In this document: positions 1 to 52,940 of the stretch, piece after piece | Position numbering within the stretch: position 1 is the stretch's first letter | How the letters are laid out: each line of letters starts with the position of its first letter | Source of the DNA: Lentisphaeria bacterium | GTDB lineage: Bacteria > Verrucomicrobiota > Lentisphaeria > Victivallales > Victivallaceae | Direction: 5' to 3' | Assembly: GCA_017456285.1 (NCBI GenBank) | Contig: JAFTJQ010000071.1 | Location: forward strand, 1 to 52,940 | Length of the DNA: 52,940 nt | Position numbers and translations under genes: made by a program | The notes under the pieces: generated by a model | The model's database searches: none | Told to the model about the DNA's origin: nothing | What the model saw: only the letters and a program-made list of their open reading frames with translations

Positions 1-21
1 GGTCAGCGACCTTGACCAAAA

Positions 22-54
22 GAGATGCGAAAATTTTTCAAATTTTCACATCTC
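22..54. repeat. Hairpin-forming inverted repeat
   Basis: Two 15-base arms (22-36 and 40-54) beginning GAGATGCG and ending CACATCTC pair with one mismatch around a 3-base loop. No clear T-run follows, and the gene it might terminate lies outside the window. Confidence 0.6.
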
Positions 55-82
55 AAAATTTTTCCTCACATCCGTGAGCGAA

Positions 83-145
83 GGCAACAACTTTTTTATT
101 TAGTTTTGGCTCGTTTCACTTCGCCTAAACAAAAAAGTTTTCGCC
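83..145. repeat. Imperfect long inverted repeat
   Basis: The arms 83-103 and 125-145 share the core ACTTTTTT(A/G)TTTAG and pair at roughly 17 of 21 positions by eye, separated by about 21 bases. The function is unknown. Confidence 0.5.
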
Positions 146-210
146 TCTCGACACCTGCTTTCAAAAAATCCGTTGACAGGACAAAATTACGTTGATTACT
201 GCTATAATTC

Positions 211-310
211 TGGATTCTTCGCTTCGCTCTGAATGACGTTGGTTTGTCTTTGCCTCCGTGGCACAATATATAACCGTCATGCAGAGGAGCGAACGCGACG
301 AAGCATCCAG
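211..310. repeat. Inverted pair of dispersed HSERSEES-type repeats
   Basis: Bases 211-237, read on the minus strand, begin CGTCATTCAGAGCGAAG; bases 275-310, read on the plus strand, begin CGTCATGCAGAGGAGCG. They are two degenerate copies of one element facing each other. In translation the minus-strand copy gives the string RHSERSEES, which I recall from intergenic repeats in many bacterial genomes. A third degenerate copy lies at 33520-33563. Confidence 0.55.
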
Positions 311-356
311 TCTACAAGCCGCAGGCTCGCTTTTAGTCGTGCTACAGCACGACACC

Positions 357-450
357 ACTCATAATTCTTAATTCTGCATTCTTAATTTATAATTCCCTGT
401 CCTCCATAGCCTTTGGCGAAGGAGGATGCATTCTTAATTCTTAATTCCAT
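357..450. repeat. AATTAAGAAT-type interspersed repeat with GCTATGGAGGA hairpin
   Basis: Bases 357-388 carry a repeated TTCTTAATTCT pattern, followed at 400-426 by a TCCTCC/GGAGGA hairpin containing ATAGCC, and by another TTCTTAATTC block. The reverse complement of both parts recurs at 26484-26543, so this is a dispersed family with at least two copies in the window. Confidence 0.55.
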
Positions 451-536
451 GCAGTCATCCCTGCTTCTCTGCGACTTAACTTTATGGGATTGTGGGGATT
501 TCTTTTGTAAAATTTGGGAAAAAATTAGAAAAATTC

Positions 537-565
537 TTGAAAATATGGGCTTTAGGGGTTATATT
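537..565 (+). promoter_or_regulatory. Predicted sigma70-type promoter of fabF
   Basis: TTGAAA (537-542) and TATATT (560-565) are separated by 17 bases. They lie 54 bases upstream of the fabF start codon, with no other gene between. Confidence 0.6.
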
Positions 566-618
566 ATTAGGAAGTTTAATTTTTAAAAAATTCACAGAAC
601 AATTTGGAGATACAATTT

Positions 619-1872
619 ATGAACGAAAGAAGAGTTGTTATTACCGGTCGTGGTTTGTTGTCATGTGTCGGAAATGATGTCGAAACATTTTGGGATGCAT
701 TGGTTTACGGTAAATGCGGTCTCGGCAGAATTACTAAATTCGACCCCTCTGAGTACCGTACTCAAATCGCCGGAGAATTGAAAAATTTTAATGTCGCTGA
801 TTACTTGGACTTCAAGGAAGCAAAAAGACTTGATGCTTTCTGCCAATATGCCATGATTGCTGCTAAAAAAGCTCTCGCTGATGCTAACTTGCCCGCTAAC
901 TTCGAGGGCAGCGAAATTAATCCCGAACGTGTCGGTGTTTTGGTTTCAAGCGGTATCGGCGGATTAAATACTTTAACCGACCAAATCAATACTCTCAAAG
1001 AGCGTGGTCCCGGTCGTGTATCTCCCTTGCTTATTCCTATGATGATTATCGATATTGCATCAGGTAATGTCTCAATGGCATGTGGTGCAAAGGGTCCGAA
1101 TATGGGTATCGTAACTGCTTGTGCTACCGGTACTCACTCTATCGGTGAAGCTTTTTGGATGATCAAACGCAACGATGCTGATATTATGATTGCCGGCGGT
1201 GCTGAAGCAAGTGTAACTCAAATCGGTGTTGCAGGGTTCAGTTCAATGAAAGCTATGAGTACCCGTAATGATGATCCTTTGCATGCCAGCCGTCCTTTTG
1301 ACGCAGAGCGTGACGGTTTTGTTATGAGTGAGGGTGCAGGTGTATTGATCCTTGAGGAATATGAGCATGCAAAGAAACGCGGTGCAAATATCCTCGCTGA
1401 AATTGTCGGTTACGGTACTACCGGCGATGCTTATCACATTACCTCACCGCATCCGGAGGGTGACGGTGCCGCCCGTGCTATCAAAATGGCAATGAATCAT
1501 GCCGGTTTGAATCCTGAAGATATTGATTACATCAATGCTCACGGAACCAGTACCGGGCTTAATGACAAATATGAAACCATGGCAATCAAACGTGCTTTGG
1601 GCGAGGAGCAGGCTTACAAAGTTTCTGTCAGCAGTACCAAAGGTACTATGGGACACAGCTTGGGTGCGGCAGGCGGTTTGGAATCAATTGTTTGTATTCA
1701 GACAATTTTGTCAAAAACTATTGCTCCGACCATCAACTATGAAAATCCTGACCCGAACTGCGATTTGAATATTACTCCGAATACTGCAGTTGAGAAAGAT
1801 GTTAAAATTGCGGTTAATGTCAACCTCGGATTCGGCGGTCACAACGGCGTGCTGATTTTCAAGGAAGTCTAA
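619..1872 (+). CDS. fabF: Beta-ketoacyl-ACP synthase II
   Basis: This enzyme condenses malonyl-ACP with a growing acyl-ACP in cytoplasmic type II fatty acid synthesis. The 417-residue product is full length for FabF. The catalytic Cys lies in TACATGT (about residue 168), and the two His residues lie in NAHGTST (about 308) and MGHSLGAAGG (about 346), with Lys in the STKG motif between them. I chose the ATG at 619 because the protein then starts MNERRVVITG and a GGAG lies 9 bases upstream; an in-frame TTG at 604 would add five residues. It appears monocistronic, with its own promoter and a weak hairpin terminator, and no acpP or fabG beside it. Confidence 0.96.
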   Translation: MNERRVVITGRGLLSCVGNDVETFWDALVYGKCGLGRITKFDPSEYRTQIAGELKNFNVADYLDFKEAKRLDAFCQYAMIAAKKALADANLPANFEGSEINPERVGVLVSSGIGGLNTLTDQINTLKERGPGRVSPLLIPMMIIDIASGNVSMACGAKGPNMGIVTACATGTHSIGEAFWMIKRNDADIMIAGGAEASVTQIGVAGFSSMKAMSTRNDDPLHASRPFDAERDGFVMSEGAGVLILEEYEHAKKRGANILAEIVGYGTTGDAYHITSPHPEGDGAARAIKMAMNHAGLNPEDIDYINAHGTSTGLNDKYETMAIKRALGEEQAYKVSVSSTKGTMGHSLGAAGGLESIVCIQTILSKTIAPTINYENPDPNCDLNITPNTAVEKDVKIAVNVNLGFGGHNGVLIFKEV

Positions 1873-1899
1873 TTTCCTGCGTAAATGGAATAAAATTTT

Positions 1900-1944
1900 T
1901 AGCCACAATTTGATAAAGATTTGTCATTTGTGGCTATTTGTTTT
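1900..1944 (+). terminator. Probable fabF terminator
   Basis: TAGCCACAA (1900-1908) pairs with TTGTGGCTA (1928-1936) across a 19-base loop, followed by an interrupted T-rich tail. It is weak, so read-through into the next gene is possible. Confidence 0.45.
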
Positions 1945-1971
1945 GAATGGGGACAAAAAAAGGTTTTGATT

Positions 1972-3465
1972 GTGAAAAATTTGTTTAAAACAATTTTCAG
2001 ATCTCTGTATATTGTGATAGCTTGCAGTTTTTTGCCTGCCTGTGATACGACTAAAACTTATCAGGCGGTGCATAAAAGCGATAATATTTTGTTGTCAGAA
2101 CCGGAACTAAAACTGCTCAATCATCGCCACTTTGAGCGAAATCCGATTATTGTTATTCACGGCTTGCTCGGCGGTAAATTAAAGGACTGCGAGAGCAATG
2201 ATAGCATCTGGGGTGATTTTAGTTGGCGAAAGATGAATCGAGATTCTTATGCCGCTAAATTAGCGTTGCCGATGCAATACGGTACGCCGCTTGAGGATAT
2301 TAAAAGTAATGCTGAAGTTGATGGAATTTTGGATATTACGACGATTGCTTTCAGAAATACCCCATTAATTTATCTGGAAAGTTACGAAGTTTTGATTAAA
2401 AACTTGGCTAAATTCGGATATTACCGTCCGGAAAAAGGTAATGTGAATGATAGTGCAATTCTGCCGCCGGTGTACTCATTCAGTTATGACTGGCGTCGTG
2501 ACATCAGTGCAAATGTTCTTGAATTACACAAGTTTATTGAGGAGAAAGAGCGTAACTTGCAGAAACTCTATGCCGAAAGATTCGGACTTGAAAACTACAA
2601 CATTAAATTTGATATAGTTGCCCATTCAATGGGGGGGCTCCTTACACGTTATTATTTGCAATACGGGCCGCAACTGCTTCCTGCTGACGGAAGCATTCCT
2701 CAAAGAAGTAAAATTGGTTCAGATAAAATCGAGAAAGTAATAATCGTCGGCACTCCGAATTTCGGCTATGTCGATACCCTCGCAGAGTTGCATGATGGTT
2801 TGGTGCTTTACCCGGGGCTTAAGGCAATTCCTCCTGAAATTATCGGAACTTTCAGTTCTTACTATTTTATGTTGCCGCCTTACGGGACAAATTCGGTAGT
2901 CTATGCCGACAATCGGGAGGAAGTCGATATTTTTGATATTGAATTATGGAAAAAATATCGTTGGGGCTTGGCAAATGACAGTGAGAAGAGCGATCGGATT
3001 TTGCAGCTGCTTCTTCCGCAGATAACGGAAAAAAGCGAGAGACGGAAAATCGCTTTGGAGCATTTGGAGAAAAACTTGAAGAAGGCAAAGCAATTCCATG
3101 CGGCAATGAAAAAAAATATGCCGATAGACCGGAATACTCGGCTTTATCTGTTTGCCGGGAACTCTTTTGAGACCAATAGATGTTTGGTAATTGATCGCCG
3201 AAGCGGTAAAATTGCGGATAAAATAAGTGCTTCAGGTGACGGCAAAGTAACTCTGTCAAGTGCTTTATATGACCGACGAGCTTTCAAAAATAATCGACAG
3301 CTTTTTATGGATTCGCCGATTAAGTGGGATGCAATTTATAATTGCGGAGCGTCCCACATGGGAATTTTTTCTTCGCAGGAGTTCTGGGCAAATTTGTCGC
3401 TGGTACTGCTGTCGGAGGGGACAAGCAGACAGAAAAAAATGGAATATCAGAATTTAGATAAATAA
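1972..3465 (+). CDS. LCAT-like alpha/beta hydrolase lipoprotein
   Basis: The protein resembles the lecithin:cholesterol acyltransferase-like family of serine acyltransferases and lipases. It has an HGLLGG oxyanion-type segment after a short N-terminal region, a YDWRRD segment typical of LCAT relatives, a nucleophile elbow AHSMGG, and a GTPNFG segment downstream. The N-terminus is a signal sequence ending in LPAC, a plausible lipobox, so it is probably a membrane-anchored lipoprotein. I prefer the GTG at 1972 because AAAAAGG lies about 8 bases upstream and the start then directly precedes the hydrophobic segment; an in-frame TTG at 1921 is possible. The substrate cannot be read from the sequence. 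It sits alone between fabF and the pyrophosphorylase gene. Confidence 0.75.
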   Translation: MKNLFKTIFRSLYIVIACSFLPACDTTKTYQAVHKSDNILLSEPELKLLNHRHFERNPIIVIHGLLGGKLKDCESNDSIWGDFSWRKMNRDSYAAKLALPMQYGTPLEDIKSNAEVDGILDITTIAFRNTPLIYLESYEVLIKNLAKFGYYRPEKGNVNDSAILPPVYSFSYDWRRDISANVLELHKFIEEKERNLQKLYAERFGLENYNIKFDIVAHSMGGLLTRYYLQYGPQLLPADGSIPQRSKIGSDKIEKVIIVGTPNFGYVDTLAELHDGLVLYPGLKAIPPEIIGTFSSYYFMLPPYGTNSVVYADNREEVDIFDIELWKKYRWGLANDSEKSDRILQLLLPQITEKSERRKIALEHLEKNLKKAKQFHAAMKKNMPIDRNTRLYLFAGNSFETNRCLVIDRRSGKIADKISASGDGKVTLSSALYDRRAFKNNRQLFMDSPIKWDAIYNCGASHMGIFSSQEFWANLSLVLLSEGTSRQKKMEYQNLDK

Positions 3466-3501
3466 TTTTATAAATACAACTAACCAAAGGGAGAGAGCGT
3501 T

Positions 3502-4923
3502 ATGAAACAGCAACTTATTGACAACTTGAAAAAATACGGTCAGGAACATCTTTTGAAGTTTTATGATTCTTTGAATGATGCGGAAAAAGCCGACTTAACA
3601 AGTGAACTCGAAAAAATTGATTTTGCAAATTTGGATAAATTGATCAAAACTTATGTGATGAGCAAACCGGAAATGTCAATTCCTGATGATTTGACACCTG
3701 CTCCTTATTTCCCGATGAATCCGGAGACCGCAGAACAGCAAAAATTGTATGCCGAAGCTGAAGCAGAGGGTAAAAAGCTTATTGCTGCCGGTAAAGTCGG
3801 CTGCTTGACTGTGGCAGGCGGACAGGGAACACGTTTGGGATTTGACGGGCCTAAAGGTACTTACCCGATCGGTCCGGTAAGCAACAACTCACTTTTCTCA
3901 TTTTTTGCAAACTCTATTGCCAGATTGCAGGAAAAATACAATGTAAAACTCTACTGGTACGTTATGACCAGTTTATTAAACCGTGAAGCAACCGAGAAAT
4001 TCTTTGCTGAAAATAATAATTTCGGGCTTGAAAAAGATCAGATTTTCTTCTTCTCACAGGGAACTATGCCGGCAATTGATTACAACGGCAAAATTTTGAT
4101 GAACTCTAAATCAACTATGGCACTTTCTCCTGACGGTCACGGCGGTACTTTGCTTGCTTTGCGTAAATCAGGCGCTCTTGATCACATGAAAGCAAATGGC
4201 ATTGATTACCTCTCATATTTTCAGGTGGATAATCCGCTCGTGCCAGTGATCAACCCCTTGTTCATCGGGTTGCACGCTCTTGAAAAATCAGAGATGAGTG
4301 CCGTAATGCTTGCTAAAACCAACGCTTTTGAGAAACTTGGCAACTTCTGTATCTCCAAGGGCCGCTTGGAAATTATTGAGTACAGCGACTTGCCTGAAAA
4401 ATTGGCGACTATGACTGACGAAAAAGGTAAACTTAAATTCATCGCAGGCAGTCCTGCTATCCACGTTATCAGTCGTAACTTCATTGAGCAACTTACTGCC
4501 AGCGGCAATTTGAGTTTGCCCTGCCACCGTGCGGATAAAAAAGTGCCTTTTATCGATGAGAATGGCAACTTGATTACTCCAGATAAACCGAATGCAGTTA
4601 AATTGGAAACTTTCATCTTTGACGCATTGCCATTGGCAAGTGCAACTATGGTGCTTGAGTGCGATCGGGTAAATGTTTTCGCTCCGACCAAAAACCCGAC
4701 CGGGGTCGATTCAGTTGAGAGCTGCCGCATGATGATCATGGAGCGTGATGCGAAGCGTTTGGAAGCAGCAGGAGTTAAAATTCCTCGCAACCCTGACGGT
4801 ACTCTCAATGCTAAAATTGAAATTTCACCGAGAGCGGCATTCGATGAGGAAGATGTAAAAAATTACGTTAAAGCTAAAAATATTACCGCAATTGCAGCAG
4901 AATCTGAAAATTATTTAGATTAA
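3502..4923 (+). CDS. UDP-sugar pyrophosphorylase (UDPGP/UAP1 family)
   Basis: The 473-residue protein belongs to the eukaryote-like UDPGP family that makes UDP-GlcNAc, UDP-GalNAc or UDP-glucose from UTP and the sugar 1-phosphate. The nucleotide-binding loop AGGQGTRLG lies near residues 106-114, followed by GPKGTYP. The QVDNPLVP segment matches the metal and sugar-binding region, and CHRADKKVPF follows later. It is not the GlmU or GalU type. GGGAGAG lies upstream of the ATG. Which sugar it prefers is not decidable here. It lies upstream of thrS, which seems to have its own promoter. Confidence 0.85.
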   Translation: MKQQLIDNLKKYGQEHLLKFYDSLNDAEKADLTSELEKIDFANLDKLIKTYVMSKPEMSIPDDLTPAPYFPMNPETAEQQKLYAEAEAEGKKLIAAGKVGCLTVAGGQGTRLGFDGPKGTYPIGPVSNNSLFSFFANSIARLQEKYNVKLYWYVMTSLLNREATEKFFAENNNFGLEKDQIFFFSQGTMPAIDYNGKILMNSKSTMALSPDGHGGTLLALRKSGALDHMKANGIDYLSYFQVDNPLVPVINPLFIGLHALEKSEMSAVMLAKTNAFEKLGNFCISKGRLEIIEYSDLPEKLATMTDEKGKLKFIAGSPAIHVISRNFIEQLTASGNLSLPCHRADKKVPFIDENGNLITPDKPNAVKLETFIFDALPLASATMVLECDRVNVFAPTKNPTGVDSVESCRMMIMERDAKRLEAAGVKIPRNPDGTLNAKIEISPRAAFDEEDVKNYVKAKNITAIAAESENYLD

Positions 4924-4936
4924 TCGGTAAAAAAAT

Positions 4937-4964
4937 TTGTAGTTTTGGAAAAAAACGTTATATT
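4937..4964 (+). promoter_or_regulatory. Possible thrS promoter
   Basis: TTGTAG (4937-4942) and TATATT (4959-4964) have a 16-base spacer and lie about 40 bases before the thrS ATG. The -35 match is poor. Confidence 0.4.
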
Positions 4965-5005
4965 ACTCTATGAACTATTAACAATTTTAATATACAGGGA
5001 AAAAA

Positions 5006-6733
5006 ATGGATAATAATCTTGATATGATCAGACACAGTGCCGCACACTTGATGGCAGCGGCGGTGAAGGAGTTGTACGAAGATGTCAAGTTTGACATCGG
5101 TCCTGCAACTGAAAACGGATTTTATTACGACTTTCAAATGGAGCATGCCTTAACCGCAGATGATTTGAAAGCAATTGAAAAGGCGATGAAAAAAATGATC
5201 GGCAGAAAAGTCGAATTTACTCGCTTTGAAATGTCTCGTGAAGAGGCGATGAAAATGCTTACCGATGCAGGTCAGACTTTCAAAATTGAACGCTTGAAAG
5301 ACATTCCAGAGGGAGAAGTTGTATCTTTCTATCAGTGTGGTGACTTTGTGGATCTCTGCCGCGGACCGCACGTTCAGAATGCAGGAGAAATCGGTGCTGT
5401 AAAACTTTTGAGCGTTGCAGGTTCTTACTTTAAGGGTGATGAAAAAAATTCGATGCTCCAGCGTATTTACGGAACTGCATTTAATTCGCAGGAGGAGATG
5501 ACTGCTTACTTCAAAATGATTGAGGAAGCACAGAAGCGTGACCACCGCAAATTAGGTACTGATCTTGACTTGTTCAGTTTCTCTGATAATGTCGGCCCCG
5601 GATTGGTTCTGTGGCATCCTAAAGGTGCTTTCATCCGTAATACCTTTGAAACTTTCTGGAAACAGGAACACTACAAAAACGGATATGATTTGCTCTATAC
5701 TCCGCATATCGGACAGAGTATTTTGTGGGAAACCAGCGGACACTTGGACTTCTATCGTGAGGGAATGTACTCATCAATGGAGATTGACGAAAAAGATTAT
5801 TACGTCAAGCCGATGAACTGTCCTTTCCACATTGAAGTTTACCAGTCACGCTTGCGTTCATACCGTGAACTGCCCTGCCGTTGGGCTGAATTGGGGACAG
5901 TTTACCGCTTTGAGAAATCAGGTGCATTGCACGGACTTCTGCGTGTAAGAGGATTTACCCAGGATGATGCTCATATTATCTGTACTCAGGAACAAATTGA
6001 GGATGAAATTTACGAAGTTCTGCGTTTCAGCTTGTCAATTTGGAAGGCATTCGGCTTTACCGAAATTAAGCCGTATCTCTCAACTCGCCCCGCAAAGGCA
6101 GTCGGTGATAATGCGAAGTGGGAAAAAGCGATTGTTTCACTTGAGAAAGCTGTTAAAAAGGCAGGACTTGAGTGCGTAGTTGACGAGGGCGGCGGTGCTT
6201 TCTACGGCCCGAAAATCGACCTCAAAATCAAGGATGCTATCGGTCGTGAGTGGCAGACGACTACTATCCAATTTGACTTTAACTTGCCGGAACGCTTCAA
6301 TATGACCTATATCGGCGAAGACGGCAAACGTCATCAGCCATTTATGGTACACCGTGCTTTGCTCGGTTCAATTGAGCGATTCTTCGGTATTTTGGTTGAG
6401 CAGTATGCAGGGGCATTCCCGATGTGGCTTGCTCCGGTACAGGCAAAAATTCTGCCGGTTACTAATCGTGCGGAAGAGTATGCTAAAGAACTTCAAAAAA
6501 CTTTGCGTGGCAAGGGCTTAAGAGTTGATATTGACTTGAGAAGCGAAAGTTTGGGGTCAAAAATCAAGCTCGCACGTAATGAACGAATCCCGTATATGCT
6601 GATTGTCGGCGACAAAGAAGTCGATGATCAAACCATATCAGTTCGCTCACGCAGAGAAGGTGAATTAGGTGCAATGTATGTGGACGCATTGATTGATAAA
6701 ATGAGTTATGAAGTGGACAATAAAATAGTTTAG
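5006..6733 (+). CDS. thrS: Threonyl-tRNA synthetase lacking the TGS domain
   Basis: It charges tRNA-Thr. The product has 575 residues, while the common bacterial enzyme has about 640. It begins directly with the editing domain: HSAAHLMAAA (HxxxH) lies near residue 10, and DLCRGPH supplies the Cys and His of the editing site. The class II core follows, with MNCPFH, the motif 2 region GTVYRFEKSGALHGLLRVRGF, and motif 3 near HRALLGSIERF, then the anticodon-binding domain. The missing part is the N-terminal TGS (N1) domain of about 60 residues. There is no room for it in frame upstream, because the preceding gene ends at 4923 and a promoter-like sequence lies between. Confidence 0.95.
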   Translation: MDNNLDMIRHSAAHLMAAAVKELYEDVKFDIGPATENGFYYDFQMEHALTADDLKAIEKAMKKMIGRKVEFTRFEMSREEAMKMLTDAGQTFKIERLKDIPEGEVVSFYQCGDFVDLCRGPHVQNAGEIGAVKLLSVAGSYFKGDEKNSMLQRIYGTAFNSQEEMTAYFKMIEEAQKRDHRKLGTDLDLFSFSDNVGPGLVLWHPKGAFIRNTFETFWKQEHYKNGYDLLYTPHIGQSILWETSGHLDFYREGMYSSMEIDEKDYYVKPMNCPFHIEVYQSRLRSYRELPCRWAELGTVYRFEKSGALHGLLRVRGFTQDDAHIICTQEQIEDEIYEVLRFSLSIWKAFGFTEIKPYLSTRPAKAVGDNAKWEKAIVSLEKAVKKAGLECVVDEGGGAFYGPKIDLKIKDAIGREWQTTTIQFDFNLPERFNMTYIGEDGKRHQPFMVHRALLGSIERFFGILVEQYAGAFPMWLAPVQAKILPVTNRAEEYAKELQKTLRGKGLRVDIDLRSESLGSKIKLARNERIPYMLIVGDKEVDDQTISVRSRREGELGAMYVDALIDKMSYEVDNKIV

Positions 6734-6773
6734 TTCTTCATAAGCATTTAATATCTTTAATTTTATCTATGGA

Positions 6774-6808
6774 AGCTGTTGCAAAGAAATTTGCAACAGT
6801 CTTTTTTT
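6774..6808 (+). terminator. thrS terminator
   Basis: CTGTTGCAAA (6776-6785) and TTTGCAACAG (6790-6799) form a 10-bp stem with a GAAA loop, followed by CTTTTTTT. This is a standard intrinsic terminator. Confidence 0.85.
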
Positions 6809-6822
6809 GTCTGATGACTGTC

Positions 6823-6853
6823 AAAAAAAAGGCTGTCGAAAATCGACAGCCTT
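6823..6853 (-). terminator. Terminator of the 6871-8241 gene
   Basis: AAGGCTGTCGA (6829-6839) and TCGACAGCCTT (6843-6853) form a strong stem, and the run of A at 6823-6830 is a T-run on the minus strand. It lies just after the stop codon of the minus-strand gene and back to back with the thrS terminator. Confidence 0.85.
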
Positions 6854-6870
6854 ATAAAGTTTAGATTAAA

Positions 6871-8241
6871 TTATTTTTTGATCAAATCATTGATAATCGG
6901 AATTTCAATGACTTTGCCTTTCATAACTCTTTCTTGCTCAAAAGTATTCAAATATTGCAAAGCTGATACAACTGCACCGAATACAACCATGAAGAATACG
7001 ATAATCATAATGATCATATAAGCAGGGCTACGCATCGGAGAAACGGTATTTTTCGGCAGAATTTTAACTTTTTTCTCTGCTTGAACTTTAGAGTCTGTTA
7101 ATTTAGTCTCTTTCGGTTCTTCTGCTTTTGCTTCTTCAACTTTCGGAGCTTCGGGTTTTTTAGCAATACCGATTTTGGGTTTAGCTTCAGCCTCTTTCGG
7201 CTCTTCCTTTTTGTTGAGAGTGAGAGACGGAGCCGCTTTCGGCTCTTCAACTTTCGGAGTATCCTGACGCTGACCTAAACTTAATTTAACGGTCGGGGCG
7301 GCACTCGGTTGCGGAGCAGCAGTTTTCGGCTCTTCAACTTTCGGCTCTTCAACTTTCGGAATTTCGGCAGTCGGAGCTTTTGCTTTCGGAGCGATATTAA
7401 GTTTTGGGGTTGCAGGTGTTGCAACTTTATCTACAGCTACGGTTGAGGTATTATCCTCTGCTTTAACGGCATTTTCTGCCGTTTTTTCCTCTGCTTTCGG
7501 AGCGATATTAAGTTTGGGAGTTGCCGGAGCAACGGTAACTTTGTCCACTGCGACAGTAGCGGTATTATCCTCTGTTTTGGGAGTTTCCTCGACGACTTTT
7601 TCTTCAACTTTCGGAGTTAAAGTCGGAACAACCGTATTTGCAACAGTAGCTTGTTTGCGTTCAGGGCGTTGCAATTTGACGGTTTTATCATCAGTTTCTT
7701 CAACGCTTTCAGCACTGACGGCGACCTTCTGAACCTTTGAAGTAGATGTATTCAAGTTAGAGGTCGGTACAAATTTCTGGGTCGGTGCGACCGAAGAAGC
7801 GATAGTATCTTTGAATGCGGCAGAGACATTGCCGGCAATTTTTACCTTGGAAACCACTGCAGTATTGGTTGAATCCGCATTGTTGCTTGGAGTTGCCGCC
7901 GCAGTCGGAGCTGCGGGGGGTTCTGCTTTCGGCTTCAAGTTTAATGAGTTAAGAATTGAGTTGCCGCCTGCCGCCGCAGTCGGTTTAGCCGCGATAGAAA
8001 TTTTCTTTACCGGCATAGTTGCAGTTGCCGGCAACGGAGCCGGTCTGGTAGTATTTGAAGCGACATTTTTTGCCTCGATAACAGAAGTAGCCAAAGGTTG
8101 TGAATTGGTACTGACTGACGCCACCTTGGCGGGCTGACCGATATTCACGACCGGCTGTTTAACCATTGGTTTCAAGCGAACAGTTTTCTGTGTCGCTGTA
8201 TTAACGAAATTAGATTCCGGTTTTGTATTTTGTTCATCCAT
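6871..8241 (-). CDS. Low-complexity Ala/Pro/Lys/Glu-rich protein with C-terminal membrane anchor
   Basis: I do not recognise a family. The 456-residue product is dominated by Ala, Val, Pro, Lys and Glu, with repeated PKVEEPK units and two near-identical copies of a module containing PKLNIAPKAE. A single strongly hydrophobic segment (MIIMIIVFFMVVFGAVV) lies about 50 residues from the C-terminus, followed by a short tail ending PIINDLIKK. No signal peptide is visible, so the long disordered region is probably cytoplasmic with the tail outside the membrane. The start at 8241 has a GAGG 6 bases upstream and gives MDEQNTKPES; an in-frame start at 8253 is less likely. The TPR gene lies upstream on the same strand. 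A role as a tether or scaffold is only a guess. Confidence 0.75.
   Translation of the reverse strand: MDEQNTKPESNFVNTATQKTVRLKPMVKQPVVNIGQPAKVASVSTNSQPLATSVIEAKNVASNTTRPAPLPATATMPVKKISIAAKPTAAAGGNSILNSLNLKPKAEPPAAPTAAATPSNNADSTNTAVVSKVKIAGNVSAAFKDTIASSVAPTQKFVPTSNLNTSTSKVQKVAVSAESVEETDDKTVKLQRPERKQATVANTVVPTLTPKVEEKVVEETPKTEDNTATVAVDKVTVAPATPKLNIAPKAEEKTAENAVKAEDNTSTVAVDKVATPATPKLNIAPKAKAPTAEIPKVEEPKVEEPKTAAPQPSAAPTVKLSLGQRQDTPKVEEPKAAPSLTLNKKEEPKEAEAKPKIGIAKKPEAPKVEEAKAEEPKETKLTDSKVQAEKKVKILPKNTVSPMRSPAYMIIMIIVFFMVVFGAVVSALQYLNTFEQERVMKGKVIEIPIINDLIKK
7381..7574 (-). repeat. Tandem repeat within the low-complexity gene
   Basis: The segment starting at 7381 recurs at 7492: both begin TGCTTTCGGAGCGATATTAA, and both copies end near GTATTATCCTCTG. 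The period is 111-114 bases (37-38 codons), with one codon-sized length difference. Such repeats can change copy number by slippage or recombination. Confidence 0.8.
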
Positions 8242-8330
8242 AATAAACCTCAATAAAAGTATTTATAAAATTATCACACAGCAATATAACCCTGCTTATG
8301 CAAAAGTGCAAGTAAAAAAGTAAAAATTTT

Positions 8331-9722
8331 CTATTTTTTTATTCTTTCTGCCACATCTTTGAAGTTGGGAGCGATCTGATAAATCTCACTGAAAAGTTCA
8401 TAAGCCTTATCGGAATTGCCCTCGTTTTCATATAAAATACCTAAATAGTAAGCCGCAGGTTTGAAATTACGTTCCTTAATGCCGAGGGTTTCGTAAGCTT
8501 TTTGCAGCAGCGGCATTGCTTTATCCACATCGCCGTCAACGAGGAGGATTCTTGCCATGTAATAGAGTGCATTGCCTTTATGCTGGGCGTTTTTCTGTGA
8601 AATTTCAAATTCACGGTAAGCCTCTTCCAGATACCCGGCATTGTAGTATTCCAAAGCAAGTTCATAATGCAGGTGAATATCGTTGATGAATTGATTTGAA
8701 CGCACTCTGGCGCGCTCGATTTTGAAAGCGATTTTTTCATCATTGAGCTGTTGAATAATTTCCTCGGCATTTTCATATTTTTCGGGGTGAGCGGTAACTT
8801 CAGCAATATTGGCGTCGTACTTAAGGACATAGAGTCGCTCAATATCCTTGTCGAGTTTAGCATCCAAAGTGCCGAGAGACTGGGCAACCACATTCAAGTG
8901 AGAGATAGCAGTATCATAATCTTTAGCAACCTTGTAGGCTTCGGCGAGTTTTCGGTGGGCATCAAGTGAGTTGCTTTCCTTAACAACGGCAGTTAATTTC
9001 TCAATAACCAATTGTGCCTGTGCCTCGTCACGAATAGTTCCGTCCATAATCTGTTGGAGCAAAGCCTCTTCTTTTTTGCGTTCATTCTCGCTTTTTGAAT
9101 TATCGGCATTATCTTCATCCTCAATATCATCATTACTTGACTGGGTTGAAATTGCTACGGTTGCCGCCTTTAATCCGGCTTTAATTTTGGCATTTCCGGG
9201 ATTATTGCGGAGCAATTCCTGATAGACCATGACGGCTTTTTCTGCCTCGCAATTCTGCACATAGGCATCCGCAAGTGCAACGGCGATATTTTTGTCTTTC
9301 GGTTTTAATTTGCGGGCAAATTCCAGTGCTTCTACTGCGATGAATGCTCCGTCATTTGCGGAGGCGACGGTTGCCATTTTCTGCCAAGCGGAGACATTGC
9401 CGGGATTGACGGACAGTGCATCTTCACAGCAGCCGAGCAAAGCGATAACATTTTTGCCGCTGAAAATTTTCAAAATCAAAAAGATGAAATTAAATTTCAA
9501 ATTGCTGATAAGAGCCTTGAATGGCTTTACTTCAGGCAGTGCCTGCATCTCCAATTCTCTCAAGCGGTTTCTGGCATCGACAAATTCCGGGTCGCTTTTA
9601 ACGATTTCACGGAACATTACAATTGCCGCATTTAATTCCATAGATTTGCTTTTTTCCAGCATCTTCGTAAAACTGCTGCGCATCTGTGCACTGGTAATAT
9701 CTGTCACTTTTTTGGGTTTCAT
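8331..9722 (-). CDS. Tetratricopeptide repeat protein
   Basis: The 463-residue protein contains several TPR-like helical pairs. They include EKAVMVYQELLRNNPGNAKI in the middle, and, near the C-terminus, ALYYMARILLVDGDVDKAM and AAYYLGILYENEGNSDKAYE. A mildly hydrophobic stretch (FIFLILKIFSG) lies near residue 80, and an acidic, Ser/Asn-rich linker (SSNDDIEDEDN) near residue 190. The start at 9722 (MKPKKVTD) has an AGGA 9 bases upstream; the longer frame back to 9836 runs through AT-rich DNA with no ribosome binding site. TPR proteins act as adaptors, but no partner can be named. It is probably cotranscribed with the downstream low-complexity gene (89-base gap). Confidence 0.8.
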   Translation of the reverse strand: MKPKKVTDITSAQMRSSFTKMLEKSKSMELNAAIVMFREIVKSDPEFVDARNRLRELEMQALPEVKPFKALISNLKFNFIFLILKIFSGKNVIALLGCCEDALSVNPGNVSAWQKMATVASANDGAFIAVEALEFARKLKPKDKNIAVALADAYVQNCEAEKAVMVYQELLRNNPGNAKIKAGLKAATVAISTQSSNDDIEDEDNADNSKSENERKKEEALLQQIMDGTIRDEAQAQLVIEKLTAVVKESNSLDAHRKLAEAYKVAKDYDTAISHLNVVAQSLGTLDAKLDKDIERLYVLKYDANIAEVTAHPEKYENAEEIIQQLNDEKIAFKIERARVRSNQFINDIHLHYELALEYYNAGYLEEAYREFEISQKNAQHKGNALYYMARILLVDGDVDKAMPLLQKAYETLGIKERNFKPAAYYLGILYENEGNSDKAYELFSEIYQIAPNFKDVAERIKK

Positions 9723-9871
9723 AATTACTTTTCCTGTTTTAATAAAAAATTGTTCGTTGTATATGATACACAATGTTTTAGAAAAAATCAAGTCAAAAAC
9801 TAAATAAACTTGAAAAAAAAAGCATTTTTTTGCCAAAATATCTTTTTTTAAGATAAAAATTCCGAAAAAAG

Positions 9872-9900
9872 TTGTAAAAGTCGTTATTAAGATTTATATT
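9872..9900 (+). promoter_or_regulatory. Possible promoter of the esterase gene
   Basis: TTGTAA (9872-9877) and TATATT (9895-9900) are 17 bases apart and 40 bases before the ATG at 9941. The region also holds the divergent start of the TPR gene. Confidence 0.4.
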
Positions 9901-9940
9901 AATATGGAATAATATTGATAGCAATTGAAAGGATTTTATT

Positions 9941-10678
9941 ATGGAAAATAAAAATAATTGTGATAATGATTTGCTTAAACGCTGTGGGGTTACGCAATCT
10001 CAATTTAAGGGAAGTAACGGCAAAGTATTAAACTACTGCCGCAAGGAAGCCGGAGATTGGTCAAAAGTTGAAAAAGTGCCGCTCGTACTTTTCCTGCACG
10101 GAGCAGGAGAGCGTGGCGATAATAATTGGAGTCAGCTTGTCCACGGTGCAAGCGAATTAACTTCGTATTGTCAGCAAAAAGATATTGCCGCATTATTGCT
10201 TTTTCCGCAATGTCCTGCAAATATGCAATGGGTTAATACTCCGTGGGGCGAAGTTGAGCATTCGCTTCCTGAAATCTCCGAAAATTTACAATTGGCAATG
10301 GAGATGCTGGATTTTGAGTGTGCCGATTCTAAAATCGATTTGAATAGAATTTATATCGTCGGAATCTCAATGGGTGGATACGGCACTTGGGATGCTTTGA
10401 GCAGATTCCCGGAGAAATTCGCCGCCGCTTTTCCGATTTGCGGCGGGGCGGATATTAAAATGGCGGAGCGGCTTAAAAATATTCCGATTTTGACCTATCA
10501 TGGGGATAGCGACACGGTTGTACCGACTTGCCGCACCCGTAATATTTATGCCGCAATCAAGGCGGCAGGCGGAGAAAAAATCACTTACGTTGAAGTACCT
10601 GATTGCGGACATGAGTCATGGGTAATCGCTTTTGCAAAAAGAGAGAATTGGGATTGGCTTTTCAGTCAGAGCAAATAA
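9941..10678 (+). CDS. Alpha/beta hydrolase, esterase family
   Basis: The 245-residue protein has the layout of carboxylesterase/prolyl-oligopeptidase-like alpha/beta hydrolases. FLHGAGERGDNNW supplies the oxyanion region, GISMGGYGTWD the nucleophile Ser, HGDSDTVVP the Asp, and DCGHESW the His. There is no signal peptide, so it is probably cytoplasmic. GAAAGGA lies ahead of the ATG. The substrate is unknown; relatives cleave acyl or feruloyl esters on sugars, so deacylation of imported glycans is one possibility. It is followed by aroQ after 130 bases. Confidence 0.8.
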   Translation: MENKNNCDNDLLKRCGVTQSQFKGSNGKVLNYCRKEAGDWSKVEKVPLVLFLHGAGERGDNNWSQLVHGASELTSYCQQKDIAALLLFPQCPANMQWVNTPWGEVEHSLPEISENLQLAMEMLDFECADSKIDLNRIYIVGISMGGYGTWDALSRFPEKFAAAFPICGGADIKMAERLKNIPILTYHGDSDTVVPTCRTRNIYAAIKAAGGEKITYVEVPDCGHESWVIAFAKRENWDWLFSQSK

Positions 10679-10808
10679 TTTTTTGAGCGTAAAAGGGGTA
10701 AAGAAAAAATTATTTTGCAAAAAAATACGGTTTTTTTGTTGCAATTTTAGCGTTTAGAGATTATTTTAATGTAAGTATAAATATTTTTTAACTATAGATT
10801 TGAGCAAA

Positions 10809-11255
10809 ATGAAAAATAGAATTTTAGTTATTAACGGCCCGAATTTACAACTTTTGGGAAAAAGAGAGCCTGAAATTTACGGCAATGAAACTCTGGATGA
10901 TATTGCCGCAAAAATGCAGAGCAAGGCAAATGAGTATGGTATTAAACTCGAATTTTTTCAAAGTTGCAGTGAGGGAGCTATCGCCGAGCGAATCGGTGCG
11001 GAAGTTATGCAGAATGAGTTGGACGGTATTATCATTAATCCCGGGGCTTATTCGCATACAAGTATCGCTATTCTCGATGCGATTAAAGCATTAAAAATTC
11101 CGGTAATCGAGGTGCATTTAAGCAATATTCACGCTCGCGAGGAATTCAGACATCAGAGCATGACCGGTCGGGGAGCGGCAGGGGTGATTTGCGGTTTCGG
11201 AAGTTACTCGTACATGCTGGCTTTGGACGGGATGATTAATAAAATAGGTAAATAA
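10809..11255 (+). CDS. aroQ: 3-dehydroquinate dehydratase, type II
   Basis: It dehydrates 3-dehydroquinate to 3-dehydroshikimate in the shikimate pathway. The 148-residue product is full length. GPNLQLLGKREPEIYG carries the flexible-loop Arg and the catalytic Tyr, NPGAYSHTS carries substrate-binding residues, and EVHLSNIHAREEFR carries the catalytic His. The ATG at 10809 gives MKNRILVINGPN as in relatives; a TTG at 10800 would add three residues. It lies 33 bases upstream of accB, an aroQ-accB-accC order that I recall from other bacteria. Confidence 0.95.
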   Translation: MKNRILVINGPNLQLLGKREPEIYGNETLDDIAAKMQSKANEYGIKLEFFQSCSEGAIAERIGAEVMQNELDGIIINPGAYSHTSIAILDAIKALKIPVIEVHLSNIHAREEFRHQSMTGRGAAGVICGFGSYSYMLALDGMINKIGK

Positions 11256-11288
11256 TAGAAATTTAATATTCAAAAAAAGGATAAAATT

Positions 11289-11747
11289 ATGAAAGTTCAA
11301 GAAATTGCAAGTATCGTTAAATTAATGGCTGATAACGATCTCACAGAATTCAAAATTAAAGCAGAAGATTTTAATTTGTGCATTAAACGCGGAAGCAATG
11401 TCGTTGTTGCCGCTGCACCTGCAATCGCCGCCGCACCGGTTGCTCCTGCTCCCGCAGTTGCCGCTCCGGCAGAAAACGCCGCCGCTCCTGCCGCTCCGAA
11501 AGCAGTTGATCCTGCTAAACAAATTACCAGTCCGTTGGTAGGAACTTTTTACCGTTCAGCATCACCTGATGCGGCACCTTTTGTACAGGTCGGAAGCAAA
11601 GTTTCAGAAGATACTACCGTTTGTATCATCGAAGCAATGAAGGTTATGAATGAAGTTAAAGCAGAGAAAAGCGGAACTATCAAAGAGATTTTGGTTGATA
11701 ATGCCCAAGCCGTTGAATACGGTCAGGTGCTTTTTGTAATTGAATAA
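11289..11747 (+). CDS. accB: Biotin carboxyl carrier protein of acetyl-CoA carboxylase
   Basis: This subunit carries the biotin that is carboxylated by AccC and then donates CO2 to acetyl-CoA. The N-terminal domain (residues 1-36) is followed by an Ala/Pro-rich linker and the biotinyl domain. The biotinylated Lys is in EAMKVMNEV, about 35 residues from the C-terminus. AAAGGA precedes the ATG. It forms an operon with accC, 32 bases downstream. The carboxyltransferase genes accA and accD are not in this window. Confidence 0.95.
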   Translation: MKVQEIASIVKLMADNDLTEFKIKAEDFNLCIKRGSNVVVAAAPAIAAAPVAPAPAVAAPAENAAAPAAPKAVDPAKQITSPLVGTFYRSASPDAAPFVQVGSKVSEDTTVCIIEAMKVMNEVKAEKSGTIKEILVDNAQAVEYGQVLFVIE

Positions 11748-11779
11748 AAATCCTACATTTTGCAGGAGAGTAAAAAGTT

Positions 11780-13159
11780 ATGTTTAATAAAATTTTAATT
11801 GCCAATCGTGGCGAAATTGCATTGCGAATTATTCGTGCATGCCGGGAGATGGGTATAAAAACCGTCGCAGTTTATTCACAGGCTGATGCGGATAGTTTGC
11901 CGGTCAAAATGGCAGATGAAGCCGTTTGTATCGGAGCTCCGAAGTCAAATGAAAGTTATCTTTTGATTGAAAGAATCCTCTCCGTTGCGGCAATTTGCGA
12001 TGTTGATGCAATCCACCCCGGATTCGGATTTTTGGCTGAAAATGCTTACTTCGCAGAGGCTTGCAAAAAGCACGGAATCACCTTTATCGGGCCGACTGCA
12101 CAGGCAATGCGTGCTTTGGGCGACAAGGATGTTGCCCGCCAGACTATGAAAAAAGCAGGCGTGCCGATTACTCCCGGAAGTCAGGGACTTATCAAAAGTG
12201 AGAAAGAGGCACTGGCTGAAGCTCACAGATTGAAATACCCCGTAATTGTTAAAGCTGTCGCAGGCGGCGGCGGTCGCGGTATGCGTATCGCTCACAATGA
12301 TGCAAGTTTGATTCAGGGTTATAATGCCGCTAAAACCGAGGCGGAAAATGCTTTCGGCAACGGCGATTTGTACATGGAGAAATTCATTGTAAATCCTCGC
12401 CATATCGAGGTTCAGATTATCGGAGATAATTACGGCAATGTAGTACACTTAGGCGAGCGTGATTGCAGTGTCCAGCGTCGCAATCAGAAACTTATTGAGG
12501 AGTCACCCTCTCCTGTGATGCTTGCAAATCCCAAATTGCGTGCCAGAATCGGTGCCGCTGCGGTCAAAGCCGCTAAAGCTGCAAACTATACCAATGCCGG
12601 AACTATTGAATTTCTGTACACCCAGGACGGCGACTTCTATTTTATGGAGATGAATACCCGTATTCAGGTGGAGCATCCCGTTACAGAAATGGTTACAGGA
12701 GTGGATCTTATCAAGGAGATGATAAAAGTTGCCGCAGGTGAGAAGTTGTCATTCCAGCAGAGTGATATTAAACTTCAGGGACATGCGATTGAGTGCCGTA
12801 TCAATGCGGAAGACCCGACTCGCAACTTCGCTCCGTGTCCGGGAACCTTGAATCTTTTTATTCCACCGGGCGGTAGAGGAGTTCGTATTGATTCTCATGC
12901 CTATACAGGCTACAAAATTCCGCCGTACTATGACAGCATGATCGGTAAATTAATTGTACACGGACGAGATCGCAAGGAAGCAATTGCGATTGCAAATCGT
13001 GCGCTTGAGGAATTTGTAATTGAGGGAGTGAAAACTACTATCCCATTCCAGAAAAAGATTTTACGCCACAGAAATTTCGTCGCAGGTAACTATGATACCG
13101 GATTTATCGAAAGCATGATGGCGGAGAAAAAAGTACCAAAAGGAAAGGAAGTTAACTAA
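11780..13159 (+). CDS. accC: Biotin carboxylase subunit of acetyl-CoA carboxylase
   Basis: It uses ATP and bicarbonate to carboxylate the biotin of AccB, the first committed step of fatty acid synthesis. The 459-residue product has the N-terminal domain (starts [14 protein letters not shown]), the ATP-grasp domain with the glycine-rich loop [13 protein letters not shown], and the [13 protein letters not shown] segment of the active site. Length and motifs are normal. A GCAGGAGAG lies upstream. Its stop codon overlaps the ATG of the next gene by one base, which suggests translational coupling. Confidence 0.96.
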
Positions 13160-13596
13160 TGAAAAGAGAAGAAGAAAAAATCGAAAAAGTTCAGACAGTC
13201 GATGCTAATATGGATTCACAGGGATTCGGAGATGTCAAAATTCACGAGAACGTGGTATCTTCTATCGTGCGTAAGGCGGCACTTAAACAAGCAGGTGTTG
13301 CTCGCTTATCAGGAAATAACTTCGTAGATACTATCGGAGAGATCGTCGGCAGCCGTCGAATCCAGGATCGTGCGATTGTGGTTAAATTTTTGGACAACGG
13401 CAGTTTGGATTTGGAGATCAAAATTGTTGTCAAGTACGGCTTTAACCTCCCTGAAGTGGCAAGTGCTACCCAGAAAAGCATTATCGAAGAGGTTGAAAAA
13501 ATTACCGGAATTAATGTTTGCAAGGTAAATGTCACGATTCAGGATGTCGAGGAAGAAATCGAGGAAGAAGAAGATTCTGACTCTGACGATATTTAA
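13159..13596 (+). CDS. Asp23/Gls24 family protein
   Basis: The 145-residue protein matches the Asp23/Gls24 (DUF322) family. VKIHENVVSSIVRKAA opens the domain near residue 23, a KYGFNLPEVA segment lies in the middle, and VCKVNVTIQDV closes it, followed by a very acidic tail. In Firmicutes these proteins sit beside the membrane and bind an anchor protein. Its start overlaps the accC stop (TAATG). The next gene encodes a small membrane protein that could be the anchor. Beside accC, a housekeeping role in envelope maintenance seems more likely than a stress-only role. Confidence 0.85.
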   Translation: MKREEEKIEKVQTVDANMDSQGFGDVKIHENVVSSIVRKAALKQAGVARLSGNNFVDTIGEIVGSRRIQDRAIVVKFLDNGSLDLEIKIVVKYGFNLPEVASATQKSIIEEVEKITGINVCKVNVTIQDVEEEIEEEEDSDSDDI

Positions 13597-13623
13597 TAAC
13601 TAAAAATATTAGAAGTTTATCAA

Positions 13624-13683
13624 AAAAAGCCGAGGCGAGGCGGGAAAAACGATGATTGATTCCGCCGCCCCTTGGGCTTGATG
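13624..13683 (+). other. GC-rich structured spacer between Gls24 and AmaP-like genes
   Basis: In an AT-rich genome this short spacer has GC-rich blocks. GGCGGGAA (about 13638-13645) can pair with TTCCGCC across 13 bases, and a small GCCC/GGGC hairpin follows. No T-run follows, so it is not a simple terminator. It could be a processing site or a degenerate repeat. Confidence 0.3.
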
Positions 13684-13717
13684 ATAAATTCTCTAATTAA
13701 CTGCAAGTGGGTGATTT

Positions 13718-14305
13718 ATGGATATGATATTAAATTGGGTCGATAAAGTTAAAGAGTTTTTCAAGGTTGCGACAGAGACGGACTTTGAGTACGGTTTTGT
13801 TACCGGGGTTCTTTTTTCGCTTGGAATTGTTATATTTTTTCTGATTATCAAATTGATTTTCAGAATTATTTTCCGTGTCCGCAAAACCAAAAATATTCTG
13901 ATAATTCCCAAAGACAAGGACGGAAAAATCATCATTCAACGCAGTGCAGTAGAAGCGGCTATTCGAGAAGATATTTCCAAAATTCATTCGATTTCGCTTA
14001 ATAAAGTAAAAATTTATCGCAATAATTCAGCGTATTTTCTGTGGCTTAATTGCTCTTATGACGGCAAAGACGGTAATTTAATGGCAGTTCGTGAAGTATT
14101 GAAAAATCGCTTGACCGTGTTATTTAAAGAGTTTTTCGGCGTGACTAACTTGAAAAAAATTGATATTGCATTCAGCAAGGTTGCCTATTTTGGTAATGAA
14201 ACTGCTGCAGTTTCCGATAATTCAGCAACCGGAGAAACTGAAGTTGCCGCTGATGATGTAAATTCTGAGTCTGATACTGCAAGCGACAGTGTGTCCGATG
14301 AGTAG
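13718..14305 (+). CDS. AmaP-like membrane protein
   Basis: The 195-residue protein has one long hydrophobic segment (about residues 27-52, VTGVLFSLGIVIFFLIIKLI), then a cytoplasmic domain that starts GKIIIQRSAVEAAIRE and contains an Asp23-like beta/alpha pattern, and a Ser/Asp/Glu-rich tail. This layout resembles AmaP, the membrane anchor of Asp23 in staphylococci. The call rests mainly on the neighbouring Gls24 gene and the layout. It overlaps maf by 8 bases. Confidence 0.55.
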   Translation: MDMILNWVDKVKEFFKVATETDFEYGFVTGVLFSLGIVIFFLIIKLIFRIIFRVRKTKNILIIPKDKDGKIIIQRSAVEAAIREDISKIHSISLNKVKIYRNNSAYFLWLNCSYDGKDGNLMAVREVLKNRLTVLFKEFFGVTNLKKIDIAFSKVAYFGNETAAVSDNSATGETEVAADDVNSESDTASDSVSDE

Positions 14306-14864
14306 TAATCGACAGATTATTTTAGCATCAAAATCACCGAGGCGGTTTGATTTATTAACTCAAAATAATATTGAATTTCAAGTTGTTACTCAAGATACGC
14401 CTGAACTTACAAGTCACCAGAATATTGATGATTTGGTGATGATCAATGCTGAACGTAAAGCAACGGCGGTTGCTGATTCCCATGCTCAAGCAATCGTTAT
14501 CGGTGCGGATACAATTGTTGTTTATGACAATCAAGTAATCGGCAAACCTCGCGATTTAGAGGATGCAATCAATATTTTGAGTAAATTAGTCGGTAATACC
14601 CATATTGTCATTACCGGAGTGGCAATCTGTTGTCGGGATTTGAACAGAATTGAGAAGTTTACGGTCAAAAGTTATGTGACTTTCAAAGCTCTTTCCCGTC
14701 AGGAGATTATTGAATACACTCAAAAAATTCATGTGCTGGACAAAGCAGGTGCATACGCCATGCAGGAGCATGCGGATTTGATAGTCGAGAAGTTTGAAGG
14801 GTCTTTTGACAATATTGTCGGATTGCCGGTAAAAGAAGTTTTGGATTGTTTGGCAAAATTTTGA
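14298..14864 (+). CDS. maf: Maf family nucleotide pyrophosphatase
   Basis: Maf proteins hydrolyse non-canonical or unwanted nucleoside triphosphates, such as dTTP, UTP or modified forms. The 188-residue protein shows LASKSPRR at the N-terminus, NAERKA, GADTIVVYDNQVIGKP, and DKAGAYAMQEHADLIVEKFEGSFDNIVGLP. I chose the ATG at 14298 because LASKSPRR then starts near residue 9; a GTG at 14289 would add three residues. It overlaps the AmaP-like gene by 8 bases. Confidence 0.93.
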   Translation: MSSNRQIILASKSPRRFDLLTQNNIEFQVVTQDTPELTSHQNIDDLVMINAERKATAVADSHAQAIVIGADTIVVYDNQVIGKPRDLEDAINILSKLVGNTHIVITGVAICCRDLNRIEKFTVKSYVTFKALSRQEIIEYTQKIHVLDKAGAYAMQEHADLIVEKFEGSFDNIVGLPVKEVLDCLAKF

Positions 14865-14891
14865 ATAAATACGGAAGGGGAGTAATTAACA

Positions 14892-17384
14892 ATGGTTCAA
14901 GATTTAGTCTTATTTTTTTCAATATTGATGTTGATATTTCTAATAGCTCCTTTGGTTGCGGAAAAATTGAAAATCCCCGAATTGGTATTGCTTTTGATTG
15001 CAGGAATTTTCATCGGGAAAAACGGTTTTAATTTAATTCCGCAATCGGGCGAGGGGGCAATTGATCTATTCGGTAAAGTCGGTGTGCTTTACATCATGTT
15101 CATTTCAGGTTTGGAAACTGATGCCAATGACTTTAAGCGAATGGCGAAAAAAAGTGCAGTTTTTGGAACTATCAGTTTTTTAATTCCGCAAGTTCTTGGA
15201 ACTTTGGTCGGACGTTATCTTTTGGGGTACGGCTGGGTGCCGTCAATTTTGCTTGCCAGCATGTTTGCTTCGCACACCCTGATTGCCTATCCGATTGTCA
15301 GCAGGCTCGGAATCTCTCGCAATGAATCAGTAGTGGTAACGGTCGGCGGTACAATTCCGACTAATACTTTTTCGCTTTTAGTTCTGGCGGTTATCGCTGA
15401 TATTTGGAGAAACGGCGGTAAATTGCAGGGAGATTTCTGGATTTATATTGCTTTGGGAATGGTTATAATGACCTTTCTCATCTGGTATGTACTGCCGATT
15501 ATTGCGGGGTGGTTTTTCAAAAACATTCCGGAGAAAGGCGGTTCGCAATTCCTCTTTGTGCTTGGGGTGGTCTGTTTGTGTGCCTATGGGTCACAGTACG
15601 CCAGAATGGAACCGATTATCGGGGCGTTTTTGGCAGGGGTGGCATTTAACCGCTTAATTCCCCAGCAAAGCACCCTGATGAATCGCTTGATTTTTGTCGG
15701 TAATACATTTTTTATCCCGTTTTTCCTGATTTCGGTAGGAACTTTGATTAATCCGCGATTATTGGTTTCGTCGTTTTCGGGGTTGTGGGTCGCCGTAATA
15801 ATGTCAGTTACGGTTATTTTGACCAAATATTGGGCAAGTCAGATAAGTTGCAAATTATTTAATTACAATTCAAATGACTGCAAAGTGATGTTCGGCTTGA
15901 GTGTGGCACAGGCGGCGGCGACTTTGGCGGCAGTGCTGGTCGGTTATGAACTGAAAATTTTTGATGATGAGTTCAAAATTCTTAACGGCACGATTGTGAT
16001 GATTCTGATTAGTTGTGCAATCGGCTGCTATTATGTCGATAGATTCGGCAGAAAAATTATGACAACTGCAAATACTGAAAATTCTGCCGACGAGGAGAAT
16101 AATCACCAGCGTATCATGGTCGCAGTTGCTAATCCGGAGCGAGCGGCAAGTTTGATGCAGTTGAGTTTTTTCCTGCGAAATAAAAAGATTGCAGGCGATA
16201 TTTTTCCGGTGAAAATTATTAAGGAAATGGAGGATGATAAACTCAAAAATGAAATTGCTGATAGCGAGAAACTCCTTAATAGTTGTGTTGAGCAGGCGGT
16301 ATCTTTGGAGATGAAAGTTACTCCGGGTATTCGACTTGCCGCTAATTTGTCAGATGGTTTAGTTAGAACCGGCAAGGAATATCGGGCTGATCTATTGATT
16401 TTCGGCTGGAATAAGCAAGTATCGCTCCAAAGCAAAATTTTCGGGACTTTGACTGATCGCTTGATCAGCGAGTGCCAAGCCAGACTTCTGCTTTGCCGAC
16501 TTTTTAACCCTTTGAATGTTACCCAGAAAGTCTATTTGCCGATTCCGGAAATGGGTTTTCGCCGTCCTGATTTGAAAAATCTTATCGGCGATGCAAAACA
16601 ACTCTGCAGTCAGATCGGGGCAGCATTGCATATTATCGTTTCTGAAGAGTTTCCTGCCGAATCGGAGGAGGATTTTATGGCACTTGCCCCCCAGTGTAAT
16701 CTGGAGTGGAAAAAAATTAAGTCATGGGGTAAATATGAAAGCGAATTTGTTAAGTCATTAAAAGCAGATGATTTGCTCATAATTCCGCTTGACCGCCGAG
16801 AGAGCGTTTTGTGGCGACCGAGATTTGATCGCATGGCGGAGGAGATAAGTGAAAAATATCCCGATTTGAATTTATTGCTTGCTTATCCCCAAATACCGCA
16901 GGAAACAGAAGAAATTGTTAATTTGAAAATTAAGGATAAGAAAAAATCGAATGAAAAACGTGCTAAAGTTTACGCAACGAATTTAGCGACTGAAACTCCC
17001 GAAGAAGCAGTGCGAATAATGGTACAAAAACTGAAACTTAATACACCCTATTCGTACCAGAATATTGAGGACGGTTTAATTGATGCAATCAATTTCCACC
17101 CCTTTGAACTGTCAGAAAATACGGTTTTGCTGCACACCAGAAGTAATTATACACAGGAGTGTATGCTGCTTATCGGGCACTCTCCCAAAAGTTATGAAAT
17201 AGAGAAATTAAATGGCAAATACAATAACATTATTTGTCTGATTTCTCCGAATGATAATGACAATGACCAGCATTTGCAGGAGCTTGCCCACTTGTCCAGG
17301 AAGTTTTTAGATCCCGAATTTGCAAGTTTGATGAAAGCGGTAAAAAGTGCCGAAGAAGCAGTTGGAATTATTTGTAAAAAATGA
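14892..17384 (+). CDS. Cation/proton antiporter (CPA2) with C-terminal stress-protein-like domain
   Basis: The first 390 or so residues form a CPA2-type antiporter membrane domain with about 12 hydrophobic segments, starting DLVLFFSILMLIFLIAPLVAE and including the FISGLETD and GAFLAGVAFNR motifs. The remaining 430 residues are soluble and contain two regions like universal stress protein or nucleotide-binding domains (for example MVAVANPERAASLMQLS and RADLLIFGWNK). It would exchange Na+ or K+ for protons at the inner membrane. The soluble half probably senses a ligand, which is inference. GGAAGGGGAG precedes the ATG. It is 27 bases after maf. Confidence 0.85.
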   Translation: MVQDLVLFFSILMLIFLIAPLVAEKLKIPELVLLLIAGIFIGKNGFNLIPQSGEGAIDLFGKVGVLYIMFISGLETDANDFKRMAKKSAVFGTISFLIPQVLGTLVGRYLLGYGWVPSILLASMFASHTLIAYPIVSRLGISRNESVVVTVGGTIPTNTFSLLVLAVIADIWRNGGKLQGDFWIYIALGMVIMTFLIWYVLPIIAGWFFKNIPEKGGSQFLFVLGVVCLCAYGSQYARMEPIIGAFLAGVAFNRLIPQQSTLMNRLIFVGNTFFIPFFLISVGTLINPRLLVSSFSGLWVAVIMSVTVILTKYWASQISCKLFNYNSNDCKVMFGLSVAQAAATLAAVLVGYELKIFDDEFKILNGTIVMILISCAIGCYYVDRFGRKIMTTANTENSADEENNHQRIMVAVANPERAASLMQLSFFLRNKKIAGDIFPVKIIKEMEDDKLKNEIADSEKLLNSCVEQAVSLEMKVTPGIRLAANLSDGLVRTGKEYRADLLIFGWNKQVSLQSKIFGTLTDRLISECQARLLLCRLFNPLNVTQKVYLPIPEMGFRRPDLKNLIGDAKQLCSQIGAALHIIVSEEFPAESEEDFMALAPQCNLEWKKIKSWGKYESEFVKSLKADDLLIIPLDRRESVLWRPRFDRMAEEISEKYPDLNLLLAYPQIPQETEEIVNLKIKDKKKSNEKRAKVYATNLATETPEEAVRIMVQKLKLNTPYSYQNIEDGLIDAINFHPFELSENTVLLHTRSNYTQECMLLIGHSPKSYEIEKLNGKYNNIICLISPNDNDNDQHLQELAHLSRKFLDPEFASLMKAVKSAEEAVGIICKK

Positions 17385-17403
17385 GAGTAAAAAAGGAGTT
17401 AAA

Positions 17404-18039
17404 ATGAGCGAAATAAGTTATAAGCAGGAGGTATTCAGAAAGTTGATACACCTTAGTTCCTTGTGGATGGTTTGTGCGATTATTCTGTTGCAAAACTATC
17501 GAATGGAACTGGGATTGTTTTTCGCAATTTGCTGTATTTTGAATGTTATAGTTGAGCGAATGGTGGTTTTGCAAGTGCCGATAATTACGCCATTGTACGG
17601 ATTTTTTTTCAAAAACATGCTGCGATCAAATGCTTCATCGGCGAAGTGGGTAATTTCCGGAAGTCCGCCTGTTTGGGCGGCGGCGGCATTAGCGACATGG
17701 CTCTATCCGACAGCGGCGGGGGCAAGTGCTTTGGCAATCATGCTTATTGCTGATACTGCGGCGGCATTAATCGGCAGGAAGTTCGGCAAGCACAAGAGTT
17801 ATAACAATAAATCAATAGAGGGCATCGTGGCATTCAATGTTGCGGGAATCCTTTGTATGGTTGTAATATCCTGCTTTTTTCCTGCCACCCATAGTTGGGT
17901 CTATTATCTAATCGGAGCACTTGGGGTTTTTGTCTCTTCCATGGCGGAACTTTTTGAGAAACAGCTTCATATTGACGATAATTTTTCAATAGTTATTATT
18001 AACGGAGTCTTTTTGACCGCAGGGTTAATGTTGATTTAA
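17404..18039 (+). CDS. SEC59/DGK1/VTE5-like integral membrane kinase
   Basis: The 211-residue membrane protein begins MSEISYKQEVFRKLIHLSSL, and the KLIHLS motif is typical of the dolichol/diacylglycerol/phytol kinase superfamily related to phosphatidate cytidylyltransferases. A second conserved segment, LIADTAAALIGRKFGKHKS followed by KSIEG, matches the nucleotide-binding region. There are about six or seven hydrophobic segments. I chose the ATG at 17404 because AAGGAG lies 6 bases upstream; the longer frame starts inside the antiporter gene. It probably phosphorylates a polyprenol or diacylglycerol, but the substrate is unknown. Confidence 0.75.
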   Translation: MSEISYKQEVFRKLIHLSSLWMVCAIILLQNYRMELGLFFAICCILNVIVERMVVLQVPIITPLYGFFFKNMLRSNASSAKWVISGSPPVWAAAALATWLYPTAAGASALAIMLIADTAAALIGRKFGKHKSYNNKSIEGIVAFNVAGILCMVVISCFFPATHSWVYYLIGALGVFVSSMAELFEKQLHIDDNFSIVIINGVFLTAGLMLI

Positions 18040-18088
18040 TAAGCTTGCATGTCTCTATTTTTTTTCAAAAAATTTTCCTCACAAACTA

Positions 18089-18116
18089 TTGACAATTAAA
18101 AATCTTGTGCTATAAT
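18089..18116 (+). promoter_or_regulatory. Consensus promoter of pseudopilin 1 (fixed, outside the inverted block)
   Basis: TTGACA (18089-18094) and TATAAT (18111-18116) have a 16-base spacer, with TGC just before the -10. Both hexamers are perfect consensus. The same arrangement occurs at 44057-44084 before pseudopilin 2. In the present orientation this promoter reads into the antisense strand of the inverted leader. Confidence 0.85.
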
Positions 18117-18145
18117 ATTTTACAGAGTTTACATTAATTGAAGTA

Positions 18146-18189
18146 ACCACCAACAACTCAATGAGGGTGAAATAAAGAGATTTTTTCAT
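18146..18189 (-). CDS. Displaced start of pseudopilin 1 (first 14 codons, inverted)
   Basis: On the minus strand the ATG at 18189 opens [14 protein letters not shown], preceded by GAAAGG about 9 bases upstream, exactly as in pseudopilin 2. In this orientation translation would run on past the junction into 18145 and below, giving an unrelated tail and a stop after about 36 codons. The full-length signal and methylation segment is therefore split between strands. Confidence 0.75.
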
Positions 18190-18261
18190 TTTTTTGACCT
18201 TTCTTTTTTGTTAAAATTACTCTCTTTCGGCGATTTTACAATGACTTGAAGTGACAGTTGT
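18146..18261. other. 116-bp inverted leader and start cassette
   Basis: The reverse complement of this block matches 44114-44230, the leader and first codons of pseudopilin 2, with about 7 differences by eye. Left of 18146 and right of 18261 the sequence matches pseudopilin 2 in direct orientation. So the block alone is inverted between its promoter and the body of its gene. Reversing it on paper joins codon 14 (GTG) plus GT to the C at 18262 and restores [13 protein letters not shown] in frame, giving a 242-residue protein. The ends are fixed to within about 2 bases by the shared AC/GT. Only very short inverted repeats flank it: AC/GT at the ends, and ACAACT with AGTTGT close inside. No recombinase gene lies in the window. 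Confidence 0.85.
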
Positions 18262-18946
18262 CATTGCAATCATTGCGATTCTTGCAGGAATGCTGCTTCC
18301 GGCTCTTAACAAGGCTCGCGAAAAAGCTCGTGCAATCTCTTGTGCAAGCAATATGAAGCAAATGTGTCTTGCTGTAACTATGTACTTGAATGATAACAAC
18401 GGCAATATGATTATGCGTTCTTCAACTGCTGAATTTCAACCCCCGAGCTGGCCAAGCACTTCTTCATATACTATTACTTGGTTTAACCGCTTGAAATATT
18501 CCGGATATGCTAATAATATCGGCGAAGCCCGTTGTCCGTCATTGCCGACTACCAAAAATGTTAAAGATGATGAATCAACCGGAGCTCAGCAATGCTTCGG
18601 CATGCCGCGTCTTGCTTCTGAATGGACAGGTTATTATGGAACTTCCGGTTCAACCAGTGCCACTGGCATGGAGATGAATATGAATACAATCGTATTCAAA
18701 AATTCAAAAATGTTTATGATTGATGCATACGCATCTGCTGCATTATGCCAGATTTTCCAATGGTCGCTTACCGGAACTACTGCTAATATGGCGGTATTTG
18801 CTCACGGCGACAGAGCCAATGTCGGTTGGTCTGACGGTCACGTCGAAAGCATGACTCCGACTGCGGTTGAGGAAGAAATTCAGGATAATGGCGGCGGTGA
18901 TTCATTTAATTTGAATTACTATGATGCATCATTTGCGGCTAAATAA
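18251..18946 (+). CDS. Pseudopilin 1, body of the gene without its native start
   Basis: This frame encodes a type II secretion/type IV pilin-like protein of the Lentisphaerae kind: [28 protein letters not shown], a variable globular domain, and the C-terminal [17 protein letters not shown] signature also seen in the gene at 44187. The native start and the FTLIE segment lie inverted at 18146-18189. The only in-frame start here is the GTG at 18251, which lies inside the inverted block and has no ribosome binding site; a product from it would lack the prepilin processing site. Flipping the cassette would give 242 residues, against 249 for pseudopilin 2. A sialidase gene with its own promoter follows. 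Confidence 0.8.
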
Positions 18947-18968
18947 ATTGTAATTTCACAATAAGATA

Positions 18969-19003
18969 AAAGAGTATAGATAAAAATTTATACTCTTTTT
19001 TTT
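18969..19003 (+). terminator. Terminator of pseudopilin 1
   Basis: AAAGAGTATA (18969-18978) and TATACTCTTT (18989-18998) form a 10-bp stem with a 10-base loop, followed by a T-run. Confidence 0.8.
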
Positions 19004-19013
19004 GGGTTAAATA

Positions 19014-19041
19014 TTGAAAAATATAAAAAATGTGCTATAAT
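19014..19041 (+). promoter_or_regulatory. Sialidase promoter
   Basis: TTGAAA (19014-19019) and TATAAT (19036-19041) have a 16-base spacer, with TGTGC before the -10 as at pseudopilin 1. It lies 41 bases before the ATG. Confidence 0.75.
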
Positions 19042-19082
19042 AATTTCTATCGTATCAACCTATAAAAAAGAAAGGAAAAATT

Positions 19083-20771
19083 ATGAGCTTAAAAGGTTTG
19101 ATTTGTGCTTTTGCCTCTTTGGCAATGGTAAGTGTTTTTGCCGCTGATCCATTCGGTACCAGAATCCTCGATGGCGGTAAAGTTGTCCCCGGTAACTTAA
19201 CATTGGTCGGAACAACCAATGAACACATGAACTTCTGTTTCGCCAATAATTTCCCTGACGGCACTATCTATATGAACCACTCCGAGGGTATTCATACTGT
19301 CAGCGAATACGGTGTATGGCGTCGTTCAATGGATGGCGGCAAAACTTGGGAAAAGACTCCCTTTAATTTCGGCGGATTCAATACTTTTGTCAATAAAGAG
19401 GGCAAAAAATGTCAGGTCGGCTGTTGGGATGACAAAATTTCCGATACTCACAAAATCCGTTTGCAAATTTTGAATGATGAGCAAACCGGTTTTACTGATT
19501 ATTACAGTGAAATTAAACTTCCTTTCAAAAGTTCTTTCCGACTTCACCGTGAAGTTTTGCGTACCCGTGACGGCAGATTGCTGCTTAATGGCTACTTGAG
19601 AAAAGAAAATGCTCCCAAATTCACCTCATTTGTAATTGAGTCCAAAGATGACGGAAAAACTTGGACTTATCTCGCAACCATTATGGAAGACCCGCAGAAA
19701 AAATATCAGGAGGGACCGAATGAAACTGCGATGGTTGAATTGGCAAATGGTGATATTTTAGCTTATGTCCGTACCGGCGGAGCAGGACCTTTGATGCAAT
19801 TTCGCAGTACTGACGGCGGTCGCACTTGGGGTGAAATGACTGAAGTTGCTTCAGTTGGTGTAAACCCTGCTGCCAGAGTGCTTGAAAACGGCACATTAGT
19901 TTTGATTACAGGTCGACCGGGATTGTTCCTCTATATTGACTTTACCGGTACAGGTAAATATTATCAGAGATATACTGTTTGGAATGGTTCAGGCAGTTCA
20001 TACGCTTCCGTTTTGGAGATTGCTCCGAATAAGGTTCTGGTCGTTTATGATGAGAGCGATTTCGGTTCATGGAGAAATGATTCATGTTTCAGTCGAATCA
20101 TGGCAGTTACCTACGATATTGTCAAGGACGATGCACTTAAAGCCGCTAAAATCACACATCCCGAAGCAAAAAATTATCAGAATTTTTACTCTCCTGAGTG
20201 CAGAGATACTTTGACTTATCGCAACTTTTTTGACGTCTTTGCGGTTCAGACAAAAGAAAAGGGCGCGTCTAAAGGCGTTTGGTATGAAGTGCAGAAAATC
20301 GCTGAACGTCCGCACCCGGTATTGCATTTGGAGTTGAAAGGCGAGGAAGCTCCTTTCAAATTCGCACACTATCTTAAAAACTTGGACGGTGCAGTTAATG
20401 AACTTGAAATCGGCTGGGAAATTCGCATCAGCGACATGAGCATAAATCAGCCGCAATTCAGAATTTTGACACAAATGGAGAAAAATGCTTCACTTGTCTA
20501 TGTTGCTTGTGCTAAAGATGCAATTTTGGTTTTTGACGGTAAGGCACAAAAAAGAGTTCCTTTGAATGTCGGCGAGGGTTTTAATAGTTATAAATTAAAA
20601 ACTAATGCCGCAACCAACTCAATTGAAGTCTATTTCAATGGCAAAAAGGTCTATACCGGTACCGCTCATAAACAGAGTGACGGAATTTGCAATAGAATCC
20701 AACTTGGTGACGGTTCAGGTCAAATTTATGGTGCAGTTGATCTCTCTTATTTGGGATTCAACATTAAGTAA
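19083..20771 (+). CDS. Secreted sialidase-like protein (BNR/Asp-box)
   Basis: The protein would release sialic acid or a related sugar from glycans outside the cytoplasm. The N-terminus MSLKGLICAFASLAMVSVFA is a signal peptide, with likely cleavage before ADPFG. Three Asp boxes are clear: SMDGGKTW near residue 82, SKDDGKTW near 187 and STDGGRTW near 242. They mark a six-bladed propeller of the GH33/sialidase superfamily. The last 170 or so residues look like a separate beta-sandwich domain (GWEIRISDM..., FNGKKVYTG), perhaps carbohydrate-binding. I could not confirm the full arginine triad, so a different substrate is possible. AAAGG lies 7 bases before the ATG. It stands alone between two terminators. 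Confidence 0.8.
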   Translation: MSLKGLICAFASLAMVSVFAADPFGTRILDGGKVVPGNLTLVGTTNEHMNFCFANNFPDGTIYMNHSEGIHTVSEYGVWRRSMDGGKTWEKTPFNFGGFNTFVNKEGKKCQVGCWDDKISDTHKIRLQILNDEQTGFTDYYSEIKLPFKSSFRLHREVLRTRDGRLLLNGYLRKENAPKFTSFVIESKDDGKTWTYLATIMEDPQKKYQEGPNETAMVELANGDILAYVRTGGAGPLMQFRSTDGGRTWGEMTEVASVGVNPAARVLENGTLVLITGRPGLFLYIDFTGTGKYYQRYTVWNGSGSSYASVLEIAPNKVLVVYDESDFGSWRNDSCFSRIMAVTYDIVKDDALKAAKITHPEAKNYQNFYSPECRDTLTYRNFFDVFAVQTKEKGASKGVWYEVQKIAERPHPVLHLELKGEEAPFKFAHYLKNLDGAVNELEIGWEIRISDMSINQPQFRILTQMEKNASLVYVACAKDAILVFDGKAQKRVPLNVGEGFNSYKLKTNAATNSIEVYFNGKKVYTGTAHKQSDGICNRIQLGDGSGQIYGAVDLSYLGFNIK

Positions 20772-20785
20772 TGATATAAAAATCG

Positions 20786-20824
20786 AAAAGGCTGTTGCGT
20801 AACAATTGCAACAGCCTTTTTTTT
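20786..20824 (+). terminator. Sialidase terminator
   Basis: AAAAGGCTGTTGC (20786-20798) and GCAACAGCCTTTT (20808-20820) form a 13-bp stem, followed by more T. Because the stem starts with AAAA, it may also help end the convergent rnr transcript. Confidence 0.9.
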
Positions 20825-20845
20825 GTTAATTAATATTGAAATAAG

Positions 20846-22834
20846 TTAACCTGCGATTTTAAAATAAGCAATGCCTCTTGCAAAATCAATTTCGTATAAC
20901 CGCAACTTCAATGTACTGCCGATTTTAATGGTTTTGCCGTTTCGTACAGACTGCATGGTGCTGTTATTGATTCGCTCAAAATATCCCGGCAAGTCCTCAA
21001 ATCGAATCATGCCGATGATTCCGACTTCGCCGATTTCGACACTGATTGAATTGTTATTGATTTTAGAGACGATACCGCTGTAATAATTGCTTGCTCTCTG
21101 CTGCAATTGCTCCTCCAGATAACGGAGTTTCAGGCGATCTGAAGCATTGAAATAGGCATTATCGTTATTCTCTTCTTTTGCTGAAAGATAGGTTGCCAAT
21201 TTAGCAAAACTGTTTTTGGGTTTCAGCCGTTGATTGGTATCAAAATTCCATAATTGCTGATGGACGACCAAATCGGTATAGCGTCGAATCGGACTGGTGA
21301 AGTGAACATATTTGAGTTTGCCCAAACCGAAGTGCAATTCGGCTTTTTCGCTATACGATGCTCTGGGGAGTGACCGCAGAAACATGTTGAGAATTATCGG
21401 CTTCACCTCATTATCGGGGAGATTTTTAATGAATTTATTGCAGTTCTCTCTGGTGCTTAAGTCGCCGGGGTAAAAGCCGAAAATTTCGTGAATATTCATC
21501 GCAAATTCCGCCAATTTTTCCTCATCAGCCATCGGGTGAATACGGAAAAGACCGGGGATTGATTTCTCAATAAGTTCATTCCCGACCAGCGAATTTGCCA
21601 TAAGCATACACTCCTCGACAATGAAGTCGGCAGGCTTCTGTTCTTTTTTGACAATTCCGCTTATGGTGTCTGAATTTTCATCACAGATAATTCTTACTTC
21701 GGGGATTGCCAAATCGAGGAAGTCCTCATCTTTCTGCCGTTTTTTGCGAATTGCGGCAGTGATTTTTGCCAGCAGTGAAATTTTTTCCGCCAGTTCCTTG
21801 TCCCATGACGGCGGCAATTCAGCAGGATTGTCCAAAAATTTTTGCACCGTGTCGTAATCCAAGCGTTTATTGACCTCAATCAATCCGTGACAGCGGTAAA
21901 AACTTAAAACTTCCGCCGTTTCAATGTCAATATTGACAATTACGCTGTGGGTGCGGCTGATTTGATTTTCCTGCAAACTGATCGCTTTGGTCAGGTTTTT
22001 TGGGAGCATCGGCAAGGTTCTACCCGGTAAGTAAGCCGTAAATGCCCGTTCATAGGCTTTTCGGTCAAAGTCGCTTTTGGGGGTAATGAATGCCGCGACA
22101 TCGGAAATATGGATACCTAATTCAGCACTTTTGCCGTCAGGTGCAAGTTTAATTGAGAGTGCATCATCAAAGTCTTTCGCATCAATCGGGTCAATTGTGG
22201 CAGTAAAAATATCGGTAAAGTCTTTTCTCTCAATTTCTCTTGGTACAATCTCCGAAGCGGCGATATTTTCTTCTTCCGTGTATGGCGGCATAAGTTCAAA
22301 TTCAGCACAAACGGCATCCAAATCACCTTGAATTGTGCCTGCTTTGCCGATTGATTTAATTACTTTGCCGATAAGCTCGTTGGAGTTGGGCATATCAATT
22401 AATTTTATCTCTGCCCAATCGCCGTTTTTGGCATCGCCTTTACCTTTAGCGAGAGTGATTTCCGCATTAAGTTTGCGATTAAGCGGACGAACTTTATTGC
22501 CGGGGAGAAGTTCAGCGACGATGGTTTCGTGCTTCCGCTTGACAATTTCAATAATCTCACCTGCGGGGCCTTTTTCGGCATCATCGGTGCCGGGACGGGG
22601 CGGAAGCACTTGAATTTTTACCGTATCGCCCGACATTGCATTATTGATGAACTTTGCAGGGATAAAGACTTCTCTATCAAGCCAAGTTGAGGCAAATTCG
22701 CTCTCTTCTGATACCTTGAAAAAACCGAAACCTGAATTGCTGATACTGACAGTACCAATGAGAATCGGATAAATATCGCTTGATTGTTTTCCTTTTTTAG
22801 TAGTAGTTTTCAAAATTTTTTTTCTTTTTTTCAT
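20846..22834 (-). CDS. rnr: Ribonuclease R family 3'-5' exoribonuclease
   Basis: It degrades structured RNA processively from the 3' end. The 662-residue product has an N-terminal cold-shock-like OB region (GTVSISNSGFGFF, DREVFIPAKF), the RNB catalytic domain with TIDPIDAKDFDDAL (metal-binding Asp residues), the conserved HFTSPIRRYTDLVVHQQL segment, and a C-terminal S1 domain (YYSGIVSKINNNSISVEI). It is shorter than E. coli RNase R because the N-terminal helix-turn-helix region and the basic C-terminal tail are missing. I chose the ATG at 22834 (MKKRKKILK), which has GAGAGGGAA upstream; the frame extends to 22888 without support. It is convergent with the sialidase gene. Confidence 0.93.
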   Translation of the reverse strand: MKKRKKILKTTTKKGKQSSDIYPILIGTVSISNSGFGFFKVSEESEFASTWLDREVFIPAKFINNAMSGDTVKIQVLPPRPGTDDAEKGPAGEIIEIVKRKHETIVAELLPGNKVRPLNRKLNAEITLAKGKGDAKNGDWAEIKLIDMPNSNELIGKVIKSIGKAGTIQGDLDAVCAEFELMPPYTEEENIAASEIVPREIERKDFTDIFTATIDPIDAKDFDDALSIKLAPDGKSAELGIHISDVAAFITPKSDFDRKAYERAFTAYLPGRTLPMLPKNLTKAISLQENQISRTHSVIVNIDIETAEVLSFYRCHGLIEVNKRLDYDTVQKFLDNPAELPPSWDKELAEKISLLAKITAAIRKKRQKDEDFLDLAIPEVRIICDENSDTISGIVKKEQKPADFIVEECMLMANSLVGNELIEKSIPGLFRIHPMADEEKLAEFAMNIHEIFGFYPGDLSTRENCNKFIKNLPDNEVKPIILNMFLRSLPRASYSEKAELHFGLGKLKYVHFTSPIRRYTDLVVHQQLWNFDTNQRLKPKNSFAKLATYLSAKEENNDNAYFNASDRLKLRYLEEQLQQRASNYYSGIVSKINNNSISVEIGEVGIIGMIRFEDLPGYFERINNSTMQSVRNGKTIKIGSTLKLRLYEIDFARGIAYFKIAG

Positions 22835-22929
22835 AATAATATTCCCTCTCTTCTTATATAAAATAATATTCTTTTGGGCGAATGTCAAATTCAGTTGTGA
22901 AAAAAGATTAAACTAATATTTGAAAATAT

Positions 22930-22957
22930 TTGATTTTTTGATAAAATGCGTTATATT
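22930..22957 (+). promoter_or_regulatory. Probable promoter of the ybaB-recR operon
   Basis: TTGATT (22930-22935) and TATATT (22952-22957) have a 16-base spacer and lie 42 bases before the first ATG. Confidence 0.5.
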
Positions 22958-22999
22958 TGATAGAGACAAAAATTAATTATTAACAAAAGGGAATTTATT

Positions 23000-23320
23000 A
23001 TGTTCGGAAATTTAGGTGATTTGGCTAAACTCATGCAGCAGGCAAAAGATATTAAAAAAAATATGGCGAAAATGCGTGAGGAATTAGCAGTCGCACGATA
23101 CAGTGCAATTGATGCAAATAATTTGGTTAGAGTGACCGTTTCAGGCGAATTTACGGTAACTGAAGTTGAACTTTTGAGCAATAATTTAGACGGTGACGCC
23201 CGTATGCTTACCAAAGTTATTCAGGAAGCGACCAATAACGCCCTCTATGCTGCCAGAAATGCCGCCGCAGAGAAGATGAAAGAACTTACAGGCGGAGTCG
23301 ATTTGGGCGGCTTGCTCTAA
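23000..23320 (+). CDS. ybaB: YbaB/EbfC family nucleoid-associated protein
   Basis: The 106-residue protein matches the YbaB family of small dimeric DNA-binding proteins. MFGNLGDLAKLMQQAKDIKKNM is the typical N-terminus, VTVSGEFTVTEVEL the central strand, and a Gly/Leu-rich tail ends the protein. AAAAGGGAA precedes the ATG. It is followed by recR after 29 bases, the order found in many bacteria. Confidence 0.93.
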   Translation: MFGNLGDLAKLMQQAKDIKKNMAKMREELAVARYSAIDANNLVRVTVSGEFTVTEVELLSNNLDGDARMLTKVIQEATNNALYAARNAAAEKMKELTGGVDLGGLL

Positions 23321-23349
23321 ATTAAGAGATTGTTTTTCGGGAATGCTCT

Positions 23350-23955
23350 ATGATAAACTATCCTGATTCTGTCGAAAAATTAATGAAGATTCTTAAAAAC
23401 CTCCCCGGTGTCGGCAAAAGAGGTGCAGAGCGTTACGCTTTGAGCATGCTTAAGTGGGACGAGGATAAACTCATTGAGTTAGGCGAGTTATTGCAGAATC
23501 TCAATAGCGAAATCGGTTACTGCCCGGAGTGCGGAGCTTTGTCAAATGCCAATGAGCGTTGTGCTATTTGCAGTTCTACTGCGAGGGATAAAACTATTTT
23601 GTGCGTAGTGGAAGATTTTTCGCAGCTTTGTACGATTGAGAATAGTGATGTTTACCGTGGGCTTTACCATATTTTGGGCGGCAAAATTTCACCGTTGGAT
23701 GATGAATTCGGCGAAAATCTCCGCATTGCAGAACTGCTTGAGCGAGTCAAAAATTATGAGGTTCGAGAGGTTATTATCGCCCTCGGAGCTGATGTGGAAG
23801 CCCGTGCAAGTGCGATTTACATTGCTGATTTGCTCAAAGACTTCCCAAATCTCAAAATTACCCAGTTGTCGCAGGGAATCCCGGCAGGTGCAAATTTAAT
23901 TTACGCCGACGGGGCGACAATTAATCTCGCTTTGAAGAATCGAATTGAGGTGTAA
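23350..23955 (+). CDS. recR: Recombination mediator RecR
   Basis: RecR works with RecO and RecF to load RecA at gaps. The 201-residue protein has the helix-hairpin-helix LPGVGKRGAERYAL near residue 19, a zinc finger (CPECGALSNANERCAIC) and a Toprim domain (LCVVEDFSQLCTIE, then GLYHILGGKISPLD). All four zinc Cys residues are present. It ends 4 bases before rnhC. Confidence 0.96.
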   Translation: MINYPDSVEKLMKILKNLPGVGKRGAERYALSMLKWDEDKLIELGELLQNLNSEIGYCPECGALSNANERCAICSSTARDKTILCVVEDFSQLCTIENSDVYRGLYHILGGKISPLDDEFGENLRIAELLERVKNYEVREVIIALGADVEARASAIYIADLLKDFPNLKITQLSQGIPAGANLIYADGATINLALKNRIEV

Positions 23956-23959
23956 TAAA

Positions 23960-24898
23960 ATGGCTGATAAAAAATTGACCTCCTATGTTTGCACCATTAC
24001 TGCTCAACAGCTTGCGGATTTGCAAAATTATCTGCAAGAACACGATTTTGAGTTCAAATCCCAGCAGTACGCCCACTTCAAGGCTGTTAAAGAGAAGTTA
24101 AATATCGTTGCGTACAATAGCGGCAAATTAACCATTCAGGGCGGTGGAACGGCTGATTTTGTCGAGTTTGTTCTGGAACCTGAAATTCTGCATGAATTTA
24201 ATTTTAATTTGCCCGATGAGTTGCAGAATGAGGGTGATGCCATTGATTACGACTTAACTCCGCATATCGGGGTCGATGAGAGCGGCAAGGGTGATTTTTT
24301 CGGCGGATTGGTTGTGGCAGGAGTCTATATCGAGGAGTCAAGCGGACTTGAGTTGCTGAAACTCGGAGTAAAGGATTCCAAAAAAATCTCCGACAAGCAG
24401 ATTGTCACATTGGCACAGCAAATTAGAAATATTACCAATGGCAAATTCGCAATCGTTTCTTTGAAACCCGAAGTCTATAATCAACTTTACGATAAAATCA
24501 AAAACTTGAATCGGCTTTTGGCGTGGGGGCATGCCAGAGTAATCGAGAATGTGCTTGAGAAAGTTCCCGATTGCCCACGGGCTTTGTCCGATAAGTTCGG
24601 AAGTGATTACTTAATTAAAAACGCCCTGCTGGAAAAAGGACGGCAAATCAAACTTGATCAGCAGGTTCGGGCAGAGAGCGATGTCGCAGTTGCCGCAGCG
24701 TCAATTTTGGCTCGAGATCACTTTCTGCGAATGATGAATGAATTATCTGAATTGAGCGGAGAAACTCTGCCCAAAGGTGCAAATGATCAGGTCAAGCGTT
24801 GTGCGGCGGCGATTATTGAAAAACGCGGTGTGGAAACGCTTGACAGGTGCGTAAAAAAACATTTTAAAACTTACAGAGAGGTAGTGAATAATGAATAA
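23960..24898 (+). CDS. rnhC: Ribonuclease HIII
   Basis: It cleaves RNA in RNA-DNA hybrids. The 312-residue protein has the N-terminal TATA-binding-like domain of RNase HIII (about residues 1-85), then the catalytic domain with VDESGKGDFFGGL (Asp and Glu), the DSKK segment, and RAESDVAVAAASILARD. I chose the ATG at 23960 because GAGGTG lies just upstream and it gives MADKKLTSY; an upstream TTG falls inside recR. Its end overlaps galM by 8 bases. Confidence 0.93.
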   Translation: MADKKLTSYVCTITAQQLADLQNYLQEHDFEFKSQQYAHFKAVKEKLNIVAYNSGKLTIQGGGTADFVEFVLEPEILHEFNFNLPDELQNEGDAIDYDLTPHIGVDESGKGDFFGGLVVAGVYIEESSGLELLKLGVKDSKKISDKQIVTLAQQIRNITNGKFAIVSLKPEVYNQLYDKIKNLNRLLAWGHARVIENVLEKVPDCPRALSDKFGSDYLIKNALLEKGRQIKLDQQVRAESDVAVAAASILARDHFLRMMNELSELSGETLPKGANDQVKRCAAAIIEKRGVETLDRCVKKHFKTYREVVNNE

Positions 24899-25898
24899 AT
24901 ATGAATTTTTAACAACTTCAAAAGGTGAAAATATTTCCCTTTATGCAATTACTAACGGCAAAGTTTATGCGGAAATTTTGGATTGGGGTGCAACGATTTA
25001 TTCATTGAATGTGCCTGATAAAAACGGTAAGTTGCGGAATGTGACTTTGAGTTATGGGGATAAAAGCGATTACGAGAGGAATGCGTGGTCTTTCGGGGCA
25101 GTTATCGGTCGCTATGCGAATAGAATTAAAAACGCTAAGCTGGTACTTGACGGCATAACTTATCAACTTCCATGCAATTCAGCAACTCATTGTCTCCACG
25201 GCGGCGGCGAATTTGCTCACTCATTGTGGCAGGTAGCTGAATATTGTGATAATTCAATTACTTTGCAGTATTTTTCTCCCGATGGGGCATTCGGTTTCCC
25301 TGCTAATATGCAACTCAGAGTAAAATATACTGTCAGCGATGACGATGCACTTAAAATTGAATACGAAGCAACCGCAGACCGCCGAACAGTGGTGAATTTG
25401 ACCAATCATGCTTACTTCAATTTGGACGGAGAAGCGACAGTTTTTGCCCACGAACTTCAAGTTGAGGCCGATGAGTACACCATTACCGATAGTGAACTTA
25501 TCCCGACAGGTGAAATCGGCAAGGTCGAGGGGACACTTTTTGACTTGCGGAAAAAGGTTGTTTTGGGCGATGTTTTGCCGAAAAATAATGGGTTTGATGA
25601 TAATTTCATCCTTAATGGCAACTTAAATGAGGTCAAAGCAGTGCTTTACAGCCCGATTTCAGGAATCGAAATGAGTTATTTTACCACCGAACCGGGAGTG
25701 CAAGTCTATAATGCCAATACTATCGGTGATGATAATGTGATATTGCAAAACGGCAAAAAAGCAGAGAATTTCTCTGCCGTCTGCTTGGAGTCACAACACT
25801 TTGCTGATTCGCCGAATCATAAAAACTTTCCGAGTACGGTTTTGAATCCCTGCGAAGTTTATAAGCAAACAACAATCTACAAATTTCAGGTAAAATGA
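24891..25898 (+). CDS. galM: Aldose 1-epimerase (galactose mutarotase)
   Basis: It interconverts alpha and beta anomers of hexoses in the cytoplasm. The 335-residue protein shows GAVIGRYANRI, the catalytic His in TNHAYFNLDG, and the catalytic Glu in VCLESQHFADSPNH near the C-terminus. GAGAGG precedes the ATG. It overlaps rnhC by 8 bases and the exonuclease gene by 4 (ATGA), so the genes are probably translationally coupled. A link with sugar use elsewhere in the window is possible. Confidence 0.93.
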   Translation: MNKYEFLTTSKGENISLYAITNGKVYAEILDWGATIYSLNVPDKNGKLRNVTLSYGDKSDYERNAWSFGAVIGRYANRIKNAKLVLDGITYQLPCNSATHCLHGGGEFAHSLWQVAEYCDNSITLQYFSPDGAFGFPANMQLRVKYTVSDDDALKIEYEATADRRTVVNLTNHAYFNLDGEATVFAHELQVEADEYTITDSELIPTGEIGKVEGTLFDLRKKVVLGDVLPKNNGFDDNFILNGNLNEVKAVLYSPISGIEMSYFTTEPGVQVYNANTIGDDNVILQNGKKAENFSAVCLESQHFADSPNHKNFPSTVLNPCEVYKQTTIYKFQVK

Positions 25899-26449
25899 GT
25901 GAAAAATCATATTTGAGTCTGGGACCGTTTACCATTTTTGATGTGGAGACAACAGGTTTCAGCCCGACGAATGACCGCATTATCGAGATCGGTGCAATGC
26001 GAATCGACCTTGACGGGACGGTAAGTTACTTTCAAACTCTGGTTAACCCGAATCGCCCGATTCCTTTTGCAGTGCGAAGATTGACCAAAATTACGGATGA
26101 AATGGTAGCCGATGCTCCGCATTTTCGGGAAATCGGCAATAAATTTCTGCAGTTTGCCCGAAATAGTACCTTGGTGGCACATAATGCGAAGTTTGATTTG
26201 GCCTTTTTGCAGGAGAGTCTGCATAGAAATAATTTGCAGTTGTGGCAGGGGCAGACGCTTGATTTGCTGATATTGATGAAAAGGAGTCACGCAAATTTGC
26301 CGTCCTATAAGCTGCAGTATCTGCGGGAAGTTTTTTCGCTTGAGGACGATGGAGAAAATTGTAATCCCCACCGAGCGATGTCCGATGTCATCTGGACGCA
26401 GCAGCTGCTGAAAATCTCCCTTGAGAAGTTACTCAAAATCACCTGTTGA
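25895..26449 (+). CDS. DEDDh 3'-5' exonuclease (DnaQ/PolC-like)
   Basis: The 184-residue protein has the three exonuclease motifs: FDVETTGFSPTNDRIIEIGA (ExoI, Asp and Glu), LVAHNAKFDLAFLQ (ExoII) and NPHRAMSDV (ExoIIIe, His and Asp). It is a stand-alone domain without a polymerase. It could be the proofreading subunit of DNA polymerase III or a repair exonuclease; the operon with recR and rnhC favours a repair or replication role. The ATG overlaps the galM stop. Confidence 0.9.
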   Translation: MSEKSYLSLGPFTIFDVETTGFSPTNDRIIEIGAMRIDLDGTVSYFQTLVNPNRPIPFAVRRLTKITDEMVADAPHFREIGNKFLQFARNSTLVAHNAKFDLAFLQESLHRNNLQLWQGQTLDLLILMKRSHANLPSYKLQYLREVFSLEDDGENCNPHRAMSDVIWTQQLLKISLEKLLKITC

Positions 26450-26483
26450 ACCGCTTTTATCTTATTTCACAAATATTCCATAA

Positions 26484-26543
26484 AATTAAGAATTAAGAAT
26501 GCAGAATTATGAGTTGTCTTTCTTCAAAAAAAGCTATGGAGGA
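26484..26543. repeat. AATTAAGAAT-type interspersed repeat, second copy
   Basis: The sequence AATTAAGAATTAAGAATGC at 26484 and GCTATGGAGGA at 26533-26543 are reverse complements of parts of 357-410. Both parts occur in the same relative order in the two copies. Confidence 0.55.
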
Positions 26544-26709
26544 TAAGTGGATTTGCAAAATAAGTCCGCCCTGTCCGATTCGTCCGACATTTTTCTTGGC
26601 TATCACGAATTTTAGCTGATTGCTGTGCTGAATAATATTTGATTTTGTATGCAAGCAATGGAAATATATCATGCCGATTGATTACTGTCAAGTTAAATTC
26701 AGAAAAAAT

Positions 26710-26738
26710 TTGCATTTTAAAACTTTTTATGTTATATT
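26710..26738 (+). promoter_or_regulatory. Possible promoter of the ribosomal protein operon
   Basis: TTGCAT (26710-26715) and TATATT (26733-26738) have a 17-base spacer and lie 92 bases before the first ATG. The resulting leader would include a small hairpin. Confidence 0.5.
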
Positions 26739-26830
26739 ATAGAAAATTACCGATCTTTTTATCGGAATTTGGGGCTTTTTACAGAATTTGATTAAAAATT
26801 GCAAAAAAAATTTAAAAAAAATTTGAAAAA

Positions 26831-27637
26831 ATGAAAAAATGGTGTATTTTAATTAAACTGTTAGTGTGTTTTTGCATGCTGGCAGATGAAAATGTGTCGA
26901 AAAATGACGATTCTCAACTTCAGGTGCGAATTAGCATTGAGGATGCTCTCAAGTCTAATGATTTAGCTGAACTTAAGAAGACGCTGTTTGAGATGCAGAA
27001 GTCGATAGCCGTCCTTGAACTTGAAAATAAAGTTCTTAGGGAAGAAAAGGATTTGGTCTATCGGGAGTTTATTGAAATCAATAATAAATACCGGAAGCAG
27101 AATGAGAGTTATCATTTACTTCAACTCATGCTCGGCGGGATCGCTTCAAGCGGCGATGTGCGAAAACTCGCAGAGGGGAAGAGTGAGTTAATGAAGAGCA
27201 TAAGTGATTACTCTAAGTATGGCAATACGCTTGCTCTTGACGCTATACAATTTTGCGAGTTTGTGAGAAATTTGATCCCGGAAATGCCGATCGGGAAGGT
27301 TCGGCAGACTGAGCTTCAACTGAAAATTGAGGCACTGGAGAGAAGTTCAAACAAATTCATCACGCTCGGTAGCTCTTATTTTGACAGCTCGAATTCAATG
27401 GGAAGATGTCGGATTCTCGCCGTCGATAAGCGTTTAAATTGCGTGGTCTTGTCTGTGGGTACAGTCCATGGTGCGTTTAATGGATTGGTTTACCGCTCGG
27501 GGAAGGAGCCTTCACTGTTAAAGGTGGTCGCAGTGCGGCCTTATGTTGCAGCAGCAGTGTTGATATCAGGCAATATTCAGGACCTTTCTCCAGGTATGGA
27601 GGCTGTAAGTGGTGAAGTAGAAACAATAAAAAAATAA
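26831..27637 (+). CDS. Exported coiled-coil protein of unknown function
   Basis: I do not recognise a family. The 268-residue protein begins with a signal-like segment (MKKWCILIKLLVCFCMLADE), which may be cleaved or be a lipoprotein signal. A coiled coil follows at about residues 35-95 (LAELKKTLFEMQKSIAVLEL...), rich in Glu, Leu and Lys. The C-terminal 75 residues look like a small beta-rich domain (RILAVDKRLNCVVLSVGTVHGAFNG). It lies only 14 bases upstream of rplV and is probably cotranscribed with the ribosomal genes, which is an odd place for an exported protein. The ATG lacks a strong ribosome binding site. Confidence 0.65.
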   Translation: MKKWCILIKLLVCFCMLADENVSKNDDSQLQVRISIEDALKSNDLAELKKTLFEMQKSIAVLELENKVLREEKDLVYREFIEINNKYRKQNESYHLLQLMLGGIASSGDVRKLAEGKSELMKSISDYSKYGNTLALDAIQFCEFVRNLIPEMPIGKVRQTELQLKIEALERSSNKFITLGSSYFDSSNSMGRCRILAVDKRLNCVVLSVGTVHGAFNGLVYRSGKEPSLLKVVAVRPYVAAAVLISGNIQDLSPGMEAVSGEVETIKK

Positions 27638-27651
27638 TAGAGAACCAGATT

Positions 27652-27984
27652 ATGGAAGTTAGAGCTTTGACAAAAAACGTACGCATCTCTCCGGAGAAGG
27701 CTCGTCACGTTTCACGTCTTATTCATGGAAAGTCCGTAACCGAAGCGTTGGCTATCGTTGATTTAAGCCCCCGCAAGGCAGCTCGTCTGCTCGGTGACAC
27801 ACTTCGCTCTGCTGTCGCAAATGCTGAAAATAATGCAGGTTTGAACCGTGCTTCTTTGACTGTCAAAACAGTTATGGTTGGCCCGGGTCCGATCATCAAG
27901 CGTTTTCGTGCAAGAGCTCGTGGGTCCGCAGGACGGATTCGTAAAAGAACAAGTCATCTGGAAGTTATTTTGACGGATATTTAA
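27652..27984 (+). CDS. rplV: Ribosomal protein L22
   Basis: This large-subunit protein lines the peptide exit tunnel. The 110-residue product has VRISPEKARHVSRLI at the start, and the extended hairpin and C-terminus GPGPIIKRFRARARGSAGRIRKRTSH. It is the first ribosomal gene of the block; rpsS, rplB, rplW, rplD, rplC and rpsJ, which normally precede it, are absent. Confidence 0.96.
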   Translation: MEVRALTKNVRISPEKARHVSRLIHGKSVTEALAIVDLSPRKAARLLGDTLRSAVANAENNAGLNRASLTVKTVMVGPGPIIKRFRARARGSAGRIRKRTSHLEVILTDI

Positions 27985-28005
27985 CTAGTGTAGGAGATTA
28001 TAATC

Positions 28006-28698
28006 GTGGGACAGAAAGTAAATCCGATTGGATTGAGAACAGCACTCACCAAAAACTGGGAATCTCGCTGGTTTGCCGGCAAAGCACTGTTTGGGGAATG
28101 GCTTCATGAGGATCTTAAGATCCGTAAATTTATCAAAGAGAAGTTTGCTCAGGCAGCAATTGCCCGTATTCAAATCGAGCGATTCACTAGTCGTATTCGC
28201 GTAACTATCTTTTCAGCACGCCCCGGTGTGTTGTTCGGTAAACGCGGAGCAGATTTAGATGTATTGCGTCAAGATATTTCAAAATTGACAAGCAATAAAG
28301 AGGTCTTTGTTGAGATTGCAGAAATTAAACGTGCTGAAGCGAATGCTCAGTTGGTTGCAGAAAATATTGCAATGCAGTTGGAGCGTCGTATCGGCTTTCG
28401 TCGTGCTATGAAGCGTGCTATCCAGCAGGCTATGGATTTGGGTGTTGACGGTATCAAGGTTAACTGCTCAGGTCGTTTAGGCGGTGCGGAATTGGCTCGT
28501 TTCGAACAATACAAAGAGGGTCGTGTACCATTACATACATTGAAGGCAAATATCGACTACGGTTTCGTAGAAGCTAATACCACCGCAGGTAAAATCGGCG
28601 TAAAGGTATGGATTTGCCACAAAGAGGCTACGGAGGATCAAGAGTATGCCATTAATGCCAAAAAGAGTAAAGTACAGAAAGATTCAACGCGGAAATAA
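28006..28698 (+). CDS. rpsC: Ribosomal protein S3
   Basis: It is a small-subunit head protein at the mRNA entry channel. It starts with GTG ([12 protein letters not shown]), with TAGGAGAT upstream. The KH domain includes [14 protein letters not shown], and the C-terminal domain has [20 protein letters not shown]. The final 50 or so bases overlap rplP in another frame, so the C-terminal tail ([12 protein letters not shown]) is encoded by the same DNA as the start of L16. Confidence 0.97.
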
Positions 28699-29059
28699 CT
28701 CAGGTTTAGCTACTTCTAATAATAAAGTAGACTTCGGAGATTTCGGTCTCCAGGCGTTGACCAGAGGGTACGTTACAAATAATCAAATCGAAGCTGCGCG
28801 TATTGCGATTAACCGTCACTTAAAGCGTCGCGGCAAAGTATGGATTCGTTTGTTTCCTTATAAATCTTTCACCAAAAAGCCTTTGGAAGTCCGTATGGGT
28901 AAGGGTAAAGGAAACGTCGAAGGATGGGTTGCACCGGTTAAACCCGGCCGTGTGCTTTTCGAAGTTACCGGATGCAGTGAAGTTGTAGCACGCGAAGCAA
29001 TGAGTCGTGCCGCTAATAAACTTTGCTTGCGTTGCAAATTCTTAGCGAAACAAGACTAG
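28646..29059 (+). CDS. rplP: Ribosomal protein L16
   Basis: It helps form the tRNA-binding region of the large subunit. The 137-residue product begins [16 protein letters not shown], the usual L16 N-terminus, so the ATG at 28646 is well supported, with GGAGG about 9 bases upstream. This makes a 53-base overlap with rpsC, longer than usual. [20 protein letters not shown] is the conserved core. Confidence 0.96.
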
Positions 29060-29071
29060 AGGTGCTTTAAT

Positions 29072-29266
29072 ATGAAAATGAAGCAAGTTCGTGAAATGAC
29101 TGATGCGGAATTGATCAGCAACTTGAATGAGTTGCGCAAGGAAAAGCTCAATTTGAGCATCCAGAGCCGTACCGGTCAGTTGGAAAAGAGTGCAAAAGTT
29201 CGTCAAGTGCGTCGCGACATAGCTCGCATTTATACTGAACAAACCAGCCGTGCCAACAAGGCATAA
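29072..29266 (+). CDS. rpmC: Ribosomal protein L29
   Basis: The 64-residue helical protein sits at the tunnel exit of the large subunit. MKMKQVREMTDAELISNLNELRKEKLNL and the VRQVRRDIARI segment are typical. It lies between rplP and rpsQ, as expected. Confidence 0.94.
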   Translation: MKMKQVREMTDAELISNLNELRKEKLNLSIQSRTGQLEKSAKVRQVRRDIARIYTEQTSRANKA

Positions 29267-29283
29267 GATTGGTCAGGTGAAAA

Positions 29284-29559
29284 ATGAGTGAAACTAATAA
29301 TACTCGTGGAAATCGCAAAGAGCGTATCGGAGTTGTTATCAGCGATGTTCAGGACAAGACTATTGTTGTAAAAGTAGATCGTCGTACTCCGCACCCTTTG
29401 TACAAAAAGGTTATTAAAGTAAGAAAAAAATTTACTGCGCATGATGAAAATAACGAGGCTAAAAAAGGCGATACCGTCAGAATTGTCGAAACTCGTCCTT
29501 TGAGCAAAAACAAGTGCTGGCGTCTCGTTGAAATTATCAGCCGTGCGATTGTAGATTAA
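29284..29559 (+). CDS. rpsQ: Ribosomal protein S17
   Basis: The 91-residue primary rRNA-binding protein has [21 protein letters not shown], then [14 protein letters not shown] and [18 protein letters not shown]. Order and length are normal. Confidence 0.96.
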
Positions 29560-29581
29560 TTTATCCGGGAGAATATAGAAA

Positions 29582-29947
29582 ATGATACAAATGCAGACTA
29601 GACTGGACGTTGCAGATAACTCCGGAGCAAAAGCTATCGTTGCTATTACCGTTTTGGGACAGCAGAAAACTATTGCTCACGTCGGAGATATTATTACTGC
29701 GACTGTCAAGGAAGCAATTCCGGATGGCAGTGTAAAAAAGGGCCAGGTTGTTAAGGCCGTCATTGTTCGTACAAAAGCTAAAATTCGCCGCGGCGATGGT
29801 TCTTACCTCCGCTTCGACAATAATGCCGCTGTAATCATTGACGGACAGAAGAATCCGGTTGGAACCCGTATTTTCGGGCCGGTTGCTCGTGAATTGAGAG
29901 AAAAAGACTTCATGAAGATCATCTCTCTTGCTCCGGAGGTATTATAA
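29582..29947 (+). CDS. rplN: Ribosomal protein L14
   Basis: The 121-residue product starts [17 protein letters not shown] and contains the conserved [20 protein letters not shown] and [13 protein letters not shown]. It binds the large subunit near the L19 bridge. GGGAGAATATAG precedes the ATG. Confidence 0.97.
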
Positions 29948-29949
29948 TT

Positions 29950-30210
29950 ATGAAAAATTATCATGTTAAAAAGAACGATAAAGTAGTAGTAATTTCCGGC
30001 AGCTACAAAGGTGAAGAAGCCACTATCAAGGCTGTGCTCACCAAGAAAGACCGTGTAGTGCTTGAATTCACTACCCAAAAGGATCGTAATATCGGTAAAC
30101 GTACTGTCAAAAAGAGCCAGGCAAACCCCAATGGCGGTTTGGTTGAGCGTTCAGTTTCAGTACATGTTTCTAACGTTGCTAAGGTTGCTGAAACCGGTGA
30201 TAAGGAGTAG
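29950..30210 (+). CDS. rplX: Ribosomal protein L24
   Basis: The 86-residue protein, an early assembly factor of the large subunit, has KKNDKVVVISGSYKGEEATI (KOW motif) and KKSQANPNGGLVERSVSVHVSNV. Its ribosome binding site (GGAGG) lies within the end of rplN. Confidence 0.94.
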   Translation: MKNYHVKKNDKVVVISGSYKGEEATIKAVLTKKDRVVLEFTTQKDRNIGKRTVKKSQANPNGGLVERSVSVHVSNVAKVAETGDKE

Positions 30211-30216
30211 TGAACA

Positions 30217-30753
30217 ATGCCTGATATGATGAAAAAATATAAAGACGAAGTTAGACCCGCTTTGCAAGCAAAGCTCGGTTACAAGAACGTCATGCAGATT
30301 CCGTCATTGCGTAAAATTGTTATCAGTACCGGTATTAAATCCAGTGCTGAGCGTGATGCTTTCGCAGAAGCTAAGAAACACTTGGCAGCTTTGACCGGTC
30401 AAGCTCCGGTTATTACCAAAGCTCGCAAGAACGTTTCAAACTTCAAACTCCGTGTCGGTATGCCCGTCGGTGTAATGGTCACTTTGCGTGGTGCCAGAAT
30501 GTATGAATTCCTCGATAGATTCGTACACAATGCAATGCCTCGCGTCCGTGACTTCCGTGGTATTCCTAAAAACGGTTTTGACGGTTCCGGTAATTACAAT
30601 GTAGGTATTCCTGATGTATCAGTTTTTACAGAAGTTGATGCTGACAAAGTCAAATATCAGCTTGGTATTAACATTACTATGGTTACTAATGCGAACACCA
30701 ACGAAGAAGCATTTGAATTGCTGAAAATGTTGGAAGTTCCGTTTGCGGAATAA
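30217..30753 (+). CDS. rplE: Ribosomal protein L5
   Basis: The 178-residue product binds 5S rRNA in the central protuberance. LRKIVISTGI, KARKNVSNFKLRVGMPVGVMVTLRG and DFRGIPKNGFDGSGNYNVGI are clear family segments. It lies 6 bases after rplX. Confidence 0.97.
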   Translation: MPDMMKKYKDEVRPALQAKLGYKNVMQIPSLRKIVISTGIKSSAERDAFAEAKKHLAALTGQAPVITKARKNVSNFKLRVGMPVGVMVTLRGARMYEFLDRFVHNAMPRVRDFRGIPKNGFDGSGNYNVGIPDVSVFTEVDADKVKYQLGINITMVTNANTNEEAFELLKMLEVPFAE

Positions 30754-30771
30754 AGGAAGGAATAACTTACT

Positions 30772-30957
30772 ATGGCAAAGAAAAGTTTAATAGTAAAAGC
30801 CCTCAAAGGCAGCAAGTTCAAAGTGCGTGAATACAGTCGCTGCAAAGCTTGCGGTCGTCCGAGAGCTTACATCCGTAAATTCCAATTGTGCCGTATTTGT
30901 TTTCGCGAATTGGCTTCAAAAGGTCAGATTCCCGGTGTTACAAAGGCAAGTTGGTAA
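30772..30957 (+). CDS. rpsZ: Ribosomal protein S14, zinc-binding type
   Basis: The 61-residue short form of S14 carries four Cys in [20 protein letters not shown], so it is the zinc-binding (C+) type. Typical starts such as [10 protein letters not shown] and the C-terminus IPGVTKASW fit. Confidence 0.95.
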
Positions 30958-30972
30958 AGGAGAAATAAGATT

Positions 30973-31368
30973 ATGAGTATGCAAGACCCAATTGCAGATA
31001 TGCTTACCAGACTCCGCAATGCGACTATGGCAGAGCTTCCCTCAGTTGAGCTTCCCGCTTCAAATGAGAAAATTGCTATCGCCGGCGTATTGAAGTCAGA
31101 AGGCTATATCAGTGATGTAAAAGTTATTGAGAACGGTGTTAAACGTTCTATGGTTATCACCCTCAAAACTTACAATGGCAAAGGTGTTATCGAAGGCATC
31201 GAAAGAGTCAGCAAACCATCTCGTCGTATCCACTGCGGCAGCAAGGACATTCCGCGTGTTCGCAATGGACAGGGTATAGTGATTATTTCAACTCCCAAAG
31301 GCATCATCAGCGGTGCAAAAGCAGCTGAATTGAATGTCGGTGGTGAAATCATCTGTTATGTTTGGTAA
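30973..31368 (+). CDS. rpsH: Ribosomal protein S8
   Basis: The 131-residue primary binding protein has MSMQDPIADMLTRLRNA at the start and GQGIVIISTPKGIISGAKA near the end. AAAGGAGAAAT precedes the ATG. Confidence 0.96.
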   Translation: MSMQDPIADMLTRLRNATMAELPSVELPASNEKIAIAGVLKSEGYISDVKVIENGVKRSMVITLKTYNGKGVIEGIERVSKPSRRIHCGSKDIPRVRNGQGIVIISTPKGIISGAKAAELNVGGEIICYVW

Positions 31369-31391
31369 TTTATAAAAAAGAGGTTTATAAT

Positions 31392-31925
31392 ATGTCTCGT
31401 ATAGGTAAAAAACCAATTCCTGTGCCGGCAAATGTCAAAGTTACCATTAATGGTGCTGAAGTCATTGCTGAGGGAAAATCAAAACTTTCGATGGTTCTCC
31501 CCGAATTGGTCAAAGCTGAACTTGTCAATAATACTGTTATTGTCAGCCGTGATGACGAAACTCGTCGTTCAAGCGCAATGCAGGGATTGGCACGCAGTTT
31601 GATCAACAATATGATTATCGGTGTCGGCGAAGGATTCAAAAAAGAACTTACCATTATCGGTGTCGGTTACAAAGCTCAGGTTGCCGGAAACAAAGTTACT
31701 TTGAACTTGGGTTACTCTAACCCGATCGAATATACTGTTCCGGAAGGTATCAAAGTTACCGTTGTTGACGGTACCAAGATCACTGTTGAAGGCGCTGACA
31801 AGCAAATGGTAGGTCAAGTTGCAGCAAATATCCGCAGCTTCCGTAAACCTGAACCTTACAAAGGCAAGGGTGTCCGTTATGCTGATGAAAACGTCATCCT
31901 CAAAGAGGGTAAAACTGTCGGATAA
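31392..31925 (+). CDS. rplF: Ribosomal protein L6
   Basis: The 177-residue product starts MSRIGKKPIPVPANVKV and ends with PEPYKGKGVRYADENVILKEG, both standard. I chose the ATG at 31392; the longer frame starting at 31362 overlaps the end of rpsH. AGAGG lies upstream. Confidence 0.96.
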   Translation: MSRIGKKPIPVPANVKVTINGAEVIAEGKSKLSMVLPELVKAELVNNTVIVSRDDETRRSSAMQGLARSLINNMIIGVGEGFKKELTIIGVGYKAQVAGNKVTLNLGYSNPIEYTVPEGIKVTVVDGTKITVEGADKQMVGQVAANIRSFRKPEPYKGKGVRYADENVILKEGKTVG

Positions 31926-31946
31926 AGTAAAGGGAGTTATTAAATC

Positions 31947-32309
31947 ATGGCTATTCAAGATAGAAAAGCATTACGCGTACGTCGTCATTTACGTATCCGT
32001 AAAAAGATCGAAGGTACCGCTGCTCGTCCGAGATTTTGCGTAAGCATTACTACCAACAACATCTATTGTCAGTTTATCGATGATGTTGCCGGCAGAACAC
32101 TTGCAAGCGTATCAACTCTCGATGCTCAGTTCAAAGCTGAGAATGGCAAACCGAATATGGAAGGTGCCGCATTGTTGGGCAAGATGGCTGCTGACAGAGC
32201 GAAAGCAGTTAACATCGAAGCAGTCGCATTTGACCGTTCAGGATTTAAGTTTCATGGCAGAATGAAAGCTATTGCTGACGCTGCTCGTGAAAATGGATTG
32301 AAGTTTTAA
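31947..32309 (+). CDS. rplR: Ribosomal protein L18
   Basis: The 120-residue 5S rRNA-binding protein has RHLRIRKKIEGTAARPRF at the start and VAFDRSGFKFHGRMKAIADAARENGL at the end. AAAGGGAG precedes the ATG. Confidence 0.96.
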   Translation: MAIQDRKALRVRRHLRIRKKIEGTAARPRFCVSITTNNIYCQFIDDVAGRTLASVSTLDAQFKAENGKPNMEGAALLGKMAADRAKAVNIEAVAFDRSGFKFHGRMKAIADAARENGLKF

Positions 32310-32324
32310 GGAGCTTGAAATCAC

Positions 32325-32834
32325 ATGGCAAAACGTGAAAAAAATAATAGAGAAGAATCTCAAGCAGCACACATTGAGCTTGATGAGAGCGTAATTTGTG
32401 TTAATAGAAGTGCCAAGGTTGTAAAAGGTGGTAAAAACTTCAGTTTCGGAGCTTTGATCGTCGTAGGCGACCACAAAGGTAAAATCGGTTACGGTTACGG
32501 AAAAGCAAACGAAGTTTCTGATGCAATTCGCAAAGGAAGCGAAGCAGCTAAACGTAATATGTTCAAAGTTAACATGCACGGATTGACTTTGCCGCACGAA
32601 ATCGAAGTTAAGTTCGATGGTGCCAGAGTTCTTTTGAAACCTGCTGCTCCGGGTACCGGTTTGATCGCCGGTGGTGCTGTCCGTTCAATCCTTGACCTCG
32701 TTGGTGTTGAAGACGTTTTGGCTAAGTCATTGGGTGCAAACAATCCTGCTAACGTAGCAAAAGCTACTTTGAAGGCATTGCAGTCATTACGCAGCCACAG
32801 CGAAATCATGGCAAAACGTGGACTTGATAAATAA
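32325..32834 (+). CDS. rpsE: Ribosomal protein S5
   Basis: The 169-residue product contributes to decoding accuracy and mRNA entry. VVKGGKNFSFGALIVVGD, GYGYGKANEVSDAIRKG and PAAPGTGLIAGGAVR are the family hallmarks. rpmD (L30), which commonly follows, is absent; rplO follows after 25 bases. Confidence 0.97.
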   Translation: MAKREKNNREESQAAHIELDESVICVNRSAKVVKGGKNFSFGALIVVGDHKGKIGYGYGKANEVSDAIRKGSEAAKRNMFKVNMHGLTLPHEIEVKFDGARVLLKPAAPGTGLIAGGAVRSILDLVGVEDVLAKSLGANNPANVAKATLKALQSLRSHSEIMAKRGLDK

Positions 32835-32859
32835 TTAAAGTACAGGAAAGAAGATAAAA

Positions 32860-33306
32860 ATGAAACTGCACGAATTAAATTCAACCCCCGGTTCAACTCA
32901 CCGTCGCAAACGCGTCGGTCGTGGTGACAGCTCAGGTATGGGCAAAACCGCATGCCGTGGTGAAAAAGGTCAGAAATCCCGTACCGGTTCAAAGATTCGT
33001 CCCTTCTTCGAAGGCGGTCAGATTCCTTTGTTCCGTCGCTTGCCGAAACGTGGATTTAAGAGCATGAATCATGCGGAATTCCATTTGGTCAACTTGTCTT
33101 TGATTGATGATAACTTTGAAGCAGGCGAAGTTGTAAACAACGAAACCTTGCGTGCAAAGAACTTGTTGGGCAAAGCAGAGTTGCCGTTGAAGGTTCTCGC
33201 TAATGGCGAAATTTCAAAAGCTGTTACTGTACAGGCTGAAAAATTCTCAGCTGCTGCTGTTGCAAAAATTGAAGCAGTCGGCGGAAAAACTGAAGTTATC
33301 GGCTAA
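32860..33306 (+). CDS. rplO: Ribosomal protein L15
   Basis: The 148-residue product starts MKLHELNSTPGSTHRRKRVGRG, contains GQKSRTGSKIRPFFEGGQIPLFRRLPKRGF, and ends in the usual beta region. It is the last gene of the operon. secY, normally next, is replaced by a strong terminator. Confidence 0.96.
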   Translation: MKLHELNSTPGSTHRRKRVGRGDSSGMGKTACRGEKGQKSRTGSKIRPFFEGGQIPLFRRLPKRGFKSMNHAEFHLVNLSLIDDNFEAGEVVNNETLRAKNLLGKAELPLKVLANGEISKAVTVQAEKFSAAAVAKIEAVGGKTEVIG

Positions 33307-33331
33307 TTTACAGCAGTAAATAAATTTCAAG

Positions 33332-33366
33332 GTACTTGTCAAAGTAATTTGACAAGTACTTTTTTT
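33332..33366 (+). terminator. Terminator of the ribosomal protein operon
   Basis: GTACTTGTCAAA (33332-33343) and TTTGACAAGTAC (33348-33359) form a perfect 12-bp stem with a 4-base loop and a following T-run. Confidence 0.92.
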
Positions 33367-33653
33367 GTAATTTTCACCGATAGAATATGGTTAGTGAGAG
33401 TGCACTTGAACACAGGTGCGATAATCTAAAGAAAATTCAAAGGGGGAGGATAGGCGAATATTTCCACAATTGTTTGCCAAGTTTGACATAATTCTGCTGC
33501 CGAAGCACAAACACTCTGTCGTCATCCAGAGGCGATACGCAAGCATCAAGCAGAAGAATCCAGAAAAAAACACCGGCAAATCCAACTTAAACCCACTCTC
33601 CTCTCAAGATTTCCAGAGTTCATAGAAATCCCAGTCCAGCCGAGGATTAATTG
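33367..33653. other. Convergent intergenic region with degenerate repeat
   Basis: This gap between the ends of rplO and mnmE contains no credible gene. It has a degenerate copy of the HSERSEES-type repeat at 33520-33563. No clear mnmE terminator is visible. Confidence 0.55.
33520..33563. repeat. Degenerate HSERSEES-type repeat, third copy
   Basis: CGTCATCCAGAGGCGATACG followed by GAAGAATCCAG resembles the copies at 211-237 and 275-310, with several substitutions and an insertion. Confidence 0.45.
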
Positions 33654-34994
33654 CTATTTGCCGATACAGAAACGACCGAAAATTTCGCCGAGGACATCGA
33701 CATCGGCGGTTTCACCGGTGATAAGTCCGAGATTTTTAATTGCGGCTTGGATTTGAACTGCCGCAAGTTCGTAAGAGTTTTCTCTAAATAGATAGATTGC
33801 TTCCGGCAGTCCGCTTAAGGTGTCCTGCAGAAGTTCTAAATGGCGGGAATTAATTGCGATTTCAGGTTCTTCGTGTTCGCCATTATCCCAGACCATATTT
33901 TCGTAGGCATCTAAAAGCTTTTCGATATTCCAATTTTTCTCTGCGGAAATTCGTACATTAATAAGTCCCTCTATTTCTTGAATATGATCGGGATTATCGA
34001 GCAAGTCAATTTTATTCCAAACCACTATAATTTTATGATATTTAGTTTTGTTTTCAAGCAGTTCGGCAATTTCAGACTGCAAGTTTTCTGAACTGCTGTC
34101 AAGCAGCCAGAAGATGATTTCCGCCTCTTTGATTGACTGTCGGCTTCGGTCGATTCCCATTGCTTCGATTTTGTCGGTGCTGTCACGAAGCCCTGCGGTA
34201 TCAACCAATCGGGTTGGGATATTTCTTAAGGAAACGCTTTCCTCCAAAGTATCACGGGTAGTTCCTGCAATATCAGTAACGATTGCCCTTTCATAGCCGA
34301 GTAAAAGATTGAGCAAACTTGATTTGCCTGCATTTGGTTTCCCGGCGATAACGGCTTTGATTCCGTTTCTTAAAATGCTTCCGGTATTGAAAGATTCGCA
34401 TAATTTTTCAATTTCCATGACAATATCTTCGACTTTTTCTGCCAAAGTCTCATCCCAGTCCAAATTTTCCTCTGAAAAATCGAGTCGGGATTCGCACTCC
34501 GAGAGGATAAAAGTCAGGTCTTGCCGTAATTTAGAGAATTTTTGACTTAAAGCACCTGCAAGTTGCTTTTCAGCAATCTTCATAGAGAGGTCGTTAGAGG
34601 ACTCAATCAAATCGCATACTGCCTCGGCTTGAACCAAATCAAGTTTGCCATTCACAAAGGCGCGGAAAGTAAATTCGCCCGGTTCCGCCATGCGGCAGCC
34701 ATTTGCCAAAGCACTTTCGAGTGCCGCTTTGGCTGCCCGCAATCCGCCGTGACAGTGAAACTCAACAACATCTTCTCCGGTGTAACTGTGGGGATTAGCA
34801 AAATAAACCGCCAAAACCTGATCGCCATTGAGGTTGCCCAAAAGCATTTTTCGGCGGTTTTGGAAAGAGAGTAATTCTTTCCCCTGCCACATTTTGTTGC
34901 CGATTTCCAAAACGTTTTCGCCGGAGAGCCTGATAATGGAAATTGCACCTGTAGTTCCAGTTGCCAATGCGCAAATATTGTCGATAGTATTCAT
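33654..34994 (-). CDS. mnmE: tRNA modification GTPase MnmE
   Basis: With MnmG it adds the carboxymethylaminomethyl group to U34 of tRNAs. The 446-residue protein has the N-terminal folate-binding domain, FHCHGG and GEFTFRAFVNGKLDL, the G domain with GKPNAGKSS (P loop), DTAGLRD and NKID, and the C-terminal FCIGK with the catalytic Cys. The length is normal. It lies 20 bases after the MFS gene on the same strand. Confidence 0.96.
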   Translation of the reverse strand: MNTIDNICALATGTTGAISIIRLSGENVLEIGNKMWQGKELLSFQNRRKMLLGNLNGDQVLAVYFANPHSYTGEDVVEFHCHGGLRAAKAALESALANGCRMAEPGEFTFRAFVNGKLDLVQAEAVCDLIESSNDLSMKIAEKQLAGALSQKFSKLRQDLTFILSECESRLDFSEENLDWDETLAEKVEDIVMEIEKLCESFNTGSILRNGIKAVIAGKPNAGKSSLLNLLLGYERAIVTDIAGTTRDTLEESVSLRNIPTRLVDTAGLRDSTDKIEAMGIDRSRQSIKEAEIIFWLLDSSSENLQSEIAELLENKTKYHKIIVVWNKIDLLDNPDHIQEIEGLINVRISAEKNWNIEKLLDAYENMVWDNGEHEEPEIAINSRHLELLQDTLSGLPEAIYLFRENSYELAAVQIQAAIKNLGLITGETADVDVLGEIFGRFCIGK

Positions 34995-35014
34995 GGGTAG
35001 GAGTCGCCTTGGCT

Positions 35015-36169
35015 TTAGTGTTTTCTGCTTAAGTAGGCAACGCTTAAAGCGAGGATGTAGAAACTTACCACGATTTTAATCGCCTTGTCCACTCCGAAGT
35101 ATTCAATGGGCCCGCCTAAAAGCAGGAAAATTACTGCCGCAACGCCCCAAGAACCGCCGACCATAACCCCCATTTTTACGCCGATAGGGAGTCTCGTGTG
35201 AGCAAATCTCGCCAGCACCACCAACAGCGGTAAACTTGAACTTACGAACATGCCCGCGAGGAAGATAAAAATGCCTGACCACGGATATTGGCAAGTAAGA
35301 ATGTAGAAAACCAAAAGCGGAATTCCAATTGCCATTGAACTCATAATGATATTGGGAATCGGATATTTTTTAGAGAGATAACCGCCCCCGAATGACCCTA
35401 AAGCCGACCCTAAACCGAAAAGCAATGCCATAACTCCGCCGTATTTAAGCGAAAATCCCATGCTTTCATAGAGATAAGTCGGCAGAAGTGCCTGTAAAAT
35501 AGTTGCACCGATGTTGAGCAATAATGCAATTAAATAGAGTTGCGGAAATGTCCAAGTATAATCCGCTCCTTGATTGGAAGATTTAGTTTCATTTTTGTTG
35601 CGGTCGGTAATAAGAACAATATCGGCACTTTTCAGACAGAAAATTGTCAGGAGCAGCGGCAATATTAATAGCCACAAGGCAGAAAAACTTATTCCCTCCA
35701 CGATTAAAGCCCCGACCAGCGGACCTGCAGAAAATCCGAAAAATCCGACCATCATAAAGGCGGAAGTTGCCGTCGCTACATTAATATCTTCAATCCCCAT
35801 TGCCCCTCGCAACCCTTCAGGATGAACTGCGGCAGTTCCGATGCCGAAAATAATTGCAAAAAGCAACAAGATTGCAAAAGGTGTATCTTTCGGCAAAACT
35901 CCGAGTAGGGCGATCATCATCAAAAGACATAATCCGACATAGAGGAAAAATGGTTTTTGCGACCGTTTTCTCATGTTGCCGATAGCGATTTGGAAAAAGT
36001 TACTGCTTATTGAGCGGGTTGCCAGGAAAATAACTCCGAGTTTCAACCCGATTCCGAAGTGTTCGCGGACACAAGGAAGCACGCCTGACAGCACTCCGCC
36101 GATCATATCCGCAAAAAAGTGTATCATCATCAAAGTTGTTAATTGCCAAATACCACTTACTTTTTTCAT
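35015..36169 (-). CDS. MFS transporter, fosmidomycin-resistance (Fsr)-like
   Basis: The 384-residue membrane protein has about 12 hydrophobic segments. The N-terminus (LTTLMMIHFFADMIGGVLSGVLPC) and LATRSISSNFFQIAIGNMRKR fit the Fsr-type branch of the major facilitator superfamily. The substrate is unknown and the gene should not be read as a resistance gene. It is probably cotranscribed with mnmE. Confidence 0.75.
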   Translation of the reverse strand: MKKVSGIWQLTTLMMIHFFADMIGGVLSGVLPCVREHFGIGLKLGVIFLATRSISSNFFQIAIGNMRKRSQKPFFLYVGLCLLMMIALLGVLPKDTPFAILLLFAIIFGIGTAAVHPEGLRGAMGIEDINVATATSAFMMVGFFGFSAGPLVGALIVEGISFSALWLLILPLLLTIFCLKSADIVLITDRNKNETKSSNQGADYTWTFPQLYLIALLLNIGATILQALLPTYLYESMGFSLKYGGVMALLFGLGSALGSFGGGYLSKKYPIPNIIMSSMAIGIPLLVFYILTCQYPWSGIFIFLAGMFVSSSLPLLVVLARFAHTRLPIGVKMGVMVGGSWGVAAVIFLLLGGPIEYFGVDKAIKIVVSFYILALSVAYLSRKH

Positions 36170-36346
36170 TTGTCTTCCTATTTTTTTGATTAAATTTTTT
36201 CTTGTCTATAAATATAGCATATTTTTGTTAAAATTCTATAAAAATTATCATATCTTATGGATTTTATTGAAAAAATTCCGGTTATTTCATGAAATTAAGG
36301 TGTCGGACGGGGAGAATACTCAATTCGTCTTCACCCATTCTTGCGT

Positions 36347-37228
36347 CTATTTGCTGAATTTCGGTCGATGGTTGGCTAATTTTTGTCGTTTTATCGAATC
36401 GGTGATGAACTTACAGCAAGCATCACTCACGCTCCAATCGATAAATTTATTAAGGATATAACTCTCTCCAACTTCTGACAAATGCAGCATGTCTTTATCA
36501 TAAAATCGGTAGTCCCTTAACTCATCATGGGCAATTTCATACGCAGGAAAATAGACTGCTTGACTTGGAAAATCCATCAAGGCTTCATGGATTCCGCTCA
36601 ATAAATTTGCCTTGCTTCGGCTGTTAAGCACTAAATTACCGGGATAATGACGTATCGGCGACAAACTCACGATAACTCGGCACTTCGGATTAAAGGTAAA
36701 AACCGCTCTCAAAATGTTTCGCAAAAGTCGGCAATTCTCTGTACTTGAGAGAATTTCAACTTGAAATTCATTGTTATTCTCTTTGTGGCAATTTCCGACG
36801 ATTTTATCAAGTTTCAAATGGCGATAAACCACACTGCTTGAGGGAGTAAGAATTAGATAATCTGCTTGCAAAAGTTGTTCCCGAAACTCCGCAAGCATCT
36901 GATTGGCAGAACTTAAAACCTCATTAACTGAATCTCCGCCGAAAATTCCGTGGTGACTCCACAAAATATAGCGGTCATTGACGCAATCGACCTCATCAGA
37001 AATAAATTTTTTATTTGTTAGTACCCGCTCGATAATTTCATTCATTGAATGGAGATTATAGATAAGCCCCGATGGGTTAATCGCAACGCTCATGCCGGCT
37101 TCACGCAACGAAGTTAAAAATTTCTCGGCAAAACATGAACCGATCCCTGCCAAAACTGAATTTTTTTCAATTTTAGCAAATGGAAATTTATCAAGTTTAA
37201 TTTCGGTAAAAAATTTTTTCAGTTCCAT
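36347..37228 (-). CDS. GSCFA domain protein
   Basis: The 293-residue protein carries the name-giving motif IGSCFAEKF near residue 30, followed by NPSGLIYN and LTPSSSVVYR, and VSLSPIRHYPGNLVLNSRSK later. GSCFA proteins are GDSL-like hydrolase relatives of unknown substrate. There is no signal peptide. The 177-base gap before the MFS gene is AT-rich, without a clear feature. Confidence 0.85.
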   Translation of the reverse strand: MELKKFFTEIKLDKFPFAKIEKNSVLAGIGSCFAEKFLTSLREAGMSVAINPSGLIYNLHSMNEIIERVLTNKKFISDEVDCVNDRYILWSHHGIFGGDSVNEVLSSANQMLAEFREQLLQADYLILTPSSSVVYRHLKLDKIVGNCHKENNNEFQVEILSSTENCRLLRNILRAVFTFNPKCRVIVSLSPIRHYPGNLVLNSRSKANLLSGIHEALMDFPSQAVYFPAYEIAHDELRDYRFYDKDMLHLSEVGESYILNKFIDWSVSDACCKFITDSIKRQKLANHRPKFSK

Positions 37229-37245
37229 AGTTCCGCCTTAAAATA

Positions 37246-37274
37246 AAATTCACCCACAGCCGAAAACTGTGGGT
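37246..37274 (-). terminator. Probable terminator of the FabK-like gene
   Basis: ACCCACAG (37252-37259) and CTGTGGGT (37267-37274) form a stem. On the minus strand it is followed by a T-rich but broken tail. Confidence 0.5.
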
Positions 37275-37296
37275 AAATTATCTTTAACTAATGATT

Positions 37297-38322
37297 TTAT
37301 GCCAATATTTTGGTAATATCGCACAGAGTTTTTTCGCCATCATCAAGCAGTTCAGCGACTAATTCACGAATCGGCACAACCTTATCGACCAATCCGACAG
37401 ACTGACCTGCCATGAGTGAACCGTAATCAATATCGCCCTCAACTGCGGCACGACGAAGCGCACCCATCCAGTATTTTTCAACCTCTTCCTGGGCATCAGC
37501 ACGGTGAATTGTACCTGCTTCCATGCCCTTAAGCAACTCAAGCTGGAGTTTGCCGAAGTTGTCCATTCCTTTATTACGCAAAGCACGAACCGCCACTACG
37601 GGGAGTTTGGAATCGTACTGCGGAGTTGAGATCGCATCACGGGCATTTGCACGGATAAAGACATCTTTGAACTTCTTATGCACGTTGGCTTCTTCGGTCA
37701 TTACGAAGCGAGTTCCTAATTGAACTCCTGCCGCACCCATAAGCAAAGCATGTGCCATCATTTTGCCTGTTGACATACCGCCTGCCATGAACATCGGAAT
37801 CTGATCGCTGAATTTGTAAAGCACCTGCTGCATTAAAATCACACTTGAGACGTGTCCGATGTGACCGCCTGCTTCGCTGCCCTCCAGAATAATTCCGTCC
37901 GCTCCGAACTTGATCATGCGTTCAGCGATTGAAACGGTTGATGCGAAGCAAAGCACCTTTGCACCGGTAGCTTTTGCCGCTTCGACCTCTTTTTCTTTCG
38001 GAAAACTTCCTGCAAAAATGATGTAAGGCACATCCATATCCTTGATCATTGCCAAATGCTCTTTGTAAGCAGGAGCAATCGTGATCAAATTCACCGCAAA
38101 GGGCTTATCGGTCAGACGTTTGGTTTCCGCGATATAATTTTGCAACACTTCAGTCGGAGCATTTCCGCCTGCCAGACAGCCGAAGCAATCATGATTAGCA
38201 ACGGCGGCAACCAATTTCGGTTCGCTGATCCAAGTCATTGCGCCGCAAAGAATCGGATATTTAACTCCGAGGAAATCACTTCCCCGTTTCATCAATTTTG
38301 TTAATTTCTCATGATTTCCCAT
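37297..38322 (-). CDS. FabK-like flavin enoyl-ACP reductase / nitronate monooxygenase family
   Basis: The 341-residue TIM-barrel flavoprotein shows YPILCGAMTWISEPKLVAAV, GADGIILEGSEAGGHIG, and MAGGMSTGKMMAHALLMGAAGVQLGTRF with the FMN-binding glycines. The family includes enoyl-ACP reductase II (FabK) and nitronate monooxygenase, which are hard to separate by eye. No other enoyl reductase is visible here. I chose the ATG at 38322 (MGNHEKLTK) because AAAGGAAAGGAA lies just upstream; a frame back to 38379 lacks this. A FabK role would complete a fatty acid pathway with fabF and accBC. Confidence 0.7.
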   Translation of the reverse strand: MGNHEKLTKLMKRGSDFLGVKYPILCGAMTWISEPKLVAAVANHDCFGCLAGGNAPTEVLQNYIAETKRLTDKPFAVNLITIAPAYKEHLAMIKDMDVPYIIFAGSFPKEKEVEAAKATGAKVLCFASTVSIAERMIKFGADGIILEGSEAGGHIGHVSSVILMQQVLYKFSDQIPMFMAGGMSTGKMMAHALLMGAAGVQLGTRFVMTEEANVHKKFKDVFIRANARDAISTPQYDSKLPVVAVRALRNKGMDNFGKLQLELLKGMEAGTIHRADAQEEVEKYWMGALRRAAVEGDIDYGSLMAGQSVGLVDKVVPIRELVAELLDDGEKTLCDITKILA

Positions 38323-38392
38323 AATAAATTCCTTTCCTTTATTCAGAGGATTTCCCCCTCCTGCTGCAATAAATTCCAAGTTTTATTACAGT

Positions 38393-39709
38393 TTAGCCTC
38401 TGATGATTGCCAAAATTTCGTCACGCTTTGCGACCATAAGTTCTTCGGTATCAGCCTCAACAATCAAGCGAAGCAGGGGTTCGGTATTTGAAGAACGGAC
38501 ATTAAAATGCCAATTTGCATATTCTGAACTGAAACCATCAAGTTCATAGGTGTAACCATCAGCATATTTTGCTTTGATTGCCGCCAAAATCGGTTTGACA
38601 TCAGCAACTTTTGAATTGATCTCGCCGCTTGAGAAATACTTGCACAAGGGAGCAACCATTTCTGAAACTTTTTTGCCGCTTTTGCAGACCAAATTAGCCA
38701 AGCGAATGAATGCCAAGCCCTGTGATTCAGCGGTAAAGTTTTCTTTGAAGTAATAGTGTCCTGATAACTCACCTGCGAAAACCGCATCATTTTCACGCAT
38801 CTGATTTTTGATGAAAGCGTGACCGACACGAGACATGATAGCACGACCGCCATTGTCCTCGATACACTCTTTAACCGCTTTGCTGCTGCGGAGGTCATAA
38901 AGAATTGTCGCACCCTTGTTTTCACTCAAAATATCCTGTGCAATCAAGGCTGTGAATAAGTCCATCGGAATAATTTCACCTTTGTCATCAATGAAACCGC
39001 AACGGTCAGCATCGCCGTCAAAGGCAGCTCCGAAATCGGCACCGACTTCGACAACCTTTTTGCGAATATTGTCCAAAGTTGCAGTGTGCAAAGGATTTGC
39101 TTCGTGATTCGGGAAAGTTCCGTCAAGTTCTTCATACATCGGAACGATGTCGAAAAGTTTACGGATTCCGGCAATTTCGTAACTGCCCATAGAGTTTGCA
39201 AAGTCGCAAACGATTTTGAGTTTGCGGTCAACTTTGACAAATTTATTCAAAAATTCACCGTACTCTTTTGAGATGTCATAAGTAGAAATTGTACCTGCTT
39301 TATCGACCTTGCTGAATGCTTTTGTTTCAACGATTTTTTCAATATCTTTGATTCCGGTTGCTCCGCTGATCGGCACTGCATTTGCAATACAGAGTTTGCA
39401 GCCATTCCATTCGCCGGGGTTGTGGCTCGCGGTGATCATAATTGACCCGTCGGCTTTGAGAGTGCCATTAGCGAAATAAGACATCGGGGTTGAGCAAAGA
39501 CCGATATCAATTACATCTGCTCCCTGCATGGTGATACCTTTTGAAAGTCCCTCAAAAATATTTTGTGAGTGGGGACGCATATCACGGCCGATTACCACCT
39601 TTTTTGCTCCGGTAAATTCAATATACGCACGACCGATAAGTTCGGCAATTTCCGCATTAAATTCGGTGGGATAAATTCCTCTGATGTCATAAGCTTTGAA
39701 AATTGACAT
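38393..39709 (-). CDS. manB: Phosphomannomutase/phosphoglucomutase
   Basis: It interconverts hexose 6- and 1-phosphates, feeding nucleotide sugars. The 438-residue protein has the phosphoserine loop TASHNPGEWNG, the metal loop AAFDGDADRCGFID, and the phosphate-binding loop RSSNTEPLLRL. The start is MSIFKAYDIRGIYP. Its product could feed the UDP-sugar pyrophosphorylase at 3502. serS lies 89 bases upstream, and the FabK-like gene 70 bases downstream. Confidence 0.9.
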   Translation of the reverse strand: MSIFKAYDIRGIYPTEFNAEIAELIGRAYIEFTGAKKVVIGRDMRPHSQNIFEGLSKGITMQGADVIDIGLCSTPMSYFANGTLKADGSIMITASHNPGEWNGCKLCIANAVPISGATGIKDIEKIVETKAFSKVDKAGTISTYDISKEYGEFLNKFVKVDRKLKIVCDFANSMGSYEIAGIRKLFDIVPMYEELDGTFPNHEANPLHTATLDNIRKKVVEVGADFGAAFDGDADRCGFIDDKGEIIPMDLFTALIAQDILSENKGATILYDLRSSKAVKECIEDNGGRAIMSRVGHAFIKNQMRENDAVFAGELSGHYYFKENFTAESQGLAFIRLANLVCKSGKKVSEMVAPLCKYFSSGEINSKVADVKPILAAIKAKYADGYTYELDGFSSEYANWHFNVRSSNTEPLLRLIVEADTEELMVAKRDEILAIIRG

Positions 39710-39798
39710 AATTTTTAATCTCCTTAAATCTTAATTATTTATTTTTGAAATAAACCTTGCAAAATTTTTTTAATTTATGCAAGGTTTCATCTAAAAAT

Positions 39799-41046
39799 TT
39801 ATCTCTTTTTAGGTTCAATTTTATCAAATCCGCACAACGGACGGAGAACTTCAGGCACGATAACCGTACCGTCTGCTTGCTGATTATTTTCCAAAATCGC
39901 CACCAATACCCGGTCAGTAACCGCAGTCGCACTGATGGTATGGACATAATCACGGGTATCACCGTCTTTGTAACGAATATTCAAACGGCGAGACTGGAAT
40001 GAGGTTAAGTTGGTATTTGAAGTAACCTCTCTGTAACCGCCGAAGCCTGCAAACCATGCTTCAATATCATATTTCTTGTAACCCGGAGCGCCCATATCAC
40101 CGACGCAAACATTTACGACATGATAAGGAATTCCGAGCTGTTGAAGCAAGTATTCTTCATTCTCCAAGCAGAAGTCATGGTACTTAACAGAGTCTTCAGG
40201 TTTGCAGAAAATAATCTGCTCAACTTTATGGAACTGGTGAACTCGGAAGATTCCCTTGCTTGCTTTGCCGTAACTTCCTGCCTCGGTTCTGAAGCACGGA
40301 GTATAAGCAGTATAGCAAAGCGGCAAATCTTTGCCGTCAAGCACATCATCAGCATGGTAACCGACCAAAGTCTGCTCACTTGTGCCGATCAAAGCAAGTT
40401 CAGTATCCTTGATATTAAAGGTCTGATCCGCAAAAAACGGCAAATATCCTGTTCCGTACAATGTTCTCTCTTTGGCAACACACGGAGTCATAAAAAGAGT
40501 GAAACCCTTGTTTACCAACTGCTGTTGTGTCCAGAAAAATAATGCCTGTGCCAATTGTGCGCCTTTGCCTTTCCAGTAATAGAAACCTGTTTGAGCAACT
40601 TTCGCACCTCTTTGAGTATCAATAATATCCAATAATTCGCCCAACTGCTGGTGGTCACGGACGGGGAAGTCAAAAGTCGGGATAGTTCCGACTTTGCGAA
40701 GTTCCACATTGTCAGTATCATCCAAGCCATTCGGCACATCATCAGCTAATTGATTCGGCAAAAATGCGAGCATTTTCATCAACTTATCCTGAAGTTCATT
40801 CAAGGTATTTTCTTTAGTTCCCAAATCAACTTTAAGTGACTTAACCTGTTCTCTGGCGGCAGGGTTAGTCTGACATTCCTTGCTCAAGCGATTACGTTCA
40901 GCACGGAGTGCATCTACTTCCTGTGCCAACTGGCGACTGCTTTTGTCCAATTCGAGAATGGTATCCAAATTTACGGGACAGCCACGGCGTTCACAAACCT
41001 TTTTGTAATCCTCAAAATGTTCTCTAATAATTCTAATATCAATCAT
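39799..41046 (-). CDS. serS: Seryl-tRNA synthetase
   Basis: The 415-residue class II enzyme has the N-terminal coiled-coil arm (LDKSSRQLAQEVDALRAERN), the motif 2 region FRTEAGSYGKASKGIFRVHQF, and motif 3 near SATAVTDRVLVAILENNQ. Length is normal. It lies 18 bases after the rpiB-glyA fusion; serine is the substrate of both SHMT and this enzyme. Confidence 0.96.
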   Translation of the reverse strand: MIDIRIIREHFEDYKKVCERRGCPVNLDTILELDKSSRQLAQEVDALRAERNRLSKECQTNPAAREQVKSLKVDLGTKENTLNELQDKLMKMLAFLPNQLADDVPNGLDDTDNVELRKVGTIPTFDFPVRDHQQLGELLDIIDTQRGAKVAQTGFYYWKGKGAQLAQALFFWTQQQLVNKGFTLFMTPCVAKERTLYGTGYLPFFADQTFNIKDTELALIGTSEQTLVGYHADDVLDGKDLPLCYTAYTPCFRTEAGSYGKASKGIFRVHQFHKVEQIIFCKPEDSVKYHDFCLENEEYLLQQLGIPYHVVNVCVGDMGAPGYKKYDIEAWFAGFGGYREVTSNTNLTSFQSRRLNIRYKDGDTRDYVHTISATAVTDRVLVAILENNQQADGTVIVPEVLRPLCGFDKIEPKKR

Positions 41047-41064
41047 TTTTTCACCTGTTATATC

Positions 41065-42783
41065 TTAAAATTGCGGAAGCGGGAAATCAGCAACAAAAGC
41101 TTTTACCTCTTCACCGATTGCACGGAGAGCCGCTTCATCATCACAAACTGCTACACTGCGTTCAATAAATTCAGCGATTTTCACCATTTCGGCTTCTTTC
41201 ATGCCGCGAGTGGTAACTGCAGGAGTTCCGATACGGATACCTGAAGTAACGAATGGTTTTTCGGGGTCGAAAGGAATCATATTTTTATTAACAGTGATTC
41301 TTGCCAAGTCAAGTGCATTTGCAACGACTTTGCCGGTAACCCCTTTGGGACGAAGGTCAACCAGCATCAAGTGGTTATCAGTTCCGCCTGAAACAATACG
41401 GAAACCACGTTTTGCCAACTCATCAGCCAATTTAGCGGCATTGAGTTTGACCTGTTTCTGATACTCTTTGAAACTGTCGCTCATTGCTTCGGCGAAACAG
41501 ATTGCTTTAGCAGCGATGACGTGTTCCAACGGGCCGCCCTGCATACCCGGGAAGACTTTTGAATTAATCGCTTTAATATGCTCTTCTTTGCACAAAATCA
41601 AACCTGAACGAGGACCGCGGAGAGTTTTGTGAGTAGTAGTAGTAACTACATCCGCATAGGGTACGGGACTCGGATGAAGTCCGGCTGCAACCAAACCTGC
41701 GATGTGTGCCATATCGACAAAAAGTTTAGCGCCGACTTTATCGGCAATTTCACGCAAACGCTTAAAGTCAATTACTCTCGGATAAGCACTTGCACCTGCA
41801 ACGATTAATTTTGGGTTGTTTCCAACTGCCAAACGTTCAACTTCATCATAATCAATGACTTCAGTCTCCTGTGAAACGCCGTAAGCAACGATATTGTAGA
41901 GAGAACCTGAGAAGTTCATCGGGTGACCGTGAGTTAAGTGACCGCCATGATCCAAACTCATTGCCAAAACTGTATCGCCCGGCTGAATCAATGCCATATA
42001 AACTGCCATATTAGCCTGTGAACCCGCATGGGGCTGTACGTTTGCCGCTTCAGCACCGAAAAGTTTGCAGGCGCGATCAATAGCAATCTGCTCAATTCGG
42101 TCGATAAATTCACAACCGTTGTAATAACGTTTTCCGGGATAACCCTCGGCATATTTGTTGGTCAAAACTGAACCTTGAGCGGCACGAACCGCACATGAAG
42201 TAAAGTTTTCTGAAGCAATAAGTTCGATTCCGTCAGACTGGCGAGCTGCTTCTTGGTCAATCAAAGCTGCAATTTCCGGGTCTTTAGCACGGATTGCTGC
42301 AATATCATCATAGGTCTGCTTCTCCAATTTGGTCAAACGGCGTGAATGACGTTCTTCTTTGCTGTAAGGAGTTGAAAACCAAGCTTTTGCGATTTTGCAT
42401 GCCGCAGCGGTGTCAAGTTTGTCGCCTGCAAGCACTAAACAGTTACTGCCGTTGTGGTTACGACTTTTGACAGCAGTTTCTTCATCTAAAGCAACTACCG
42501 AACGAACTCCGTGGAATCTATTTGCTACAATATTCATACCGACGCCTGAACGGCAGATAAGAATTGCTGCATTGCACTCTCCCGATACAATTGCTTTGGC
42601 AGCCTTTGCACCGAAATCGCAATAATCATCATCGCAATTCATCTCGTATGGACCGTAATCCACATAATCAATTTTTTCTGCTTCGAGGAATTTGATTAAT
42701 TCTTTTTTCATCTCGAATCCGCCGTGGTCAGTACCGATGGCTACTTTCAACTTGCTGTCATAAAAATCTACAACATTTTCCAT
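41065..42783 (-). CDS. glyA: Fused ribose-5-phosphate isomerase B / serine hydroxymethyltransferase
   Basis: One 572-residue reading frame holds two enzymes. Residues about 10-150 are RpiB, which interconverts ribose 5-phosphate and ribulose 5-phosphate: [31 protein letters not shown] (catalytic Cys near 77) and [14 protein letters not shown] (His near 110). Most RpiB proteins have Gly after this Cys; here it is Arg. Residues about 157-572 are a complete SHMT, making glycine and methylene-tetrahydrofolate from serine: [23 protein letters not shown], and the PLP Lys in [14 protein letters not shown]. No stop or frame change lies between them. In Bacillus the separate genes ywlE, rpiB and glyA are neighbours, which matches this locus. 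Confidence 0.93.
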
Positions 42784-42816
42784 GATAAACCTCCTGTTTA
42801 ACTGTTTGTATATTAA

Positions 42817-43263
42817 TTACTTTTGTAAAATTTCATCTATTAACTTATCTAAAGCATTCCGCATTTTCGCAAAGCAATCCCGATAACCGTCAACATTTTC
42901 ACCGTATGGGTCAGGCACGTCAGTTTCAGGTAAATTCGCATACTCCATAAGCAAGCGAATATCGCAAGCAACTCCGAATTGTTCCAGATAATATCTGTGA
43001 GTTCTCGTCATCGCAATTACTAAATTACTGCTTGACAAAAGCTCTTTAGTTACCCTGCGAGAGCTGAAATTCGCCAGTGAACCGCCGAATTCATAGGCAA
43101 CTACTTGAGCTTGTGTGCTTGCCGAAAATCCATTGATTGTACTTAACCCTGCCGATGCCACCTCAATATCGTCTCTTCCTGCCTTTTGCAAAGCGGCTCT
43201 GACATAGGCTTCTGCCATCGGACTTCGGCAACTATTACCGGTACAAACAAATAATATTTTCAT
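42817..43263 (-). CDS. Low-molecular-weight phosphatase, YwlE-like
   Basis: The 148-residue protein has the CX5R active-site loop (FVCTGNSCRSPMAEAY, Cys 7 and Arg 13) and the general acid Asp in VPDPYGENVDGYRDCF. It belongs to the low-molecular-weight tyrosine/arginine phosphatase family. The position two before Arg is Ser, while the arginine phosphatase YwlE has Thr and tyrosine phosphatases have a bulky residue, usually Ile. So specificity is open, and arginine phosphatase is plausible. I chose the ATG at 43263 (MKILFVCTG). It precedes the rpiB-glyA fusion by 33 bases. Confidence 0.88.
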   Translation of the reverse strand: MKILFVCTGNSCRSPMAEAYVRAALQKAGRDDIEVASAGLSTINGFSASTQAQVVAYEFGGSLANFSSRRVTKELLSSSNLVIAMTRTHRYYLEQFGVACDIRLLMEYANLPETDVPDPYGENVDGYRDCFAKMRNALDKLIDEILQK

Positions 43264-43366
43264 ATTTTTCACAATTCCTTTTGAAAAAATGCAATTATGC
43301 AATAAATTAATATATCACACATTACGATAAATTAAAGAAAATTTATGAGAAAAAAGAGAAATATTT

Positions 43367-43987
43367 ATGAAAAAACAGCCACAAGACGATTTTATTGAGA
43401 TTTTAACGGACAAATATCAGCTTTTAAGTCTCGATGAAAGCGACCTGATTCGTGAATTGGATTTGGGTTGCGGAGTCGGGTCATTCACTGCCGCTTTGGC
43501 ACAAAGATACCCCGAACGAAAAATTTTTGCCGCCGATGTGATGATCGGCAGACTTCGTAAACTTGTTAAACGTAATAAACGCATGGATGTCAATAATATG
43601 ACGATTTTGCGAGTTGAAGCCAGAAATTTAATTTCCTACATGTTTCCTGATAATTCATTGGATAGGATTCACTTTCTCTGCCCTGACCCGTGGCCGAAAG
43701 ATCGACACAGAGGGCATCGGGTGCTGGTGAGTGATTTTACTTCGCAAATCCACCGGGTATTGAAAGAGGACGGAGTTTTTCACTTTGCCAGTGATGATGA
43801 AGATTACTATGCAATGGGTAATAATGCACTCCGCATGTCCGGACTTTTCATTGAAGAAGTGCAGCATATCAGCGACATTGCCGATATAAAAAGTGATTTT
43901 GAAGTCCGTTGGCTTGCCGAGGGTAAAAAAGTTCACCATACCGCTTGGCGAAAAATTCCCCGTCCTGCCAAATCAATCGGACATTGA
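43367..43987 (+). CDS. trmB: tRNA (guanine-N7)-methyltransferase
   Basis: It methylates G46 in tRNA using S-adenosylmethionine. The 206-residue protein has ELDLGCGVGSFTAALAQRYP (SAM loop), the family-specific FLCPDPWPKDRHRGHRVL, and a C-terminal region with TAWRK. It is divergent from the phosphatase gene, with a 103-base shared upstream region. Confidence 0.93.
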   Translation: MKKQPQDDFIEILTDKYQLLSLDESDLIRELDLGCGVGSFTAALAQRYPERKIFAADVMIGRLRKLVKRNKRMDVNNMTILRVEARNLISYMFPDNSLDRIHFLCPDPWPKDRHRGHRVLVSDFTSQIHRVLKEDGVFHFASDDEDYYAMGNNALRMSGLFIEEVQHISDIADIKSDFEVRWLAEGKKVHHTAWRKIPRPAKSIGH

Positions 43988-44056
43988 TAAATAATAAAAT
44001 AGTTTAAAAATGCGAATGGGGATGAAAGTAATTTTCAAAAAAAACCATCGAAACTA

Positions 44057-44084
44057 TTGACATTTTAAAATTTAATGCTATAAT
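44057..44084 (+). promoter_or_regulatory. Consensus promoter of pseudopilin 2
   Basis: TTGACA (44057-44062) and TATAAT (44079-44084) have a 16-base spacer, with TGC before the -10. The surrounding ACTATTGACA and CTATAATA context matches the promoter at 18089-18116. Confidence 0.85.
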
Positions 44085-44186
44085 AAATTACAGACTTTAC
44101 ATTGATTGAGGTAACAACTGTCACTTCAAATCATTGTAAAAATCGCCAAAAGAGAGTAATTTTAACAAAACGAAAGGTCAAAAAAA
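44085..44186 (+). promoter_or_regulatory. Conserved 5' leader of pseudopilin 2
   Basis: About 100 bases of untranslated leader separate the promoter from the ATG. From 44114 it matches the inverted cassette at 18146-18261 with few differences. Short pairings are possible (TTAC with GTAA near 44098-44114), but no strong structure is evident. GAAAGG at 44172-44177 is the ribosome binding site. Confidence 0.6.
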
Positions 44187-44936
44187 ATGAAAAAATCTCT
44201 TTATTTCACCCTCATTGAATTGTTGGTGGTCATTGCGATTATTGCAATTTTGGCAGGTATGTTGCTTCCTGCATTAAACAAGGCTCGTGAAAAAGCCCGT
44301 GCAATTTCATGTGCTAATAATCAGAAACAGTGTCTTTTGACTATCGCTCAATATGCCGATGACCACAATGGTAATTTCACCGTTCGTTCACAAGGTGCGA
44401 AATGCACCCCGACTGCAGATCAATTGCCGGGCGGTAATGGGTATGTTTCGTGGGTGAATCGTTTACATGCAGGCGGATATAAGCTTTCTTTGCTGACTGC
44501 TCGCTGTCCTTCAATTTATGCTGATGCTTTGAGTGCAGATGATAAGGGTTCTCAGCGTGATAATACTTTCGGTATGCCCAGAGTATATTCATCATGGAAT
44601 ACTTATTTGGGCAATGCGATGACTCTTCCCTTGGAAGATGGTGCATGGAGCGGCAATTTGAATATTTATGATCTCAAGGGCAACAGAATGATTATGATTG
44701 ATTGTGCTTCAGTTACTGACGGACAGCCGAATCAATCTTTCCATTGGGAGCCTTCAGATGATGTTGCTGTGGTTAGTTATGCAACTTTTATCCATGGTGA
44801 TCGTGCCAATGTCGGATGGAGTGACGGTCATGTAGAAAGTATGACTCCGCAAGGCGTAAAAGATGAGCTTGAAGATAATGATTTCACTGCGAATTTCAAC
44901 TATTATCTCAGTGATTTTACTAAAAAATCTTTGTAA
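44187..44936 (+). CDS. Pseudopilin 2 (prepilin-type N-terminal domain)
   Basis: The 249-residue protein starts [24 protein letters not shown], a prepilin-type processing and transmembrane segment, then [18 protein letters not shown], a variable globular domain with several Cys and Trp, and the C-terminal [17 protein letters not shown] signature. The residue before the Phe is Tyr rather than the usual Gly of prepilins; the Glu at +5 is present. In Lentisphaerae such genes occur in many copies, often beside glycan-degrading genes, as here with GH38 downstream. It could be a secretion-pseudopilus subunit or an exported glycan-binding protein; function is not established. Confidence 0.85.
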
Positions 44937-44956
44937 TTCAACTTGACAGCAGTTTT

Positions 44957-44990
44957 ATAGGGACGGAAATTTTCCGTTCCTATTTTTTTT
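44957..44990 (+). terminator. Terminator of pseudopilin 2
   Basis: ATAGGGACGGAAA (44957-44969) pairs with TTTCCGTTCCTAT (44971-44983) with one G-T pair and a very tight loop, followed by TTTTTTT. Confidence 0.85.
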
Positions 44991-45086
44991 GTCTGTTTTT
45001 TAGAAATTAAAAATATTTTCTGCAAAAAAAATCAAAATGATTTTGCTCCGTCAGTGAGTTTTCGTTGTAAATTTTCAGAAAAAAAA

Positions 45087-45115
45087 TTGACTTTTTTATA
45101 ATGTGATAATATATT
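45087..45115 (+). promoter_or_regulatory. Promoter of the GH38-symporter-phosphorylase cluster
   Basis: TTGACT (45087-45092) and TATATT (45110-45115) have a 17-base spacer and lie 76 bases before the GH38 ATG. An overlapping TATAAT at 45097-45102 is too close to this -35. Confidence 0.5.
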
Positions 45116-45191
45116 ATGCAAACAGGTTTATGCTAAAAAGCATGCCGGTATTCGTTAAGTTGTTAATGATTAAAATGTTAGGGGAAATAAC

Positions 45192-48100
45192 ATGTTGAAG
45201 GAAGAATGGAAGATCTATGAAAATCGTTGTAAATATTTTTTAGGACGATTGGGAAATGATTATTATGATGATTATATTCAAATTACCGGGAAATACTCTA
45301 ACTACGGCAGTGAATTACTGCCATTCAAAGAAAAAGATACTTTAACTTATTCGGAAATTAGTGAGGGTGGCATCTGGGGACATGCGTGGGAGAGTGCTTA
45401 CTTCCATTTTGAGCATGAAATTCCTGCTGATTGGGCGGATAAGGAATTGGTTTTCCTGCTTAATTTAACAGGTGAAATTCTCGTTTTTGACAATTTCGGT
45501 GTGCCTTATTGCGGTTTAACCGGTACTTGTGCAATGCATGCTGATTACCATAAAGAGATGCTTTTTGTTGAGCCGTGGATGGTCAAAGACGGCAAATTAA
45601 ATCTTTGGTGCGAAGCATCTGCAAACCACCTTTTCGGTGTCCGTTTAGCAGGTGACCCCAATCGCCGTGAAGCAAAAAAGGTCAAAGGTTCGCTTAATGG
45701 TGATGTTCAGAAAATGCGTCTTTGTCTTTTTAACCGAGCAGTTTGGGAACTTAAAAACGATTTTGAAATTCTTTGGAATCTTTTCCAGAGTTTTCCTGAA
45801 ATGGGACATCAATCTAAACAGTTGCTTCACGCTATGACTCAAGCAATTAATGCTTACTCTGACAACCCCGATAATGCCGATAAAGCCCGTGCAGTTCTGC
45901 GTGAATACTGCGATAAACACAGTGCTGCGTCATCTGCACTTACAATTGCCGGAGTCGGGCATGCCCATATTGACGTCGGTTGGCTCTGGCCGGTGCGTGA
46001 ATCCGTTCGCAAGGCGGCTCGTACCTTTGCAAGTCAGCTTGAGTTAATCAGACGCTATCCGAATTATGTTTTCGGTGCTTCACAGCCGCAACTCTATCAA
46101 TTTATCAAAGACCACTATCCTGAACTTTACAGTCAGGTCAAAGCCGCCGTCAAATCAGGGAATTGGGAACTCCAGGGCGGTATGTGGGTTGAAGCAGACT
46201 GCAATATTATCGGCGGTGAATCAATGGTTCGCCAGTTTATTCACGGCAAAAACTTCTATATGGATGAATTCGGCGAAGATATTAAAAATTTGTGGCTGCC
46301 TGACGTTTTCGGTTACTCTGCCGCATTACCGCAGATTATCAAAAAAGCAGGTTGCGACTATTTCCTGACCCAGAAAATTTCTTGGAATCAATACAATGTT
46401 TTCCCGCACCACACCTTTATTTGGCGTGGTATCGACGGCAGTGAAGTCCTTACTCACTTCCCCCCGGAAAATAACTATAATGCCGATGTTTTGCCCGTCG
46501 CTCAAAACCAAGCTCAAGACAGATTTGCCGAAGCAGGTTTTTTGGATGAATTTGTTTCGCTTTTCGGTATCGGTGACGGCGGCGGCGGCCCGGCAATGCA
46601 CCATTTGGAAAGAGCCGAGAGACTTCAGAATTTGGATGGAGTGCCGAAGTTTAAGTACAGCAAAACGGCAGATTTCTTTGAACGCTTGGCGGCGAAAAAT
46701 CCGAAGTTGGCAAAGTGGGACGGGGAACTTTATTTGGAGATGCACCGTGGAACTTTGACCACTCAGGCTCTGACTAAACGCAATAATCGCCGAATTGAAC
46801 AGTTGTTGGCGGCAACTGAATTTATGTTGAGTATGTTGCCGTTGGATAAATACCCGATTGATGTTTTGGATAAGTGCTGGAAAAAATTATTAATCAACCA
46901 ATTCCACGACATTATCCCGGGGTCAAGTATCCGTGAAGTCTATGATGTTACCGAGAAGGAGCATGCGGAAGTTATTGCAACTTTGGAGAAATTGTTGCAT
47001 GAGACTGCACTTGAAGTTTCTGAAGCCGACGAAAACTCTGCACTTGTGGTCAATACTCTCTCTGATGTTTGGAGCGGAGTTGTCGAACTTCCTGAAACTT
47101 GGGCTGCTTATCAGGTGCTTGATGAAAATGGCAAAGTTTTACCGAGCGAGAGTGCCGACGGCAAGGTCAAAGTTCTGCTCGAAGTTGCTCCGAATGCAGT
47201 TACAACTCTCACAAAAGGTGAAAAAATCAGCGTTGCCGAAGCACTTGTATCTAATGAAAAAGTTTTGGAAAATAATCTTATTCGCTACACCTTTAATGAT
47301 TTGGGTGAAGTTATTTCCGCTTATGACAAAGAGGAAAATCGTGAACTTATTACCGATAAAGCAGGTAATGTCGTTACTCTCTATACTGACCGTCCGAATG
47401 TTTATGACGCTTGGGATGTGGATGTATTCTATCAGGAAGAGGAGAGTTTCCGCCCCTCTGCGGTAGAAGTTTCTGCGGTTTCTGTCGGAATGGTTGAATC
47501 AACCATGCAGATTGCTATGAAAATCGGCGTTTCTGAACTTAAACAGACTGTAAAACTTCGCAAAAATTCCAAACGTTTGGACTTTGTTACTGAAGTTGAT
47601 TGGCAGGAGTGCCGTAAAATGTTGCGAGTTAAATTCGGTGCCAATATTGAAGCAAGCGAGGGGGCTTATGAAATTCAGTACGGTTTCGTAAAACGGCCCG
47701 TACATGAAAATACCTCTTGGGATAAGGCAAAGTTTGAGGTTGTATCTCACAGATACTTCGACCTCTCTGAACGTAATTACGGTGTGGCGATGCTTAATGA
47801 CTGCAAATATGGCTGCAAAGCGAGACGCGGCGAACTTGATTTATGCTTATTGCGTTCACCGCTTTACCCCGATGCAAATGCAGATAGAGGCAAAAATATT
47901 TTCACCTACAGTTACTTGCCGCATACTGGTTCATTGGTCGAGTCCTGCGTAATGGCGGAGGCGGCTTCATTGAATCGTCAAGTCATTGTCGCTGACGGAC
48001 GCAAGGCAAAAATGGCGGCACCGGTTGTTTTGGAAAGCAGCAAAGTTTCTCTTGAAGTTGTCAAACGTGCCGAAAAAAGTAATAAATTGGTCTTGCGTTT

Positions 48101-48275
48101 AGTTGAGAGAGCAGGTGAAAATTCAACTGCGGTATTGAATATCAATAACAAAGTTAAATCTTTCGTTGAAACTAACTTACTGGAATGGACTAAGGGCAGA
48201 AGTTATAAAGTTGAAAATGGCAAAGTTGAACTTACTTTGAAACCGTTTGAAATTTTAACTCTGATTGAAGATTAA
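45192..48275 (+). CDS. Alpha-mannosidase, GH38 family
   Basis: The 1027-residue enzyme would hydrolyse alpha-mannosides. An N-terminal beta-sandwich region (about residues 1-250) precedes the catalytic domain. GHAHIDVGWLWP supplies zinc ligands (His 257 or 259 and Asp 261), WLPDVFGYSAALPQI holds the nucleophile Asp near residue 371, and NQFHDIIPGSSI lies near 570. The C-terminal half is the usual set of beta domains. No signal peptide is seen, so it is probably cytoplasmic and acts on imported oligosaccharides. TAGGGGAAATAAC precedes the ATG. The symporter gene follows after 146 bases. Confidence 0.93.
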   Translation: MLKEEWKIYENRCKYFLGRLGNDYYDDYIQITGKYSNYGSELLPFKEKDTLTYSEISEGGIWGHAWESAYFHFEHEIPADWADKELVFLLNLTGEILVFDNFGVPYCGLTGTCAMHADYHKEMLFVEPWMVKDGKLNLWCEASANHLFGVRLAGDPNRREAKKVKGSLNGDVQKMRLCLFNRAVWELKNDFEILWNLFQSFPEMGHQSKQLLHAMTQAINAYSDNPDNADKARAVLREYCDKHSAASSALTIAGVGHAHIDVGWLWPVRESVRKAARTFASQLELIRRYPNYVFGASQPQLYQFIKDHYPELYSQVKAAVKSGNWELQGGMWVEADCNIIGGESMVRQFIHGKNFYMDEFGEDIKNLWLPDVFGYSAALPQIIKKAGCDYFLTQKISWNQYNVFPHHTFIWRGIDGSEVLTHFPPENNYNADVLPVAQNQAQDRFAEAGFLDEFVSLFGIGDGGGGPAMHHLERAERLQNLDGVPKFKYSKTADFFERLAAKNPKLAKWDGELYLEMHRGTLTTQALTKRNNRRIEQLLAATEFMLSMLPLDKYPIDVLDKCWKKLLINQFHDIIPGSSIREVYDVTEKEHAEVIATLEKLLHETALEVSEADENSALVVNTLSDVWSGVVELPETWAAYQVLDENGKVLPSESADGKVKVLLEVAPNAVTTLTKGEKISVAEALVSNEKVLENNLIRYTFNDLGEVISAYDKEENRELITDKAGNVVTLYTDRPNVYDAWDVDVFYQEEESFRPSAVEVSAVSVGMVESTMQIAMKIGVSELKQTVKLRKNSKRLDFVTEVDWQECRKMLRVKFGANIEASEGAYEIQYGFVKRPVHENTSWDKAKFEVVSHRYFDLSERNYGVAMLNDCKYGCKARRGELDLCLLRSPLYPDANADRGKNIFTYSYLPHTGSLVESCVMAEAASLNRQVIVADGRKAKMAAPVVLESSKVSLEVVKRAEKSNKLVLRLVERAGENSTAVLNINNKVKSFVETNLLEWTKGRSYKVENGKVELTLKPFEILTLIED

Positions 48276-48421
48276 CAATAATTATTTGAGATAGAAAAAA
48301 TTATTCGTAAAGGTAAATAAACAGAGGAGAAAAAAGGAGGTAGGGAACAGAAGAAAAAAGAGAATAAAAAAATTGATTTGATTATAGGGTATTAATTAAA
48401 AAAAGAAAGGAAAAAAATCTA

Positions 48422-50284
48422 ATGGAATCAATTATTAATGCAATTAGTGAAGTTACTTGGAGACAATGGGTAGATTACAGCATTATTGCTCTCTACACAT
48501 TGGGAGTTATCGGTATCGGTATCTACTTCTCAAAAGAGAAAAAAGACTCCGAAACCTATCTTTTGGGCGGTCGTACAATGCCGTCATGGGCGATTGGTTT
48601 GGCATGTTTGATGTCGCTTTTCAGCTCAATTTCAATCGTTATGGTACCGGGCGAAATTTTTAATACCAGTTTGACACTTTTCATTGTCGGTGGATTTGTC
48701 GGACCGTTGTTGATTGTACCATGCTACTTGCTTTTTACCAAGTTCTACTTCCGTCTGGGCAGTTTTACTCCTTATGAATATTTGGAGTACCGCTACGACA
48801 AAGGTGTTCGCGGTATTGTGGCAATTTCAGCATTTTCAACCCGTATTATCTATATCGGTATGGTACTTTACACCTCTGCTAAAATCTTTGAAGCAGGTTA
48901 CGGCTGGGCTCCGTGGTTCTCAATTTTGCTTGTTGCAATTGTCGGTATTGTCTGCTGCTTCATCGGTGGAAGTAAAGCGGTTGTTTGGACAGACGTTTTC
49001 CAGGCAATCATTACTTTCGGCGGTCTTTTCGCGGTTGCAGTTATTCTTTGCGTCAAAATTAAGGGCGGTCTTTGGGGAGCAATTTCAGTTGCAGCACAGG
49101 ACGGACACTTCCTTCCTGACTTTACCAAACCGGAATTCTATACATTTACTCCGTATGTAAGATTGATTTTCATTCTTCTTCTCTGGGGTACAATTTCAAC
49201 TCACTTGACCAATGCGGCAAGTGATCAGGTAACAATTCAGCGTATTTTGAGTACCAAAAACTGGAAAGAAGGCTTGAAAGCCCAGTTGACTTCTGCGGCT
49301 TTGGGCTTGATTTTCATGTGTTTCCTTTACTTCATCGGTTTGGCACTTTACACCTATTACAAACAGTGTCCGGACGGCGAAATTATTCCTCCTCCGGTCG
49401 GTGCTCCGGAAGGATCTTTTGTTAAGGTTGGAGATAAGGCATTCTTCCACTTTGTTTCACAGTTCATGCCGGTTGGTTTGGCAGGTCTCTTTATGGCGGC
49501 GATGTTGGCAGCTATTATGAGTACCGTCAGCGGTGTTACCAACTCAATGGCGGCAGTTTGGTTGAAAGAATTCCATCAGAAATTCATTGACCCGAAAATG
49601 GATGGAGCAAAAGAGTTCAGAGTTCTCCGTACTTCAACTTTGATTATCGGCGGATTCGGTATTTTGGTTGCTTTGGGAATGGAATTTGCGGGTAAATGGT
49701 TACAGCAGTCTGTTTCAGAAGTTTCTACAATTTTCTGGGTTTTGGGTGCGGCAATTCTTCCTGCGTTCCTTTTCGCAGTTTGTTCAAAACGTGCTAACTC
49801 AGTTCTTATCTGGGCTTACACTTTCGCAGCATTGGGCGAAACAGTATTCTACAATATTTGGTATGCCCTCTCAAAAGATTCCTTGATTGCATGGCAGAAA
49901 GATCCATCAGTCGGTTTCGGCTGGGCAGGCAAAATGCCTTACTATTACATCGGAATCTGTGCAATTGTCGCAATTGCCTTGATTGCTCCTTATGCGGTTA
50001 AAGAATGGAGACATAAATGGAGTGTCAGAATTTCGGCTTGCTTGGGCTTGGTTGCTTTGGGAGCTACCGAAGTTATGATTGTCTGGTGCTTGTACAGTAA
50101 TTTCTGCATTACTGATACCCCGATGGCAAGAAGTTTCCAATTTGCTCCGCCGTTCTCATTGATTTTCGCAGTGATTGCACTTTTATTCTGTCCGGTACAG
50201 CCGAAGAAAAAATGGCAGGGACTTATTTTGAGTTCTGTCAATGATCCGATCATCAAAGATGAAGAAGAAGCAAAAGCAGAATAA
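48422..50284 (+). CDS. Sodium/solute symporter (SSS family)
   Basis: The 620-residue membrane protein has about 13 or 14 hydrophobic segments. LGGRTMPSWAIGLACLMSLFSSIS near residue 50 is typical of the Na+/solute symporter family, and AAMLAAIMSTVSGVTNSMAAVW carries the conserved segment of the sodium site. It has a short acidic C-terminal tail. Given its neighbours it probably imports a mono- or oligosaccharide, possibly mannose-containing. AAAGGAAAAAAA precedes the ATG; the phosphorylase gene follows after 30 bases. Confidence 0.88.
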   Translation: MESIINAISEVTWRQWVDYSIIALYTLGVIGIGIYFSKEKKDSETYLLGGRTMPSWAIGLACLMSLFSSISIVMVPGEIFNTSLTLFIVGGFVGPLLIVPCYLLFTKFYFRLGSFTPYEYLEYRYDKGVRGIVAISAFSTRIIYIGMVLYTSAKIFEAGYGWAPWFSILLVAIVGIVCCFIGGSKAVVWTDVFQAIITFGGLFAVAVILCVKIKGGLWGAISVAAQDGHFLPDFTKPEFYTFTPYVRLIFILLLWGTISTHLTNAASDQVTIQRILSTKNWKEGLKAQLTSAALGLIFMCFLYFIGLALYTYYKQCPDGEIIPPPVGAPEGSFVKVGDKAFFHFVSQFMPVGLAGLFMAAMLAAIMSTVSGVTNSMAAVWLKEFHQKFIDPKMDGAKEFRVLRTSTLIIGGFGILVALGMEFAGKWLQQSVSEVSTIFWVLGAAILPAFLFAVCSKRANSVLIWAYTFAALGETVFYNIWYALSKDSLIAWQKDPSVGFGWAGKMPYYYIGICAIVAIALIAPYAVKEWRHKWSVRISACLGLVALGATEVMIVWCLYSNFCITDTPMARSFQFAPPFSLIFAVIALLFCPVQPKKKWQGLILSSVNDPIIKDEEEAKAE

Positions 50285-50314
50285 TTTAATTTAAGGTTAT
50301 TCAAAAAATTAAAA

Positions 50315-52603
50315 ATGAAAAACAAATACAGTGAATTAAGTGCTGACGGTCTCTCCTTGCGGATTGACCGTCAGGCAACACCGTTCAACTGGGATAATTA
50401 CCTCTACAACCGTAGAGGTGATTTTTATTCTATTGTAGGGCAGAACGGTGCGGGGCGGCTTTGCTATAATTTTGAACGCAACATTGTGGCAAGGGGGCGT
50501 AATTTTTTAGTCAAAAGTGAAGACGGTTCAATCTGGTCAATTACCGGAGGTGCTGCTCCTTGCAAAGCGGAGAAATCACAAGTTATTCAATCTCCCGGCA
50601 AGTCAGAATTTTCGGCAGAGTATCAAGGCATTGCAGGTAAATTGAGTGTAGCAGTTGATCCTGATGAGTATGTCGAAGCTAATTTGCTTGAGTTGGAGAA
50701 TAAATCAGATAAAGCACAGACAATTGTTTTGACCGTTTGCAGTTTTGTCCGATTGGAGGGAGTCGATAATTCCCAGCAGCTTGACCAAACTTTCTATGAT
50801 GAATCAAACGGACTTTTTACCCTCCGCCGCTATCATAGCGAAAGTGCAAGAAATCGTTACAGTGCATTTTTTGCCGCTGATAAAAAGGCAGACAGCTGGT
50901 GCGGTTCAGAGGAGGATTTTGTCGGTGCGAATGTTCCTTTCCATGAGGCACTTGCACTTTACAGCGAAAATCTGCCTGCTGTTCATGCTTATTCATCACT
51001 CCCGATGTTTGCTTTGCGTTATAAACTTACTCTTCAAGCAGGCGAAAAAGTTTCAATGCAGTTTATTCTCGGTATCACCGATACAATCGAGGAAGCATAC
51101 GAGCAGGGCTTAATTTATCAGGAGTCAGGCAAGGCAGAAGCAATTATCGCAAGAGCGGAAGAGTTTCACCGTGAACGCTTAAATTGCGGTATGATCTCAA
51201 CTCCCTGCGAAACCTTGAATGCCGCTTATAATACTTGGACTAAACTCCAGCTCCTTAACCAAAACCAAAGTAAACGTCTTGGTACAATGCACAATTGGCG
51301 TAACAACTTGCAGGATGCAAGCGGAGCTTTGATTTTCTATCCGCATTTTGCGAGAGAGAATTTAATTGAGCTTGCCAAACTTACCTTGAAAGACGGTTTT
51401 GTCCCCCGTTCAACCCCGAAAAATGCAGGGGCGGTCGGTGCGATTGCCGCCGAACAGATGAAACAGCGTCATAATGATATTGGCTGCTGGTACGCTTTGG
51501 GGGCTGCTGATTATGTGCTTGAAACAGGTGATTTTTCAGTTTTGGGTGAAAAGGTTTTCAATCCTGCACGCAATAGAGAAATTACTGTTGCCGAAGCAGT
51601 GGCAGGTGGTCTTATCTGGGCATACAGTCAGCGTGGCATGAATGGATTGGTTCGTTTTATGGACGGCGACTGGAGTGATCCCTTGGAGAAAGCAGGTCGT
51701 CGTGGTATCGGCGAATCAGTTTGGACTTCATTTGCGGTAATCTATGCAACTAATCGTTTCGCTCCGGTTTTGCGTGTATTCGGCGAAGAAAAGTTGGCAG
51801 AACGTTTGGAAAAATGTGCCGTTGAAGTCGCTGAATCGTTGAAGAAAAATGCTTGGGACGGCAAGTGGTTCGTCCGTGGCATTACCGACGACGGGGTTAA
51901 GTTCTGTTGCGAAAGCGATAAAGATGCTCAAATCAGTATGTTGGTTCAAGCCTTTGCAATTCTTTCTCATGTTGCTGAGGGCGAACTTGCTCAAAGTTTG
52001 GTAAATGAACTTAAAAGCCGCAACCAAAGCGAGTATGGCCCCATGCTTTATGCTCCGCCGTTTTTGACCGAGCGTGACGGTATCGGGCGTGAGTCTGCTA
52101 AAAAACCGGGTACAGGCGAAAATGGTTCATGCTATACCCACGGGTCAATGATGTACACCGCTGCTATGCTGGAAGCAGGCGATGCCGATGAAGCACTTAA
52201 AACTATGCTTCAAATGGTGCCTTCAGCAGATGAAAAGGTTTGTGATGTCCGCTGGACTTCGCCATTGTGGTGGTGCAATTATTACCAAAGTCCATACGCA
52301 GGACATCCGGGACGAGGCAGTAATATTATCTCGTCAGGTGCTCCGGCTTGGTTTACCATGAATATTGCCAATAGATTTTTCGGTCTTGAGGCGGTGCTTG
52401 ACGGTCTTAAGGTTTCGCCTAAGTTCCCAAGTTCATGGAATGAAGCAAAAATCGAGAGAATTTGGCGTGGTGCAAAGTACATTGTTACTGTTAAACGCAC
52501 CGGCAGAAATTCAGTAAAACTTGATGGCAAAGAAGTTGCAAATGCAGTTCTGCCAATTCCTCAAGATAATTCTACACATATTGTTGAGGTAGAGATTGCT
52601 TAA
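50315..52603 (+). CDS. GH94-like glycoside phosphorylase
   Basis: The 762-residue protein resembles the cellobiose/chitobiose phosphorylase family, which cleaves glycosidic bonds with phosphate to give sugar 1-phosphate. An N-terminal beta-sandwich with YNFERNIVARG-like segments (to about residue 270) precedes an alpha/alpha barrel. MDGDWSDPLEKAGRRGIGESVW (residues about 449-470) matches the GH94 signature, with the catalytic Asp within GDWSD. SSGAPAWFTMN and LDGLKVSPKFPSSW near the C-terminus also fit. The linkage is unknown. In this cluster the donor product may be mannose- or glucose-containing. There is no signal peptide. Confidence 0.8.
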   Translation: MKNKYSELSADGLSLRIDRQATPFNWDNYLYNRRGDFYSIVGQNGAGRLCYNFERNIVARGRNFLVKSEDGSIWSITGGAAPCKAEKSQVIQSPGKSEFSAEYQGIAGKLSVAVDPDEYVEANLLELENKSDKAQTIVLTVCSFVRLEGVDNSQQLDQTFYDESNGLFTLRRYHSESARNRYSAFFAADKKADSWCGSEEDFVGANVPFHEALALYSENLPAVHAYSSLPMFALRYKLTLQAGEKVSMQFILGITDTIEEAYEQGLIYQESGKAEAIIARAEEFHRERLNCGMISTPCETLNAAYNTWTKLQLLNQNQSKRLGTMHNWRNNLQDASGALIFYPHFARENLIELAKLTLKDGFVPRSTPKNAGAVGAIAAEQMKQRHNDIGCWYALGAADYVLETGDFSVLGEKVFNPARNREITVAEAVAGGLIWAYSQRGMNGLVRFMDGDWSDPLEKAGRRGIGESVWTSFAVIYATNRFAPVLRVFGEEKLAERLEKCAVEVAESLKKNAWDGKWFVRGITDDGVKFCCESDKDAQISMLVQAFAILSHVAEGELAQSLVNELKSRNQSEYGPMLYAPPFLTERDGIGRESAKKPGTGENGSCYTHGSMMYTAAMLEAGDADEALKTMLQMVPSADEKVCDVRWTSPLWWCNYYQSPYAGHPGRGSNIISSGAPAWFTMNIANRFFGLEAVLDGLKVSPKFPSSWNEAKIERIWRGAKYIVTVKRTGRNSVKLDGKEVANAVLPIPQDNSTHIVEVEIA

Positions 52604-52617
52604 TTAATATTTCTTGA

Positions 52618-52660
52618 GGGGTGTTGCAAAATTTTTATATTTTGTTACACCCCTTTTTTT
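52618..52660 (+). terminator. Terminator of the phosphorylase cluster
   Basis: GGGGTGTTGCAAAAT (52618-52632) pairs with ATTTTGTTACACCCC (52639-52653) with a single mismatch, followed by seven T. Confidence 0.9.
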
Positions 52661-52757
52661 GTTATTTATGACACAATCAGCGGTTAATATTTATACTCTA
52701 TCTCTTTGAATTTTAGGGGTTTAATTATTGTTTTCTTTTTTTGAAAGGTGAGGGTGC

Positions 52758-52818
52758 TTAGGGGAGAGGAAAACTTTTCTTTCTTTTAATCAAGAAAAAA
52801 AGTTTTCCTCTCCCCTAA
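52758..52818. repeat. Perfect 21-bp inverted repeat with extended stem
   Basis: TTAGGGGAGAGGAAAACTTT (from 52758; arm of 21 bases to 52778) is repeated inverted at 52798-52818, with no mismatch. Inside it, TTTCTT (52780-52785) and AAGAAA (52792-52797) extend the stem past a single bulged C, leaving a loop of six bases. No T-run follows on either strand. Confidence 0.8.
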
Positions 52819-52847
52819 AAAAAATCAAAATTTTTTCAAATTTGAGT

Positions 52848-52875
52848 TTGACAATTTATTTTTTTGTAGTATATT
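52848..52875 (+). promoter_or_regulatory. Promoter reading out of the window
   Basis: TTGACA (52848-52853) and TATATT (52870-52875) have a 16-base spacer. An ATG follows at 52915, 39 bases downstream. Confidence 0.55.
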
Positions 52876-52940
52876 AATTATCACGTGGCGAAAAAACAAC
52901 GGTTGATTAAAAAATATGGTACATAAAACTAATCTTAACA

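Follow-up and report, generated by a model that had tools for sequence, protein, structure and literature searches.

A GH38 alpha-mannosidase, a sodium symporter and a GH94 phosphorylase are encoded in series in the window (the whole 52,940-nucleotide stretch of DNA analyzed, from an uncultured, Victivallaceae-related Lentisphaeria bacterium), and we judge it somewhat better than an even chance (probability about 0.55) that this unit serves to import acidic oligosaccharides and to phosphorolyze, through GH94, a disaccharide in which a beta-glucosyl residue is linked to a uronate or an aldonate. Gene order, family, clade, shared active-site letters and gene content were established by computation. 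The order GH38, symporter, GH94 proposed in a preliminary description of this DNA was upheld by an ORF check, with the three reading frames recovered at their reported places on the plus strand (45192-52603) and their Pfam families in agreement (Table 1). The absence of signal peptides, which had also been claimed, was borne out by eye for GH38 and GH94, the N-termini of which have no signal-like stretch.

Table 1. Positions of genes, predicted signals and active-site codons in the window
Feature	Position	Strand	Basis
Terminator-like hairpin after upstream prepilin-like gene	44957..44983	+	Scan; fold -19.7 kcal/mol for 50 nt
Two overlapping promoter-like sites before GH38, 10/12 each	45074..45115	+	Consensus match only, hardly above chance in region
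GH38 alpha-mannosidase, 1027 aa, Ams1-like	45192..48275	+	Pfam and sequence matches
SSF sodium:solute symporter, 620 aa	48422..50284	+	Pfam and TIGR00813
GH94 phosphorylase, 762 aa, predicted acid-acceptor type	50315..52603	+	Pfam, alignments, tree
Asn330 codon, subsite -1 position, Asp in most GH94	51302..51304	+	Alignment; Asn also in SdCBAP
GDWSDP codons, residues 451-456: catalytic Asp455, subclade Ser454, clade Pro456	51665..51682	+	Alignment
Arg592 to Lys596 codons	52088..52102	+	Aligned with SdCBAP Arg609/Lys613
Hairpin with T run downstream of GH94, at the end of the unit	about 52616..52661	+	Fold -21.8 kcal/mol for 60 nt

The SSF and GH94 genes were found to be spaced by 30 bases and the GH38 and SSF genes by 146 bases, and the three form a single stretch flanked by two hairpins. 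Since they lie in order between these terminator-like hairpins, the unit looks complete and is apparently a closed three-gene catabolic operon, the cotranscription of which we infer. The hairpin after GH94 was missed by the terminator scan because it falls outside the loop limit of 8 used there. Terminator-like sites numbered 15 in the scanned region compared with 8.8 (SD 3.0) in shuffled sequences, and promoter-like sites 23 compared with 17.7 (SD 4.2). One scan site, a terminator-like hairpin at 50396-50423, lies within the start of GH94. Weak promoter-like sites (9/12) were detected at 48255-48301, at the beginning of the GH38-SSF gap; thus, the SSF-GH94 pair may be transcribed from its own promoter. 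An Rfam search of positions 43900-52940 gave zero matches at the gathering level.

The GH94 product matched both the catalytic domain (PF17167, 174 bits, cut-off 27) and the supersandwich domain (PF06165, 98 bits, cut-off 23) of the family above their curated cut-offs. The alignment rows were part of 57 listed GH94 places, from which (i) copies (L004, L005 and L028 among them) and (ii) L026 and L027, at less than 500 aa, were dropped; L025, which has no residue 596, was excluded from the tree and signature counts, and regions H1 to H3 entered no count. In the resulting tree, the window enzyme fell into an 11-row clade (support 100/98) with SdCBAP of Saccharophagus degradans, the sole cellobionic acid phosphorylase (CBAP) reference, the other two known CBAPs (from Xanthomonas and Neurospora) and solabiose phosphorylase being absent from the set. 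This clade stood apart from cellobiose phosphorylase (CBP), chitobiose phosphorylase and cyclic glucan synthase, and it was kept at 0.98 by FastTree after removal of six signature columns. The tree check suggested in the preliminary description thus places the enzyme outside the cellobiose phosphorylase group, as represented by a single reference (CtCBP). Within the clade, the window enzyme belongs to a separate 7-row subclade (100/100) that does not include SdCBAP, which groups instead with L049 and L050 (100/99). Judged from these relationships, the window GH94 most likely belongs to a subfamily that is sister to cellobionic acid phosphorylase. In literature searches on acid-type GH94 beyond CBAP, GH94 with GH38, and Lentisphaerae GH94, the subfamily was not recognized in titles or the beginnings of abstracts. 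A plasmid search was also performed, in which GH94 identity was below 60% in all 169 records and at best 26% among the 20 matches listed; 13 of these 20 carry a glucoamylase-family or cyclic glucan synthetase annotation or, in one case, that of glycoside hydrolase family 94.

Comparison with solved structures gave SdCBAP as the best chain by sequence (4zle, 257 bits vs 166 for the best cellobiose phosphorylase) and by profile score (416 vs 327 for chitobiose phosphorylase and 323 for cellobiose phosphorylase). When the AlphaFold model was examined with Foldseek, 4zlf and 4zle took ranks 1-2 with a marginal lead over cellobiose phosphorylase, while the TM-scores of the predicted fold were higher for cellobiose phosphorylase than for SdCBAP; the model, built from a 5-row alignment, is weak around the active site (mean pLDDT 62.9). 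The window enzyme and SdCBAP are only 26% identical, and the acceptor choice is therefore not readable from the latter.

The active-site letters were compared across the 38 GH94 rows in which residue 596 is represented (11 clade and 27 other). Catalytic Asp455 was found in 38/38 rows, and Asp455, Glu602, Tyr607 and His609 are all kept in the window enzyme, with the phosphate-site residues Tyr607 and His609 agreeing with the printed residues in order and spacing. The GDWSD motif pointed out earlier is present at residues 451-455. At the position between Trp and the catalytic Asp, 28 rows have Asn and 7 have Ser, with a single row each for Phe, Asp and Cys; on this alignment the Ser is a mark of the subclade only, and the information lies in Asn330, Pro456 and Lys596. 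These three occur together in 11/11 clade rows and 0/27 other rows, the same distribution as that of Asn330, which matches SdCBAP Asn350. Three alignments pair Lys596 and Arg592 with SdCBAP Lys613 and Arg609, which we take to be the carboxylate clamp of that enzyme; Arg592 on its own occurs in 20/38 rows and is nondiagnostic. The replacement of Asp by Asn is a stated feature of SdCBAP, and 4ZLI is SdCBAP with glucosyl-beta-1,3-glucuronic acid (both in PMC8741936). The SdCBAP clade has Pro right after the catalytic Asp; in cellodextrin phosphorylase the residue at that place contacts the +1 sugar (PMC5667895).

The searches for gluconate kinase, UxaC, UxuA, GH88, PL8 and GH130 covered the host's own genome only, with control genomes for reference. 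UxaC (478 bits) and UxuA (411 bits) were both detected, on contigs other than that of the GH38-SSF-GH94 operon, which itself has no uronate gene; UxaC was also matched in 7 and UxuA in 5 of 14 control genomes. A P-loop gluconate kinase had zero matches in the host genome (5 controls matched), and host matches to the FGGY family all lay below the cut-off, although such a below-cut-off kinase could act on gluconate. A hexuronate is a likelier product than gluconate. In the proposed route, (i) the sodium symporter would import a small acidic oligosaccharide; (ii) GH94, with Asp455 as general acid, would split the beta-glucosyl bond with inorganic phosphate, giving alpha-glucose 1-phosphate and a sugar acid that would be held at subsite +1 by Arg592/Lys596; (iii) the freed hexuronate, of glucuronate type, would pass to UxaC and UxuA; and (iv) GH38 would remove alpha-mannosyl residues, either from the glycan so imported or from a different one met simultaneously.

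The symporter scored 143 bits with the SSF Pfam model and 213 bits with TIGR00813, above the cut-off of the latter. An SSF gene directly adjoins GH94 in 3 of the 7 subfamily loci (the window, C3 and G133) and lies within about 6.5 kb in 2 further loci (L051 and L054); the sequence fetched for G018 and G030 contained none. At G133, the symporter belongs to another SSF type, similar to those beside GH38 (C25 of the host genome) and near cellobiose phosphorylase (C36). Given this likeness and the lack of an SSF in those two fetched stretches, pairing with SSF is no specific trait of this GH94. The regulators beside the subfamily relatives name no acid: those of L051 and L054, GntR proteins of the FCD type, scored best with a phosphonate-associated model (80 and 79 bits, below cut-off) vs 26 and 23 bits with UxuR.

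The GH38 product scored over the cut-off with GH38N (298 bits) and three other GH38 domains, and its match to fungal Ams1 reached 493 bits. In the fetched stretches of 20 other GH38-orthologue loci, GH38 was present in all 20 and an SSF adjoined it in two (C25 of the host genome and G034:C12), while GH94 was found in 0/20, in agreement with a tblastn repeat; one flank was shortened in several of these loci because a contig end lies close to GH38. At L104, a longer antisense ORF overlies GH38. The link of GH38 to the GH94 substrate is weak. GH130 is the family of known mannoside phosphorylases, and three separate GH130 genes were found in the host genome. The reading of the locus as a mannoside-processing cluster was not sustained, as GH94 groups with SdCBAP and is absent from the fetched stretches of the 20 other GH38 loci. 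What remains of that proposal is the GH94 family, a clade outside the cellobiose phosphorylases and the plausibility of an undescribed specificity; the GH38 loci and GH130 genes argue against letting the alpha-mannosidase name the phosphorylase's sugar. It is accordingly very improbable that GH94 is itself a mannoside phosphorylase that takes mannose 1-phosphate as its donor and has a mixed mannosyl oligosaccharide as substrate. Such an activity would suit the presence of GH38 between the same hairpins and the GH94 laminaribiose phosphorylase solved with mannose 1-phosphate (6gh3, by its title), but the residues conserved at subsite -1 in glucosyl enzymes are retained, save for the Asn common to SdCBAP.

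Three other explanations were weighed. A plain cellobionic acid phosphorylase with gluconate as acceptor (EC 2.4.1.321) is unlikely: the window enzyme shares the clade and three signature residues of SdCBAP, but its subclade excludes SdCBAP, the genome has neither a P-loop gluconate kinase match nor an FGGY match over the cut-off, and cellobionic acid is a product of cellulose oxidation. We also doubt that the enzyme is a new phosphorylase sharing this fold but using a neutral acceptor, its acid-type residues inherited and reused. Solabiose phosphorylase shows that GH94 acceptors change freely (PMC8741936), and the low identity to SdCBAP would allow such a change; however, Lys596 is kept throughout the 11 clade rows, which span Victivallaceae relatives, a Planctomycetes MAG and SdCBAP. 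GH38 and GH94 are both held by the Ruminococcaceae UCG13 xanthan locus (PMC10881899), and the pairing alone is therefore no novelty. A xanthan-type end pathway as in UCG13, with GH38 freeing cellobiose from Man-alpha-1,3-cellobiose and GH94 splitting the cellobiose, was rejected as highly unlikely here despite this printed precedent. Gene content is against it: the host genome had zero matches to GH88/GH105 (3 controls matched) and to PL8 (no control matched either), the window GH94 is not of cellobiose type, and a separate true cellobiose phosphorylase is encoded at C36 (1009 bits to 3qde).

A bolder version of the acidic-disaccharide reading is offered tentatively, at well under even odds: the window enzyme, together with six relatives, may make up a GH94 subfamily, as yet undescribed, of beta-glucosyl-hexuronate phosphorylases (e.g., acting on glucosyl-beta-1,3-glucuronate) that yield glucose 1-phosphate and glucuronate, in a host that feeds on acidic heteroglycans and uses GH38 to cut off their alpha-mannosyl caps. 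If true, a uronate-directed branch would be added to the GH94 phosphorylases, and Victivallaceae-type bacteria would have an ATP-saving route for acidic disaccharides. The enzyme might then serve as a catalyst in the synthesis of glucosyl-uronates from glucose 1-phosphate, and the three-residue mark might separate acid-type GH94 genes from those of cellobiose phosphorylases.

Among known systems, SdCBAP (4ZLE, 4ZLF, 4ZLG and 4ZLI) is in the same clade and shares the catalytic and phosphate residues, the Asn at the -1 Asp position, the Pro after the catalytic Asp and the Lys at position 613. The window enzyme differs in having Ser for Cys before the catalytic Asp and Glu593 for Val610, in its low identity and own subclade, and in its setting with a symporter and GH38 in a genome where a gluconate route is not evident. 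Cellobiose phosphorylase (3QDE, 2CQS) has the fold, catalytic Asp and phosphate-site His in common with it but belongs to another clade, with Asp rather than Asn, Cys rather than Pro and no Lys at 596. The UCG13 xanthan locus (GH38, GH94, GH88, PL8 and GH5) similarly combines GH38 and GH94; it differs in its GH94 type, in the GH88 and PL8 unmatched in the host genome, and in using ABC transport where the window has SSF. The GH130 mannoside phosphorylases share phosphorolysis of beta-glycosides with the window enzyme and differ in family.

The GH94 phosphorylase, to which no NCBIfam model gave a name, was closest among solved chains to 4zle (257 bits by sequence search, with the best cellobiose phosphorylase at 166 bits). 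A profile of this enzyme and four relatives returned 4zle at 416 bits, chitobiose phosphorylase at 327 and cellobiose phosphorylase at 323. The 4zle entry is labeled a putative β-glycan phosphorylase; it is identified by structure titles, and by a table in the available part of PMC8950772, as the cellobionic acid phosphorylase (CBAP) of Saccharophagus degradans (SdCBAP), with which the window enzyme shares 26% identity. In a 38-row GH94 tree that included SdCBAP as the only one of the three known CBAPs and lacked solabiose phosphorylase, the two enzymes fell into one clade of 11 rows (support 100/98), including: (i) a subclade of 7 rows with the window enzyme (100/100); and (ii) a separate group of SdCBAP with L049 and L050 (100/99), joined by the long-branched L010 (91/78). 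Both the 11-row clade (0.98) and the 7-row subclade (1.0) remained intact by FastTree after removal of six signature columns. The enzyme of contig C36 of the same genome clustered with cellobiose phosphorylase (100/100); another GH94, on contig C92 (L037 13495-18035), lies outside the CBAP clade and follows an alpha-rhamnosidase-like gene. Foldseek, run with an AlphaFold model that is weak at the active site, ranked 4zlf and 4zle at the top by a narrow lead, with higher TM scores for cellobiose phosphorylases. The function of the enzyme is a prediction.

Asn330, Pro456 and Lys596 (window numbering) occurred jointly in all 11 clade rows and in none of the 27 others, three of which were references. 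Lys596 and Arg592 aligned with SdCBAP Lys613 and Arg609, which reportedly hold the carboxylate of the acid; Arg592 by itself is little informative, being present in 20/38 rows. Asn330 occupies the position of SdCBAP Asn350, where most GH94 enzymes have Asp according to the accessible text of PMC8741936. Pro456 directly follows the catalytic Asp, a position at which the Cys of cellodextrin phosphorylase touches the +1 sugar (PMC5667895, in part). The preliminary description had rightly noted Ser in the GDWSD motif where many members carry Asn (28/38 rows); this Ser marks the 7-row subclade, and SdCBAP has Cys. Retention of the subsite −1 residue Glu602 points to glucose as the probable donor. 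This Glu is found in 36/38 rows; the exceptions, L006 and L007 (subfamily members of G018 and G030), have Val, which hints at another donor.

The described order of GH38, sodium symporter (SSF) and GH94 was confirmed, with all three on the + strand of the window, which spans the entire contig C65 of a 2.42-Mb, 98% complete genome. The unit seems complete, with no partner apparently missing. Gaps are 146 bases (GH38-SSF) and 30 bases (SSF-GH94). A single transcript is only likely, as promoter-like sites in the region hardly exceed chance (23 versus 17.7 expected, sd 4.2), weak ones are also present at 48255-48301, and the start of the GH94 gene contains a terminator-like hairpin of 12 pairs with a T-rich run after it (50396-50423). 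Prepilin-like genes repeatedly adjoin carbohydrate genes (six loci). A 572-aa ORF (41065-42783, − strand) fusing an RpiB-type sugar-phosphate isomerase (residues 14-153) to serine hydroxymethyltransferase (residues 165-540) struck us as unusual.

Features of the window and prepilin-like genes of other loci (L numbers, fetched loci)
Feature	Location	Strand	Basis
Hairpin with T run, 5′ of GH38	44957-44983		scan for terminator-like sites
Promoter-like sites, 5′ of GH38	45074-45115		scan for promoter-like sites
GH38	45192-48275	+	ORF and domain match
SSF symporter	48422-50284	+	ORF and domain match
GH94	50315-52603	+	ORF and domain match
Hairpin with T run, 3′ of GH94	~52616-52661		sequence and fold
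Prepilin-like	window 44187-44936		Pfam and NCBIfam prepilin N-terminal models
Prepilin-like	L035 5788-6618		gene start
Prepilin-like	L037 5908-6726		gene start
Prepilin-like	L039 12327-13181		gene start
Prepilin-like	L051 13134-13946		gene start
Prepilin-like	L054 7898-8707		gene start

GH38 had been taken to hint at the sugar of the phosphorylase. GH38 orthologues are widespread (76/137 genomes, E ≤ 1e-60); in 20 fetched loci of other orthologues GH94 was absent and SSF adjoined GH38 in two. The exo-alpha-glycosidase near the phosphorylase differs between loci, which speaks against inferring the sugar from GH38. The GH94 subfamily is rare, in 4/137 genomes of the order (E ≤ 1e-90), with six matches among 387 genomes drawn from the phylum (E ≤ 1e-80), two of which (L049 and L050) group with SdCBAP. 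SSF immediately adjoins GH94 in three of seven subfamily loci (the window, contig C3 of the same genome and G133). In both GWF2_42_9 copies the two genes are separated by about 5 to 6.5 kb, and in G018 and G030 the sequence fetched around GH94 showed no SSF. The C3 pair (L035 9340-16402; 55% and 50% identity) precedes an alcohol dehydrogenase and a GH31/GH36-clan protein. LacI is near GH94 in G018 and G133. The G133 symporter is of a different SSF type from that of the window, and the G133 type recurs beside GH38 (C25 of the same genome and G034:C12) and near the C36 cellobiose phosphorylase; SSF is therefore a common companion here and no proof of one substrate. In both GWF2_42_9 copies (L051 and L054) the next gene encodes a GntR regulator with an FCD domain (best NCBIfam model phosphonate-associated, below cut-off); L054 also has a GH29 fucosidase after GH94 and a short-chain dehydrogenase (best model gluconate 5-dehydrogenase, 200 versus 279, below cut-off).

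As for the acid acceptor, a hexuronate is the better guess, because the genome encodes single copies of UxaC (478 bits) and UxuA (411 bits), by which it could plausibly use hexuronates, had no match to P-loop gluconate kinase (5/14 controls matched) and had only FGGY matches under the cut-off (best 139 versus 649 bits), and because a structure of SdCBAP was solved with glucosyl-beta-1,3-glucuronic acid (4ZLI; PMC8741936, in part). At L056 5626-8478 and L057 6061-8949, GH94 genes that cluster with SdCBAP (from G202 and G269) adjoin proteins with right-handed beta-helix matches, which may act on uronans.

Mannoside phosphorylases belong to GH130 in the available part of PMC8950772, and the genome holds three GH130. 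The available text of PMC10881899 places GH38 with GH94 in the xanthan locus of Ruminococcaceae UCG13, whose pathway employs GH88 and PL8. The present genome differs in having no match to GH88 or to PL8, the latter absence being less sure as no control genome matched either; it resembles UCG13 in pairing GH38 with GH94. In the UCG13 pathway, GH88 and GH38 act to leave cellobiose, which goes to a cellobiose phosphorylase (PMC10881899, same text).
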